Below, in pieces: positions 1 through 63,385 of a stretch of 63,385 nt of DNA (the first letter of the stretch is position 1; each line of letters begins with the position of its first letter). The notes below the pieces were generated by a model. It was not told the origin of the DNA and did not search any database. It saw only the letters and a list, made by a program, of their open reading frames with translations. This DNA is from Chalciporus piperatus (Eukaryota; Basidiomycota; Agaricomycetes; Boletales; Boletaceae). A program made the translations under genes and the position numbers. The stretch spans positions 1-63,385 of the forward strand of contig JBBPTG010000145.1 of NCBI GenBank assembly GCA_038093975.1, in the 5' to 3' direction.

Positions 1-2
1 GC

Positions 3-3000
3 ATGCCTGCCCGCAAAGAACACTATTACCGCTGTCTGTGTGCAGCCTGTTGCGAACTCAGCGAAGACGGTGTTGCCAGGAACCCTCCTGGCAAGTGCCA
101 GCCAGAGCGCTTCAGGCACATTCACCTTCGGAATGTCACACCTGATCGCACTGGCAATGAAGCTCGTAAAGCAGGTGTCGTGAATCTCGCTGGTTCGCTC
201 CTCTCCCAGGAGACTATGTCCGCAACCCAGGGTACTTCGCAGGCAGAAGTAGGATTTCAACTAGCCGTTCCCTTGTACTGCCTTGCTAATGATATATCAG
301 CCAGATCTCGATCTCGACACCATTGTCGCCGCTCTTTTTGCCAGTACGCTCAACGACGATGGTCCTCACCTTGACTCGCAGCCCAGCAAACTGTGGACTT
401 CTCGTCAGGACTTCCAAACACAGCATGCCTCTACATCGCATCGTGACCTTCCAGCCCCGGATGTTAGCGAGGTTGCCAGTGCAATTGGCCGAATCTCTCT
501 GGCTGAAAGGTACTCATTCATTCTGCTCACTACCTAACCGCCCATTCAACATCCATCGTTGACAGTGCCCCGGAGTCCAACCGTACGACGGTACAGGATT
601 ATGCACCAGGTAGCTCGGTTTGCGCAGATCCAAACGTATCTGAACAAAGGTGAGCAGCATAATTCAATTCTAACCATCGTTTTTGAAACAGCCTCTAGGA
701 ATTTGCAAGATCCTCAGAATCGTTCTGAGGTGCCCTCCAGAGTGGCTGATGTGCCTCGGGCGTATGACTCCTGTACGTACCTTTCCCCACACGGTTTTGA
801 TTCTTACTAATGGCGTTCATTAGCCCATCACTTTGATCCACCAGTCGATCGCTGTGACGAAGTTGCGCAGGTCTCACTTTTCCTCGCTGTAGTCAGCGTG
901 GTCCGGTTCGGCGTCAGTCGTGCTTGTGGGGACTTCTTCCTCGGTATTCTATCGATCATCCTATCCTTGGCCTTCAAGCTCATTGGCGCACAAACAGGGA
1001 CCATTCGTGATCACACCCTCGCGCAAATTCCCAGGACCGTGAAAACTGCTCTCTCTCGATTCAATCTCGAAGGTCGCACCACCACCTATGCGGTATGTCT
1101 GCAGTGCAATTGCACCTACAAACCGATCGACAACCCGGGGTCCAAACCCACCTATCCCCTTCATTGCACCAACAAACCTCGGCCAGAGGACGGACCCTGC
1201 AACACTATCCTCCTGAGCGACCCAACTGACAGCTGCAGCACCCCTATCAAATCATTTGTCTACCATCACTTCCATGATTACCTGGCCGGTTTGTTGTCGA
1301 GACCGGAGCTTGAAGCTCTGATGGACGCTTCATGTGATGATCTCGCAAAGAACTCGCAGAAGTCGGTACCGACGTTCGCAAAAGATGTGTGGGACGCCGA
1401 ATTTCTACGCACATTCACCGGACCATGCGGTGACCGGTTGTTCATCGATCGTGGTGACGAGGGCCGCTATCTATTCTCCTTGAATGTAGACTTCTTCAAT
1501 GTGGAAGGGAACCGCCAGCGCAACGCAACCACTTCGTGTGGTATAATTTCCTGCGCCTGCTTAAACCTCCCCACCGACATCCGATACAAACCGGAGAACA
1601 TGTACCTTGCGGGCATCGTTCCTGGTCCGCACGAACCCTCCGGCGACCAACTTAACCACTTCCTGGATCCCCTCATAGACGACCTGGTGGAGAGTTGGGG
1701 CAGGGGCATTCGTTTTTCTCGTACCGCCTCCGCTCGGGAACGCGTCACACGTTCTGCTGTCGCATGCGTCGTCTGTGATCTCCCAGCCGCGAGGAAAACT
1801 GTCCAAATGGCTGCTGCAACTAGTCATTTTTATTGCAGCACTTGCCATTGCCATCATACTTCGACTCTTGGGAGGACAGATGTTCATTCTTCCGACTGGA
1901 AATTTCGCGACAAAGATACCCTTCGCTCTCATGCCGAAGCTTACAGGGATGCTCCCTCCAACGAGCGTCCCAAATTATTTGTTCGGCACGGTGTTCGATG
2001 GTCATCTCTTTGGCATCTCCCATACTGGGACCCAGCTCGCCAACTGGTTGTCGACTCCATGCATTGTTTACTCGAGGGACTAGCTCAGAGTCACTTCCGT
2101 GAATTTCTCGGGCTTACAACGACTCTCGCAACCAAAAGGCAAACCGAATCGGACATCCGCCCCGCATTCAACACAGATTTCCGCTGCATCGATACATCAG
2201 CGGAGGCGAAACTGCTCAGCGCGAACGACCGGAAGAACGTCAAGAGTGTCCAATCTCTACTGCTCAGTGCTGCGGACATCCAGGGCGATGGCGAAGAAGA
2301 TCGGTGTATCCAAGAGCACCTTGATAATTTAGAGCGCAAGTTAACCGCGAAGAACACCCCTGCGTTGAAATTCGTTGCCGAAGGGCTCGGCCTATCACCA
2401 TTGAAAAATGGCCCAGGACGGGTGTACAAACAACACTGGGTTCATTCGCTCATTGAATGGGTGGGCACAGCACATCTCTATCTTCGTCTCCGTTCGCTAA
2501 TCTTCACGCAGCGACGGACCCAACCGATGATGCCCACTCCCCAGCTCCAGACATCCACCCCACATGTAATGCGTCGCATCCAACAGGTTATCGAGCAAAC
2601 GGATACACCCTCGTGGCTGAGGTCAGTTCCGAAAAACTTCGGGGAGGCGAGAGCAGGCACCCTGAAGGCTGACGAATGGCGAACCATGGCCACTGTATTC
2701 CTGCCTATCGCACTCATCAGTGTGTGGGGTGAGGGGTCAGAGCATTCATCCAGAAAGGTAGCAGATGACTCGCGACGTGTTCTGGACCACACTATGCAGC
2801 TCGTCTCTGCAATTCTGATTGCTTGCTATCGCGTCATGACCGAGTCTCGCATGACAGCTTATCAAACATGTATTACCTCGTGGTTAGCTGATTTGCCACA
2901 GGTTTTGCCCGACGCCTCCTTACGGCCAAATGGGCATATGGCATGCCACATATACGATTATCTCAAGCTTTTTGGGCCTGTGCGCTCTTGGTGGTGTTTC

Positions 3001-3729
3001 CCCTTCGAACGCCTCATTGGCCAACTACAACGCTTGCCGACCAACCACAAATTTGGTACGTTGATGGGGTGAATTTTTGACACTGACTGACTGACGATTC
3101 ACCAGGTGAACTTGAAGAAACCATTCTGCAGTCTTTCATTCAAGGAGCCAAACTTCGCCGCTGGATTTTACGATCCGATTGCCCACCTGCTCTCAAAGAA
3201 TGCCAAGCCTTGTTTGAGAAGCATATCGACCACGAACCAGCCTCCGCCTTCGTGACATCCAGCGGGGCCATCCGCAAGAAGCCTGTGCCCAACGACCTCG
3301 CTCCTCTCATTTCTCAGAGTCATGCCACATTTCATGCCTATTATTGGTTTGGTGGAGTGGTTTTCAGTCGGCATGCCACCCACGCTGGCAACAGCCTTGT
3401 CATGTTCTACCCCTCCGACAGCAGTACAATGATCCCCGGATGTATCAAATATATCCTTGAAGTCGAAGGCCATGTTCAACTTGCCATTCAGCGCCATCTC
3501 CCTGTGGATCCTCATACCCTCGACCCTTATCGGCACTATCCATACTTCCCTGCTCGGTTGTACTCCTCGGAGTTGGACCCTAATCTCGAATTAGTCAACC
3601 CGGTGAATGTGGCGTCACATTTCGCGCGATGGCAGTTTTCTGCAGAGCATGTGGTCATTTTGACGCTAATGAAGGTAGGATTACTCATTATCAACAATCA
3701 GTCAACATCTGACCAAGTTTCAGGACTAG
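3..3729 (+). CDS. Tnp2/CACTA-like transposase gene, multi-exon, 5' end uncertain
   Basis: The long exon 898-3055 joins cleanly across a 50-nt intron (3056-3105) to exon 3106-3674, giving KFG|GELEETIL in frame; a last intron (3675-3723) leads to a stop at 3727-3729. The protein has the string VVDSMHCLLEGL and a C-terminal block ACHIYDYLKLFGPVRSWWCF followed by FERLIGQL. These resemble the Tnp2-like transposases and DUF4218-like tails of CACTA (EnSpm) elements that are abundant in mushroom genomes. Several short upstream exons (about 3-175, 210-270, 300-508) have a Cys-containing N-terminus like other members. I found no terminal inverted repeats or target duplication, and the left end may lie outside the window, so I cannot say whether an element is complete. 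Exon joins before 898 are tentative and the gene could be slightly degenerate. Confidence 0.65.
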
Positions 3730-5040
3730 AATGCTCGTGAGATACGTAGGTTTGCGTCTCCATTCAGTGGAGCGCTTGGCAGGCGAGAAGTAAATATCCA
3801 TACAGCGAAATGGCAAAGGGAGACGGGGCAGGAAGAGATGTCGCTATATGATGCTAGAACACATTGAATTCGAGTTAAATCTTACACTTCATCGTCATCG
3901 CCCGCCACCAGCTGTGTGACCACTCACTCTCTGGGAAGAAATCCAACTAATCTTCCCTAGCCTTTTCGCTGACTCATACCATTGGCTCATGGTACGTATC
4001 TTGCCTCATCTTACCTCATGGGTACGCATCTCACACAAACCGCAAGGTTCTTGACAGATAACAACAACGGGCCACGGGCGTGGCTGCTGGCGCGGGCACT
4101 CGGCCGGTGGTTCGTGCCCACGACATGCCCGGACTGCGCCCAGACAGCGCCCACATGTTCGGCCGACAACTTTTGTCCGTTGTAAAATATAATATTTTCT
4201 TGTATCCTTTTATAGTGCGTAAAATTATATGTTTTAGAGCTCATTACATCATTCTATTTTAGATAATACAATGTGGACACCAAAAAATAAAATTTTGTGC
4301 AGCTGAGATTATGTGTACGAGAATATAATCTTATCATGAACATTACCACATCCATATAAGTATTTCTATTGTTTTTCCTTATGGGACTCTTTGCAGTTTC
4401 ATTACTAGTTTAAATTATGTGCGTTATCATGTGTCTCCTTGAAATATAAGATTATAAGTATCCTCAGAATATGCAATCATAATATTTTATAATACAAATA
4501 TATTTTGAATTGTCTTTTTAAGCACTTAGAAGGTTGAAAGTCCCGGAGTGTTAGGAATCGAGTCTTACAACATATTTACCCAGCCAATCAAAAATGCGAA
4601 CACATTTTTGGTTTTCTGACATTTGTAGATATCTACCTATATACAGTCTAAGATTACAAGTCAAGCAGTTGGAAATGCCAACTAACACTGTACAGTACTG
4701 GTATGATAAATTGGAACAATCCCTGAGGGCAGGGAAGCGAGTGGTTGAGCAGAAAAGTGAGGGGAGGGTATGTTGAAACTATGTGTCCCAAAATGGACAT
4801 GTCGTGCGCGTTCTGGAGGTGCCGGCGGCGCGCGAGAACGAGCAATCTAAGCGATTATGTAAGCATCGATGCATCGCACAAAACATATGAAGAAATGAAG
4901 AAAAACATACCTAGCTATACATAGTGCCAGGACTGAAAAAAATGCGGTGTGGCTGTGCTTGTGGAGGCTCATGTGAGGCTCGCGAGAGGCCTGCAGGAGG
5001 CCCCGAAGAGGCCCCGAGTGAAATTCCTGGCAAGAGCCTC
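3730..5040. other. Non-genic spacer with AT-rich core
   Basis: No convincing coding exon. About 4170-4560 is markedly AT-rich compared with the rest of the window, as in mutated repeats or old transposon debris. 4060-4150 is a short GC-rich patch. I see no tRNA, rRNA or clear repeat ends. Confidence 0.5.
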
Positions 5041-5051
5041 CAAAGAGGGGG

Positions 5052-5100
5052 GGTCTAAGAGACCCATTGTTCCCTACAAGGAAAATGGGTCTGTGAGACC
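5052..5100. repeat. Imperfect inverted repeat (hairpin)
   Basis: Arms GGTCTAAGAGACCCATT (5052-5068) and AATGGGTCTGTGAGACC (5084-5100) are complementary except for three positions, with a 15-nt loop. It abuts the broken end of the alpha-mannosidase relic, so it may mark a rearrangement or insertion edge. Confidence 0.6.
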
Positions 5101-5119
5101 TCTATTGGGGCCGAAAAGT

Positions 5120-5690
5120 GCTGCCTGAGGTGGTGTTGCCCGGCAAAGTGTCGACGATCTCCCTGAGCGTGTTGAAGTCCCACATGAGATGGCGGTGTGG
5201 AAGATCAGCAGAAGAAGAAACCCAAAAACCGAAATGCTAGACCCACAAGCCTCTTGGTTGGGAACTACTAGGTCAGCAGACGCCAATTTGAAGTACTGAT
5301 TCGCTTGAATCTACGATTAGGCGGGAACAAGAACAAGAGAGGGTGACTCACGTCCGGAGGGGCAACTTGAATTATGTCCGAGTCATCGCTCCGAGGAACG
5401 CCAAACATGCCGTTGCAACTGGACTCGATGACTAGCTCGTAGGTGCCCCGTTGGACGGCGTCGCGAGGAATGATGTGCCCCACGAAGAACAGTCTATTAG
5501 ATTGTAGAACAGTGGATAAGAGCGCGACTCGAACCTCCAATTGGCCAGGATCAAACTCGACTATCTCCTGATTGGAATCAAAAAGTTATCGATGCTACGG
5601 ATAATCGGACGTACGCTGGACGCGTTCATATTTCTGCCAATCCGCTGGAATCGTTATCATGACTTTCCACCAGTGATTCGTCTGAGAAGT
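5120..5690 (-). pseudogene. Vacuolar alpha-mannosidase (Ams1-type, GH38) N-terminal relic
   Basis: Reading the minus strand and removing intron-like gaps gives, in order, HWWKVMITIPADWQKYERVQ, LEFDPGQLEVRVALL, HIIPRDAVQRGTYEL, VIESSCNGMFGV, NQYFKLASADLVVPNQEA and LMWDFNTLREIVDTLPGN. This is the order of the N-terminal beta-sandwich of Ams1-type alpha-mannosidases, which trim mannose from glycans in the vacuole. Recognisable intron borders survive (for example GTGAGT after the APPD codons near 5350 and a TAG acceptor near 5322). The match stops near 5120, next to an inverted repeat, so the GH38 catalytic domain is absent. No start codon is evident. I read it as a truncated pseudogene left by a rearrangement. 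Confidence 0.7.
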
Positions 5691-6079
5691 CGAGCGAAGT
5701 AAGTATCAGATGGTGGTGGCGCGTCAGAAGGCTCCTACCGCTTCACACGGCGGCGTCAGACACAAGATCACAATCGTCGGATAGACTCTGGACTGAGTAC
5801 TCGGATGGAACTCAAGTTTCAAGAACATTACTTCCACCATATTTTACAGCATGATCGACCACTGGCAGGAGCATGCCATTCGAACTTGAAGCAAACTCGA
5901 AGTGCGCCACAGTTGTAACATCGTATGATTTGGTCCAAGAGCGCATGACATGTGGCTGTGTTGAAAGGGTACATGTTCCCCGGCGAACAACGTTGGGAAA
6001 GTGTCTACATGCAACTACAAGATCTTGGGTACCATTACATCAGGATTGGAGTGAAAAGTATGGCATGATGACTCACCGA

Positions 6080-6914
6080 CTAAACGCCAACGACCTGTTT
6101 GAATGCTTCGAAGCATTGCAGTATGACCCGCCTATTGTCCAAGGGCACCATACCCTCCTCTCCCCTAGAAGAAGGCCTTGGGATTTCAGGGTAATGGCCG
6201 AAGACGACCGTACGGGTGGCTGGACGCTTCCCGAGTTGGACGCATTCGGAGAGCTCGGCAGTGATGGGTACTTTGAAAAAGATAGGAGATGTGCCGACCA
6301 TGAAGATAGCTGGGACCATCTATTTGTCCAATATCAGCAAATGAAAGAGACGTCATGGACTCATGACTATGCACCATGTTCGCCAAAGGAGGATGACCTG
6401 CTTCCACCCTACGGCTGTTCGCCCTTTGGAAGGCGGCGATTGTCTCTGCGATAAGCTGAGGGACCGCATTTCTGTCACTTCCGAATCGTTTATGCTCTTG
6501 TACGAGTAACAAGAGATCGTCGTTGCTGGCGTCGATGAGGGAGAGATCCGGTATGGCAGACTTCTTCTCCCCACAGGTGAACAATGATAGGTTGGGACGA
6601 GTCCGGATGAAATGGTGAGAGGAGGCAATGTATCCAAGGCGACGAAGGATGGAGATCGCAAAGTCATCGACCGCTGATTCTTCTGCCTTGTCACGGGTGG
6701 TGGAATTGAGAAGATGTATCAGCTCGGCGTCGCCTGTCGTTTGGGCATCTGCAGGCAGTAGTGTCAGAAGCCCTTCATGGAGGGTCGGCTCCGGTAAAGT
6801 TGGGGTTTCAAAGAAAGTTTTAGCGTCTTGATAAATGACGATGATGTCAAAGGCGCGAAGCTCGTTCTCTTCCCAGTCGCTGCCCGACCTGGCTGAGAGG
6901 GTGATACCGGTCAT
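6080..6914 (-). CDS. Unknown-function mushroom family protein with PD...ExK motif, copy 1
   Basis: Two exons, complement(6080-6319, 6375-6914), join in phase 0 across a 55-nt intron (GTGCAT...AATAG) to give about 259 aa. The start ATG at 6914 gives MTGITLSARSGSDWEENELR. The protein is clearly paralogous to the gene at 21,526: both share the LPEP, ESAVDDFA/ESAVIDFA, LGY and LLLVQE segments, and end with MVGTSPIFFK and PLDNRRVILQC. Around residues 120-142 it reads IPDLSLID...LLVQEHK, which has the spacing of a PD-(D/E)xK nuclease-like core (PD, then ExK 16 residues later). That fold is my inference; I know the family only as uncharacterised proteins in Agaricomycetes. The 7.45-kb transposon lies just upstream of its start and may have displaced its promoter. 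Confidence 0.75.
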
Positions 6915-7079
6915 GATACGGGTGGTGGTAGGGATTGAACGTCTCGAACCAGGGCTGACAGAGTCTTCGGTCCTCGGAAGATCCGAGACTGTCCGAACAT
7001 AGTTCGAGACATGGTCTGAAAACCTTTGTCGAAGTTTTAGCTGACCCCGTCATAGACAATCTATCTATGACATCACAAG

Positions 7080-7085
7080 GGTATG
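7080..7085. repeat. Left 6-bp target site duplication (GGTATG)
   Basis: GGTATG immediately precedes the left terminal inverted repeat of the 7.45-kb element. The same six bases follow the right terminal repeat at 14,540-14,545. Confidence 0.9.
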
Positions 7086-7196
7086 TATGGAAAGCCGGAC
7101 AACCGTGCTCTTTCGGATCACAAAATCTGTCACGTGGACTTACGAATTAGGATATATGTATGAGCAGACCTCGGACACCTGTACTGAGAATTTCTC
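7086..7196 (+). repeat. Left terminal inverted repeat of the 7.45-kb element
   Basis: 111 bp, beginning TATGGAAAGCCGGACAACCG. It matches the reverse complement of 14,428-14,539 with one C/T difference and one extra C on the right side. Confidence 0.93.
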
Positions 7197-7368
7197 AGTT
7201 ATAGTTTTTATTAATGTAGGCGCTCGGCAATCGTGAGTTATAGTTGCAAGATATTAGAACCGGATACAACGAAGTACAAAACATGGGATGACAATGATGA
7301 CAACGATGGTAGTTAGCGGCTTAGTTCAAGGAGCAAGAAGTATCAAGATGAAGGGAAGTCGAGGCCTA

Positions 7369-10300
7369 CTACATTGCCACATCACCAGTGACTCCCTGGG
7401 TGGCTTTGACCGCACTGCTCTCGAATTCAGCAAGTTTGAATCCCGGCCACTTGCAATACCTGTTGCAAACATGTTGGTTCTCGAACTCCGTCACTCCCCG
7501 TTCCAAGTTTCCCTCACAGAAAATATTGGCGCCTTCGCCGACGGAGCTATATAACAATGAACTTGTTAGTTTGACATGGTGAAGATACCGACAGGCACTC
7601 ACGGATGAGTCAGAATCTGTGGATCTGTCAGAAGAGAGGTGCTGCCTAATGATCATGGAGTTAGTAATATGTAAGAAAGACGACTGTATTAACATTACCT
7701 TGATAGTCTGAAATATATGCCAAGCGACTGGTCTTCAGATACTGAACGTGCTGCGTGAAGGCCAAGAACTCGGCCACATTATAACCGGGCTGGTCAGGTT
7801 GTAGGAGGGGGAGACATCTTCCGTTGTGGATGAACTTGACGAAAGATTCAGGGTCTGGGATCAACTCTTCGACGAGGTAAGCGATGTGAGAGTTTGCCTT
7901 GCGGCTGGCTGATTTGGGCCCACCACCACCTGAAGTGGTGGGATAGGTGACAGCAAGGCCGGCATCGACAAAGCGTAAGCGGGGAATGTTGAAGCTCGGT
8001 GGTTGGGTGCTCGTAGCAAGTGCGCGGTCAATGAAGGCGTAAGTCATGCTCAATAGGGCCTTTGCCCAGTACAGCACGTTTGCCTCACGAAAAACCTTGT
8101 TGAGCTCATCAGCAATCAAGTAGCGGGGAAATGGTGGTTTGGCCTCTGGATTTTGGCTCCGGATGTATGGTCGCTTTGCCACAACGGTCTGGCAAGGTTG
8201 CGAGCCAAGGCCAGAAGGGCGAAGAGATGAAAGGATGAGTTGCGCAGGTTGGGCCGTTTTGAAAGCGCCTACCCCAATGAGTGCCTTAGCGTTCAGATCG
8301 ACTCTGATTTGACCAGGTAATAGGTTCGATGATGTCATGTCAAACGAGCGATGTTCGGGTTTCACGATGTCCGCGAAAGGCACAGTGGGGATTGGATGAA
8401 AATCGATTAGGTGAGTGGTCTGTTTCAAGACTTGAACTACTATCAGCAATCTCACGACAGCTAACTCAAGAAATCACTTACTTTCATTCACATCTAGCAC
8501 TGCACCACCCCCAGATTTCAAAGCTTCTTTAATATCCTTCTGATTTGGGGAAGGAACATCAAGGGGAGGAGCTGACCGCTTCGAAGGCGGCGACTTGGTT
8601 GTGATGCTCGATACACTTGCTGAGTGTTGATGCGAGCGCTTAGACGACAGTAAATTGATAGGTACAGCCTAGTTAATCATTAGTAAGTCCTACTTAATGA
8701 GCGCGTGAGTCATTACCTTAGAGATGTTGTTGGTAAGTGAACGGTCTGACTGTTCTGGAAAAAAGAGCTGGTTAGAAGTAGATTTGGGTGTAAGGCCGAG
8801 GTCGGGCTCTGGGGAGGCTTCACGATCCTGGATAGAAGGTCCTGACGTGCGAAAGGATGGACCAGGAGAAGGCGAGCGCGTACGGAAGGACAGCCCAGGG
8901 GCAGGCGAGTGTGTACGGAAGGATGGACCAGGAGAAGGTGAACGTGTATGGAAGGACAGTCCAGGGGTACGCGAGCGTGTACGAATGGATGGACCAGGGC
9001 TAGGCGAGCGTAGACGTGAGGTGGGCTCATGTGCGATGTTGCTCTGAGTCAGTGGTTCCTCCTTCAAGGCTTCGTACTCTAACCATTGAGCTTGCGGAAC
9101 AATGACATTGAGAGAGCAAATCCGGGTCTTGAAAACTGGTCCCTTTGCGCCCTTCCGGTTGCTCTGATGGAGGCAACTGTTGTAAAAGTAAGGGAGAGTG
9201 GGTTCAGAATACTTGGCGAGGTCCACCCATGCTTCGTCGCGCACAATAAATTCCTCAGTTCGCCAAGAAAACTGGGGGCAGAAGGAACGAATGCACGGAA
9301 TGATGGTGTTGAGGGCGAGGGCCCTGAGCCTCGGCGCGGTCAGACGAGCATCAACATCCTTGACCCCTTCGCATATGTTCTATGATTTGCCTCAGCATCA
9401 TTAACGATATAAGTTACTGTCCCTTTCTGTATGTAGGAAACCGCGCGGGAGGTGTGACACGTTGCCACAGTCAGAGCGCTAGCAACCTGGCGACTTCGGT
9501 GTGTGATGCTCCAGCTGATTAGCAACAGGCATTGTGAGCCCGACCACCTCGGTGGCTTCGCATTGGGATTTCGACTCCGATCAAATTTCTATCGTTTACC
9601 TGGACTGCTACCCGGTACATGCTGGTCAAGAGTTTCGCACCTACATACTTCAAGAGTTCCCCCATATTATCCTTTGTTTCGTGCCCGCTGGCTGTAAGTG
9701 CCCAACAAGCTGTATTTTAAACATCAGGTTACAATCTTTCACAGGCACAGGTATTTTCCAACCAGCTGATGTTGGACTGAACCGAGTCATCAAGCACCAC
9801 CTGAAGCAGCACCAAATGGAATTCCTCATCGAGTCACACCAAACTCAGATCGATGATGGACTCACACCTGAGCAAGTCAAGTTCTCAACCTCACTTCCAG
9901 TGCTACGTGATGCATCAGTTGCTGGAATTGTTGGAGCATACAAGTTTATGACAGGACTGTTTGGTCGGGAACTTGTTGAAAAGGTTTGTTTCGTGTTATT
10001 TCCCTGCACGCAGGCTGGGCTAACATTTCTTGTAGTCCTGGGAACGGTGCTTGGTCAAAGAGTGGAACCTTTCCGCGGAATGTCTGACCAGCAAGAAGTC
10101 ACAAAATGTGCTGAATCAGTCCGCGAGGAGATAGAGAACCGCATGGGGATTGTGCATGGGCTTGAGGAATGCCTGACAGAGGACCAGCTTGATGCTGAGG
10201 TAGGAGATGACAATGCTGATGTACCTTCCAGTGCAGTCATTGAAGATGCTTTCGGCCTCGATGCAGTTGGGCTTCCGGGGGTGGATACTGTCTCACATGT

Positions 10301-11270
10301 TGAAAGCACAGCAAAGGGTCCGGCAGAGCAATTAGTGGCTGCGGGAGATGACGAAGATATCTGGCCATCGTGTAATCTACTTAGAACAAATACCATCTTG
10401 ACAACAGTTCCTTCTAGCAACCTCAGCCTTGTGACCAGTGACCGGGGCCAGTGATAGCAACACAACCGCCCCCATGTGACGTGTGACGGTTTCCTACATA
10501 CAGAAAGGGACAGTATGTGGGCACTTACACCAAATGAAGTACCACGCAAGCGACCTCGCTTACCACTTTCATGTAAGGCACCAATCGACAACGTAATTGT
10601 TTCTGCAGGCAGGAAGGCGTAATTACGACGCGCCATCTGGTCATGCACGAGGGGATACAGCAAGTGGTTGACATTATATCCCATAGCGTTCGATGGAATA
10701 GCTGCGCGTGGATTATGGGGGACCACTGGTTGATCGTCAGGTGGTTGCCACGCAGCCGAGGGAACTCTAACATCAGGACGTCGGCTCCGTTCTGCAACAG
10801 GTGGAGGTGGTGGCGGCATAGCAAGGGCGTCACGAGAGGGATCCGCTAGCTCTCGGTTGATTGGAACAATTGGTGGTGGATCAACGGTTCCTTCAACAAC
10901 AGTGAGCAGATAGTACTGAGAGTAAAGGTGCTATTACCTCGAGAGTAAGCAGCATTTATGGAACGTTGCACGGCATCCGCGTGAGGAGCAAGGGCATCTA
11001 GGAAATAACTTGAATAAGTGATTGGACGAAGGGTTGAAGTCAAGTGTGATTACCTCGAGTGAATGTAATGGTGCCAGATTGACCTTGATAGCGGCGGTAG
11101 CACGAAGCACAAACATGTCGTCCAGACTTGCCGTTCTTCCTGCCAACGTAAACATACGGCTGACCCTTGCGCACAACAGCCTGACAGGACGTGCACTGAC
11201 AGACGCTGTCCCGTTCAGCCACTGGATCTCTGGTAAATTCAGAGACGAGGACCGGGTCGAAATTTGGCAT
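7369..11270 (-). CDS. Alpha-kinase (atypical Ser/Thr kinase), transposon cargo
   Basis: Eight exons join in consistent phase: complement(7369-7546, 7603-7645, 7699-8439, 8482-8668, 8717-9379, 10529-10890, 10938-10997, 11054-11270), giving 816 aa from ATG 11,270. The N-terminus has two CxxC pairs (CTSC, CASC), probably a zinc ribbon. A Pro-rich stretch follows, then SP-rich tandem repeats (RSPSPGPSFRT type, about residues 325-395). The C-terminal 280 residues are an alpha-kinase domain: GVGAFKTA, VVAKRP, EELIP, FTQHVQY, ISDYQG, LLTDPQI and a terminal HVCNRYCKW that fits the structural zinc site. Alpha-kinases phosphorylate Ser/Thr, often in helical targets; substrates here are unknown. Intron 9380-10,528 is 1,149 nt because it holds a nested transposon; without it the intron would be 50 nt. 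The gene lies inside the terminal repeats of the 7.45-kb element, so it is cargo. Confidence 0.9.
8860..9030 (-). repeat. Tandem repeats coding SPSPGP-type units in the alpha-kinase
   Basis: Alternating 11-12 codon units (RSPSPGPSFRT, HSPAPGLSFRT, RSRTPGLSFHT) are visible both in DNA and protein. They form a low-complexity, proline-directed-phosphosite-like linker between the N-terminal part and the kinase domain. Confidence 0.8.
9417..10513 (+). mobile_element. Nested 1,097-bp Tc1/mariner-pogo type element, non-autonomous
   Basis: Perfect 27-bp inverted ends (9417-9443, starting CTGTCCCTTTCTGTATGTAG, and 10,487-10,513) are flanked by TA at 9415-9416 and 10,514-10,515. TA duplication is the hallmark of the Tc1/mariner superfamily, including pogo/Fot elements. 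The interior codes only for the C-terminal part of a DDE_1-like transposase, so the copy is internally deleted and would need a helper. It inserted in a 50-nt intron of the alpha-kinase gene; both original splice sites remain (GTAAGT at 10,528, TAG at 9380). Confidence 0.92.
9534..10454 (+). pseudogene. DDE_1-type transposase C-terminal fragment
   Basis: After removing an intron with GTAAGT near 9694 and a CAG acceptor near 9744, the reading is VYLDCYPVHAGQEFRTYILQ, then FVPAGCTGIFQPADVG, RVIKHHLKQHQ, TSLPVLRDASVAG and YKFMTGLFGRELVEK. A second intron (about 9985-10,035) leads to SWERCLVKEWNLSAECL and a stop. LDCYPVH and FQPADVG are conserved parts of pogo/CENP-B-like DDE endonucleases. The N-terminal DNA-binding domain and the first catalytic Asp are missing, so it cannot work alone. 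The long open frame read straight through the introns is not the likely product. Confidence 0.75.
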
Positions 11271-12334
11271 CGGAGGGCAAAATAGCGAGGGTGGGTGTAG
11301 TCAGTGATGGAAATCGTAGCGGGAGGGCCCTTAAGTACCTTGCATGACTGCAAAGATGGCCACCAACGCTCAGCAAAAATGTAGAATATCCAAACTTGAA
11401 GAGTCGTTGATAGACATGAGGATGGCGCTGATAAACACGAAGACGACGTTGAGGGCAATGAAACACCTTGAAACCACCCATCGTGGGACCTTCAAACATC
11501 TCAGAATTCGGGCGGCCGCAGAGTGAAAAACATAAGGAAGAGGGTTACCTTGAATTGTGATGCAATGCGCTCGATCCAAGTTTGCAGGCTGCAAAGTCAT
11601 TCTATCAGTGGAACATTCAAGGAATACAATGGACTGACTCACTGAAGTGGAAGGTTGTCCACCAGAGTCAGACACCTTCGAGAGCTGCAGGCAAAACAAG
11701 GAAGACATGAAGAGACTCTGAACCTGAAGGTTAAGAGGATGCACGGTCAGTCATGGCACCTCATGTCAGGAAACTTACGTCAAAGTGAAATGGGAAAGTC
11801 CCGCAGTCCGGAACTTGATGAAGCGCAGCCAAGAAGTGAAGCGAAGTGGACTCAGCATCACAATCGGAAACTTGAATGCACCAGTAAGGGGCTTCAAGTT
11901 TTGAGGAAGCCAAATGTGTCCCCGGCGAGGAGGTGCGTCTTCTGATAAGCCATGCCTGTTCAGTCGTCAGGTAGGACACTTACTGTTCCAGATTTATGGC
12001 TGTCGCTGGCATGCCAAGACAGCACCGTGACCGGTTGACCCTTATGGCACAGTGATGCTGTCATGCTTGAAGCGAGAGCACGCTTAGTATGGCACGCTGC
12101 CACAGGGTCTGCTCAGTACATGGAATGTTCCCAAACGGCAACCGTTGAACCAACCTGCAGTACGCAGCACGTCTCTTCCATTCTGGTGAACACCCACTGG
12201 CAGAGGCCGCGGCCTGAGATCACCTACCAACAAGGCATGTCTGCCCCAAAGATCTGAGCTGGCACGGCCACCAACCTGCCTCATTACGCCCTATAACTAG
12301 CCATTCCAACAGTGCCGGCCAACTCAACTTGAAG
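11271..12334. promoter_or_regulatory. Intergenic region between two divergent transposon genes
   Basis: The 1,064 bp between the alpha-kinase start and the integrase start must hold both promoters. Short open frames on the minus strand around 11,370-11,740 could be 5' untranslated or missed kinase exons, but none joins convincingly. No TATA box is obvious. Confidence 0.45.
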
Positions 12335-14320
12335 ATGTCTGACCTTGTCTCAATCCCTTCGTCTCACCCACTCGTTTCATTTCTACTCAAATGCCTAACC
12401 AGTGGAAGCCAACTCGTGAGTCAAGTCGTCACTCTGGCCTGGGACTCGCATTCAAATATTGATACTTCTTCAGCACCTCTTTCGCAGATCGAGCCTCTCA
12501 TCAGGCGTTTATGGGCTGCTCGGCTTACCGACCGACAAATTGTCGAAGAGCTCCGCAAGAGTATTGACACAGATGTGTATGGCATTGGGTAGGGCGACTT
12601 CACTTTTCACCTGACCCCCGCACTTGTTACTGACGCTGTTCCATCAACAGCCTCACAAAATTCACAGAGATCCGCAAACAACTCGGCTTGCAACGGACTC
12701 GTCAGCAACGCCATACGACAGACTCTATCCGAGCTGTTATGATGGAATTGCGTGCTATCTATCCCCATGCTGGGGCACGTGAAATGGTGAGCCTGTTGTT
12801 CCATGAACATGGCATGAGCGTTGCAAGGTAAGTATGCCCTACGATTCCATCTGACTTATTTAACCAATCCTTCATTCAGAAGTGTTGTTCAGGAATACTT
12901 CCATACCTATGAACCAGAACTTGTTCGTCAGCGCAAAGCCAATCGACTCCGGCGTCGTCAGTTCTGGGCTGCTGGTGTCAACGACATCTGGACACTTGAT
13001 CAACATGACAAGTGGCTCCGTTTCGGCTTGGCGCTTCACTGTGCGATTGAGCCATTTACTGGTCGTATCTTATGGATGAAGATATGGCATTCTAACCGCA
13101 ACCCCAAGTTAATCTTGTCGTATTACCTTGAAACCATTGAACAACTTGGATGTAAGTACCCGCTCTCCATTCCTGTTCAATTGTAGTGTTCAATCCAGTT
13201 AGACATGCCCCTTGTCACCCAAAGCGATCCGGGAACAGAGAACTTTGGCGTCGCAAACGCTCAAACTATGCTCCGCCAAATGCACGACCCATCCTTGATC
13301 GGGTTCGTCCAACATCGCTGGATGCGGACGAAGAAGAACGTTATGCCTGAAATTGCCTGGTCACAGTTACGACGACGATTCTCACCCGGTTTCGAAGCCA
13401 TTCTGCAGCAAGGAGTGGACAAAGGATGGTACGACCGTGACAATACACTTCAGCTGTGAGTACCACATCTCTCCAACCCGTAGTGAAGCTGAACGATCTA
13501 CCAGCATGGTCTTTCGATGGTTGTTTATTCCTTGGCTTCAGGCCGAACTCGACCGCTATCAGTATCGTGTCAACAACACATTAAAGCGACATGATCGCAA
13601 CAAGGTATGTCAGGTTTACATTACCCTTTGCATTGCTGCCGACTGCGCTTATCAAGATCCTTCCTCACGGTATGCCCGATCTCATCTTCCAGTGCCCTGG
13701 TGATTATGGCGCCCTCAACTTTAAAGTATATTACCTTTTTAATATTCGTTCAGCGACTAATATATAAACAGGTCACTGTCGAACGCACCACAATTGATGA
13801 AGTCCGTGATCTCTACATCAATGCTAACCACCCTGTGTTCGACCTTGTTCCTCAACCACTCAACGCCTTCTTTGAAGATTGTTATGACAATCTAGGTCGT
13901 CCTGCCGTCGACCGTGCCTCAGTATGGAACATATATCTTGCTATTCTCCGCACGATTCGAAATTACACCGAGATTCCCCAAGTCCTAGCATCTCTCAGCT
14001 CCTCGGGGGCGGCTGATGAAGACTTTGAACTGCTGGGGGGGCAACAAGACCTGCCTGACAATGAGGACGAGTACATGGGTGGTGTCGGCAATGGTTGTGG
14101 TCTTCGTACGTTCATATTTCCTACCATGACTTTTGCCTCGAGTTCTAACATAGTTTTTCCAGAGACAGAACATCACCGTGCATTGGATGAGTTAGATATT
14201 GAGTGCGAGCGTGTGGAAGCCGAGAATGGTGATACTGACCTAATGGACATTCCTCCACTCGTTATCGCCTCATTCTCAGACGATGAGGCTTCAGACGAGG
14301 ATGGTGATCTCGATGCATGA
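12335..14320 (+). CDS. Integrase-core (rve/DDE) transposase, IS3EU-like
   Basis: Eight exons join without frame errors: 12335-12588, 12651-12827, 12880-13151, 13203-13455, 13505-13604, 13657-13725, 13772-14105, 14163-14320, giving 538 aa. The N-terminal part (RLWAARLTDRQIVEELRK, LTKFTEIRKQLGL) looks helical and DNA-binding. The core has IWTLDQHDKW (first Asp), VTQSDPGTENFG (second Asp) and KKNVMPEIAW (candidate Glu about 41 residues on), as in retroviral-type integrases. QYRVNNTLKRHDRNK and an acidic C-terminus (SDDEASDEDGD) follow. Proteins of this type are common in Agaricomycetes, usually listed only as integrase core proteins. Its place inside matching terminal repeats makes it the likely mobilising enzyme of the 7.45-kb element. 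Confidence 0.9.
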
Positions 14321-14427
14321 CTTTTATTTCATCTATTTCATGCACTCTCTTTTTGTTGACCCGTTGTTATGTTTTTTTTGGATGACCATCATGATCTCGA
14401 ACTGACATTACAGTCAAATATATAATT

Positions 14428-14539
14428 GAGAAATTCTCAGTACAGGTGTCCGAGGGTCTGCTCATACATATATCCTAATTCGTAAGTCCACGTGACAAAT
14501 TTTGTGATCCGAAAGAGCACGGTTGTCCGGCTTTCCATA
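14428..14539 (-). repeat. Right terminal inverted repeat of the 7.45-kb element
   Basis: Reverse complement of 7086-7196 apart from two small differences; the outer end reads GGCTTTCCATA on the plus strand. Confidence 0.93.
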
Positions 14540-14545
14540 GGTATG
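14540..14545. repeat. Right 6-bp target site duplication (GGTATG)
   Basis: Exact copy of 7080-7085, directly outside the right terminal repeat. Confidence 0.9.
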
Positions 14546-15280
14546 ATACAGCCGGCTGACCAAAATAGGACAAAATATGGCAGATGTCTTTCCCACGATA
14601 AGTCTCGACTCGTTGTCATCACTCTATTACACTATCCATTTACATCTGCTCTGTTGAGCGCCTATCACAAGGGCGTAGCTACCAAATCAGAGACGAGTGA
14701 GAAGAAACAATATCAGCGATGTGTTTGGAACAACATGATATTCCTCTACGACATCCGAGTCGTCCCAAATCCCGCGGCAAGTGCGAGTTCTAACTTCTAA
14801 CCAAACATAAACAAACCAGAATTCAAAACCACGCATTCTAAGACACCTCGTGTATCTTTGGATTCCGCGGCGGCACGTTATCATATCATCTACATAGAAC
14901 AGTGAACTTCAGAGAGAGCACATATCCTTGGGCAGCGATGCACGCACATGGTCTGTCTTCACCATGAATCTCTTTCGGTTGGGTGAGACGGTCATCAGTT
15001 GCACCTGAATTTCTCATTTCCGATAACAACATCAGGAAAAGGTCACCTGTCTGGGGCGACTGCATGCAGTTGCTGCAGTCGGACAGACACCATCAGATAC
15101 TGACTGCCCACAGCTATGTCTCTTTCTGCACCCAGACCAATCTACTGCCGACAGTTGCTGGCAGTCCGTAGACAGTCACGGTCAATTGTTACACTATCCA
15201 TTGCATGTCGTACATACGCAACCAAACCAATTGAATTCAATATACTTAGTACAGCACAGAAGTCGTCCGCAGCCGCTCGT
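14546..15280. other. Non-genic spacer
   Basis: No coding exon I can support. The short string TTACACTATCCATT occurs twice (about 14,627 and 15,189), which may reflect old repeat debris. Confidence 0.4.
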
Positions 15281-15283
15281 TTC

Positions 15284-15780
15284 GCTTGTTTTGACCCTCC
15301 ACTCGTTGATGATCTTGCACCCTCGATTTCCTCGAATCCGATCGCGACATCCTCGGTTTCGTTGGATCGCCTCGTCGCATCCTCATATTTGTCGACTGGT
15401 GCTGGGGCCTCATCTGGTCGCGTGTTTTCGCGGCCGGGCGCGTCTTCAGCGTCTTTCAACGTGTTTCTTGCGCTCGTTGGCCACCTGGTTCGACTTCCAC
15501 GAGATCGGGATTGCTCGTCTCGCTCGTCTCGTTGACTCGTTGATTGCCTGGTTCAAGTTCGGTTTCCACGACATTGGGATCGCTCGACTCGAGCCGCAAC
15601 TCGCACTGGTCCGCATCACTTGCTCAGCTTGTTTCGACCCTCCACGCGTTGATGACGCTCCTGCACCCTCGATTCCCTCGAATCCAATCGCGACATCCTC
15701 GACCTCGTTGGATCGCCTCGTCGCATCCTCAGATGTGTCGACTGGCGCTGGGGCCTCGTCTGGTCGCGTGTTTTCACGGC
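15284..15780. repeat. Two diverged direct copies of about 150 bp
   Basis: 15,284-15,434 and 15,627-15,780 are direct copies offset by about 345 bp. They share long runs such as TCGTTGGATCGCCTCGTCGC and GGGGCCTC(A/G)TCTGGTCGCG and differ at scattered positions. On the minus strand both encode the same peptide type (ENTRPDEAPAPVD, EDATRRSNE, DVAIGFE). Confidence 0.85.
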
Positions 15781-16302
15781 TGGATCGATGGATGCATTGA
15801 TGTCCATCACGAGGGGTGGAACATATGATTTCCGCACGCATGGGATAATGCACTTGAGGATGGCGAAGGTACAACTCAGTGTTCTCGGGATACCTTGCTG
15901 TGCGTCGGCGAGCTATGAGGGCGTTCAAAGCACCTTTTCTTTCTGGTGTGAGGTCTTGGTGAATCGAGGACATGTCGGATGGAGAAGGGGTGATCGTGTT
16001 TGCGTGTGCAAGAGGGAACAGAAACATTGATGCCTCGCCTCGACCTCCTGAACCGTGCGGAAGTCGCCGATGATCCTTTGTTGATGGCAAGCGCTGTTGA
16101 GCATTTCACAGTAGAGTTCAGTGCAGGTGTTGAGGAGGTTGGTGCGGTAGTCGCCGATGATATCTTGTGCGAGGGCAGTACGTTCGTCTTGGAGCCAGGC
16201 GAGTCGGGACTCGAGCTTGATGATGCGGGCATTGAGTTTGCATATGGGGTCCGGTGAGCCCAGCGCCGTGGTCGGTGGGTTGAGAGGTCCAGGGCATCCC
16301 AA
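15446..16302 (-). pseudogene. Unknown coiled-coil gene, frameshifted
   Basis: From 16,302 downward one frame encodes a helical stretch (KLNARIIKLESRLAWLQDER, then DIIGDYRTNLLNTCTELYCE and ARHQCFCSLLHTQT). The following frame, offset by one base near 16,020, continues with SDMSSIHQDLTPERKGALNA and LIARRRTARYPENTELYLRH. No intron cleanly bridges the change, so I read a frameshift. The tail contains the diverged 150-bp repeats. I do not recognise the family; the heptad pattern around KLESRLAWLQ suggests a short coiled coil. The start is unclear. Confidence 0.4.
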
Positions 16303-16699
16303 CGGCCCAGTGGACCACGCCAGGGTGGAGGCTGTCGCCCTCGAGTTTTGCTTTTAGAGCACGACAGATAGGTCGTCTTCCGGCCTCGCAATAACCTGTC
16401 GCAGGTCCAAACGTTTCGCTCGTCCGTTGGGTTCATCGACTTGGTGACATCGTCTGGTGGTTCGGTGGGGTCCTGGGCCTCTCGTTGGTACGTCTTGTCG
16501 ACTGTTTCGCTCACGACGCGGGTTGTCGCACAACACGGCGATCTTGCTAACTCGCTCCGCCCAGTGTTCGTTAGGCATTCACGATCGACTCCGAGTCCGC
16601 TCATCGTCGTTGCTGCGACTGAAGAACAAATGAGCAAGGCAAAATACGATAGAAAGTTGAAAGTAACATACTTGTGCAAGAACAGATTTCTCCATGATC

Positions 16700-17250
16700 G
16701 TCGCTATCGAAGATAATATCGGGCCAGCAGGCGAGCAGAGGCCCACGCAATGACTTCTTGTACAAGAATCGCGCGACAGTCACGATGGCAGCAGCAGCGA
16801 ACGTGGCCAAGGACAAGTGTTCTTTTCGATCGTTTCGATCTGGGGGTTTCATGCATCCGTAGATGTGATCAACAGCAATCTCCGAGTTGTCCGTGGAGGT
16901 ATCCGCTCTGCATTCTTTAACTCCTGGTTTGTAATTGGTCTGTCGTCGCATTCGGGACATTATGTAGTGTGAGGTGCAAAGGCAAGACAAAGACAAAGAC
17001 AAAAACTTGCGAAATTTTCATCCATGATGGAAGGAATTGGTAGTCATACATTCATAATCATTACCCTTCTAATAAAGTCTTGTAGCGTAGTGGTTAAGTC
17101 GTGTATTTTTGGTCGGTGGGGCTGTCTTGTGTTCGACTCTCACCGTCAACACGAAATCTTATAAGATTTTCTGCTTATCTGCTTATCTCGCTGTAGTAGC
17201 TGCCTCGCTGTCATCACCTGTATACAGTCCCTGGACTGCCTGGCAGGCCC
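16700..17250. other. Non-genic spacer
   Basis: No supported coding exon. It contains the tRNA-like A/B-box sequence listed separately. Confidence 0.4.
17076..17147 (+). repeat. tRNA-like A-box/B-box sequence, possible SINE head
   Basis: TAGCGTAGTGG (17,083-17,093) fits the RNA polymerase III A box and TGTTCGACTCT (17,130-17,140) the B box, with tRNA-like spacing. Acceptor and T-stem pairings are poor, so it is not a normal tRNA gene. It may be the head of a tRNA-derived SINE or a tRNA relic. Confidence 0.35.
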
Positions 17251-18080
17251 CTACAGTGCCACAGTTGGGGCAGTGGCTGACAGTGACCCGACCTTTTCCT
17301 GATGAAGCCCTCCATTCTCAAATCCACCCAGCCATTCGTCAGGGCTGTCCTTTGTTCCACTCGTGTCTCTCGTGGAGGACACCATCATGACGTGAATCAG
17401 GTTCGTAGGGTCGAATGTCGTGAACGATTCATGACCACATTCGATGAAGACATACCAAAGGGTGTAGGTGACAGCAGCGTACATCATGAGAGCGATGAGG
17501 GTGATGGGGATGATGGTGTAACCCTACGTCGCAGATCGTTGATACCATCCCATCGTGCTGATGGCCTCATTTCCCGATATGGTGATGCGTGCATTCTCAG
17601 GAATCACGTCGGGGTACACCGAGAATCCAGATTTGATACTATATTATATTGTGAGAATTCCCAGTTCTTTGTAATAAGATGAACACTTACTGTTCCGGAG
17701 AACTCAATGACACCATGTCAGTATTGTTCCTGAAACATACACTGTTTGTTTAGGTGGTAAGAGGAAACTAAAAACGGAGAACTGACCAATTCCCTCAACA
17801 TAAGATTGGTCACATCCTCGGCAGTGGTCCTTTCGCTGCTAGAGGCTGAAATGTATATCGAGAATAAAGCGTTACCAATGGACTTTGTCGTCAACCCTTG
17901 CGTTGTCCGTGCTTGATAGTCGAGGATCGCTGCCAGGAACTGAGTGAGATTCGTGTTGCTAGCTCCGAGCGGTTGGGAGTTAGTGACAGTTGAGTTTACA
18001 ACGCCGCCGGTGTATGTCACGAGTGAGGTAGTCCCGCTGGAGGAATCTTGCAGCGCAGTAGAAGAATTAGACTTTGTCAC
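17251..18080 (-). pseudogene. Membrane-protein C-terminal fragment, degenerate
   Basis: The minus strand reads a Ser/Thr-rich segment (MTKSNSSTALQDSS, NTNLTQFLAAILDYQART), then MFQEQY and EFSGT, an intron, and SGFSVYPDVIPENARITISG with an in-frame TAG after QRSAT. It continues as GYTIIPITLIALMMYAAVTY (a hydrophobic segment) and FDPTNLIHVMMVSSTRD. This is the arrangement of the last extracellular part, last membrane helix and cytosolic tail of a large mushroom-specific membrane protein family. The N-terminal part is missing and the stop disrupts the frame, so I call it a pseudogene. Function of the family is unknown to me. Confidence 0.55.
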
Positions 18081-18239
18081 GTATTGCTGTTGACTAGACG
18101 GTGATACTGATTAATCAGAGGTCAGATATCGTGATGAGATCGTTACTCTAGTCTCTGGAGCCAACCTTCACTGCTGGTGCAGCGCTTACGCTGATTTGGG
18201 CAATGTGACCCCATACTTGAATCCAGTCCGAGCGCACCG

Positions 18240-20353
18240 TCCTCAGCGAGCACGCCCTCGAGCGCGCATACCTTACTGACATGGCTCGCTGACCATGTTT
18301 GGGGGGGGAGGACCCACGGAGCTTTGACCGAGGGGAAGGTGGAGGGCGTGGCATTGAAACATCTTTTCTAGAGATGGCACTGAAGAAATGGACTGGAAGG
18401 AAATGATCAGATTGTCAGCAGCCTTGTAGTGAGCTTCTTGGCTGGGGAGGCAACTTACGCCGCCCTCACGGATGCGCAGGGGTTCAACGCCCCATTCCTC
18501 TCGCACTGCGGTTTCGAGTGCTTTGAACCAAGGATCATGCAAGTCTCCTAGCAGTACCAAGAGAGGCAGACTTTAAGGGGCTGGTGTAGCATCCGTTGAG
18601 AAAAGACTCACAGAAAGCTTTTTCGGCGATTGGAAAACGCAGAAGGCAGATTTAAGATGGGCGACTAGTGCTTGTGACACTGTTTCCAAATCTTGATCTG
18701 GAACGATGCGGAGCGAGAGCTTAGTCGTGACCTTTCCGGGAATCACGGTAGAGTCTACAGTATATAACGAGGGAAACAATTTATAGGACGTACGCCCAGG
18801 TCCTGACACCGAGATGTTGTGCACTGTGAGGGATGGGTCACGCCAGCGAGATCAAAGCACGGATGCGGGACTTTGCGTCACGAGGGACAGCAGTTCGTAT
18901 GATTGCTTTTCGTCTTCAGTTTGAGGTCGAACCGTTTCATCTGCGATTGCAGCGTCAGTCAAAATCACGGTAACTGAAAGCTTGGGGGACGAACAAAAGC
19001 CTTGTGTTGCAACTTTGCGTTGATCATCGGTTAGCGTTTCAAGCAGGCGAATCCTGAGAGTGAGCGATTAGAAACCATTTTTGTGTATAGAATAACTATA
19101 CACATGTCGAGCATCAGGTTCTGCTGTGGCTCCACCTTCAATACCGAGCGCCGCTGGCGATCTAGGGCTGTTTCAGAGCATTCTTACTTGGGATGTTCAG
19201 GACGCACCTCTACCGTCGCATGAACAACTCCACGGAGCCCATATGCTATACAGGGTGGGTACTCAGTAATCCAAGTTGTGTTACTATGGAGTTCGGTTCA
19301 GAAAGCCCGAGTAATTTACACAACACCATACCTGAGCATGATGGCGTCAATGTGCCCGATTTTATCCTACGTGAATGAGCATAGCGTTTAAAACTTTGGT
19401 AAAACGGAAACAAACCCTGTGCTCCCGAACTGCGTCCACGAAGCCAGAGCTACTTGCTTCTTCCTCACCCTCGATCAAGAATACAAGGTCGACCCCAAGG
19501 GCTCTCTTCCTCGACAGTTCAGCATGTTGTCGGAAACACCACGACCATACAGGTATCCATTTTGACCAACGACCGTGAATGGGTTTGAGTCCCGGCCATC
19601 ACAGGGGGCTGAGACAACATCGTAATGTCTGGCCTATAGACAAAGATAGAGCTGACGATAACCTACCCATAGAACAGTATCCGGGGCTTTGGCTATTTGC
19701 CTTGCGTTCCGTGGAAGGTTGCTAAGACCAGTGGGCTTCCTCGCTCGCACGTGGGTGTCTATGGGTGGCAATTCAGCAAGCCGTGCAGAAGCGACCTCAG
19801 ATCCGTATCGCGGATCACACACACCATGACTATCGTCTTCAGCCTCAGGAAGCGCGCCTTTCGGGACTGGTCCAAAATGCTGCTTTGAAGGCTGTTCAAT
19901 CTCCCAAACCTGGTTCAACGTGAGATAGGTACAGCACATGACACATGACAGACACCTTACGTTTACGAATCCATCATTAGCACCTGACACTAGTACAAGT
20001 CCGTTGGTGGACTGGGTAACAGTTGCCGAAGCACTATTCCTTCGTGGACACTCCACGACGCGGTGCAGTTAAACGAAGGCGACCATCGCTTAATTCAACA
20101 CAAGTCGACTCGTGTCAATCCTCTGCTTCAGAGAACCGACCCGTATCCGCCCATTGGAGGAGAACGCGTAAAGGTCGGAGTGCATCGCGGTTAAAGACAA
20201 GATGTCGATGTTATGACAACGATTATGAATATCTGGGCAGAGGCAAAGAAAGCTTGGGTGTACCTCCTGGACTATGATGGTCCGGACCAACGCCTTTGTC
20301 TCAAGGTCAAATACCTGAACATATCCGTCATGACATCCTGCGAAGATAGTCAC
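18240..20353 (-). pseudogene. DUG2-like protein (WD40 plus M20 peptidase), decayed
   Basis: Fragments on the minus strand appear in the right order for Dug2, a glutathione-degrading factor with N-terminal WD40 repeats and a C-terminal M20 peptidase. WD40-like pieces lie at 19,900-20,353 (IFAGCHDGYVQVFDLETKAL, LVLVSGANDGFVNV). M20 pieces follow: ALGVDLVFLIEGEEEASSSG near 19,460, IAYGLRGVVHATVEVRPEHP near 19,220, VRPQTEDEKQSYELLSLVTQ near 18,920, SLTVHNISVSGPG near 18,810, LRIVPDQDLETVSQALV and EEWGVEPLRIREGG, then CHALHLPLGQSS near 18,340. A TGA replaces a sense codon before SRWRDPSL (near 18,855), and other pieces need frame changes, so the gene looks dead. Several introns keep good borders, suggesting recent decay. 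Confidence 0.65.
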
Positions 20354-20930
20354 CCCTGACTACAAGGGATAAAACGGCGTCGTGGTTGCACTCGAGGGTA
20401 TGTTTTGGCACTGGACCAGTGGGAGTGCATGTCCGGATCTAGGCTGTGGTGTGGGGCGGACAAACAGGGGGTAGACTGGGAGGGAAATAAGGGACTTATA
20501 TCGTCAATGGGAGGACGAGGGATGAATGAGGATACATACTAAAGTCACGCCACCTTGAAGTGTGTCGTGAATTTCGTTCATCGCCATCGTTAATGAGTGG
20601 AACTCAGTACAGTGTTATGACTTTTCTGGAGTTCCCCATGGAGGCGACTCAAGATGTGGTCGAAACTGAGTCCACTTTTCCCCGCACTCGCATACTGCCG
20701 CCCATGCCGCCCATCTCCCCAAGAGCTTGTGATTGTAAGGTCGGTCGAGGTTGAGAGGGACAACCCCCTGGATGTGATCGTGCTGCTTGATGTTGAAGCG
20801 ATTGATGAAAGACTCGTCAGTGTGTTCGTCGCTTGCCTGCCCGCGTTGCTGCGTACTAGCCGTGAGGTTGTGAACTTCATACTTGTCGACATTTGGTCGA
20901 CATCCCAAAATGGAGGAAGTTGGAAGCTGA
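20354..20930 (-). other. Possible degenerate coding fragment, unknown
   Basis: The minus strand carries LSFDHILSRLHGELQKSHNT near 20,640 and, in another frame upstream, ESFINRFNIKQHDHIQGVV. These look like protein-coding remains with helical character but do not join into one frame, and I cannot name the family. Confidence 0.3.
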
Positions 20931-20937
20931 ATGGATT

Positions 20938-21430
20938 CGAGGCCAGTGAGAAAACCCATCGACACCGAAAACGCTGCCCGTCAAAGGCTTACGCCAAAAA
21001 AACTAGCGGCCGCATCCTGCATGGCTCCGAGTCGCAGCAGCTCCGACCCTCAGCCTCCGCCTCTCCAACAATGCTTTCCTCACTGTCACTTCCCTGACGC
21101 TCCATGGATTGCACAGATGACGCCGTGGACGAGATACGCTCCAGTGAAGTCGTCTTGGAATGACTCCTTTCTTGCGAGCTAACGTGGTGCCAGTGGGTGT
21201 CGAAGAAGACATGCTCCCAGAGGAGAGCCCGCTTCTCTCAGAGAGTCGCGTACTGTGCATTGAGATGTTGACATTGAGCTGGTCGCAGAGCCCGGCGCAG
21301 TGCGTTCAGATCGGATCGTGCTTCGCCCAGACTAACGGGATATTGTAGTCATCGTCTCCCCAGAACTGAATCTTGCCATCTGCGTATTTACGCAAGTTTG
21401 GCTCGAGCGGAGTCGAGTTGAGGGGCGCAT
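20938..21430 (-). pseudogene. Partial duplicate of the membrane-protein gene at 22.9-25.7 kb
   Basis: This stretch is a direct, diverged copy of the 3' coding end at about 22,840-23,580. Shared peptides include STPTGTTLARK, GVIPRR, REVTVRKALLERRR and LRKY. The copy has an internal deletion joining LRKY to DGKIQ, small indels and frame changes, so it cannot encode the original tail. The PD...ExK-family gene at 21,526 lies between the two copies. Confidence 0.8.
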
Positions 21431-21525
21431 GTTGACATTTATGTAATTTACCCCCTAAACATGCTTGACAATAAATAGCTCGTTGTCTTTCAACCTTCGA
21501 TATATCCCTACCATCACCACATATC

Positions 21526-22374
21526 ATGGCCAATATCATCCGCACAGCCAAGTCAGCCAGAGACTGGAAAGAACAGGAGCTTGAGGCTTATAACATCAAA
21601 ATCAATTTTCAGAATGCCACAACTTTCTTCAATACACCTGCTCTGCCTGAACCCAATGTCAATGAAGAACTTCTGACAACTGTATCCACTGAGGGCATGG
21701 TCATACAAGATAACTGCGAACTTCTTGGTTACTTGGATTATGCAATGCTCCCAGATGACCCTGAGTTAGGGGAATCAGCGGTTATCGACTTCGCAGTCGT
21801 CCTCTTCCGAGCACTTGGATACTCAGCCGACCTTTCCCGCTCGTACATCATACGTACTCGGAAAACAATACAACATTTGATCTGTGGAGATTACAAGAAC
21901 ACCATACTGGATGTGTGCGTCTTTGACACAAGTAAAGATGAAATCATCCTTCTTGTACAAGAGGATAAGGACCATGGACATGGCCCTGATCCACTTCCTC
22001 GACTTATTGCACAGGCGATAGCTGCCTTCCAGAGCAACAACAACTGTAGGATGATGTTAGGGCTTGATCCTTTGGAGGATAAGGTGCGAAGGTTTGAGTC
22101 CATGACATCTACCTTGAGCTTGCTGATATTGGACAAATAGATTATGCCAGCTATCATCATGGTCAACACATCACCAACGTTCTTCAAAATCCCCATCACT
22201 ACTGAGCTTGTCAAATGTGTTCAACGTGGAGACTATCCAGCCACTCCTACAATTGTTTTGGGCCATATCCCGGACATCCCTTTGCCTCGCCAAAGCGAAG
22301 GTATGAGGCCTTTAGATAACAGGCGTGTCATACTTCAATGCTATGAAGCTTTCAAGCAGTTTTTCAGTGTTTAG
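21526..22374 (+). CDS. Unknown-function mushroom family protein with PD...ExK motif, copy 2
   Basis: Exons 21,526-22,083 and 22,141-22,374 join in phase 0 (intron 57 nt, GTGCGA...AATAG), giving 263 aa from ATG 21,526 (MANIIRTAKSARDWKEQELE). The protein parallels the gene at 6080-6914 along its whole length. It has LPEPNVNEELL, ESAVIDFAVVLFRALGY, a core ILDVCVFD...LLVQEDK (Asp, then ExK), and after the intron MVNTSPTFFKIPITTEL and PLDNRRVILQCYEAFK. The spacing of Asp and ExK suggests a PD-(D/E)xK-like fold; this is inference. Family members are widespread in Agaricomycetes, with no known role that I recall. The intron sits at the same place in both copies, so they are true gene duplicates, not retrocopies. 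Confidence 0.85.
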
Positions 22375-22879
22375 TCTGTGAGTCGTTGTGTCATGCTTTT
22401 CACTCGGCTAAGCCTACTGATGGTAATGGTACCCAAGATTCCTTGTTTCTGATTCTCGTTCTGGGTGGAGAGTTGTAGTTGCGTCACGGTGTAGACACAA
22501 TGATGTTGTACAATAAAAAATCATATGCGGTTCCGTCAGACCACTGTAGTGTCCAGCTTGCTCGAGGGGGAAATAACTATTCACCTGCCAGCGAAGACAA
22601 CGAGATAATACAGTGACAAGAGTGCTAGTGACCTCCCAGCTGAGATCATGCATCTACGCTCGAACTCTCGCGATGACCGACTCCGAGATACAAGCGTGTC
22701 GTTCCTGGCAATTCGCTCAGTCTCCGATGAACTCTACGATTCAAACCCACATTTCCTGCAGTGCCCATGCTTGGAAGTGATGACCAAAGTAAGAACGAGT
22801 GAATTATAGGAGTAGGTAGTACATCATTAAGCAGAGTGTGGTACAACCATCGACATCGAAAGCACTGCCCGTCAAAGGC
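22375..22879. other. Intergenic spacer
   Basis: About 500 bp between convergent genes. No exon, hairpin or repeat I can support. Confidence 0.4.
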
Positions 22880-25740
22880 TCACACGAAAAAACTAGCGGA
22901 GTCACGACTACGTAGGCTCTCCCCGCGTCCTGCATGGCTCGCAGCAGCTCCAACCCTCCTCCGCCTCTCCAACAATGCTTTTCTCACCGTCACTTCCCTC
23001 GTCGATTGCCCACTCTCCATGGACTGCGCGGATGACGCCGTTGACGAAATACGCTCAAGTGCCCGAGGTCGTCTTGGAATGACACCTCTCTTGCGAGCTA
23101 AGGTGGTGCCAGTGGGCGTAGAGGAAGACTGTAGGGACACGCTTCCAGAGGAGAGCCCGCTTCGCCCAGAGTGTCGCGTACTGTGCCTTGATATATTCGA
23201 CATCGAGCTGGTCGCAGAGCCCGCCGGAGTGCGTCCAGATCGGATCGTGCTTCGCCCAGACTGACGGGTGGTGGTGCGTGAGACGCTATACGTAGACCCA
23301 GTCATCGTATCCCCAGACCTCGTCGTGCTGCTGCTGCCAGACTGAATCTTGCCATCCTCCGAGTCCATTTTATCGTCCTTTGATCGCAACAGCGAGAACA
23401 CGCTCCCGGAGTCGGATGGGAGATTCAGTTCCACCATCAGACGAGACGGGGTGAGCGACATCGGGGTCGACGTCCCGTACGGCCGATCGAGTTGAAGTTG
23501 AGCTGCGGGGCTCGGTCCCAAACCCGACCTAGACGATATCGAGTCCGCATACCCGTATTTACGCAAGTTGGCTCGGGCGACTGCAGAGTCGGTCGAATAT
23601 ATGCTTCCCGTTTCGGTTCGTAGGGAAGATAATCTGCGTGTGCTGCCTATGTTGCTGAGAGGAAGATCGAGATTGGATATTTTTGCAGGTGGGGGCTTGG
23701 CTATCTCGACGGGTGCTTCGTTGTTGCTCGGAACCGTCGATGGAGCACGTGAGCCGGGATGAGAGAAGTATTCACTGGGAAGCGACGAGGGGCTCTCGTA
23801 GACGACTCCGGTTCTCGTGAACGTAGTAGCGTCAACTGCGCTGACCAGGTTTACTGGGGCAAGAGAGGAACCGACATCCAAGCGCTCAGGACGGGAAGGT
23901 GAAGTAGGTGAATGTCGTGACGCAACTCTCTGAGGGGCAGGGGTGAATCTCGAACTACCGGGATTGCCGCCACTCCCTGGCTGAGGATCGAGACCAGAAG
24001 GTTGGTTGCCAGCAACCGCGCCTACTGCATTCCAGAAAGTTGACTTGACCGTGTCTGTCCAACCTTGTGGGTTCGATGAAGGGATAGGAGGCAGTGCGTT
24101 CGATGCCGCAGGTTTTTTGGAAGTTGGAGCCTCCGCCTCAGGAGGCCGCCTTGTACGTCGAAACGCAGGGACGTCACTCATCCTTCTACCCCATGACATC
24201 GTCGCAGGTCCAGGAGGTTCCAAAGGCATATCGGCTTCCGGAGGACGTCGATCTCTTTGATTCGCTCCAACATCTTGTAGCACGTTCTCCCCAGAAAGAG
24301 AAGTACGTTCAGCATACACGTCCGCGGAAGTGGGTGAGGTCCCAGAATGATCTTGCAACCCTGGCCGATTCGCCATGCCTTCGTCCCCACTAGTGACATC
24401 TCCCGGGACTCTGTTCGCGACGCGGAGCCTGCCGAGCGTTCGCGTGCTCTCTTGGACCGATAACCCAGTTTCTAGGCGCTCTGCGCCAGGACGTGAGTTA
24501 GGGTTGGTTACTTGGGACGATGGGGCGTTACGTGCGCGCAGGGAGTATGGATTTTGGAGGAGAGAGGTGTATGGACCCGCGTCTAGACCAAGTCCAGAAG
24601 GGCGAACACCTTCCTGCGCGTGATCGTCCCCGTGCGTGGTTGTCAATGGGAACAAATTGGCCGTGCTCCGATGGACGATCGACTCTGGAAGGTAATATGG
24701 AGAAGTCGACGTCTCTATTTTCAAGTTATCTCCTTTATCCTCCTCGTTAGGGTCAGTATGAACGATCATGATTGGACTGTCGGTGTCCAGGTCGTTACGA
24801 TTGAGCCAAGGATCCTCTAGCTCCAATCTCCGTCTTCGACCGCGCGACCTTATAAACCATGCGATCAACGCTGAGACGCATGCGACGAAAGCGAGCGAGG
24901 CGAGGACGATAGCGAGATAGAACGGTGCACCGACCCCGTGGTCTGCTGGAGACGACTCTGATGTCGGGGTTGGAGTTGGATAATTGACGGTAGGGATGGA
25001 TGGAAGGCTAGTGTCCGTGTCTGTTGCGTTGGAAGACGCCGGGTTAGTCGAGGAAGATGCGCCTAATGTCGATGACGCCGGCGCAGACGTGGTGAACGAG
25101 GTACTGTTGACAGCGTGGTATGGGATGGGGGATACGAACGGTGACGAAGTAGGAGGTGGAGTAGGCCCGCCTGTATTGCTAGTGATGACGACCTGCGTAC
25201 GCTCGTGGTTCAGGGGAAGCGTCATAGATGGAAGTGATACTCACAGGAATCGCTGTGGGTGTTAAGGGCGCGAGTGAACTGTCGAAACCAAGCAGTGAAA
25301 CCTGTCCATTCGATCCAAAGACGAGCGTCAACGCTCGGTTATGATGTTTGGCAGGAGTAGCATCAGGTAAGGAGTGCGGTTGACTTGGGGTCATCATCCA
25401 GTGAAATGACTTCAGAGATCCAAATCATGGGTGCGCACCAGGCGCGGAGGAGGGAGTGAATGTGACCGGAGCTGCAAAGAGTGGGTCCAAGGAAAGCGTG
25501 TCGGGCAGCATACCAGACGGTCTGCAAGCCGGGACCCGCTCGCCGTGCTGAGACTATTTGGTCGTTGTGAACCAGACCAACGGGTTGATCTGAGCCTCAG
25601 TTGAGGCTTGTACATAGACACCGTAGTCTGTAGCCTTTCACTGCGGCTAACTTGTATAGTCTTCGGAGTCTGCTCTTGTAACACAACTTGGACATCGAGC
25701 TGACTATTGAACGTACCCGAGTCGGGTGGATCCACCCTCG
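22880..25740 (-). CDS. Single-pass membrane protein with Ser/Thr-rich ectodomain, unknown function
   Basis: The main exon (22,880 to about 25,210) encodes about 775 aa. A short Ser/Thr/Pro-rich extracellular stretch (SSTLGASSSTNPASSNATDT) precedes one membrane helix (FYLAIVLASLAFVACVSALI), then a basic stop-transfer RSRGRRRR and a long, disordered cytosolic tail rich in Ser, Arg and Pro. An upstream exon about 25,250-25,400 (LTLVFGSNGQVSLLGFDSSL) joins through GTGAGT and a CAG acceptor near 25,200, and more N-terminal exons probably lie to about 25,740. The start codon is not fixed. The layout recalls fungal wall-stress or Mid2-like surface sensors, but I see no diagnostic domain, so that is only a guess. 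A broken copy of its 3' end lies at 20.9-21.4 kb. Confidence 0.7.
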
Positions 25741-26325
25741 TTTGCTACGAAATAATCGGCAGTCTTGGCGGGAATCTTCCTGTTGGGAACCATGAAGCGA
25801 GGAACGAGCGGCGTGTCACACTACAGTATCAGCTCGTAGTACATCATGCATCATGGTAACTTGACTCAAACTTGATGATTTGATCAGTCTCAAACTTCTA
25901 CTTGGTGAACTCTGACTCACGTACAGTTGTCACTGCTTGCCCGAAGTGAGTCTCAGGCTTGATCATCAACTTCGTTTGACTCAAATAGCGCTCGCTGGTC
26001 TCCTCCCCGGACTGGTGGCAGGTGCATGGGGAACGGCCCGCCTGCCCGGAGCTTCTTTTTAGTCTCCCAAACCCAGACTCTCGATGAGCAGAAGACAGTC
26101 GTTCTGCTCTACCGCGGCGAGAGCTTCTTCTGATCATGATGCATCGGAGAATCCGAGTTGGAGCCGAACGAAGCGCCTGCGTCGCTCGGAGCAGTGACTA
26201 GCGCTGACACCCACACATGGCAACTTGAACGCAAGGCAAAGGCAAGGCGGGTACTTAGCCAACGTTTCAAACCTGTCCACGCTGTCCCACACCGTCTCCC
26301 TGCAGCAGGTTCAACAGATCTCGCA
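25741..26325. other. Intergenic spacer
   Basis: No supported exon between the divergent genes. The frame of the downstream gene stays open back to about 26,158 (from a TTG), so a slightly longer 5' coding part is possible. Confidence 0.35.
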
Positions 26326-27184
26326 ATGGGCGACTCTCTGCAAGACGCGTACTCAAAACAACTACGGCAATCTTACGGATTTCCTCTGCGTATTCCTGAA
26401 CCAGGCAGCACTCTGCCCCAGTCCTATCAAGATGGAGGCCTTCAGATTGGGGACGTTGGCCATGTGGACAGCAATGGGGTGTTCAATGTCCTCTTCAACA
26501 TACGACGTTCTCCAGACCACGAGCTTCACGCTCGACAGGCTCTTCCTGACAACTTCCGCCCCATCGATTTCGACGAATCGACGGAAATCAACATCATCGC
26601 GAACTCAATCCCCCATGGGTGTGTTATCAGCTCCCCTAGCATCCGCCGCGAGGTTCCACCCAAGAATCCAAGGTATCTTCCGTATCAAATTGGAATACGA
26701 CCGAACTGAGTGTATATTTTAGCGTGCTTTACGAATTCATCCCTTCGTGCTTTACGAATTCATCCCTTCCACACCTACAGGCGCCATTCTTATCCTCCCG
26801 TCCGGCGCTATCTGTCATGAGCTCAGAGAAAAGGAGAAGTTCCGCAGGATTGCAATGGAACAAGGGCGGGATTGGTGCGCATTTGCGAGGCGTGACTCCC
26901 TCTACCTCATTACCGGCTCTTATAAGGCGCGTGCCTGGACCCTCGGTTCATTCCGTAACGCTCCTGGGTCAAGCGAAGCACGAATCAAGGTAGTTAGAGG
27001 GGATGAGAACGCTGGGTTGTACCGATGGGATCCTTCTTTTTCTCTCGATTGGCGCTGCGCCAGTGGGCCTTGCAATCATGATGACCCACAACTATTCCAT
27101 TGGTGCACGGGGAGGAGGGAACAAGCGACGAGAACTCCGAAGTTAAGCTCTGGGAGACGAAGGAGGAATTCGAGCAACTACTGA
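26326..27184 (+). pseudogene. Mushroom-specific unknown gene broken by a 23-bp tandem duplication
   Basis: Exon 1 (ATG 26,326; MGDSLQDAYSKQLRQSYGFP, IGDVGHVDSNGVFNVLFNI) ends at 26,672. A 50-nt intron (GTATCT...TTTTAG) leads to exon 2 at 26,723. Exon 2 begins with a 23-bp unit (26,724-26,746) repeated at once (26,747-26,769), which shifts the frame. With only one unit present, the frame would run on as VLYEFIPSTPTGAILILPSG and SLYLITGSYKARAWTLGSFR. This order matches a family of uncharacterised Agaricomycete proteins. The C-terminal part after about 27,000 also looks degenerate compared with the conserved core. Confidence 0.65.
26724..26769. repeat. Perfect 23-bp tandem duplication
   Basis: Two head-to-tail copies of GTGCTTTACGAATTCATCCC plus TTC, at 26,724-26,746 and 26,747-26,769. 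Length not divisible by three. Confidence 0.97.
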
Positions 27185-27299
27185 GCGTTCTTTTCTACAC
27201 GTGACTTGTACTGCCCTCAGCGATGGGAGTGGCACCTCCGTTCGCCCAGTTATCGACCAACCAACTTTCCGCATTGTCCTTGTGAGAGATAGGGGTAAT

Positions 27300-27835
27300 T
27301 TTGAGGTCGGAGTACTCGAAAGTCGTGTAACTCAGGCCGAACCCAAACTCGTAACGTGGGGCGATGTTTTGCTAGAGAATCAGTGTAAACAAGATCATCA
27401 AGTGACATGTTCAACAACCTCGACTCACAGCGTCAAACCAGCGGTAATCGATGAAGACCCTGTTGGTTTGTGAGCGTGATGTGCTTGTGACGAAGATGTC
27501 AGAAACTTACCCTTCAGTATAGTTGAGGGAGAGAATGTCTGTAGATGTACTACCCAGGACGAGCTGAGCAGAGTAGTCGGCCGGGTTCTTCGCGATCGTG
27601 TAAGGTAGGCATCAGGACGGGCCCCAGTTACCGTACGGGACGTCCATGATTATGATTCCATTGCCCGCTTCGTTGCCCCCAAGGCTGGCCCAGAGGACCT
27701 TTAACACAGGTAAGCATCAATAACAGTGATGGAAAGAGGAATACCCCAACGCTATTTGTCACCACAATCGTATTGTTGTTCTGATCCCGCTGAGGTTGCC
27801 ATTGGCGAAGCGAGTTTGCCGTTTCTTAGGTTCCT
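27300..27835 (-). pseudogene. GH3 beta-glucosidase C-terminal relic
   Basis: Minus-strand pieces separated by intron-like gaps read NNNTIVVTNSVG, VLWASLGGNEAGNG, DVPYGNWGPS, LPYTIAKNPADYSAQLVLGS, LSLNYTEG, VFIDYRWFDA and QNIAPRYEFGFGLSYTTFEY. This is the order of the second domain of fungal GH3 beta-glucosidases, which release glucose from cellobiose and related sugars. A frame change between GPS and LPY, and the absence of the N-terminal catalytic barrel upstream, make it a fragment. Confidence 0.75.
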
Positions 27836-28072
27836 TGGTAGTAACAGTGTGAGTCGTTATCCTTTGGGTATTACTCTGAAGTCATTCCTCTAGAAGATGC
27901 AAAGCGAATGAATGGGTAGGTCGGTTACCCTAGATCCAAATCAATGAGTGCGCATCGGGCCGAATATTGCTACTGGAGCTACCCAAAAACCCCGGGGAAC
28001 GTACCAGACATTCCGCAAGTCGTGCTAAGACCTTTACCAAGGATTGGTGTACGTGTCACAAAACTATTCGTA

Positions 28073-29733
28073 TCAATTACTCCTCCCAGCTGCCTGAAGC
28101 CTCTCGTTGACATCAAACCAACGCTCCTGGTATTCCCGCCAAGGCGAGACTCCCACTATCCGAGGCCATGTGACATGCGTCACCGACGGAAAATGTTTAG
28201 AGATAAATTCCGCCACTCCTCCTGGATCGTTGATCGTGGAGTAGGTAACTTCCAGATCCTTGAGAGTAGTATTCTGGACGTTGGGATCCGTATCTTGCGG
28301 GACATCCCTAGCCTCGATGGACAGACTGAGCTTTCTAAGCCGCTGGCAAGATCTGGCCAACGATAGAATCCCTCGGAGAGTCGGATGCTCCACCAACCAA
28401 GGTTCCCAACAAGGTAGCTCCAAGACCTGGAGGGAATTCCCAAGACAAGCCAAATCGGCTAACTGTTTGTCGTCGATAGAAAAATTGCCCAGATCGATCA
28501 CAAGTGTCTCCAGACGACGAAAGGATGTAAGAAGAGAGGGGAGGGCGGAGGACTGAGGGTTATCTACGCTTAGATCCCGCGTAAGCCGAATCGTCCGCAG
28601 GGAATCGGCAAGCTGATGGGACGCCAGTGCATTGAAGAATGCAAATACATTGTGAGCAGTGGGCCCAGCCCCATGGTCCTGGACCCGCACATTCATGCAG
28701 TCGAATGCCTGATCAGAGGGCCGCAGTAAATTGGTGACAAAGTTGAGATCCCAGACCTCCAGGACCACATGCTTGACATGGTGAAAGGGTATGTCAGTGG
28801 GTCCTAACGACGTTTTAAGCGATGTCGATTGCTTAGGATGAACCACTGCGGAGAATTCTCGAGCAAGGGGAGACACGGAAAGATTTTCGAAAGTGATGTG
28901 GTCAATTGGCGTCTTCAGGGTGATGGAGTGAAGATTCCGAAAGGCGAAGAAGTCAGGGATGCAGTGGAGGGTTTGTAGGTCACGATGGCGTTTGGATTCA
29001 TTGCGCCCGGATGTGAAGGATCTGAGATTCGGACAGATTTTATGCAAGTTCCGGATAAATGTCTGTTCTCCGTTGACCTTTCCAGTAAAGACGAGTTCCA
29101 GGGAAGTAACTTTGGGACTGAGTAAACACGCGAGCGTGCGAACGGGCACACTGGGTATACCCACGTCGCAGGGGAAAGTATCATCATAGACGAGACTGGT
29201 GAGGTTGGGAAAGAAAGAGGGGGATTGCAAGCCAATGCATCGCAAGAGCAGCAGAGAAGGAATGTCGCGCGAAATGAGTACCCTGATCCGAGGGGAGTAC
29301 CGACGAATGATGTCCAATTCACTGGAAGTTGGCGGGGTCTGCCAGTGTGATTAGAGAAAATGCCGATGTGTACAAGAGCAAACTCGTTTACCCATGTGCT
29401 CACATCCCAGAATTCTTGGGGGTTTCCGCCATAGCACCTAAGAAGCGGTGAGAGCGAACCAAGCACCCGCCACAAGCGGTCGAGTGAAGGGTTTGACAAA
29501 TCTCGACAAGTTCGAGCCAAGGCCAATAGCGCTCCTCGTTCCTCGTCCTCCACCAGCCTTCGGTCGGGCTCGTAATCAACCGAATAGTTACCGTCATGGT
29601 ACTTTGAGAGATGGTCCAGCACGACCTCGAATAATTCTGGGAATAGCAGGGGGTTGCGTGTCGATGCGGTGGAAGGCTCCATCGCGCTGTCCGATGCTGG
29701 TGGAAAGGTGGAAAGGCCCATCAAGTGGGACAT
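28073..29733 (-). CDS. F-box/LRR-like protein
   Basis: Two exons, complement(28073-29338, 29392-29733), join in phase 0 over a 53-nt intron to give 535 aa. The N-terminus has an F-box-like segment (LLFPELFEVVLDHLSKYHDG, then LLALARTCRDLSNPSLDRLW). The rest shows irregular leucine-rich repeats (PNLTSLVYDD, LRSFTSGRN, LETLVIDLGN, LQVLELPCWE, LRKLSLSIEA). This is the usual mushroom F-box layout, where the F-box would bind Skp1 in an SCF ubiquitin ligase and the repeats hold the substrate. No target can be named. The start could be the second Met (MEPSTASTRN), 17 codons in. Confidence 0.85.
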
Positions 29734-30038
29734 TCGAACTTGGTGCCCGACTGATAACTTGACTGATCCGATTTATGGAACTTGGTGAACTGTGTATGAC
29801 ACTACACTATGGAAAGGCTTTCCATACTACACTACTACACTCGTAACACTGTGCAGTTTTACCATACCACACGTCTCCACGTGACCCTGGTGTTTGAAGT
29901 TGACCCGCTTCGTCAGTCTCCGCAATCAACACTAGGGATGGGCCACGACGAAGACCTCCAAAGGTGAAGTGAACTTCGAACCCGACTCTGTGCTTGACCA
30001 ACCAACCAAGTATCCTTAGGGCGCTGGCTCTCAGCTTG

Positions 30039-32564
30039 ATGTCGGAGCAGTCAAAGCCGCCTTGCATACCTCAGAGCGATGGTCCTCCCGGAGATCAAAT
30101 AGACGAGGATGCAGCCCAATTCCAGAAAGAACTCGAGCGCGCTATCGAGGCTTCCAAGGCTGACTCTCAGGAACACTCTGCCACCACTCAGAAACCGACT
30201 CCCCAGAGTGGTACCACTTCTGGTTCGTCCGGGGCATCGCAATTTTTGTCTGAACGTGCCAAGCTCGAGAAAGAAAGGCTGGAGAGACTTAAACGCCTCC
30301 GTGGCGGAGATGAGTGTGAAGACGCGACGGACGGGTTACGGCAGTCACCTGTTAAGAGGCAGCGCTTCTCTTCTGTTTGTGAGCGCACTGATCTCGGAAT
30401 AAGCCAGACTCAGTCTGCGCCTTCTACTTCGAGCAGCTCATCGAGATCTACCCTACAAGGTAGCTCGACGACAACCAACCCACAGGCAATCCCTGTCATC
30501 GGTCAACTCTTCTGGGATGGTGAACTCCGCCCAACAGCCAACAAATATTCAATTCCTAGAGAGGACGGCAAGGCAACATTTAGATTGACGGAAGTCCTTG
30601 GTCCTGTGCGTGCTTCATGCCACAATCAATGTCAACCCCATTGCTCAACCTTTGTCGTTGAAGAAAGCTGAGATTTCATTCGCTATCATATCTTCTTATT
30701 CAACATCGGTGTCATGGATCTATGAGTTTTTTGACCCGCGCACACCGGTCATTATTGTTTCGCAGCCCGATCAAACTGGACAAGCCGCCATCAAGAACAT
30801 CCTTCCCAACTGGATCATGACCGTCCCATTCCTGAGATATGGTCGAGGTTGTCAGCACATGAAGGTACGTGTTGCGACTATTTCAGTGTTATACTCAGAG
30901 CAAAACGATCGTTTTTTCAAGTTCATGTTGGTAGGTCTTCCTGCCATGTTTATGACGGCGTGTTGATGGCACGAATTTCAGATTTTCTACAAATCTGGCC
31001 GCCTCCGGGTAGTCGTATCTACTGCAAACCTGGTCGACTATGATTGGCGGGATATTGAAAACGTCCGTTTCTCAGCGTATGTTTGTACCAGCATCCCTGA
31101 CGAACGGACCTCCCCAGGCTGTCTGGCTGCAGGACATTCCGCCACGCCCACAACCCCTTCACGATACATCCAAAGCGGTGGATGACTTTCCGTCTATCAT
31201 GGAGAAAGTCTTGCATGCAGTTAATATACGCCCAGCACTGGCAAGTATGCTAGCCAATGACGTAGGTGCAACCTCTTCTGTTAGCCTCTCTTTTAATGTC
31301 TTTTCCAGCATCCCAAACTCCCACTCCAAACCATTCATGACTTACGATTGAAGTGGGATTTTTCCAAAGTTCACGTCAAACTCATCCCATCCGTCGCTGG
31401 AAAACACGAAGGATGGTCCTCCGTCATCCAAACCGGACATACGCGCCTCATGAAAGCCGTGCGAGACATCGGCCTGCGTACTGGGAAAGGTAAGGCGGCG
31501 AAGGAGCTCGTCATTGAGTGTCAGGTGGGCTCTGCGTCAGTATGCACGTTGCAGAGTCGCTGACGATCGAATGCGGAATAGGGCTCAAGTATTGGAACGT
31601 ACTCGACGCAATGGCTGAACGAGTTTCATTGGTCCGCACGTGGCGAGTCAGCTGACGATTGGCTGGACGAATCCAAGGCTCGGAGGGCGCAGCTCCCTTG
31701 GCCGCCTGTCAAGATTGTCTTTCCGAGCTTGAAGACTGTCAAAGAAAGCGTTTTGGGTGAACCTGTGAGCGCGTTGTGTGTTTCGGTGTCGTGGCTTGGC
31801 TTAGCTTGTCTGGGTAGGGCGGAGGAACGATGTTCTGTCGCACCAACCAGTGGAAGGGAGCAAAGTTTCCTAGGGAGCTCTTCCATGATTCGAATAGCAC
31901 CGGCGGGCGGGTGTTGATGCACACCAAGGTTCGATCTCACTACGTTTGCACCAGTGACATTCGTTCCAATACCCCCTAGATGATCATTGCAACCTTTCGG
32001 CAAAAGAACACCCCGTTCACGAGCTCGTCAAAGCCTACACCCAAGGGTCGATCTTCGCACCAAACTACCTCGGACAAAGGCAAATCGAAGGTGATCGTGA
32101 TCTCTGACAGCGACAGTGACACCGAATCAGAAAATGATGCCGAAGAGGACGTGAAGGCGGTTAAGAAGGAAGCCATCGGATGGGCGTACGTCGGTTCACA
32201 CAACTTTACGCCGTCTGCGTGGGGAACGCTCTCGGGCTCTGGGTTCAATCCCACTCTGAACGTTGGTTTTCATTGTTGGATGTGCATACGCCTCACTGAC
32301 TCGTTTTCAACATGAATTTGAATTTGAATACTGCATTCTCGTGAACTAATAGGTCGTCAACTACGAGTTGGGGATAGTCTTCCCGCTGTATGGAGAGGAG
32401 GACGTGAAGAGAGTGTCGTGTTTCAAGCGACCTCCGAGGAAATACACGTCCGGGGAAGATAGAGCATGGGTGAGTGACTCGTCCGTGTCGGCCTGGCCTT
32501 CTCAGCTCACGGTGTTTGTGTTTGCCAGATACAAGAGGAGTCGCCGGTATTTACTAGCGCATAG
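30039..32564 (+). CDS. TDP1: Tyrosyl-DNA phosphodiesterase 1
   Basis: Eleven exons join in phase: 30039-30605, 30664-30864, 30922-30930, 30982-31062, 31118-31261, 31309-31524, 31582-31764, 31818-31928, 31980-32261, 32353-32469, 32529-32564, giving 648 aa. Tdp1 removes stalled topoisomerase I peptides from DNA 3' ends in the nucleus. Both HKD catalytic motifs of this phospholipase-D-like family are present: HMKFML followed by STANLVDYDW, and HTKMII followed by YVGSHNFTPSAWG. Other landmarks are FDPRTPVIIVSQP, VWLQDIPPRP and SSIGTYSTQWLNEF. The N-terminal 150 residues are polar and disordered with an NLS-like PVKRQRF. An acidic insert (SDSDSDTESENDAEED) lies in exon 9. Exon 3 is only 9 nt and encodes Phe-Met-Leu beside the first HxK. 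Confidence 0.93.
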
Positions 32565-33212
32565 TTCGAGTGTGAAGCATCAGTAGACATTCGGCTGGAT
32601 GCTATGCCAGTGACATGGGAGCGGATACACAAGTACGTCGTGTTGTCTGGAACGTGAGTGATACTTAGGCAGGGAAGGTGGGAGGTGGGCATGGGAGCCT
32701 CGGAGGAAGCAATCATGGTGTGGTAAGGATGCCCACTGGCAGTGCCCGGTGCCCACTCCCGAACTCATGGCAAGTTTACACGTGCCCATGACATTGACAT
32801 TGATGTCGTTCTTTGATCCGCCCAGGCAATCTATCATGATCTGTACCCGCAATTCCCGTCATGTCACCGCGGTGTCACCGCTAAGCAGTGAAATAAACGT
32901 GCAAGTAAGTAAGGTTGGTGAGGGTTACCGAGGATTGATTTGAATCTAGATCGTGGGTTGTCAGACCAATCCCAATTCGGCGAACACGAGTTGGCTCAAC
33001 TCTCTGCCGGTGATATCGATACATTTCGCAACGATCCAGCCAGGTCGAATCTAACGAATTGCATTAAACCCACTGCTGCGTTCCATGCCAACTAGAGGCG
33101 ACTACGATCCATGGAACGCCATCGGGTTAGTGCAAACGACCTACCTGTCTGCGCGTTTTCTGTGCTGTTGTTCCCTACAAAACTGCCCACTTGGAAGTAA
33201 GGCTTGATTCAG
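32565..33212. other. Intergenic spacer
   Basis: About 650 bp between two genes on the same strand; it should hold the TDP1 3' end and the next promoter. No exon or repeat seen. Confidence 0.4.
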
Positions 33213-34699
33213 ATGTTAGACATGTTTACGTGCTCTTCGCTTTCCGGGTATCTTCCCAGCGAATGGTGGATCCTGGGTTTGGCCGTGGCTTACTTGGTGG
33301 TAAAGCTCCCCATTCTATCCGCCATCGTAGGCACCGTGTCCGTCGTCGGACTCGTTCTCATCAACGTTCGTTCCTTTCCGCTGGCATGGCACAGTAAGGT
33401 CATCCTCATCGCCTGACGAGCATGCTGACGATCACATGGGGTGACCAGTCAAGGTGCTTCTCCCGCTTTTCATCATGCAATGCAAATACCGCGTCCTATC
33501 CATCCAACACAGGCTCTTATTACGCCCGTCTGCCACGCGACACAAGACAGTCACCAGTAAATTGGAGTCTGTCTGTCCAGTTGGCGCAAATCCGTTCGAT
33601 TTCACAGCGACGTGCAAGTCATGGGCAAGTAAGTCTTTCCTAATAGCGTTTGACGATATCGCTGTTCGAAGGTGACTCAACCGTGCATATAAAGGTCCTG
33701 ATGACACCGATTGGTTCGCACATCTCAACAATTCGAGTTACGCCAAGGTATGTGCCTTGAGGTACTATGTGGATCGACGTGGTATTAACTTTGTTATCCA
33801 GGCTCGTGACGCTGCTCTATCAAAGTTTTGTATCGCAGCATGGCCGACGTTTATGAACGTATCCGGACGGGTCGCCTATGGATGTGAGGCATCCCTCGCA
33901 TGGATGCTCACGGTCCCACTAACTTGACGCTAACCCCCAGCGGCACACTACCAATTCCTTCGCGAGATTCCACGATGGGCGAGTTATGAGATGAAGATGT
34001 CGATAGGCGCGTGGGATCACAAATGGGTAGGTATTTTGTTTTGTTTCTCGAGTACTCGGAGTCGATGTTCTAACGATAAATTCTTCATTCAAGCTCTATC
34101 TTGTCTGTCGTTTCACTTCCCGTCCCAACAGCTCACATCAGACCGCCCCGTCGACCTCGTCGAAAAACCCTGCTCTGCCCAGTGGACTCTCGACACCGAT
34201 CGCCAACAGCGACTCGGAATCCACTGGCAACGAATCGTTGAATGGTGGTGACAGAAACAAGATCAACATCCCCGCCGCGGCTTCTTCGCTTCCGCGCGAC
34301 GACCCCGATGAAATACTGAACTGTTTCACCGTATCCCGGGTCTGTTTCAAACTGGGACGCATCACCGTTCCGCCTGCGATATTGTTGGCCTGTGAAGGAT
34401 TCTCGAAGCCACCACCATCACCACCAACGTCAGGGTCAGGGTCAGGGTCAGGGTCAGGGTCAGGGTCATATTCGCACGCGTCTCCTCCTCCGCACTGGGT
34501 TCATCCACATACGCTACGAAACGCGTCGGAGAGTTTAGACGTCTATCGCGAGTTTTTGGCTGGTCGTTGGAGGGATGTTCCGGAGGGGGATAGATGGTGG
34601 ATAGAACCCCTGAGTGGTCACATTGAGGAACGGCGCAGAACGAACTTGACGAAGCTAGAGGCTATTCATAATGGAGTCGCCGATTGTATGAACATGTAG
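33213..34699 (+). CDS. Membrane-anchored hotdog-fold (thioesterase-like) protein
   Basis: From ATG 33,213 the first exon encodes a hydrophobic N-terminus (WWILGLAVAYLVVKLPILSA and a second segment), likely membrane anchoring. After introns (GTAAGG...CCAG, GTAAGT...AAAG and others) comes PDDTDWFAHLNNSSYAKARD, AAWPTFMNVSGRVAYGSAHY, FLREIPRWASYEM and WLYLVCRFTS. DTDWFxHxNNSxY is the signature of THEM6-like members of the 4HBT hotdog family, which includes acyl-CoA thioesterases; whether this one cleaves thioesters is not known. The C-terminal part has a (GS)n run and WRDVPEGDRWWIEPL. It lies near desaturase and elongase genes, so an acyl-lipid role is plausible. Confidence 0.75.
34430..34469. 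repeat. In-frame (GGGTCA)n hexanucleotide repeat
   Basis: About seven units coding Gly-Ser repeats inside the hotdog-protein gene. The frame is kept because the unit is six bases. Confidence 0.9.
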
Positions 34700-35144
34700 A
34701 GAGCGGGGGTTAAGATAATGTTAAAGCTTGGGTAATTGCATTTTTCAAGCAGACTGTGGCATCCGTCTGTTTGAACTGCCACGCTACGCTAACTCATCAC
34801 CATAATGCCTGGCCGTATAGTCCATGCAAGTGAACGTGAACATGTGTTCGGTAGCGCAGGAATCTGAGTCAAACCTAAGTCAAACTGGCACCCGATGATG
34901 ATGGTCCCGACAAACAGGTCACGGAGAGAGACCACCGTATGCGATAGGCTATCGCAGCGCACGAAGATTATGGAGACAGGTAAGCACCAGCAAATCGGGC
35001 TCACTTTGACTACGCTCTTGCGCGTGAGCAGGGAAGTCGACGCAGTGACATGGAATGCAATCGCTGTCGAGAGAGATAGCAAGAGTCTCAAGAGACACAT
35101 CATCTTGAACTCAAGACAGGGTTGGCGCTGGTGTCTTGTAGTGA

Positions 35145-37235
35145 GGACATGCGTCCGACTCTTTCCTGACTCGAATGTCATAATTCACAATATGTCTATC
35201 AAGTAAAGTTCCTCCACGTTTACAAGGAAAGGTAAGTTACGAAACAACGTTCACCAGTCAGGTTATGAAAACACGAACTCAGAGCTGATGCGTAAATGGA
35301 AAGATTGGGGTTCCTTTGTCGATCCATTAGGCGCTAGTTGTCAATTCATTCATATGCACAACGCGGAGGCGTTCGCTTGGCGGAACAAGCTGCTCTTCCG
35401 AGATATGGGGAACTCCCCCACGGAGAACGCCAACTCGCTTCATGGCCAACAGCTATAACCACAATAAGCCAATCTGGCCTCAGGATTAAAGTGAATGGTA
35501 ATCGGACACTGACATTGTGAGCAGCATGACTGTGGTCGTATATCCCTCCAAAGAACGCCGAGGTTGCATCCTTCCCGATATGCTTCATTAAATGCTGACG
35601 TCCTCCGGGGTGATCACCGAGGAAATCTTCGACATCATGAATGAACCCGGCGATGCAGATAAGAGCACGCGATTGAGCCTGGGACTGATCTGTTTGCAGA
35701 TTAGCTCAGGTTCCCCGCGACGATGACATCACTTACAATCAGCCCAATTTATCACGGGCAGACCACCGCTCTGGCTGGGCCAAGCCAAAGCTTCCTGTCT
35801 ATGGCGAAGTTGCTTCAGCTCCATTGTGAGCTCCCCCTTGCGAATCTCGTTGTCGGAAAATGTCTGGCGTAATGTCAAAACAATTCTAGTGGGAACTTGA
35901 AGTAGCCTCACCTTTAGATGGCTAGCCAGACCGAGCTGTTCGCATGTCCAGATGAGCCACTTTGTGGGATCATATTGATACCACCGTATCGCGTTGCGAT
36001 AGTCCATGGGAAATTGGTGATGGAAATTGTGGTAGCCTTCTCCGTGGGTTAGGAGAGCAGTCAATAGATGATCTCTCGGCGAATGCTTGTCATCGAAAGG
36101 CGTGTCGCCAATCCAATGGGCAAGGGAGTTAACACAAGAAGCGGACTGGATCGTAAATGTCAGTCTTCTCTTCTATTTCAGTGATTGAAACTGACCTGAT
36201 GCACGAAAAAGAGTCGTAATAGTCCTGCATAGACAAAACCGCCTTTCCAGTCTCCCCAGCCTAATCCAGCTATGGCAGACGGAAAGATGACAGCGGTGAT
36301 CAGGACCAGCCAGGGATAGTAACGAAATTGCCATGTCACAATACGACTGTTTTTGAGGTCGTCGATATCGACTCTTCCATGTTTGCATCTTGGTTTGAAG
36401 ATGACCCAACCGATGTGCGTCCAGAACAATCCAAGGCGTGCGTTGTAAGGATCGAGGGCTGTATCGGTATATCTATGATGTGCGCGGTGCAAGCGTGCCC
36501 ACCAGATTATAGGGCCCATGACACATGCGGTACCTAGGAAGGCGAGAATGATCTCGAGCGTGGTTGTTGCATTGTACGACCGATGACCCCACAGCCTATG
36601 GTACCCCGCTGTGATACCTGTGATACATCTTTCAGAATCTGAACGATTTCTTCGAGTGACGCGACCTACCCATGCCAGAAATGAGATAATACATTACCGA
36701 CCAAACCATCGTTTCGCGACGGAGAGGGGTGAAGAAAGCGCCGATGGTGGCAAGCGGCGGCATGATTATGATCAGGGTAAAACGTACCCACTCTGCTTCC
36801 CTCCACCAGTTCGACCATGTAACCGGTGGGCGTACTTTTGCGTTCTGAAGGGCATAGGAAGCGTAACTTTCCAATGTCTCGCTGTCTGCTTCATTGCGAG
36901 AGATGTGAACAGGTGATTCACCCATGACGCCCGCAATCACAGGGCTGTCCGGGCTGGCCAGTGGTAATGGGGCAAGACAAAACACCTTTCTCCCAAGTCT
37001 GCTTAAGTTCACCCGAAGTCCACGTTCTATTCTGGCCCTGTTAGCGTGAAGATGAACGGAAAATATCAGCGGACGATTTGGACATGTACGACCCACCGCA
37101 GTTGCACCGTATGTCGGAACGGCTCGATTCAGATGCGACCCGGCTCGTTCTACATAGTACGCAAATTAATGAAACGGGGGTCCGACGGGAGAACCATACC
37201 TGCAACCCCAGGGGTCAGTTTCACGGAAGCTAGGG
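35145..37235 (-). repeat. Left arm of an inverted duplication of about 2 kb
   Basis: The minus strand of this segment matches 48,118-50,150 almost base for base across the whole desaturase gene, its introns and short flanks. Similarity fades near 35,145 (about 50,150 on the other side) and near 37,235 (about 48,118), where flanking sequences differ. Confidence 0.9.
35327..36925 (-). CDS. Acyl-CoA Delta9-desaturase with C-terminal cytochrome b5 domain, copy A
   Basis: Ole1-type membrane desaturase that puts the Delta9 double bond into saturated acyl-CoA in the ER. From ATG 36,925 (MGESPVHISRNEADS) six exons mirror copy C, giving about 446 aa. The three histidine boxes are present: HRLWGH, HRAHH and HNFHH, with membrane segments before and after (LIIIMPPLATIGAFF, AVIFPSAIAGLG). 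The C-terminal cytochrome b5 domain keeps its haem-binding HPGG and a later SHAAHN histidine, so the enzyme carries its own electron donor. It differs from copy C by only two residues that I saw (Ala for Ser in SYALQ, Gly for Asp in QSGGLP). It points towards the neighbouring hotdog-protein gene. Confidence 0.92.
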
Positions 37236-38202
37236 TTTATTGTTCTGCAATGGTACCTATCAGGACCCGAGAAGGATGACGAACACAAAAATCGCTTCCC
37301 CAGCGTGACGATAAGAGCGCATTGGCAAAGCTCGCGTAAAATAATAAGTCTGGCATGGAACATTCACAGGAGAACGTGCGAAGCCCACGAGGCTCCCAAG
37401 TTGGATCCTGTCAATGTCACAGTGGTTGAAAATGTAATCGAGCCGTCGATTCAGACATGATGTGGCAAAAGGCTACTAGTACCGTTATAGTAGTAAGTTA
37501 GCATTCCCAGGCATTCCCGCGGGTCCTTTCCTGTCCTTTCACCTGCTCCGAAGTCGCCGGAGACCTCATCCAGAAGGCGAGCAACTGTCAACGGTACTAG
37601 CTCATGACTGTCACCACGGCCTGGCCAGGCCTGGCCACACACCCGGCAGCAATGAATTGAATCACTGTCGGGTACACTTGGTCAGAAAAGGTCAGAAATT
37701 ACACTTAACGAAGGTAATTTTGGCAGTGACGGAACAGCTGATCAACAGGCGTGCTGCCAGTGGGTATCATGATGGGCGTCTGCCAATACTTCACGAACAG
37801 AGCACGTCACAATCTTTGTTCACCTCTCAATTCCCGATATTTGCAAATGTCACTGCTTTTGCTTCCTCAATATCTCTCCATCCATCGGGTTCAGGGAGCC
37901 AGCCCCTGGCTGTCAGCGTATCAGGCGAGTTCGGAGTTTTCTCCGGTCAGTACCCTTCTATACACTCTTTCACAGTTCCCTTTTGTGCCGTGAGTTTGGG
38001 TTTCTTTTCCGCCGCATCTGGCTTCATTGATGTCCCGCACTGATCCGGCTTTGAACGAATCTTGCCGATCGGGGCAGTGTCAGTGTGCGCTGGCCCGTTG
38101 AATTCGCAGTCAATATTTGGTATAAATGGCGACTCTGACGAAACACAAGTGATTCTGCGCTGAGCGGAGAACGCACCCGCCTGATCGTTTTGACTTTCTG
38201 GG
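36926..38202. promoter_or_regulatory. Shared upstream region of two divergent desaturase genes
   Basis: 1.28 kb between the starts of desaturase A (minus) and B (plus) must contain both promoters. A TATA-like TATAAATGG lies at about 38,120, some 80 bp before the B start. A GC-rich near-palindrome (CTGGCCAGGCCTGGCCAC) lies near 37,620. No coding exon seen. Confidence 0.5.
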
Positions 38203-39838
38203 ATGGAGGCTAAGTCTCACGAACCTCTTTTCATCGAAAATCCCGACCACATACCCGCTGAAGCAGTTCCTGACAACTTCGTGTCTTATACTCTCAAGCA
38301 CCAGGAAGCACTTCCGCCGATTACATGGAGTAACTGGTACAAAGAACTTCACTGGCTGCATGTCTTTATCTTGGTCGTCCCCCCGACGATGGGCTTCGTT
38401 GGTTCGCTGTCAACCCCAGTCCGGCTAGAGACCGCTATTTGGTTTGTCATCTACTCTCACTTTACCGGTTTCGGTGCGTCACCTTCGCGGGTGTGATGTC
38501 TAGTGAGACTGACTGCGGAGTTACCAGGATTAACCGCAGGATACCACCGTTTATGGACTCATCGAGCCTACAAGGCAACTAGGACACTTGAGTACATTCT
38601 CGCTATACTCGGTGCCGGAGTCGTCGAAGGCTCTATTGCGTGGTGGGCTCGTGGCCATCGTGCCCACCATCGGTACACGGACACCGATCTCGATCCTTAT
38701 GACGCTCGCAAGGGCCTTCTTTACTCTCATATGGGGTGGATGCTTTTCAAGCCACGACGGAAGCCGGGTCCTGCTGATGTTAGTGACCTCCGCTCGAACC
38801 CTGTCGTCAGATGGCAACACAAGTACTATCTCCCCCTAGCCTTCATTATGGCCATCGCAGTGCCTACATGCGTGGCAGGCTACGGATGGGGTGACTGGCG
38901 GGGTGGTTTCGTATGGACAGGTCTGCTTCGACTGGTTTTCGTACAACACGCAAGTATACTTCTCTCAAACACCCCTAAAACATGGATCTGAACATTTTCT
39001 CCAGTCCACGTTCTGTGTCAACTCCTTGTGTCACTGGCTCGGCGATAAGCCATACGACGACAAGTTGACTCCCAAAGACTGCATCGTTACTGCGGTCATT
39101 ACAATGGGGGAGGGTTATCACAACTTTCACCACCAATTTCCAATGGATTACCGAAATGGCTACAAGTGGTATCAGTACGACCCTACCAAGTGGTTCCTTT
39201 GGTCGTGCGAGAAACTTGGTCTCGCGACACATCTCAAGGTAGATCTACGCCTACCAAATCGACAAACTCCCTTGCTAATATGCCCATAATAGACGTTTTC
39301 CGACAATGAAGTTCAGAAAGGAGAATTGACTGTCCAGCTCAAGCGTCTTCGTCAGAAACAAGAGGCGCTTTCCTGGCCTGCTGAGAAGTCCGATCTGCCA
39401 GTTATCACATGGGAAGATTGTAGGTGGTCCGCCACACTCTTGAAACTGAACCTGATAGTTGTTTCTCAGATCAACGGCAGGCAGAGTCACGCTCATTGAT
39501 TTGTATCGCCGGATATATTCACGATATCGGGGACTTCTTTGACAAGCACCCTGGGGGTCCTTCTCTCTTGAAGAAGAACGTCGGAAGGGATGCCACTGCT
39601 GCGTTCTTCGGAGGGCTTTACGATCACAGTAATTCCGCGCATAACGTATGTATCCTGTTCTGATTTTGTTTTTCTTGACTGAGATTCTCTGCAGCTGCTG
39701 GCCATGAAACGAGTCGGAATCCTCCTTGGAGGTGCGCCTCATGGTTTGGAAGAACGTGTCGTACCGCCTAGCCAGCATCTTCGCATCGCTCGCTACAACG
39801 AAATCCCGAGTTCCGGATACCCTAAGTTATCCAGCTGA
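38203..39838 (+). CDS. Acyl-CoA Delta9-desaturase with C-terminal cytochrome b5 domain, copy B
   Basis: Six exons in phase: 38203-38473, 38528-38949, 39005-39238, 39293-39419, 39470-39645, 39695-39838, giving 457 aa. Exons 2-5 have exactly the same lengths as in copy C (422, 234, 127, 176 nt), so the genes are old paralogs with conserved structure. Histidine boxes HRLWTH, HRAHH and HNFHH are intact, as is the cytochrome b5 motif DKHPGG with a later NSAHN. Protein sequence differs clearly from copies A and C (for example [10 protein letters not shown] against WWARLHRAHH). Intron 2 (38,950-39,004) begins GCAAGT, a GC-AG intron. It is probably the housekeeping or a differently tuned Delta9-desaturase. 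Confidence 0.95.
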
Positions 39839-40428
39839 GGTAGAATAATACAGCATCTTTCTTTCGTTCCCCCTCTGCATGTTCCGGTTGAATTAAAGCT
39901 CCAATAAACGCTTGTTCACACTATAAATTACGACTTTCAGCACAATGATTGGATCGAGTATTCGTCCTTGGTGTTGTGTGGAACATATAGAACGTTATAC
40001 CATTAAATTTTGATCATGTCTGCTAATTTACTATCAGGTCACTTCGGAGCCTGAGCATGTCTGAACCTTCCATGGCATGATGACGTTTAATTCCGATGTT
40101 GCTCTGGTCGAAGCATCACCCTGCAATGGATTTGAAGCGGCCTTTCTTAGGGGGCACAGAGTCCGTATCAAACTCTTGATGACACTTCTCCGTGACTCCT
40201 GTCAGTGGCTTAATGAACTGTCATCCATCTTTCACTCAACCGAACATGATCCGAGATCAATCTAGATAACGAAGGGCAGACCCTCGGAGATAGCGTCCGG
40301 GGAAAGCTATACATAGCAGGTTTAGGGTTCTACATATACTCTTATCCGATCAATCCTGTCACCTCGCGCCAAGAATTTGGAACCAAGAGTCGAACTGTCA
40401 TCCACAAAGATCACGGGTGTTCACCCGA
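39839..40428. other. Intergenic spacer between convergent genes
   Basis: About 590 bp holding the 3' ends of desaturase B and the P450. No exon seen. Confidence 0.4.
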
Positions 40429-42556
40429 TCACTGTGGGTAGTCTGACAGCGAGAACTCCTGTCTAACAAGATGCTTGGCCTCCAGTGATCTAGGCTTGAT
40501 GGAACACTTGAAGGGGGCCTGATGACTTGAGAACAGGCATGTCAGTAAAGATACCGCCGCATCGAGGCATGAGTTGATCACGAACACGATCGTCTCTCCC
40601 ACCAAGTCGTGCTCCGGCGTAATCTCAACTCCGTTCTCCACGTGTTTCGAGATGTCAAACGCAGCAAGCGTTTGAGCACACATCAACCATACGGACGAGT
40701 GTCCAAGAAAATAGCCTGCGAGGAAACGTGTATGTGTTTATCGGTCATCTGAGAGCTGACAGCAACGCTTACCTGGACATCGCCTACACAAAGAAGCCTC
40801 GTGGATCAATACACCGCATGGTTAGCCCGATCGACACTCACCGCCGTCCAAAGCCGAAACAGGCGTTCCCGGGATGAGGCTCCGGGTTATCTCCTAAGAA
40901 CCGTTCTGGTTTGAATTCTAAGGGATCCGTGTACGTTCTCGGGTCACGCAGGATGCCCCTGATTCCATGTAAGTATCGTGCCAAGGATGTGACGTGGAAG
41001 CGATATTGGCTTACCAGATGTTGACCAAAATGTAGGAACCTGCAGGGATAAGATACCCGTTGTACTCGTCGTCGACTCTCGTGCACCTCATAGCTACGGA
41101 GTGGCAATGAGTCCGAGGTATGTTCGGGAACAAGATGAGACCAACTCATTGGACCTGGCGTGTGCCAGCGTAAGAGCTCCGTAAATACGACCTCCATGTA
41201 TGGCAAAGACGCCCTGTCAGAGAACGTTGGTAATCGACTTGTACCAACGATCGAGTCCAGTTCTTGTTGTGCTTTCTTCATGACGCGTGGGTGGAGTGTC
41301 ATAGCGAGATAGAATGCAAAAGCGACAGAGTTTGCCTAGGAAAGGCTACAATGAATGGTGTTTCATCAGGAGCCAAGACCCTTACCGTGTCTGCACCACC
41401 TATGGCCAAAATTGTTTAGCTCGTGGAGTGGAGACAAGCGATACAATTCATACCTTGATACATTGTTGCTGTGGCCCATTTAACACTGTCTTCTAATTCA
41501 TCTGTTAGGTCAGGCTTGCTCAAAATTCGAGACGCTAATGAGGGCAACGCCGTCCCAGCGGCCTGCAGCAACCGAGGTTAGCACTGTCTCAGATTTGGAT
41601 GAATGCCAATGTACTTACCAACTGAGACTTCACGTAACTGTGAGGGATTTCTACTAAGTCCCTCAAAACAGCAGCATATTCTTTGCTCTTTCTCTTGAAT
41701 CCGGCACCCGGGATCCAAGAAGGAATGTACTTCACTGCGAACTAGTTCGAGTCCTCCGAACGGGATGGGGGCAGAATTACTTACTCAATGGAATGAAATC
41801 GACGTAGTATATGCCTGGTGCGATTCCCAGTGACAACTGTGAGTTGGCTACGTGGGCTAACTCGACAAGAGGGTCATCCCCGTCCTGAGTTACATAGCCA
41901 TGTGAAAGGCGCAGGATGATAGAAGTAAGATTCCTTAACACCTCGTCAGCAACGGAATGAAAGAAAGACATGCAGAGCTTACTTTCGAACATGTGCTTGG
42001 GTCCTGTCCGGGTCGTCGAGCACACATCGAAGATACCTTCGAGTTTCGAACTCGATCATCCTATGTAACTTTGCCACGCTGGCGTAGCCCCCAATCTCTT
42101 GAGCCATCCACTTCCGGTGACTCCGAAACCAGTCGTTGTAGTTGGAAAGCAACATGATTTTCCCCCACCCTGATAGTTCACCACACATGACGGACTTGGG
42201 GCGATCGGCGTAGTTAATGCCACGCTTCTCAAGGAGGTCTTCAGCGACCTTGGCAGAGCCGATGACTATGACGTTGTAGCCAAACAGAGACCCGCTTGCG
42301 ATGTCCCCTGTTAGGGATCAGTACTAGTAGTGTGAGCATCAGAACACGACGGACCGTATTGCTGGTTAAACTTGAGCAACTCGAGCCAAGCAGTCTCGTC
42401 GGGGATCTCGAGGAGGGCACGAAGACCGCAGATACCTGGTGGCAATCGTCGGGTTTGGTACCTTATGAAGAGCTCATAAAGACCTGCGCATCCTAAGATG
42501 CCTAAGATGCCTAAGATGCCCAGCCTGAGCAGGTCGAATGTTGCGATCGTCTCCAT
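40429..42556 (-). CDS. Cytochrome P450 (CYP), multi-exon
   Basis: Haem monooxygenase, ER membrane anchored. From ATG 42,556 the anchor includes GILGILGILGCAGLYELFI, followed by a Pro-rich hinge RRLPPGICGL. Recognised segments are YADRPKSVMCGE, WFRSHRKWMAQEIG, LVELAHVANSQLSLGIAPG, I-helix region YQGGADT (the AGADT-like oxygen-activating motif), LPYMEVVFTELLRWHTPG (ExxR helix nearby), FKPERFLGDNP and the haem loop FGFGRRRCPG, split by an intron. The overall look is that of the Agaricomycete O-methylsterigmatocystin-oxidoreductase-like P450s; substrate unknown. After HTPGPM the frame is awkward: either a 69-nt intron ends at GAGAG near 41,075, or there is a frameshift before DDEYNGYLIPAGSYILVNIW. 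So it is probably, but not certainly, functional. Confidence 0.85.
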
Positions 42557-43692
42557 AGTGAGCAAGGTGGATAGTATGGGGGGAAACGCTGTTTCCGGAA
42601 GGATGGTGGACTCAACACAGGGTCTATTCCGTAGTACTTAGGCGCCTTAGGCACCAGGAATGCCGATGGGCTGATGACAGAACTGCACGCAGGGTCCGCA
42701 CGTATTTCCGATTGTGTCATGGCCGCAGTGCGTGACATGACTTTGGTCAGTATTCATCTTCTTTCACTTCCAGAAAATCTGATCACGAATAATGACGAAC
42801 GTCCAGAATGGAAGTATGAAGGAGAGTTCATCCGAGTCAGAGATCTACATGGCACTAACAACCTCCAGCGTCACTGTGGCAGCGGTAACTGATATGGAAA
42901 TTTTTGACACCTGCCTCCGGAATTCAGTTGTTCGTTTCCTGTTGACTCAACGTTGACGCGTTATCAAAAAAGGTTTTTAGAACGGCGGGGCAACAGTGGG
43001 CGAGCTTGGGGTGATGGTGACATCGATATTGAGCTGTGATGAGCCAGACGAACCGACGTCCAGATCCAGTTCACGACCACCGTATTGGTCAAAAACACAA
43101 AAGCCTCATGGAAAGAGAGCGGTATAATCGGGTAAGAATGACAAGCTTCCCTGTCCTCCTGGCTCATTTCCTGCCGTCTCATGACCAATACCAGGTGCCA
43201 CAGGTACAAAAAACGAGGCAGATGCAAATGAGGTATCTAACCGAGTTAAGTCAACTTCCGATTGGCTCGGAATGTGGGGGACTCTGAATCGGACAGCGTG
43301 CAACGGCTGTAACTCGGTTATCTTCACATTTTACAGGTACTGTGCTTTTACGTGGCTCAAAAACACAGCCTTTGGTAGTGACAAAACAGGTGAGCTCGGA
43401 GGGACATTTGATCCTTGTCTTGTCCGACTTCTGTGAATCTGTCAACTTGAAGGTTCTTCTCGTACGTGATCGATTACTATATCTCCAAATAGTAACATGT
43501 CACCAAACACTCCCGGGAGTTGTATCGCTAAACATTCGATTGGGTGACCAGAACACTTGATCGGGGATATGCCTCAGATATCCCGATTCAATTCACGTCA
43601 GATGAAGAGCGCTCTGCCCAGTTTCCCAGCGCTGAAGACGAAACCATACAAGTACTAGATACCTCCATCGGTCCCCTTACCACCGATTCACC
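42557..43692. promoter_or_regulatory. Upstream region between divergent P450 and elongase genes
   Basis: 1.1 kb with no coding exon that I can support; it should contain both promoters. Confidence 0.4.
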
Positions 43693-45045
43693 ATGCCTTA
43701 CTTCGCCGACTTTCTCCTTTCCTTCAACTTCGTGGACCACGATGCCATCCCACGTCATCATATATCCTATATTCCTGGGGAGTCTCCGTTTTCAACATGG
43801 CCCGTCGTCGTAGCTATGACTGTGACATATTTTGCAGTCGTCTTTGGGACTCGTGAAACTATGAAGGCCAGAGCACCACTACAACTGACCTCCCTATTCC
43901 GAGCCCATAATTTATTATTGAGTGCCGGTAGTCTCGTGCTCATGCTTCTCGTGGGTGAGGAGGTATTCTCGAATTGGCTCAAACCCGAGATCGGCACATA
44001 CGGCACTCTTTGCGCGCCAGAAGCCTATACGGATGTGAGTCTTATAGTTACTTGGTTGATTGCAACCTACTCAATATCGCGCGTTGCTTCCAGAGATTGG
44101 AGTTCTACCTGATCTTGAATTATTACTTCAAGTACTATGAGCTCCTTGACACGGTCTTTCTGGCTTTGAAGAAAAAACCCCTCAGTAAGTGTTTCACTTT
44201 CAATCAAGTTTATGAGGTCATCTTTATTGACTCGGCGACTTTGAAGCGTTCTTGCATGTATACCACCACCCTGCCACCGCGGTCCTGGCATTCGTTCAGC
44301 TGAATGCTAGACCAACAGTGGTAAGTCCGAGTCTGTCAGAAATACAAGATGGAGTTTCACACTGATCATCGTTTCAGTGCTGGGTCGCTGCATTCCTCAA
44401 CCTTGGCGTCCATGTTTTGATGTGTACGTGTCCATTATCCCTGCAAACCATACCTCACACTCATAGATAGCTTGAAGACTATTACTACTATGCCAGTGCT
44501 GGAGGTGCAAAAGTATGGGTACGGTCGCTCTCTATTCAAAGCCTCAGTTCATCACCCAAACTTCCCCTCCAGTGGAAGAAATACCTTACGACAATGCAGA
44601 TCACCCAGTTTGTGATCATCCTTGCAGCAGCGGCTTTCGCGAGTGTGTATCAAAGTGGTCCAACGTCACCTGTAACTTACTCCTCGTATTAAAGGTTATC
44701 AGTACATCGCGTTTAACTGGTACCCCGAACATCTTCCAAACATGGGAGGCTGCTCGGGCACGCCAACTGCGGGAATCGTTGGCGGCGGAATTATCTTCAG
44801 TTATCTACTCCTGTTCCTCAACTTCTTCTACCAGACCTACGTCGTCAAGAGGGCTCGCTCAAGTAGGAATTCCACCACCGGCAACTCTGCTGACTCTGGC
44901 GACTCTGGCAAGTCGACTAGCAGCCACGTCAAGCCATCTGTAGGCAAGAAGGGAAGCTTGCTCTTTCGCGTTGAAACTTGTGAGTCAGAGCGCTTTTGCA
45001 ATGCTAAAACTAATGACAACATTGGACGATCTAGCCGCGCAATGA
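43693..45045 (+). CDS. ELO-family fatty acid elongase (3-ketoacyl-CoA synthase)
   Basis: Condensing enzyme of very-long-chain fatty acid elongation in the ER. The first exon (ATG 43,693; MPYFADFLLSFNFVDHDAIP) has membrane helices and a GTGAGT donor at 44,035. Splicing then gives RLEFYLILNYYFKYYELLDT, VFLALKKKPLTFLHVYHHPA, FLNLGVHVLMYYYYASAGG, WKKYLTTMQITQFVIILAAA and YIAFNWYPEHLPN. ELO signatures are seen: KYYELLDT, the catalytic HVYHH box, and the H-x-x-M-Y-x-Y-Y segment. Two introns need AAG acceptors near 44,249 and 44,481. The C-terminal tail is basic and Ser-rich (KRARSSRNST) and ends FRVETSAQ at the TGA 45,043-45,045. It is next to desaturase and P450 genes. Confidence 0.9.
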
Positions 45046-45557
45046 GCGATGTTAAATCCTACGGTCTGCTGCTCACAATAGCGATATCATGTATGAAGCA
45101 ACGAATTCACGCCGATGACTCCCTTTGTTCTGTCCTTCCTCCTTTTCTCTTCAACACTACGGATCCGTAGATTCCCGAATTCATTCGCCCAAGATAGTCA
45201 ATGTATTTGCCTTGTAGTCAAAATACTGAATGAGGCAGCCGCAATGTCTTCCTAGTCTGGTGTGAAGAAGGTTGAACGTTGAGCTTCGCAAAGTCAAGGG
45301 CTAAGTTAGTAGTCCTTGATTATCTATCCGGCTATAGCCGAGATACCCAAGTTGTTCACACTGTGCCAGGCAAGCCGGCTACCTCACCGTTGTCAAGTCA
45401 AAACTTCAACCTTTTGTCAAGCAAACGACGGTTCTTGGTGACGCAGTCCGAGCCTTGCAGACTTTGACTCATCCAAGGTCCTCCCTCTGTATCTTGTTCA
45501 TCTTGCACATTTGTTTTCGTTTTTTTATTTGCTTGACTTATTGTGACTCACTGAATC
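45046..45557. other. Intergenic spacer
   Basis: About 510 bp between two plus-strand genes, including the La-protein promoter; a pyrimidine-rich run (GTTTTCGTTTTTTTATTTGC) lies just before the La start. Confidence 0.4.
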
Positions 45558-47417
45558 ATGTCTGTATCGGAACCTGCACCCGCACCCAAAGACGTCCCAG
45601 CACCCACGACAGAGGTCCATCCAACACCTGGAGACGCGGATATGAACGACGGGGCGTCGCTAACTGCTGCACGCAAACAGGGTATGTAATCGTCCTCTTG
45701 CACACGATATTTGCACTGACGCCATCTTCCAGTGGAGTTCTATTTTGCGGACGCTAACCTTCCATATGACAAGTACGCCATGCAACTTCCTCCTCCGTTC
45801 AGCTCCGTGTTAAAGTGATCGAATTGCTTTTTCCTTATCCTCACCAAGGTTCATGTGGACATTGCACACCGCAAACGCCGATCATTGGGTTCCCATCAAA
45901 ACTGTCTCTTCATTCAAACGCATGAAGGATTTCGCCGCCAAGGGAGATGAATTCATCCTTCGCGCACTGAAAACAAGCACTGAGCTGGAAGTCGACGAGA
46001 AGGAGGAGAATGTACGACGTCAGAAGGAGCTTCAAAAGCCTAAAGACCAGTTTGAGAGGAGTGTGTACGCTGTGAGCTCTTATGTCGCGGTATTTCGATT
46101 CTAGATTAGTAATTCTGATTCTCCTGGGATTAGAAAGGGTTCGGGAAGGAGGAGTCAGGGCTTCAGAAGGAACTTGAGGAGTTTTTCGAAAAGTACGGCG
46201 AAGTCAATGCCGTTAGGATGCGTCGTATGGACGGCAAGAAGGAGTTCAAGGTATGAACAACCTTTTGTTCCGTGTGAGATTGGGTTACATAGACTCCACG
46301 ACAGGGATCTGTATTCGTTGAATTTGCTGATATGTCTGGAGCGGAGGCTTTCCTGAATGCGGATCCCAAGCCAACATGGGATGGTCAGGAACTGGTGACT
46401 ATGTCCAAGTGTGTGCTCGTCATCGTTCCACCGCATACTTGCTCAACGTTTATTACAGAGAAGCCTACTGTGATATGAAAATAAAGGAGAAAGGTCTGAC
46501 CGGAAAGGCTGCAGACCTTCGCAGGGATAACATCTCATCCCGCAAAGGGTTCAACGCATTCCAAGAATTGGAGAACCCCTCCAAACCAAAAGTCCACGGC
46601 AAAGCCAAGGAAAAACCAGAAGTATTCCTTGAATTCATGGGCACTCAACTACGAGTGTACGACGACAACGAAGATGAGGTTGGATATGTCAAGACGGAGG
46701 ACATCCCATTCATCAAAGGCGCAACGGTGAAGTTCACCGGGTGTGGGGGTGATGCTAGTTTCACTGAGATGAAGGCAGGTTATTGATGCCATCTCGAGGC
46801 AGACACACATAACCCCTTCTCTAGGCTCCCCTTCGCGAGCGCTTTGCACGGGTTCCATACATCCAGTTCTCTAAAGGCGACGACTTCGGTCTCGTCGGCT
46901 TTGACAAAGCGTTGAAAGAAGATGAGATAGAGTACGTCAAAGAGCACCTCAAAACGGTCAACTCGAGAGAGGTCGTGTGGACCATTCCGGATGGTGAGTG
47001 TGCGATACGAACTGTCATTCACATTCAAATTGAACTCTCTTCGCAGAGGAGGAGGAAAAGCAATTCCAGATCGACCGCGCCAACTTTGCTGCAAAATCTG
47101 CACTGTCTCGATCACAGATGCGGACCGGGTCTTCGTCGCGCGGTGGACGAGGTGGTAGAGGTGGTCGTGGCGGTCGTGGTGGACGAGGTGGTCGTGGTGG
47201 TCGAGGTGGTCGTGGTGGGGGACGTGGTGGAGGCCGTGATCGGGAAAGGGCTGACAAGCCAAAAGACTCTGAAAACCCCTCTGCTTCCGGCGAAACGCAG
47301 ACAGGGGATAAGCGCAAGCGCGCTATTGAACCAGATGGTGGTCCCGACGTTGGTGTACGAGGTGCAGGTGTCCCAATGATTGCTTCCGCGAAGAAAGCAA
47401 AGACCGACGAGTCATAG
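45558..47417 (+). CDS. La autoantigen-type RNA chaperone (La motif, RRM, xRRM, RGG tail)
   Basis: La binds the 3' UUU end of new RNA polymerase III transcripts and protects them in the nucleus. From ATG 45,558 (MSVSEPAPAPKDVPAPTT) splicing gives the La motif (VEFYFADANLPYDK, FMWTLHTANADHWVPIKTVS, FKRMKDFA). An RRM follows (ELEEFFEKYGEVNAVRMRRM, GSVFVEFADMSGAEAFL), then a second, La-type RRM (FLEFMGTQLRVYDDN, VPYIQFSKGDDFGLVGFDKA). The C-terminus is an RGG/GRGG box coded by GGTCGTGGT-like repeats (about 47,118-47,240), followed by an NLS-like DKRKR and KKAK. Length and domain order fit fungal La/Lhp1 proteins with an extra RGG tail as in other basidiomycetes. Stop TAG at 47,415. Confidence 0.93.
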
Positions 47418-48372
47418 CTCCGGAGTCGCTGGGGATGGAAGGTGAAGCATTTTTTCTTGTATTTCTAGATGTTGTGCACAACCTGGATACGCGAGTAAAT
47501 TGAGCTTGGTTTCTGTATATACTAACTGCTTGGCGCCGTGGTTCGAACTCGTTCGGTTGCTGCCTGAGTCTACGATTGCTCCTGCGGATTCACTATGTTG
47601 TTGCATGCCACATGGACCAAACGCAGACGCTCAAGAGCGTGTATCGGCGAGGCCAGTCACCACTGTTGAAGGTTGCACATGCGAGGCAACAACGAACCGA
47701 GTCAGTCACTCTGGCCAACTAGTAATTCATCCATGATCCATCTCTGGGATGGTTTTCTCTGGAAGCTTACAGGGAAGGGTCGAGCGTCTATTCTTTGAAT
47801 GGAAAGACAGTTGGTCTGGGTAGTACTAGAAGTTGGGGAGACTAACTTCCTCTAACTTAACTTCTTTTGTCCAGACGGCGGTGCAGCCCGGCTCAATTCC
47901 TCACAAACAGTGCATGGCCTGAACTTCTGATCTGACAACATAATTAAACGTCGAGCTTAACAAGGCTAGCCCCAGACTAGTCCTTGAGCACTAGCTGTCG
48001 TACGTGACGTATGATCTCGCCAAAACAGTCATCGAACCGAAATCAAACCTTCAAGATCATTCACCTTCAACAGCCTTCAACGCGTTTTTGATTGGCACAC
48101 ACAGCCACAATTCTCCCCCCCAGCTTCCGTAAAACTGACCCTTGGCGTTGCAGTTATGGTTCTCCCGTCCGACCGCCTTTTCATTAATTTGCGTATGTAG
48201 AACGAGCCGGGTCGCATTTGAATCGAGTCGTTCCGACTTTACGGTACGAACGGTGGTTTACATATGTCCAAACTGTCCGCTGATATTTTCCCTTCATCAT
48301 CTTGACGCGAACGAGTATTGTCTTCCCCCATTCCCACTGGCCAGCCCGGACAGCCCTGTGATTGCGGGCGTC
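47418..48372. other. Intergenic region, desaturase C upstream
   Basis: The last 250 bp (from about 48,118) belongs to the inverted duplication and resembles the upstream region of desaturase A. The part before that is unique and has no exon. Confidence 0.5.
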
Positions 48373-50150
48373 ATGGGTGAATCACCTGTTCACATCTCTC
48401 GCAATGAAGCAGACAGCGAGACATTGGAAAGTTACGCTTCCTATTCCCTTCAGAACGCAAAAGTACGCCCACCGGTTACATGGTCGAACTGGTGGAGGGA
48501 AGCAGAGTGGGTACGTTTTACCCTGATCATAATCATGCCGCCGCTTGCCACAATCGGCGCTTTCTTCACCCCTCTCCGTCGCGAAACGATGGTTTGGTCG
48601 GTAATGTATTATCTCATTTCTGGCATGGGTAGGTCGCGTCACTCGAAGAAATCGTTCAGATTCTGAAAGATGTATCACAGGTATCACAGCGGGGTACCAT
48701 AGGCTGTGGGGTCATCGGTCGTACAATGCAACAACCACGCTCGAGATCATTCTCGCCTTCCTAGGTACCGCATGTGTCATGGGCCCTATAATCTGGTGGG
48801 CACGCTTGCACCGCGCACATCATAGATATACCGATACAGCCCTCGATCCTTACAACGCACGCCTTGGATTGTTCTGGACGCACATCGGTTGGGTCATCTT
48901 CAAACCAAGATGCAAACATGGAAGAGTCGATATCGACGACCTCAAAAACAGTCGTATTGTGACATGGCAATTTCGTTACTATCCCTGGCTGGTCCTGATC
49001 ACCGCTGTCATCTTTCCGTCTGCCATAGCTGGATTAGGCTGGGGAGACTGGAAAGGCGGTTTTGTCTATGCAGGACTATTACGACTCTTTTTCGTGCATC
49101 AGGTCAGTTTCAATCACTGAAATAGAAGAGAAGACTGACATTTACGATCCAGTCCGCTTCTTGTGTTAACTCCCTTGCCCATTGGATTGGCGACACGCCT
49201 TTCGATGACAAGCATTCGCCGAGAGATCATCTATTGACTGCTCTCCTAACCCACGGAGAAGGCTACCACAATTTCCATCACCAATTTCCCATGGACTATC
49301 GCAACGCGATACGGTGGTATCAATATGATCCCACAAAGTGGCTCATCTGGACATGCGAACAGCTCGGTCTGGCTAGCCATCTAAAGGTGAGGCTACTTCA
49401 AGTTCCCACTAGAATTGTTTTGACATTACGCCAGACATTTTCCGACAACGAGATTCGCAAGGGGGAGCTCACAATGGAGCTGAAGCAACTTCGCCATAGA
49501 CAGGAAGCTTTGGCTTGGCCCAGCCAGAGTGATGGTCTGCCCGTGATAAATTGGGCTGATTGTAAGTGATGTCATCGTCGCGGGGAACCTGAGCTAATCT
49601 GCAAACAGATCAGTCCCAGGCTCAATCGCGTGCTCTTATCTGCATCGCCGGGTTCATTCATGATGTCGAAGATTTCCTCGGAGATCACCCCGGAGGACGT
49701 CAGCATTTAATGAAGCATATCGGGAAGGATGCAACCTCAGCGTTCTTTGGAGGGATATACGACCACAGTCATGCTGCTCACAATGTCAGTGTCCGATTAC
49801 CATTCACTTTAATCTTGATTGGCTTATTGTGGTTATAGCTGTTGGCCATGAAGCGAGTTGGCGTTCTCCGTGGGGGAGTTCCCCATATCTCGGAAGAGCA
49901 GCTTGTTCCGCCAAGCCAACGCCTCCGCGTTGTGCATATGAACGAATTGACAACTAGCGCCTAATGGATCGACAAAGCAACCCCGATCTTTCCATTTACG
50001 CATCAGCTCTGAGTTCGTGTTTCCATAACCTGACTGGCGAACGTTGTTTTGTAACTTACCTTTCCTTGTAAACATGGAGGAACTTTCCTTGATAGACATA
50101 TTGTGGGTTATGACATTCGAGTCCGCAAAGAGTCGGATGCATGTCGGCGA
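48118..50150 (+). repeat. Right arm of the inverted duplication of about 2 kb
   Basis: Matches the minus strand of 35,145-37,235 with few substitutions and small indels in introns and flanks. Confidence 0.9.
48373..49964 (+). CDS. Acyl-CoA Delta9-desaturase with C-terminal cytochrome b5 domain, copy C
   Basis: Six exons in phase: 48373-48628, 48681-49102, 49153-49386, 49435-49561, 49609-49784, 49839-49964, giving 446 aa. Histidine boxes HRLWGH, HRAHH and HNFHH, and the cytochrome b5 motifs GDHPGG and SHAAHN, are complete, so it should be an active ER desaturase like copy A. It ends LRVVHMNELTTSA. The coding sequence is nearly the same as copy A and lies in the opposite direction. Its 5' upstream region differs from that of A beyond about 250 bp, so the two could be regulated differently. 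Confidence 0.94.
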
Positions 50151-50511
50151 CACGAGGCCTTTGCGCCATTACATGGCGCAAGACGTTGCGGTCAATGTCG
50201 CCCCATATCCCAGTGGAGGGTGAGCGTTTGAACGACCGTCTTTGTCCCGACTCTTGAGCCTGCCTACGAGAAACAAGAAAGATAGCAACAATACCACAAC
50301 TTGAAGTTATTGGTACAATCGTGAGCACCTTACATGCCCGTCGAAAGCATTGCAGAGTCTCTAGTTCCCCATGAGATAGTACGTATGCCTCCAAGTCTCT
50401 ATTGCCTCTTTAATCAGGCGTAATGGGCGTTAGTCGGCACTGGGAACGTAACATCAGGGCAATAAGTTGAATAACAACACTCGACATCGTGACACGACAG
50501 GGGTAAATAAC
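49965..50511. other. Intergenic spacer
   Basis: First about 185 bp belong to the inverted duplication. A minus-strand open frame (50,056-50,394) includes one hydrophobic stretch (VLTIVPITSSCGIVAIFLVS) but has no recognisable family and overlaps the duplication edge, so I do not call it a gene. Confidence 0.35.
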
Positions 50512-51760
50512 ATGCTCAGCTTCTTGAAGTCTAGACGTGCAAGGCCACCGCGTATCTTCGAGGGGGAAAGAATGAGCGAAGAAGAAGAAGCCGAACCGGA
50601 ACGAGAGGGCGACTTGCATACTCGAATCAGAGAGCTTCGGAAGAGGACTGAAGAGATGCAATTGGCCCTTAGAACAAAGGACGAGGAAGCACATCGCGAA
50701 CGGGAGAAGATGACCGCAGAGATTCAATGCATTCGCGAGGAATGCCGAAGCGCGAGGGAAGCGGCTAGGGTAGCACAGCAAAAACTCCTCGAGAGCGAGG
50801 ATAAGGAACTGCGGTGTGTCCAATCTCACGAAGAACTTGAAGACCGAAAGGGGAAGGGAGTAGACAGGGCGGCACTGCAGGAACTCCCCGAAGAAAGGGA
50901 GAGACAAACACGGTGCGTCCGAAAGGAAGTGAAGAGGCACAAAGTGGACGATGCAAGTCAACTGAGGGAGCAGACCAAAACGGCGTACAAGTTCGCTTTC
51001 GTGGGCACCACTGATAGCCAAGGCTTTTACATTCATAAGGGAGGCTTTGCTCGGTGGCAAGTCCTAACTATTGGCGGAGAGTATCTCTGATGCTGAAGCC
51101 GGTTTTAATAAGGGTCAAATGTCCTCCAGCGCTTCCAGAGGCCCTACGTGCAGAGGAAGCTGAGTTCGATAATGTACGTTGGCTCTCTGCGGGTCCTGAT
51201 GGCAAATATATGTTGAGAACTCGCTCGCGCATCTGTGAGTAAAAAATTAATTCGATCGAAAGGTATGTCCATGACCGATGCGTTAGACCCACAGATAGCT
51301 GTGGGGTAGCACCCGGCATCCCAAGAACTGAAATTGTCATGTATGCATTTGGCCAAGGAGACACGTGGTTTACGCTCTTGAGGAATGGTTGCTCTCTCAA
51401 GTGTGCCCTTCCTTCGTCTTTGGAGGAAAAACTCGATAGTGCAGGTAGACGGAATATCGATACCCTATCCTTCGGTGCGAATGGCAGCTGGGCCATGACA
51501 TATGGCAATGGTAGATGGCACACGAACGGGGTCCACTCTGACCTGCATACCAAATTGTGCACACTCTCTAGCGCGAAGGTAATGTTTCTCTATTTCGTGT
51601 CCGTTGGCAAGATTCGAATGATGCCATCGTCCTCCCACAGAACATTGTTTTGAGTCCCTGGGACTTACAATCCTGGTTCATCGAGGATGGCGATGGAAAC
51701 TGCTACTATGCTCTACCGAGCAGTTGGCACCAGCGCGTCGACTGGATTCTCGAAAAGTGA
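50512..51760 (+). CDS. Mushroom-specific protein with coiled coil and Trp/Gly-rich repeats, unknown function
   Basis: From ATG 50,512 (MLSFLKSRRARPPRIFEGER) the N-terminal 150 residues are a charged coiled coil (RIRELRKRTEEMQLALRTKD, REEARVAQQKLLES-like heptads). After introns the C-terminal part reads EFDNVRWLSAGPDGKYMLRT, IDTLSFGANGSWAMTYGNGR, IVLSPWDLQSWFIEDGDGNC and YYALPSSWHQRVDWILEK. The repeating pattern (G-x-N/D-G-x-W/Y, short beta strands) looks like a degenerate beta-propeller of a kind seen in many uncharacterised Agaricomycete proteins. I do not know its function. Exon borders (GTGAGT after SRI near 51,235; GTAATG after SSAK near 51,577) are plausible but not all checked for phase. 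Confidence 0.6.
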
Positions 51761-51996
51761 GTTGGCTTCTCATCCCCGAGAGTCTCGTGTCGCACGCCTG
51801 AGTGAGGCAAGGTCATTTTGCACCGGTCCTGGATACACAAGCACATTGGCTTTGGCTGCTCTGCTAGAACTCGAGTATCGTGAACGTGGCAAATCTCATA
51901 AATTAACATCTTGGCACATCATCTGCGCAGAACGGTGGTACCATGAAACGTAAGGTAGTAGGCGAAGAGTTCGATGAACGAGTTAAATGAAGTGGC

Positions 51997-53334
51997 TTAG
52001 ATGTTTTTGACTTGCTCCTCCAAGTAATCCCAGAGATTCCTCCCCTCTTCAGGATCTTGTGTATCTGCGCGTGGCTTGCCTATACGTGCCCATGGAATGA
52101 GATACTGAGGGAAAAAATAGAGACAATCATTATCATCGCACGATTACAGTCTAGGGCGCACATACCTTGCCATTCAACGATGCCCCATCAGGAACGGTAC
52201 CGGCATAAAGCTGAGTAATTGCACCGTACGACACATCAGCCAAAAGCACAGACTAGACAGGAAGATAGTTAGCTGCGGTGCTACGACGAATGGCACCATT
52301 ATATGCGTACCGCGAGGGCCTGACTGAAGGAGCCTGCGTGTCGTGCTAGCTCGGTTTTAACTCCTCCTACAAAAGACCGCGTGAACAAGCAGACAACAAC
52401 TCGAATAGATCAAAACCAACCTGGGTTCAAGGATGTTGAGACAATACCTTGATCCCCGTACCGTCGTTTCAACTCCGCAGAGAAGATGATGTTGCCCTGA
52501 AATATAGTAAGCATACACAAATCCGTGTGATGTTTGTCAGTAACTAACCGTCTTGCTCTGCCCATAAAGGTCGAACGGCGATCTCCTTCTCCTCGCGGGG
52601 CCATCTCTGATGCTATTGTACTCGATCCCATTGGCACTGAACCAATGACCATTGGAAGACGTATTGACAACCCGAGCAATGCCATCGGGAGCAGATTTTG
52701 CGGTCGACAGAAGCACGGGCAGAATAAGCTTTGTGAGGTAGAAATGGCCGAGGACGTTTGTCCCGAATTGTAGATCGTAGCCGTCGTCAGTGAGCATGTC
52801 GATGGGAGGTGTCATGACTCCACTGATCCAAGCGAGTGGTCAGTAATCTTCGAAGTAACCATACAGAAACAAGAACTTACGCATTATTGAATAGAACATT
52901 GAGCTGTGTCTCCTTGCTGTGCATCAAAGTCAACCCTCAGAAATTACGGACCACTGGCAGGTGAATATGTCTTACGCATTGAATTCCTCCCCTGCTGCTT
53001 TGATGCTTTTCAGGTTGGCAAGGTCCACAACGAGAAGGTGTGCATCTTTCCCGGTAAGGTTCTTCAACTCTTTGACGGTTGCTTCACCCTTGGACTGACT
53101 GCGGGCGGTAATCCATACTTTGGCGTTCTTTGTCAACAAGACCTGAAAAATTATCAGGCGAAGCAAGAACAGGTAAACGCGGACGTGACCTACTCTTGCA
53201 GTCTCCTTCCCGATGCCAGCAGTAGCACCAGTGACCAGGACCACCTTGCCAGACATGTCTGGGATGTCCTCGGCCTTGAACCTGGGACGACCAGGGAACA
53301 TATTTTCATTGATGAGCGACCAAGCAGCTCCCAT
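51997..53334 (-). CDS. Short-chain dehydrogenase/reductase (retinol-dehydrogenase-like)
   Basis: NAD(P)-dependent oxidoreductase of the classical SDR fold. From ATG 53,334 ([20 protein letters not shown]) come [20 protein letters not shown] (the TGxxxGIG cofactor motif), [40 protein letters not shown], an NNAG motif split by an intron, [32 protein letters not shown], then YGQSK (catalytic Tyr and Lys), SLNPG and, at the end, [14 protein letters not shown]...[13 protein letters not shown]. All key residues are present and the length (about 310-320 aa) is normal. The family in fungi acts on varied lipid or secondary metabolites; no substrate can be named. Confidence 0.88.
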
Positions 53335-54290
53335 GTTGGAGAAGAAAGATTTCAGAAGTGGATGTAGGGATTGAACCTAGACGCAGAATATATAAGTAGG
53401 CCTTCAATTTCAAAGAGTCGCCAAGCGATAACGTTGCATGAACCCGGCAGCAGGATGCATTGGTAATGGCGCATCACACACTGAACGCGCAAGCGTCCCG
53501 AGCACGGAGGTTTGATCATACCCTTTCACTATTCCTGTTGGGGTATTCGAACTATGTGTCATGCTGTGTCATGTCCACGGCGCGGCACCCAACATTGAGT
53601 CATTCCGCCACGCATCAAATTATTGTCCACGACTATGTTGCGTGATGCTCAGCTCACCCGCAGCAAATCATCTGAACTTATTTGCGGTGGTAGCTGCGTG
53701 GCGAAAATAGATCAGAAACTACGCAATGGACTGTAAAACCAGCGAGGATCCTTCAAGTACGTAGAGGTAAAAAGTCACGTCCGGACACGGCAAAGAGCTC
53801 GCGCAAGACGCACGGCGGCATATCGATCATTGGCTCGTTACACAATCACGATGAACTTCGAAACGGGCGCCATTGTAAATGGAAGCTCCTGCTATAGGTT
53901 GCGTTGAAGTGCTGCAAAGGGAGTTTAGTGGGAATTTGTTCAAGGGTCACAGCCAAGGCGGCAGTGAAGGAAAAAGACTTGAAATCCGTGTCAGCACCTG
54001 GACAGCCCCGGCGTAATCTGCCACTAGCAGCGTTCGCACCTGTTGTTTTGCTTTGCTCGAAATCTCGCTCGTTCAACTGGAATTTGAACCGGGCCAAATC
54101 CAGGCTGTCGATGAGTTGGTGCACGAACTAACTACTGCTGGAGGCTTTGCCGCTTACTCGTGTATAGGCCAAACTGGGTGATCCCGCGCTGATTATGACG
54201 GTGAGACCCAAGTTACATTATCACTGACCATCAACGAGGCCACTGATCGCTTCTCTTCTATCAGCAATCGGGTCACAGAAAACCATCAAG
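53335..54290. promoter_or_regulatory. Intergenic region between divergent SDR and peptidase genes
   Basis: About 950 bp with no convincing exon. It must hold both promoters. I checked a B-box-like GGTATTCGAACTA near 53,540 and found no tRNA fold. Confidence 0.4.
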
Positions 54291-56791
54291 ATGTCCTCTC
54301 TGCGTTATAGTGGTCCGTCTGCCTTTTACAGGGAGCTCGCAGAACTCCCTGTAGCTACATCGGCCAAGTTTATCAACACAACATCATCTACACACTCAGG
54401 TCAGCGTTGTCATCTTTCGCGCGTTTGCGGTCTATCCATTCAACTTGCAATCCCACAGTCGCCCGGGTGTCGTACTCGATTCGCGATCACGAGCGAAATG
54501 TGAAGCGATCCATCACCAAGACCTTCACTTTGGCCACCCCAGACTCGGCAGGCGAATCGCCGATAATTTCCTCCATCACCAGCGAGGATTCATCTGAGAT
54601 CATCGCTCAACTTGTAGCGCCATCGCAAAAGCGTCACGCGATCCTCAGACAGGTTTCCGAGGCTAATGGTTCAAAGATGCGTTATGTGGAAGTCTGGGCC
54701 AACACTCAACTTGAAGCGTCACTCGAGGTTACAAAGCGACATGGCCAGTTTCACGCTGATGGTACAGTCTTTTCAGATCTTAACCTTCAAAAATCATTCA
54801 CACCTTTGCGTGTGTTCTATTAGATTACCTCGGGTCATTCTCCTTCACCCCATCTGAGACCGCGTTAGTATACAGTGCGGAAGGAAACCCTGAAGCTACC
54901 GAGGGATTCGAGGGCGATCCATTCCCAAAGTTTCGTTTTGAACCTCACTTTGGCGAGCAGCTGTATACGAGGAAACGGCCAACTCTCTTCATAATCCGTT
55001 GGTCCTTCACCACATCGTCCCATGACGCCAAGGATGGAGCGCCTGCTGTCTCTTTGACGGAGTTACGTCTGGATCAACCCCACACTGTTCCGACCCTGTT
55101 TGGTCAGGCCACCTTCGTGACGGAGACGCGTCTTTACGCGACTGGCTACGAGCAAACTGGCGATGGGAAGCTCTTGGGCATCAAAGCATGTCTTAACCGC
55201 CCAACCGGTATATGGGAAGTCATCCTCCCGAACGAAGGCCCAGACACAGATTCGATTCTTTGCCAGTCCGTTAAAATTGATACTCCAAGGCGTTCTAGCC
55301 GTTCACCGCGTGTCTTATTCGACAAGGACGGTTCCCCATCGACTCTGTTCTGGTTGTCTAACCCGGAAGGCGGCGCACATTCGTCCACGATGTCCCTTCA
55401 CTCTCGTGATCTTAAAGGCAATTCGGGCGATAAAATCTTGGTAGATACGGTTTACGACCCCACGATTCAAGACTTTCCAGGGTTGTATACTGAGTATACT
55501 TTGGCGCACAGCCCATTCCTGCGCTTTGGTGACAAGACCTACATTTTGATGCAGTCGTTGTGGCGCTCTCGTCCGACATTGCTTTCCATCGACGTGGAGG
55601 ATGGTACTGTCACCGATGTCACTCCTGTCTCAGACAGCCAACCATTGTACAGTTGGAATTTCCTTGCGACAGACGGATCTCGGTCGGTGATATGCTCTCG
55701 CAGCACTCCGACATCTCCATCGGAAAGCGTTATGTTGGCCATGAGCGAAGACAAACGGATCGCCGTGCACGTTCTTGATAGACCAACTCTTTCGCCGAAT
55801 AGTAAGTACAACAATATCCTTGACAGTCAATTGTCAAGTCGATTGACTTGCATCCCAGCTAGGGAAGCTCTCGATCGACTTGATGTATCCATCATACCCA
55901 TCCCGAATAGATATCCTGTCGAAACCATCGTCATACGCCCAAAGGAGTCAGCGAGCGGACCTAGTAAAGCCATATGCATCACGATGCCACATGGAGGACC
56001 GCATGCATCCTACACCACAAGCTTCACGCCGGGTGTTGTAGCGTATGCTCTGGAAGGCTGTGAGTTGGTCTCTAGTTCTTCTCAGCGTAACCTTTCTGAG
56101 TGTTACTCCAGATACTGTGTCAATGCCGAATTACACCGGGTCCACGGGCTTTGGAGAAAAGTATGTCCGGGGGCTTCTAGGAAAATGTGGGACACTGGAC
56201 GTTTCCGACTGTATCGCGACTGTCGAAGAGCTTATCAGGCTCGGAATTTCGGAGTCAGGAAGACAAGTTGTGCAAGGTGGAAGTCATGGCGGCTTCCTTG
56301 CTGCTCATCGTACGTCTCGATTCATTCTCACCGAAGATCTGCAAACTTAGCTATGAATGTGCCGCTCGCGCATGGTAGTCATCGGGCAGCACCCCGACGT
56401 GTTCAGTGCTGCGGTCATGCGCAATCCCGTCGTCTCCGTTGGCGAGATGTGTGCGTCCGACATCCCCGACTGGTCCTTCAGGGAGTTTGGTCTCCAGTTT
56501 GGACCAGGTACGCACGTCACCCCAGACAGCTTCGCAGCGCTCTACGCTGCCTCACCGATCGCGTACATTGACCGCGTGAAAACACCGGTGCTCCTCTTGT
56601 TGGGTGAGGATGACCTTCGCGTGCCGCCGACTCAGGGGAGGGGTTACTATCATGCTCTGAAAGGGAGTGGGCGCGTCGTTGAGATGTTGGTGTTCCCCAA
56701 GGAGACACATCCGATTGATGGTGTCGAGGCTGCGAGGGTCTCGTTTGAGGCGGGCAGGGACTGGCTGAGGGTGTTCACGCAGGCCCAGTGA
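54291..56791 (+). CDS. Acylaminoacyl peptidase (S9C prolyl oligopeptidase family)
   Basis: Serine exopeptidase that releases N-acylated amino acids from peptides, usually cytosolic. From ATG 54,291 (MSSLRYSGPSAFYRELAELP) introns lead to VARVSYSIRDHERNVKRSIT, DYLGSFSFTPSETALVYSAE and a long beta-propeller part (FRFEPHFGEQLYTRKRPTLF, GIWEVILPNEGPDTDSI). The hydrolase domain has MPHGGPHASYTTSFTPG, YTVSMPNYTGSTGFGEKYVR, GGSHGGFLAAH (catalytic Ser), GEDDLRVPP (Asp) and KETHPID (His). The frame between exons is consistent at each junction I tested (54,403, 54,763, 55,802, 56,061, 56,310). Length near 740-750 aa is normal for the family. The gene looks intact. Confidence 0.9.
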
Positions 56792-57383
56792 GGGTGTCAC
56801 CTCGCTGGATGTGTTTAATAAACTCTGTCAGCAGGTAATCGGGTAGGAATGAATCTTGTAACAACATTTCCCCCTTGATTCGTGATTCTTAGAGTACATC
56901 TGAATTGGAGTGAACCATTGACTGGTCCGGGATCCGGTCACTGGGGTCAAAATGATTTCAAGCTTCTCTTAGACCAACACTTCCAACTTCCAAGTTAGCA
57001 GCTCACCCTGTTGCTCGCCTTTTCTTGCACTTTTGCTTTGTCGGTGGCTCTACCACGGCCCTTGGTAAGTTAAGTAGAAAACGCAATCTGAACACTAGGG
57101 AAAAATCAATTCCAGGAATGATTTGCCAACTTCGGCGGGGCGCTGTCGCCGGTGGCATACCTATTTTCATTCTAGTGCCTGGTCAGGGGATTACCCAGCT
57201 TGGCAGGAACAGCCTGCTCCTCATATCATATCCCCACACCGCGTTTCCTGATAAGTTGAAGGGCCCTTGAAGTTGGGTCTCTTTCATGTAGCTTGTGCCC
57301 ATACTACTACTACTTTGTTGAGGTAAGCCCCGTTATCTCGAACATTGTGTATTGCAATTTAGCAACTTACGGTGTAATGAAGA
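56792..57383. other. Intergenic spacer
   Basis: About 590 bp between two plus-strand genes, no supported exon. Confidence 0.4.
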
Positions 57384-59512
57384 ATGGAAACGATTGCTCC
57401 TAGGCTTAGCCTCGCGAGTGTGGTTGTGGCCGCAGCCGAAGTCCTGGTTCTGCTCGGACATGTCTGCTCCAACGAATATATACAAGGCGGAGACATCACC
57501 TACCTTGACAAGGCGATAGTCACTCTAAGAACTGTCCTGCGTATCCGCCAGCCAAACCATCTTCCCAAACCCTCCGTATTGAATGACCTTGCGGTCTTCC
57601 TATCCAACCGTTACGACAAACTAGGCGCGATCGGAGACCTGGAGGAAGCTATCGCTCTGCATCGCAATACATTGGAGCTTTATCCCGAAAGCGAACCCCT
57701 TCGTTCCTTGTCCCTGAACAACCTTGCTATGTGTCTCTACTTCCGGTACACCAAGCTGGGGGAGATGGGGGACCTCGAGGAAGCGATCGAGAGGAGTAGC
57801 GACGCACTAGCACTTCGGCCTGAGGGTCATCCACTTCGTTCCGCGTCACTCGATAATCTTGCGACTTATCGCTTGTCCCGGTACACCAAGCTTGGAACAG
57901 TAGATGACCTTTCACAGGCCATCACGCTGCAGCGGGTGTCACTAGAGCTTCGTCCTGTAGGACATTCTAATCGTGACATATCCCTGAACAACCTTGGCGC
58001 TCTGCTCTTTAATCGGTATGGCCGTCTGGGGGAAATAAATGACCTCAATGATGCCATACTGATGCACAGAGGCGCATTGGAGAGTCGCCCAGAGGGCCAT
58101 CCGCACCGATCCACTTCGTTGTATAACCTTGGGATTGGTCTGCACACTCGACATAACCGAGTGGGAGATATTAGTGACCTCGAGGAGGCAAACATGCTTC
58201 ATCGAGCCGCACTCGCACTTCGGCCGCAAGGCCATCCCGATCGCGCCATGTCATTGAATTGCCTCGCTGTGTGTCTCTCCGCACAGTATCGACAACGAGG
58301 AGACATGCGAGACCTGGAAGAAGCTATCGCCATGCACACAGCTGCTCTGGAGCTTCTCCCGCAGGCCCACCCGCTTCGGCCGGAGATAATGAACAATCTT
58401 GGAACTTGCTTCTCCACACGGTACGATAAATTGGGTGGGAAGGATGGGAAGACCGACCTCGATGCCGCCATCGAGATGCACAGAGCCACAGCGCAGCTCA
58501 TTCCTCAGAATCATCATGATCGTTTCGCGCCGTTGAATAACCTTGCAGGTTGTCTCTCTCTTCGCTACCAAACGTTGGGAAACAAGGATGACCTTGTGGA
58601 GGCCATCGCGACGCACAGATGTGCACTCGCACTTAGACCACAAGGTCATCCAGATCGTGCTATGTCACTCAACGGTCTCGGTATTTGTCTTCACGACAAG
58701 TACAAGCAGCAGGGAGACACACGCGACCTCGAGGAGTCATTCACTATGCATCGCGCTGCGCTCGAACTTCGCCCACCAGGCCATCCCCTTCGAGCCTCTT
58801 CGATGGATAATCTTGCGCTGCTACTCATGACCCGCCATGGTCAACAGGTTGTCATGAGCAATCTTGAGGAGGCTATCACACTGCTCAGAGATGCTCTGGA
58901 GCTTCGTCCCGATGACCATCCTTATCGTCACATGACACTAAACAACCTCGCAAACTGTCTTACCGCCCGGTACGACCATCTGAAGGAGATATGTGATTTG
59001 CAAGAGGCTATCACGAGGCAAAGGGCGGTCGTGGAGCTTTGTTTACCAGGCCACCATTTTCGCTCTACAGCACTGAATAACCTCGGGTGTACGCTTCTCT
59101 CGCGGTACTCTCGGCTGCGAGAGCCCTACGACCTCGAGGAAGCAATTAAAAGGCACGAAGAAGCATTGGAGCTCCGCCCACCAGGACACCTTGATCGATC
59201 TGCATCGATGGGCAACCTTGCGGAGTGTCTCTTCACACGCTACGAGGAGCTCGGGGGGAGGAGCGACCTTGACGAGGCAATCTCACTTCATCGAAATGCA
59301 CTACAGAATCGATCTCCGGGCCATCCGCTTCGATCCATTTTGCTTCGCAAACTCGCAAACTGCATCCGTATCCAGTTCGAGCGTTCAGATGCGATGGTTG
59401 ATAAAGAGGAGATATTTCAACTTTACTCCCAACTCTCGAATGTTTCCCCAATCCCGCCTGCAGAGGATTTGGCTGCTGCAAAGAGTTGGGTGTACGCAGC
59501 GGAACACTTTCT
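57384..59512 (+). pseudogene. TPR-array gene, 3' part cut off by a LINE
   Basis: About a dozen degenerate TPR units of about 44-50 residues follow the pattern ALELRPPGHPxRSxSLNNLA, then RYxxLGxxxDLEEAI. The first open frame starts at ATG 57,384 (METIAPRLSLASVVVAAAEV). In relatives such arrays, common in mushrooms, are followed by LAAAKSWVYAAEHF and then often a CHAT peptidase domain. Here the reading is lost exactly after LAAAKSWVYAAEHF, where a run of 19 T begins (59,512). The remaining frame adds only a Phe run and a few residues. No CHAT domain is found beyond the insertion in the window, so the gene has probably lost its C-terminal half. TPR-CHAT proteins have been proposed as signalling or cell-death factors; activity here is unlikely. 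Confidence 0.8.
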
Positions 59513-60800
59513 TTTTTTTTTTTTTTTTTTGGATGAGCGATGTTATTGTGCAGCAACTGACTAATCTAGTCCTACACAATACGCTATGGCGGGGTCCTCA
59601 ACGAGCACCCCGATCCGAGGGAAAATGCACTTATGCACGCCTTGATCTCTCAAGGGGTGTGGGACTCCGTGAGCTAGCCAGTTGCCCCGGTCATATTCAG
59701 GGGTCGGGCTAGCGTGATACCCACTAAAACCTCTAGGTTTTCTACCCAGTTCTTTGGTAAAGGGTTGTCTGATTTGATTACTAGTTCCCAGGTCCTAGCT
59801 ATCTTAGCAGTTACCTTTGGTTTCTTCCGCGATTTTGCGATCCTTCTGTCTGTGTCTAGCCTCATGTTGATCTTATCTCGCCATTGTTTTTTAATCGATT
59901 CTTCGGAGTGTTGTCGGTTGCCTATTACTCGGCCACATCGTAGTGCCCAGATCAGATGTGCGGATTCTGATATTAGGATTCTCCTCAGTCTCGTGCTTCC
60001 GATTTTCCGGTTGGTTTGGTTTTGGTTTTCACCGTTTGTCGTTGATAGTGCGCCGCAGCCCAGGATCTGGCCTATGGTCGGTTGTCGCCATGCTCCCAGA
60101 CTCGTTGGCCAAACTCGTTGCGCTTCGTGCCAGACGGTCGTTCGTTCTGGGCTGTTGCAGTCGGTGAGTATGTGTTCCAAAGATTCTTCTGATTCATTGC
60201 ATAGTGAGCACTGGCTTGGCTCTGTGTTCATAGTTCGGGATTTTGCTCCAGTGATCTCCTATTCGGAGTGATCCGTGCATCGCTCTATATAGGAACGTTT
60301 GTATTGGGCGTCGGATATCTGGATGCCTCAGGCTGTTCCAGATTGTCTTGTCTGTTTCCATTGTTCCAGTCCAGTTGTGCACTGCGTGTCTCGTGATGTC
60401 AAGGTTCATCAGAGCGGATCTCTGGTATGGTTTTGGGGATTTCATCGATATCGTTTGGTATGCCAGTGCTTGTGTTAGTGCGCTCAGCTTAATCCCTCTT
60501 AGTGTGAAGTTTTCCGGGGTTTCCGTGTTTATGACGTCGGCGGGTTCTTTTTTTGCCCCTTGTCCTGCTAGTTTATCTGCGCCTTCGTTTCCGATGGTGC
60601 CATTGTGGCCTTTCACCCATTTGAAAACCGTTGGCGCTGCTCTCCTACGGAGCTGGAAGGTAGCCATTCGGACCCAAGCAAAGGGTGCTCTTGCGAGACC
60701 CACCACTACAAAGTGTCTCGTGGAAACAACATGAGCTGGCCAGTTCTTGTGGAACTTAAAGCCAACCAGCAGGGGATTTTGTCCTCTCAGGCCACACAAA
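59512..60800 (-). mobile_element. 5'-truncated non-LTR retrotransposon (LINE)
   Basis: The T19 run at 59,512-59,530 is the poly(A) tail of an element on the minus strand. Upstream on that strand lie a 3' untranslated part (59,531 to about 59,673), then a coding tail with zinc knuckle CSLCNESEESLEHILTDC and ILISESAHLIWALRCGRVIG (59,674-60,231). Before these is an RNase H-like block VFKWVKGHNGTIGNEGADKL (60,600-60,640). This order, RNase H then a CCHC zf-RVT motif, is typical of Tad-like fungal LINEs. The frames of the two blocks differ by a one-base shift near 60,210. The reverse transcriptase and ORF1 are absent, so this is a dead, 5'-truncated copy. Its 5' edge near 60,800 is approximate; I did not find a clear target duplication. 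Confidence 0.8.
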
Positions 60801-61770
60801 GGGACTACCTATGTATGCCACGGCCCACCCCGTTCAAGTCACAACTTCAAACTAGAGCTTCCCGTTCCCTTACTAGTGCTTCGTTTGTAGAACCCAAACA
60901 GGTACTACGTACGGATCCGCGATCTAGTAAAAGTCCACTGCCTTGCCAGAAGTGTGATCAAATCCGACTAACCACCCCACCATGTACATTGTAGCGAGCT
61001 ACAGTGCAGTGACGATGAGGCCGAGGGTGTCCTTTGACCATGTTGGTCTCGGATGGTTTTTAGAACCCAATTCCCCCCTGTTACGAAGCCTATGTCCACC
61101 AGGGACACCCTTTTACGGGACTTGGCACGAGACCGTGGTGACAGCATCGTGAATAGCATGGTGACCACCCCTTCGACCGAGTGAAGCTAGTGCTTCTGCA
61201 AACCTCCTTTACTAAGGGAGGGCTCAGCAGGTTTAACGTCTAGCTCCCCGACCACTAGCGACAACCGAAAGAACGGCTGTGGGAACTAGACAGCCGCGCA
61301 CGCACGACTAAAAAAAAAACGGGCCAGGTGACAAGCACAACGATTGAGAGAGTACTCACCCGTCGTAGTTTACTGTCATTTCGGACACGGCAGAGCGCGA
61401 CTAATGCCACTGCGAACCTCCTTCACTAAGGGAGGGCTCCCTTCCGTAGTAGTTTTGAGTCGGTCGAGCTTCACCGCCAAGCGTGTCCAAACGATACTTT
61501 AACCTCCTTTGCCAAGGGAGGGCTTGGCCGTGGGTTGCCAGTACAGACTTCAACGAGCGTATCCAAGCGACACATTCACCTCCTTTGCTAAGGGAGGACT
61601 CGTTGAGCAGCGGGGCGTGCTGTCTTGACCATCGAATGCGAGTATGCGAGTCGCTGGGGACTTGCTGTGCGTGGTGCATTAGAATGGCCCTCCTCTACCG
61701 CGAACTGAACCGTGGGAAAACACGAGCAGGTAGTGGTACTGGATCAAGGAGCGCCCCATGCCATTATTTT
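60801..61770. other. Non-coding repeat-like region with poly(A) and palindromes
   Basis: No gene found. It holds an A10 run (61,311-61,320) that could be the tail of another retro-copy, and four copies of a 23-bp palindrome (listed separately). Confidence 0.45.
61202..61601. repeat. Four copies of a 23-bp palindromic motif
   Basis: Consensus ACCTCCTTTGCTAAGGGAGG followed by GCT occurs at 61,202-61,224, 61,416-61,438, 61,502-61,524 and 61,579-61,601. CCTCCTT pairs with AAGGGAGG around a 4-nt loop, so each copy can form a small hairpin. Differences between copies are mostly in the loop or at the last bases. Confidence 0.92.
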
Positions 61771-61772
61771 TG

Positions 61773-61800
61773 TATTCATTCATTCATTCATTCATTCATT
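61773..61800. repeat. (ATTC)n microsatellite
   Basis: Six to seven tetranucleotide units. Confidence 0.95.
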
Positions 61801-62477
61801 AACACGAATAGTACTGTCGTATCCAAAACAAGTGGGATTTGCGACGAGCGATGAAGAAGAAGAAGAAAAAGAAAAACATACGATACAACGAGCGAGTCCG
61901 CGAAAGCAAAGAACAAACGAGAGCGAAAAAAAAAAAAAGCGGTTGTAACTTGTGGTGGCCGGTTACGGTAGTGGCCGGTAGCGGTAGTGGCAGTGGCCTG
62001 TAGCGGTATGGTAGTAAGTTAGGTAGTACAGCAGTACTTGGTAGCGATGGCATTGGCAGTAATGGATGGGAAAAAAGAAAAACTGTCCTCTGAATCGAAT
62101 TCTCCGTGTTTCTCTCTCTTGTCGAGCACGTCAAAGAAAAAAAAGAAAAGAAAAGAAGTGTCCGTTCGACCAGCTAAATTTGTATATGGTAGCCACACTT
62201 GCGAGAGAGAGAGAGAGAGTGAGAAAGTGAGTGAAAGTGAGAAAACAAAGTGATAGAGCGAGCGGATTCCATGGGATGCACGAATGAGATATGATGAAAC
62301 TGTGAAAGAAAAAAAAAGAAGAGATGCAGACATCAAAGGGGTCATAAACATGGTCGTCAAGGTGGATCAGAGACGAGGTGGGGGGACGGGACGCAACGTC
62401 GGCGGGGGAAAAAGGACACGTGAAACGATCCGGAGGGTATCCCAACAAGCACCACACACCGCACACTACACTCACCC
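61801..62477. other. Low-complexity, purine-rich 3' flank of the Skn7-type gene
   Basis: Contains A-rich runs (61,926-61,938), repeated GGTAGTGGC-like units near 61,965-62,000 and a (GA)n tract at about 62,202-62,219. No exon supported. Confidence 0.5.
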
Positions 62478-63385
62478 TCAATCAAGCACCTCAAACCTCC
62501 CCCTCTTCCCCTCCCTCATCTCCCCACTATCATCGTCCAACCCCCGTTTCTCAGGACTGACGCCCACACCCACCACACCCACACCCACACCCACACCCAC
62601 GCCCACGTCAACATCAACATCAACACCAACACCAACATCGACGTCAAGCCCGACATCATCCTCGCCCATCCCAAACGTGAACCCCTCGGGTACACCAACG
62701 CCCATCAAGTTCTCATTACTGACGAGGTCTTTGAGGATCGCCTGATATCGTTCGTCCGAGAGACCCATCCCCGCTAAAGGATTGAGCCGCCCATCGTCAT
62801 CGTAACTCGGCATCGTCGAGACGGCGGAGGAAGAGGAGGACGAGGTAGAAGAGGCTCCAACAGAGAGCGTCGCGTTGATCCCATCATCCGAAAGCGGTGG
62901 CCCACCTATCGAGCGCGGGAGTTTAGACATCTGTTGAATCACTTTGAGATGCATGAGGTGTTTCTGTGCACATGTCAAAAAAAGGATCAGAGATGGAGAC
63001 GGAGACAGAGACGGAGACGGAGATGGGAGGAAAGACGAAACGACGCTCACCTCGAGCATGTCCAGTAAACCCTCCTTCGTAAACGGTTTGGGCAATATAT
63101 CGTTCATCCCAGACGAATAATACGTCATAATCTCGCTTGGCTTCGAATTACTCGTCATCGAAATGATAGGCGTCATATGATCAAACTGGCGGATCAACGA
63201 CGTCGCGGATATCCCATCCATCTTGGGCATCACGATGTCCTGTAACCGACGCAACACAACACAACACGCACGCACGCACACGCGTCAGTAACAAACACCC
63301 AAAAAGACAAAAAAGAACGCACCATCAACACCAAATCATACTTTTCCAAATTCATCTTCGTCACCGCCCCAACTCCATCGACGGC
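62478..63385 (-). CDS. Skn7/Prr1-type response regulator, 3' part (runs off window)
   Basis: Transcription factors of this type join an HSF-like DNA-binding domain to a receiver domain and act in oxidative and osmotic stress signalling. Only the receiver and C-terminus are in the window. On the minus strand, MNLEKYDLVLM is spliced (GTGCGT...TTACAG) to DIVMPKMDGISATSLIRQFD, with the phospho-acceptor Asp at the VLMDIVMP position, then TPIISMTSNSKPSEIMTYYS and GMNDILPKPFTKEGLLDMLE. Here Lys of KPF is the conserved receiver lysine. After another intron come KHLMHLKVIQQMSKLPRS and SDERYQAILKDLVSNENLMG. The C-terminal tail has an unusual Val-Asp/Val-Gly dipeptide run coded by a microsatellite and ends FEVLD. 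The N-terminus lies beyond 63,385. Confidence 0.9.
62563..62640. repeat. Coding (CCCACA)n/(CAACAT)n microsatellite in the regulator tail
   Basis: Six-base units on the plus strand; on the coding minus strand they give alternating Val-Asp and Val-Gly residues, keeping frame. Confidence 0.9.

What the first reader, a model, noticed from the sequence alone, without database searches (positions are those of the whole stretch)
7086..14539. A transposon that carries an alpha-kinase: intact integrase, intact kinase, matching ends and target duplication
Seen in the sequence: inverted ends of about 111 bp with two differences, a perfect 6-bp flanking duplication, and two multi-exon genes that both splice into complete proteins (538 and 816 aa). 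Known: integrase-core proteins and expanded alpha-kinase families are each common in mushroom genomes, usually listed separately. Inference: they travel together, and transposition may explain alpha-kinase expansion. A signalling kinase as a fixed passenger of a cut-and-paste element is unusual; it could be a regulator of transposition, a host-manipulating factor or plain cargo.
Basis: partly seen in the sequence, partly recalled or inferred. Interest (0 to 1): 0.92.

Follow-up and report, generated by a model that had tools for sequence, protein, structure and literature searches.

The report
Mushroom transposon carrying a signalling kinase
A jumping DNA element in a mushroom genome carries, beside the enzyme that moves it, a protein kinase gene that it seems to have kept for a long time; the pairing was mentioned once before in related elements, but why the element keeps a kinase is not known.

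Summary
A 1.1-kb TA-inserting element sits in kinase intron 3.

Ends TATGG..CCATA, 6-bp duplication and integrase core match the IS3EU superfamily. A 2025 paper (PMC12730594) already states that its TET-bearing IS3EU families carry transposase and alpha-kinase in opposite orientations. So this is a new, TET-less member of a known kind.

New here: all three assembled copies carry both genes without stops (one copy inferred across two contigs); the kinase was found nowhere else; in six other species locus tags put the two genes side by side, and their distances agree (11 pairs, Mantel r 0.91). Active-site residues are conserved. The kinase looks like a long-term resident, probably acting on the transposase or on host silencing (inferred).

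Against: similar terminal tips without either gene occur; some deeper tree groupings conflict; selection on the kinase between copies is significant against synonymous, not non-coding, sites.

The parts
7080..7085 (.). Target-site duplication GGTATG, left copy
   Evidence: Sequence; identical to 14540-14545
7086..7203 (+). Left terminal inverted repeat, starts TATGGAAAGCCGG
   Evidence: Alignment to right end, 2 substitutions and 1 indel over 118 bases; further copies in the genome
7369..11270 (-). Alpha-kinase gene, 8 exons (11270-11054, 10997-10938, 10890-10529, 9379-8717, 8668-8482, 8430-7699, 7645-7603, 7546-7369), 813 aa: zinc-finger-like N-terminus, middle domain, C-terminal alpha-kinase domain
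9417..10513 (.). Nested TA-inserting element (29-bp inverted ends, TA at 9415-9416 and 10514-10515) in kinase intron 3
   Evidence: Inverted repeat, second copy C21:109224-110351 at 94%, empty site with single TA in copy C414
8847..9011 (-). 33-bp tandem repeats in kinase exon 4, coding an 11-residue S/P/R-rich repeat
11271..12390 (.). About 1.1 kb between the two divergent genes: presumed bidirectional promoter; no TET/JBP gene recognised
   Evidence: Gene models; 9 open frames of 57-126 aa gave no Pfam family above its cut-off; promoter role inferred
12391..14320 (+). Transposase gene, 9 exons (12391-12415, 12474-12588, 12651-12827, 12880-13151, 13203-13455, 13505-13604, 13657-13725, 13772-14105, 14163-14320), 500 aa, integrase core with D146, D205, E246
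14421..14539 (-). Right terminal inverted repeat, ends CCGGCTTTCCATA
14540..14545 (.). Target-site duplication GGTATG, right copy

Best explanation
It is a cut-and-paste DNA transposon of the IS3EU superfamily in a Boletales-like mushroom. The 500-aa transposase has a helical N-terminal part and a retroviral-integrase-type catalytic core; it presumably binds the 118-bp ends, cuts the element out and joins it to new DNA with a 6-bp stagger. The second, divergently transcribed gene encodes an alpha-kinase that looks catalytically competent and is inherited together with the transposase over long times. Most likely (inferred) it is an accessory transposition protein: its zinc-finger-like N-terminus would bring it to element DNA, chromatin or the transposase, where it phosphorylates the transposase or a host silencing or repair factor and so promotes or times transposition. 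Shown: element anatomy, multiple copies, co-occurrence, broadly concordant divergence, conserved active sites. Inferred: activity of both enzymes, shared promoter, substrate and effect of the kinase.
Against: Kinase nonsynonymous differences between copies C145 and C414 (14 of 1,835 sites) are not significantly rarer than non-coding ones (27 of 2,263; p 0.21), and kinase synonymous sites differ more than non-coding ones (p 0.008), so the low ratio may overstate selection. Ten further places in the assembly carry the terminal tip (9 with at most 1 mismatch in 16 bases; C244 with 2 in 23) without a recognised kinase or transposase, so ends can exist without the kinase. Copy C414 has lost its right end and has a mutated donor in the last kinase intron. 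The two gene trees conflict in several deeper groupings, some with local support above 0.9: Tricholoma joins Mycena in the transposase tree (0.96) but the Suillus side in the kinase tree (0.93, on a very long branch), and one Pisolithus albus pair and the S. luteus/S. subluteus pair also shift. Within the 5 Suillus pairs of the strict set concordance is not significant (r 0.59, p 0.11). In P0096 the two domains lie on one strand, so the divergent arrangement is not universal. The residue where the consensus of relatives has the first Gly of the G.GN loop is Cys in the window protein and both copies. Nothing here tests kinase activity or a role in transposition.
Confidence: 0.6

Rival explanations
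1. Plain cargo: an ancestral element captured a host alpha-kinase gene, which now rides along and is kept because it benefits the fungus or by inertia, with no part in transposition.
For: Gene capture by fungal transposons is documented (TET/JBP in 11 transposon lineages, PMC12730594). Copy-level constraint on the kinase is not significant against non-coding sites.
Against: Cargo of no use to the element should decay or be swapped; instead the kinase diverges broadly in step with the transposase over 11 to 20 linked pairs, keeps its active site, and no stand-alone copy was found in this genome. The paper reports the same pairing in TET-bearing IS3EU families.
Confidence: 0.2
2. Anti-silencing or host-manipulating kinase: it phosphorylates host chromatin, RNA-silencing or DNA-repair factors to relieve silencing or favour integration, rather than acting on its own transposase.
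For: Some IS3EU elements of rusts and a truffle also carry TET dioxygenases, which that paper proposes to help escape methylation silencing, so these elements do recruit host-directed genes. The N-terminal four-Cys motif is present in 46-50 of 62 relatives, nearly all others being gapped there.
Against: No substrate, localisation or expression data. The element lacks a recognised TET gene. Long pairwise co-inheritance does not tell transposase-directed from host-directed action.
Confidence: 0.25
3. Chance neighbours: the ends enclose the two genes only by accident of insertion.
For: None found beyond the presence of other repeats in the genome.
Against: Three copies at different sites carry both genes in the same arrangement, two of them with different duplications, and related species show the pair.
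Confidence: 0.01

Closest known systems
TET-bearing IS3EU families of rust fungi and Tuber indicum (Kojima 2025, PMC12730594; passages found by term, including section 3.1.3, and the whole of section 4.1 seen)
   Same: 6-bp target duplications, TAYGG..CCRTA ends, inverted repeats over 30 bp, transposase and alpha-kinase genes in opposite orientations
IS3EU/GingerRoot superfamily in general (PMC10045372; passages seen)
   Same: TA..TA termini, 6-bp duplications, integrase-type DDE transposase
   Different: The word kinase does not occur in that paper's main text
Alpha-kinase family (TRPM7, myosin heavy chain kinase A, eEF2 kinase)
   Different: Encoded inside a transposon; zinc-finger-like N-terminus and an uncharacterised middle domain; Cys where the consensus has the first Gly of the G.GN loop

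Membership tests
IS3EU superfamily | 6-bp target-site duplications | tested here: met
   GGTATG for the window copy; TAATTG for copy C447/C41, inferred across two contigs. C414 cannot be tested, its right end is missing.
IS3EU superfamily | TA..TA termini, in fungi TAYGG..CCRTA, inverted repeats over 30 bp | tested here: met
   TATGG..CCATA, 118 bp; definition
IS3EU superfamily | Integrase-type DDE transposase | tested here: met
   PF24764 in the window protein and 31 of 31 relatives; D146, D205, E246; integrase-core fold of a homologue
IS3EU superfamily | Transposase groups with Repbase IS3EU transposases in a tree | not testable with these tools
IS3EU superfamily | No HHCC zinc motif upstream of the core | not tested
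   The model of P0108 shows a helical N-terminus; the motif was not searched for
Kinase-bearing IS3EU (as in PMC12730594) | Transposase and alpha-kinase in opposite orientations | tested here: met
   Gene models; text
TET-bearing IS3EU | TET/JBP gene between transposase and alpha-kinase | tested here: not met
   9 open frames of 57-126 aa between the genes, no Pfam family above its cut-off; a split or degenerate gene could be missed
Alpha-kinase (PF02816) | Domain match and catalytic and zinc residues | tested here: met
   43.6 bits against a cut-off of 21.3; residues; fold of the P0001 homologue
Alpha-kinase (PF02816) | Kinase activity | not testable with these tools
   Needs a biochemical assay

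The most novel reading that the evidence does not exclude
The alpha-kinase is an integral, conserved second enzyme of fungal IS3EU transposons, needed for or regulating transposition, and many of the alpha-kinase genes that inflate gene counts in mushrooms and rusts are transposon genes rather than host signalling kinases.
Probability: 0.45. Interest if true: 0.65.

Novelty: new member of a known kind. Interest (0 to 1): 0.45.

Why it matters
It gives a mobile, recently duplicated element with intact transposase and kinase frames in which the role of a transposon-borne protein kinase can be tested. It also suggests a simple explanation for the alpha-kinase expansion reported in rusts and for the many mushroom alpha-kinases found here: they may track IS3EU copy number. 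Annotators who read these proteins as host signalling kinases may be counting a transposon.

Tried and rejected
Genome-wide Pfam alpha-kinase search was void: it did not ring even on the window's own split gene, nor in the controls, so it says nothing about other alpha-kinases; searches with the window's gene replaced it, and distant alpha-kinases outside the element remain possible. A search for an allelic empty site with the 600-bp left flank found only the window itself. The profile search with 62 kinases was uninformative (4 proteins), probably because words came from low-complexity N-terminal parts. I looked for second ends of the other tip-bearing loci by TA plus duplication and by inverted match inside 1.5 kb (4.5 kb for C244) and in 3 kb more of C277; apart from weak or internal matches (an 11-base and a 28-base inverted match, one 16-base match with 4 mismatches) nothing convincing appeared, so whether these are non-autonomous elements or relics is open. 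The idea that the transposase start is lost in the other copies was dropped after the corrected model. The homologue search, genome search and distance comparison still used the first, 538-aa transposase model or part of it. A pogo-type label for the nested element rests on its TA duplication and a recalled sequence motif; Pfam gave no hit, so I call it only a TA-inserting element. The sequence profile of 31 transposases matched no solved structure at E up to 1, and Foldseek gave no match at E 0.001 or better; only the second look by VIA-align shows the integrase core. The host name is inferred from homologues (Chiua virens first), not established. Contig matches rest on equal contig lengths; on large contigs they show only a shared contig, not neighbourhood. 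One contig match (P0038, Pisolithus tinctorius) was overlooked when the pairs for one search were listed. What I say about print rests in an open-access library; Repbase entries were not seen. PMC4150398, which names alpha-kinase, was seen only in a listing; PMC5295586 only in one passage, a table that lists PF02816.
Full report
Observation. The window holds, at 7086-14539, an element with inverted ends that align over 118 bases with two substitutions and one indel, flanked by GGTATG on both sides. Inside are two genes on opposite strands, transcribed away from a 1.1-kb middle. The kinase gene (minus strand) has eight exons and codes for 813 aa.

Nested element. Kinase intron 3 holds a 1,097-bp insertion (9417-10513) with 29-bp inverted ends and a TA duplication. 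Copy C414 has the same intron without it and with a single TA, and a second copy lies at C21:109224-110351, 94% identical. The intron grows from 50 to 1,149 nt, which may hinder splicing in this copy; no expression data were available.

Copies. The genome (35.5 Mb, 484 contigs, unnamed) holds three recognised copies of the element. C145 is the window. C414:3296-9517 has a left end, kinase and transposase but lacks the right end beyond window position 14433. A third copy is split: C447:1624-4958 carries the left part with the kinase and C41:3618-6606 the right part with the transposase. The two pieces overlap by the 5-bp GTTAC duplication of an insertion whose visible ends read TG..CA, and their outer flanks are both TAATTG, as expected for one insertion. 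C447 also has an insertion in its left end with an 11-bp duplication. That C447 and C41 are one copy is an inference from these matches. Over the part shared by C145 (without the nested element) and C414, 6,139 aligned positions match and 69 do not, with 55 gap positions. The kinase exon is found at three places and the closely related transposase at three places, all within these copies; the other transposase matches (C206, C11/C142, C10) show only 25-28% identity.

Ends without the genes. A 16-base tip with at most one mismatch occurs 14 times (reversed control 0): 5 at the copies above and 9 elsewhere (C22, C52, C336, C204, C228, C291, C277, C16, C41:46162). C244 has a weaker one. C52/C336 and C228/C291 are near-identical pairs. 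tblastn with the two window proteins and 227 database proteins on 8 of these 10 loci found neither gene (about 1.5 kb inside the tip, more for C244); C16 and C41:46162 were not in that test, but the genome-wide searches list nothing there. No convincing second end was found. So related ends exist without recognised kinase or transposase; whether these are non-autonomous elements or relics is open.

Association elsewhere. Homologue searches returned 107 kinases and 461 integrases, of which the best 120 are listed. Pairs by locus tag on contigs of equal length: Chiua virens 7918/7919 and 6819/6818, Boletus reticuloceps 8963/8961, Melanogaster broomeanus 67057/67056, Suillus fuscotomentosus 1191263/1191262, S. 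luteus 15633/15632, S. lakei 1912656/1912657; the DNA itself was not seen. One Tricholoma furcatifolium protein carries both domains on one strand. By equal contig length, 19 of 107 kinases share a contig with a listed integrase, and the fused protein makes 20. This is a floor, because only cluster representatives and 120 of 461 integrases are shown; for the other 87 kinases linkage was not shown. Pairwise distances of kinase and transposase agree: Mantel r 0.910 (p 0.0001) for 11 pairs (the window, the 7 tag pairs, the fused protein and two pairs on contigs under 80 kb) and 0.895 (p 0.0001) for 20. Of the 19 contig matches, Pisolithus tinctorius P0038 was overlooked and not used. Within Suillus r is 0.79 (p 0.0001, 10 pairs) in the loose set but 0.59 (p 0.11, 5 pairs) in the strict one. 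Chiua virens has at least two lineages; one groups with the window, the other with Boletus reticuloceps, in both gene trees. Several deeper groupings differ between the trees, some with local support above 0.9 (Tricholoma with Mycena or with the Suillus side; one Pisolithus albus pair; the S. luteus/S. subluteus pair), so concordance is broad, not complete, and exchange of genes between elements is not excluded.

Selection. Between copies the nonsynonymous/synonymous ratio is 0.26-0.29 for the kinase and 0.16-0.29 for the transposase (three non-independent pairs each). Against non-coding sites of the element (C145 against C414) the kinase is not significantly constrained (14/1,835 against 27/2,263, p 0.21), while the transposase is (4/1,166, p 0.012); kinase synonymous sites differ more than non-coding ones (p 0.008). 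The firmer evidence for long-term constraint is the conservation between species.

Comparison with what is known. PMC12730594 (passages found by term and the whole of section 4.1) classifies elements with 6-bp duplications and TAYGG..CCRTA ends as IS3EU and states that all its TET-bearing IS3EU families have the TET gene between transposase and alpha-kinase genes, which lie in opposite orientations. PMC10045372 (passages) gives TA..TA termini and usually 6-bp duplications for IS3EU. The window element meets these, without a recognised TET gene. It is therefore filed as a new member of a known kind. The superfamily tree could not be tested. [quoted passage not shown] linking that expansion to IS3EU is my inference.

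Mechanism. Anatomy and relatives support a two-gene element in which a DDE transposase moves DNA with a 6-bp stagger. That the kinase takes part is inferred from co-inheritance and a conserved active site. Phosphorylation of the transposase or of host silencing and repair factors is the most economical reading; plain cargo is not excluded.

Noticed in passing
window 9417-10513: A 1.1-kb TA-inserting element with 29-bp inverted ends nested in kinase intron 3; one other copy found in the genome (C21:109224-110351, 94%).
   Followed up: yes
window 35123-36988 and 48310-50168: A long inverted duplication (1.5 kb at 99% plus 352 bp at 93%) about 11 kb apart; the open frames resemble a fatty-acid desaturase (recalled motif, no search made).
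   Followed up: partly
window 20956-21339 and 22847-23268: Direct repeat blocks about 1.9 kb apart, 87-95% identical, looks like a tandem gene duplication.
   Followed up: no
L013 (C414), L015/L016 (C447), L017 (C41): The other copies of the element are themselves hit: one insertion with an 11-bp duplication in the left end of C447, one with a 5-bp GTTAC duplication and TG..CA ends between C447 and C41; C414 is cut in its right end.
   Followed up: partly
C22, C52/C336, C204, C228/C291, C277, C16, C41:46162, C244 of G000: Further sequences share the 16-23-bp terminal tip; where examined they do not share the rest of the inverted repeat (C244 partly does) and show neither kinase nor transposase; they may be related non-autonomous families or relics.
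   Followed up: partly
P0096 (Tricholoma furcatifolium H0H92_005087): A predicted protein with integrase core followed by alpha-kinase on the same strand, probably two neighbouring transposon genes merged by the gene caller; orientation differs from the window element.
   Followed up: partly
window 8847-9011: 33-bp repeats in kinase exon 4 code for an 11-residue S/P/R-rich array of about five units.
   Followed up: no
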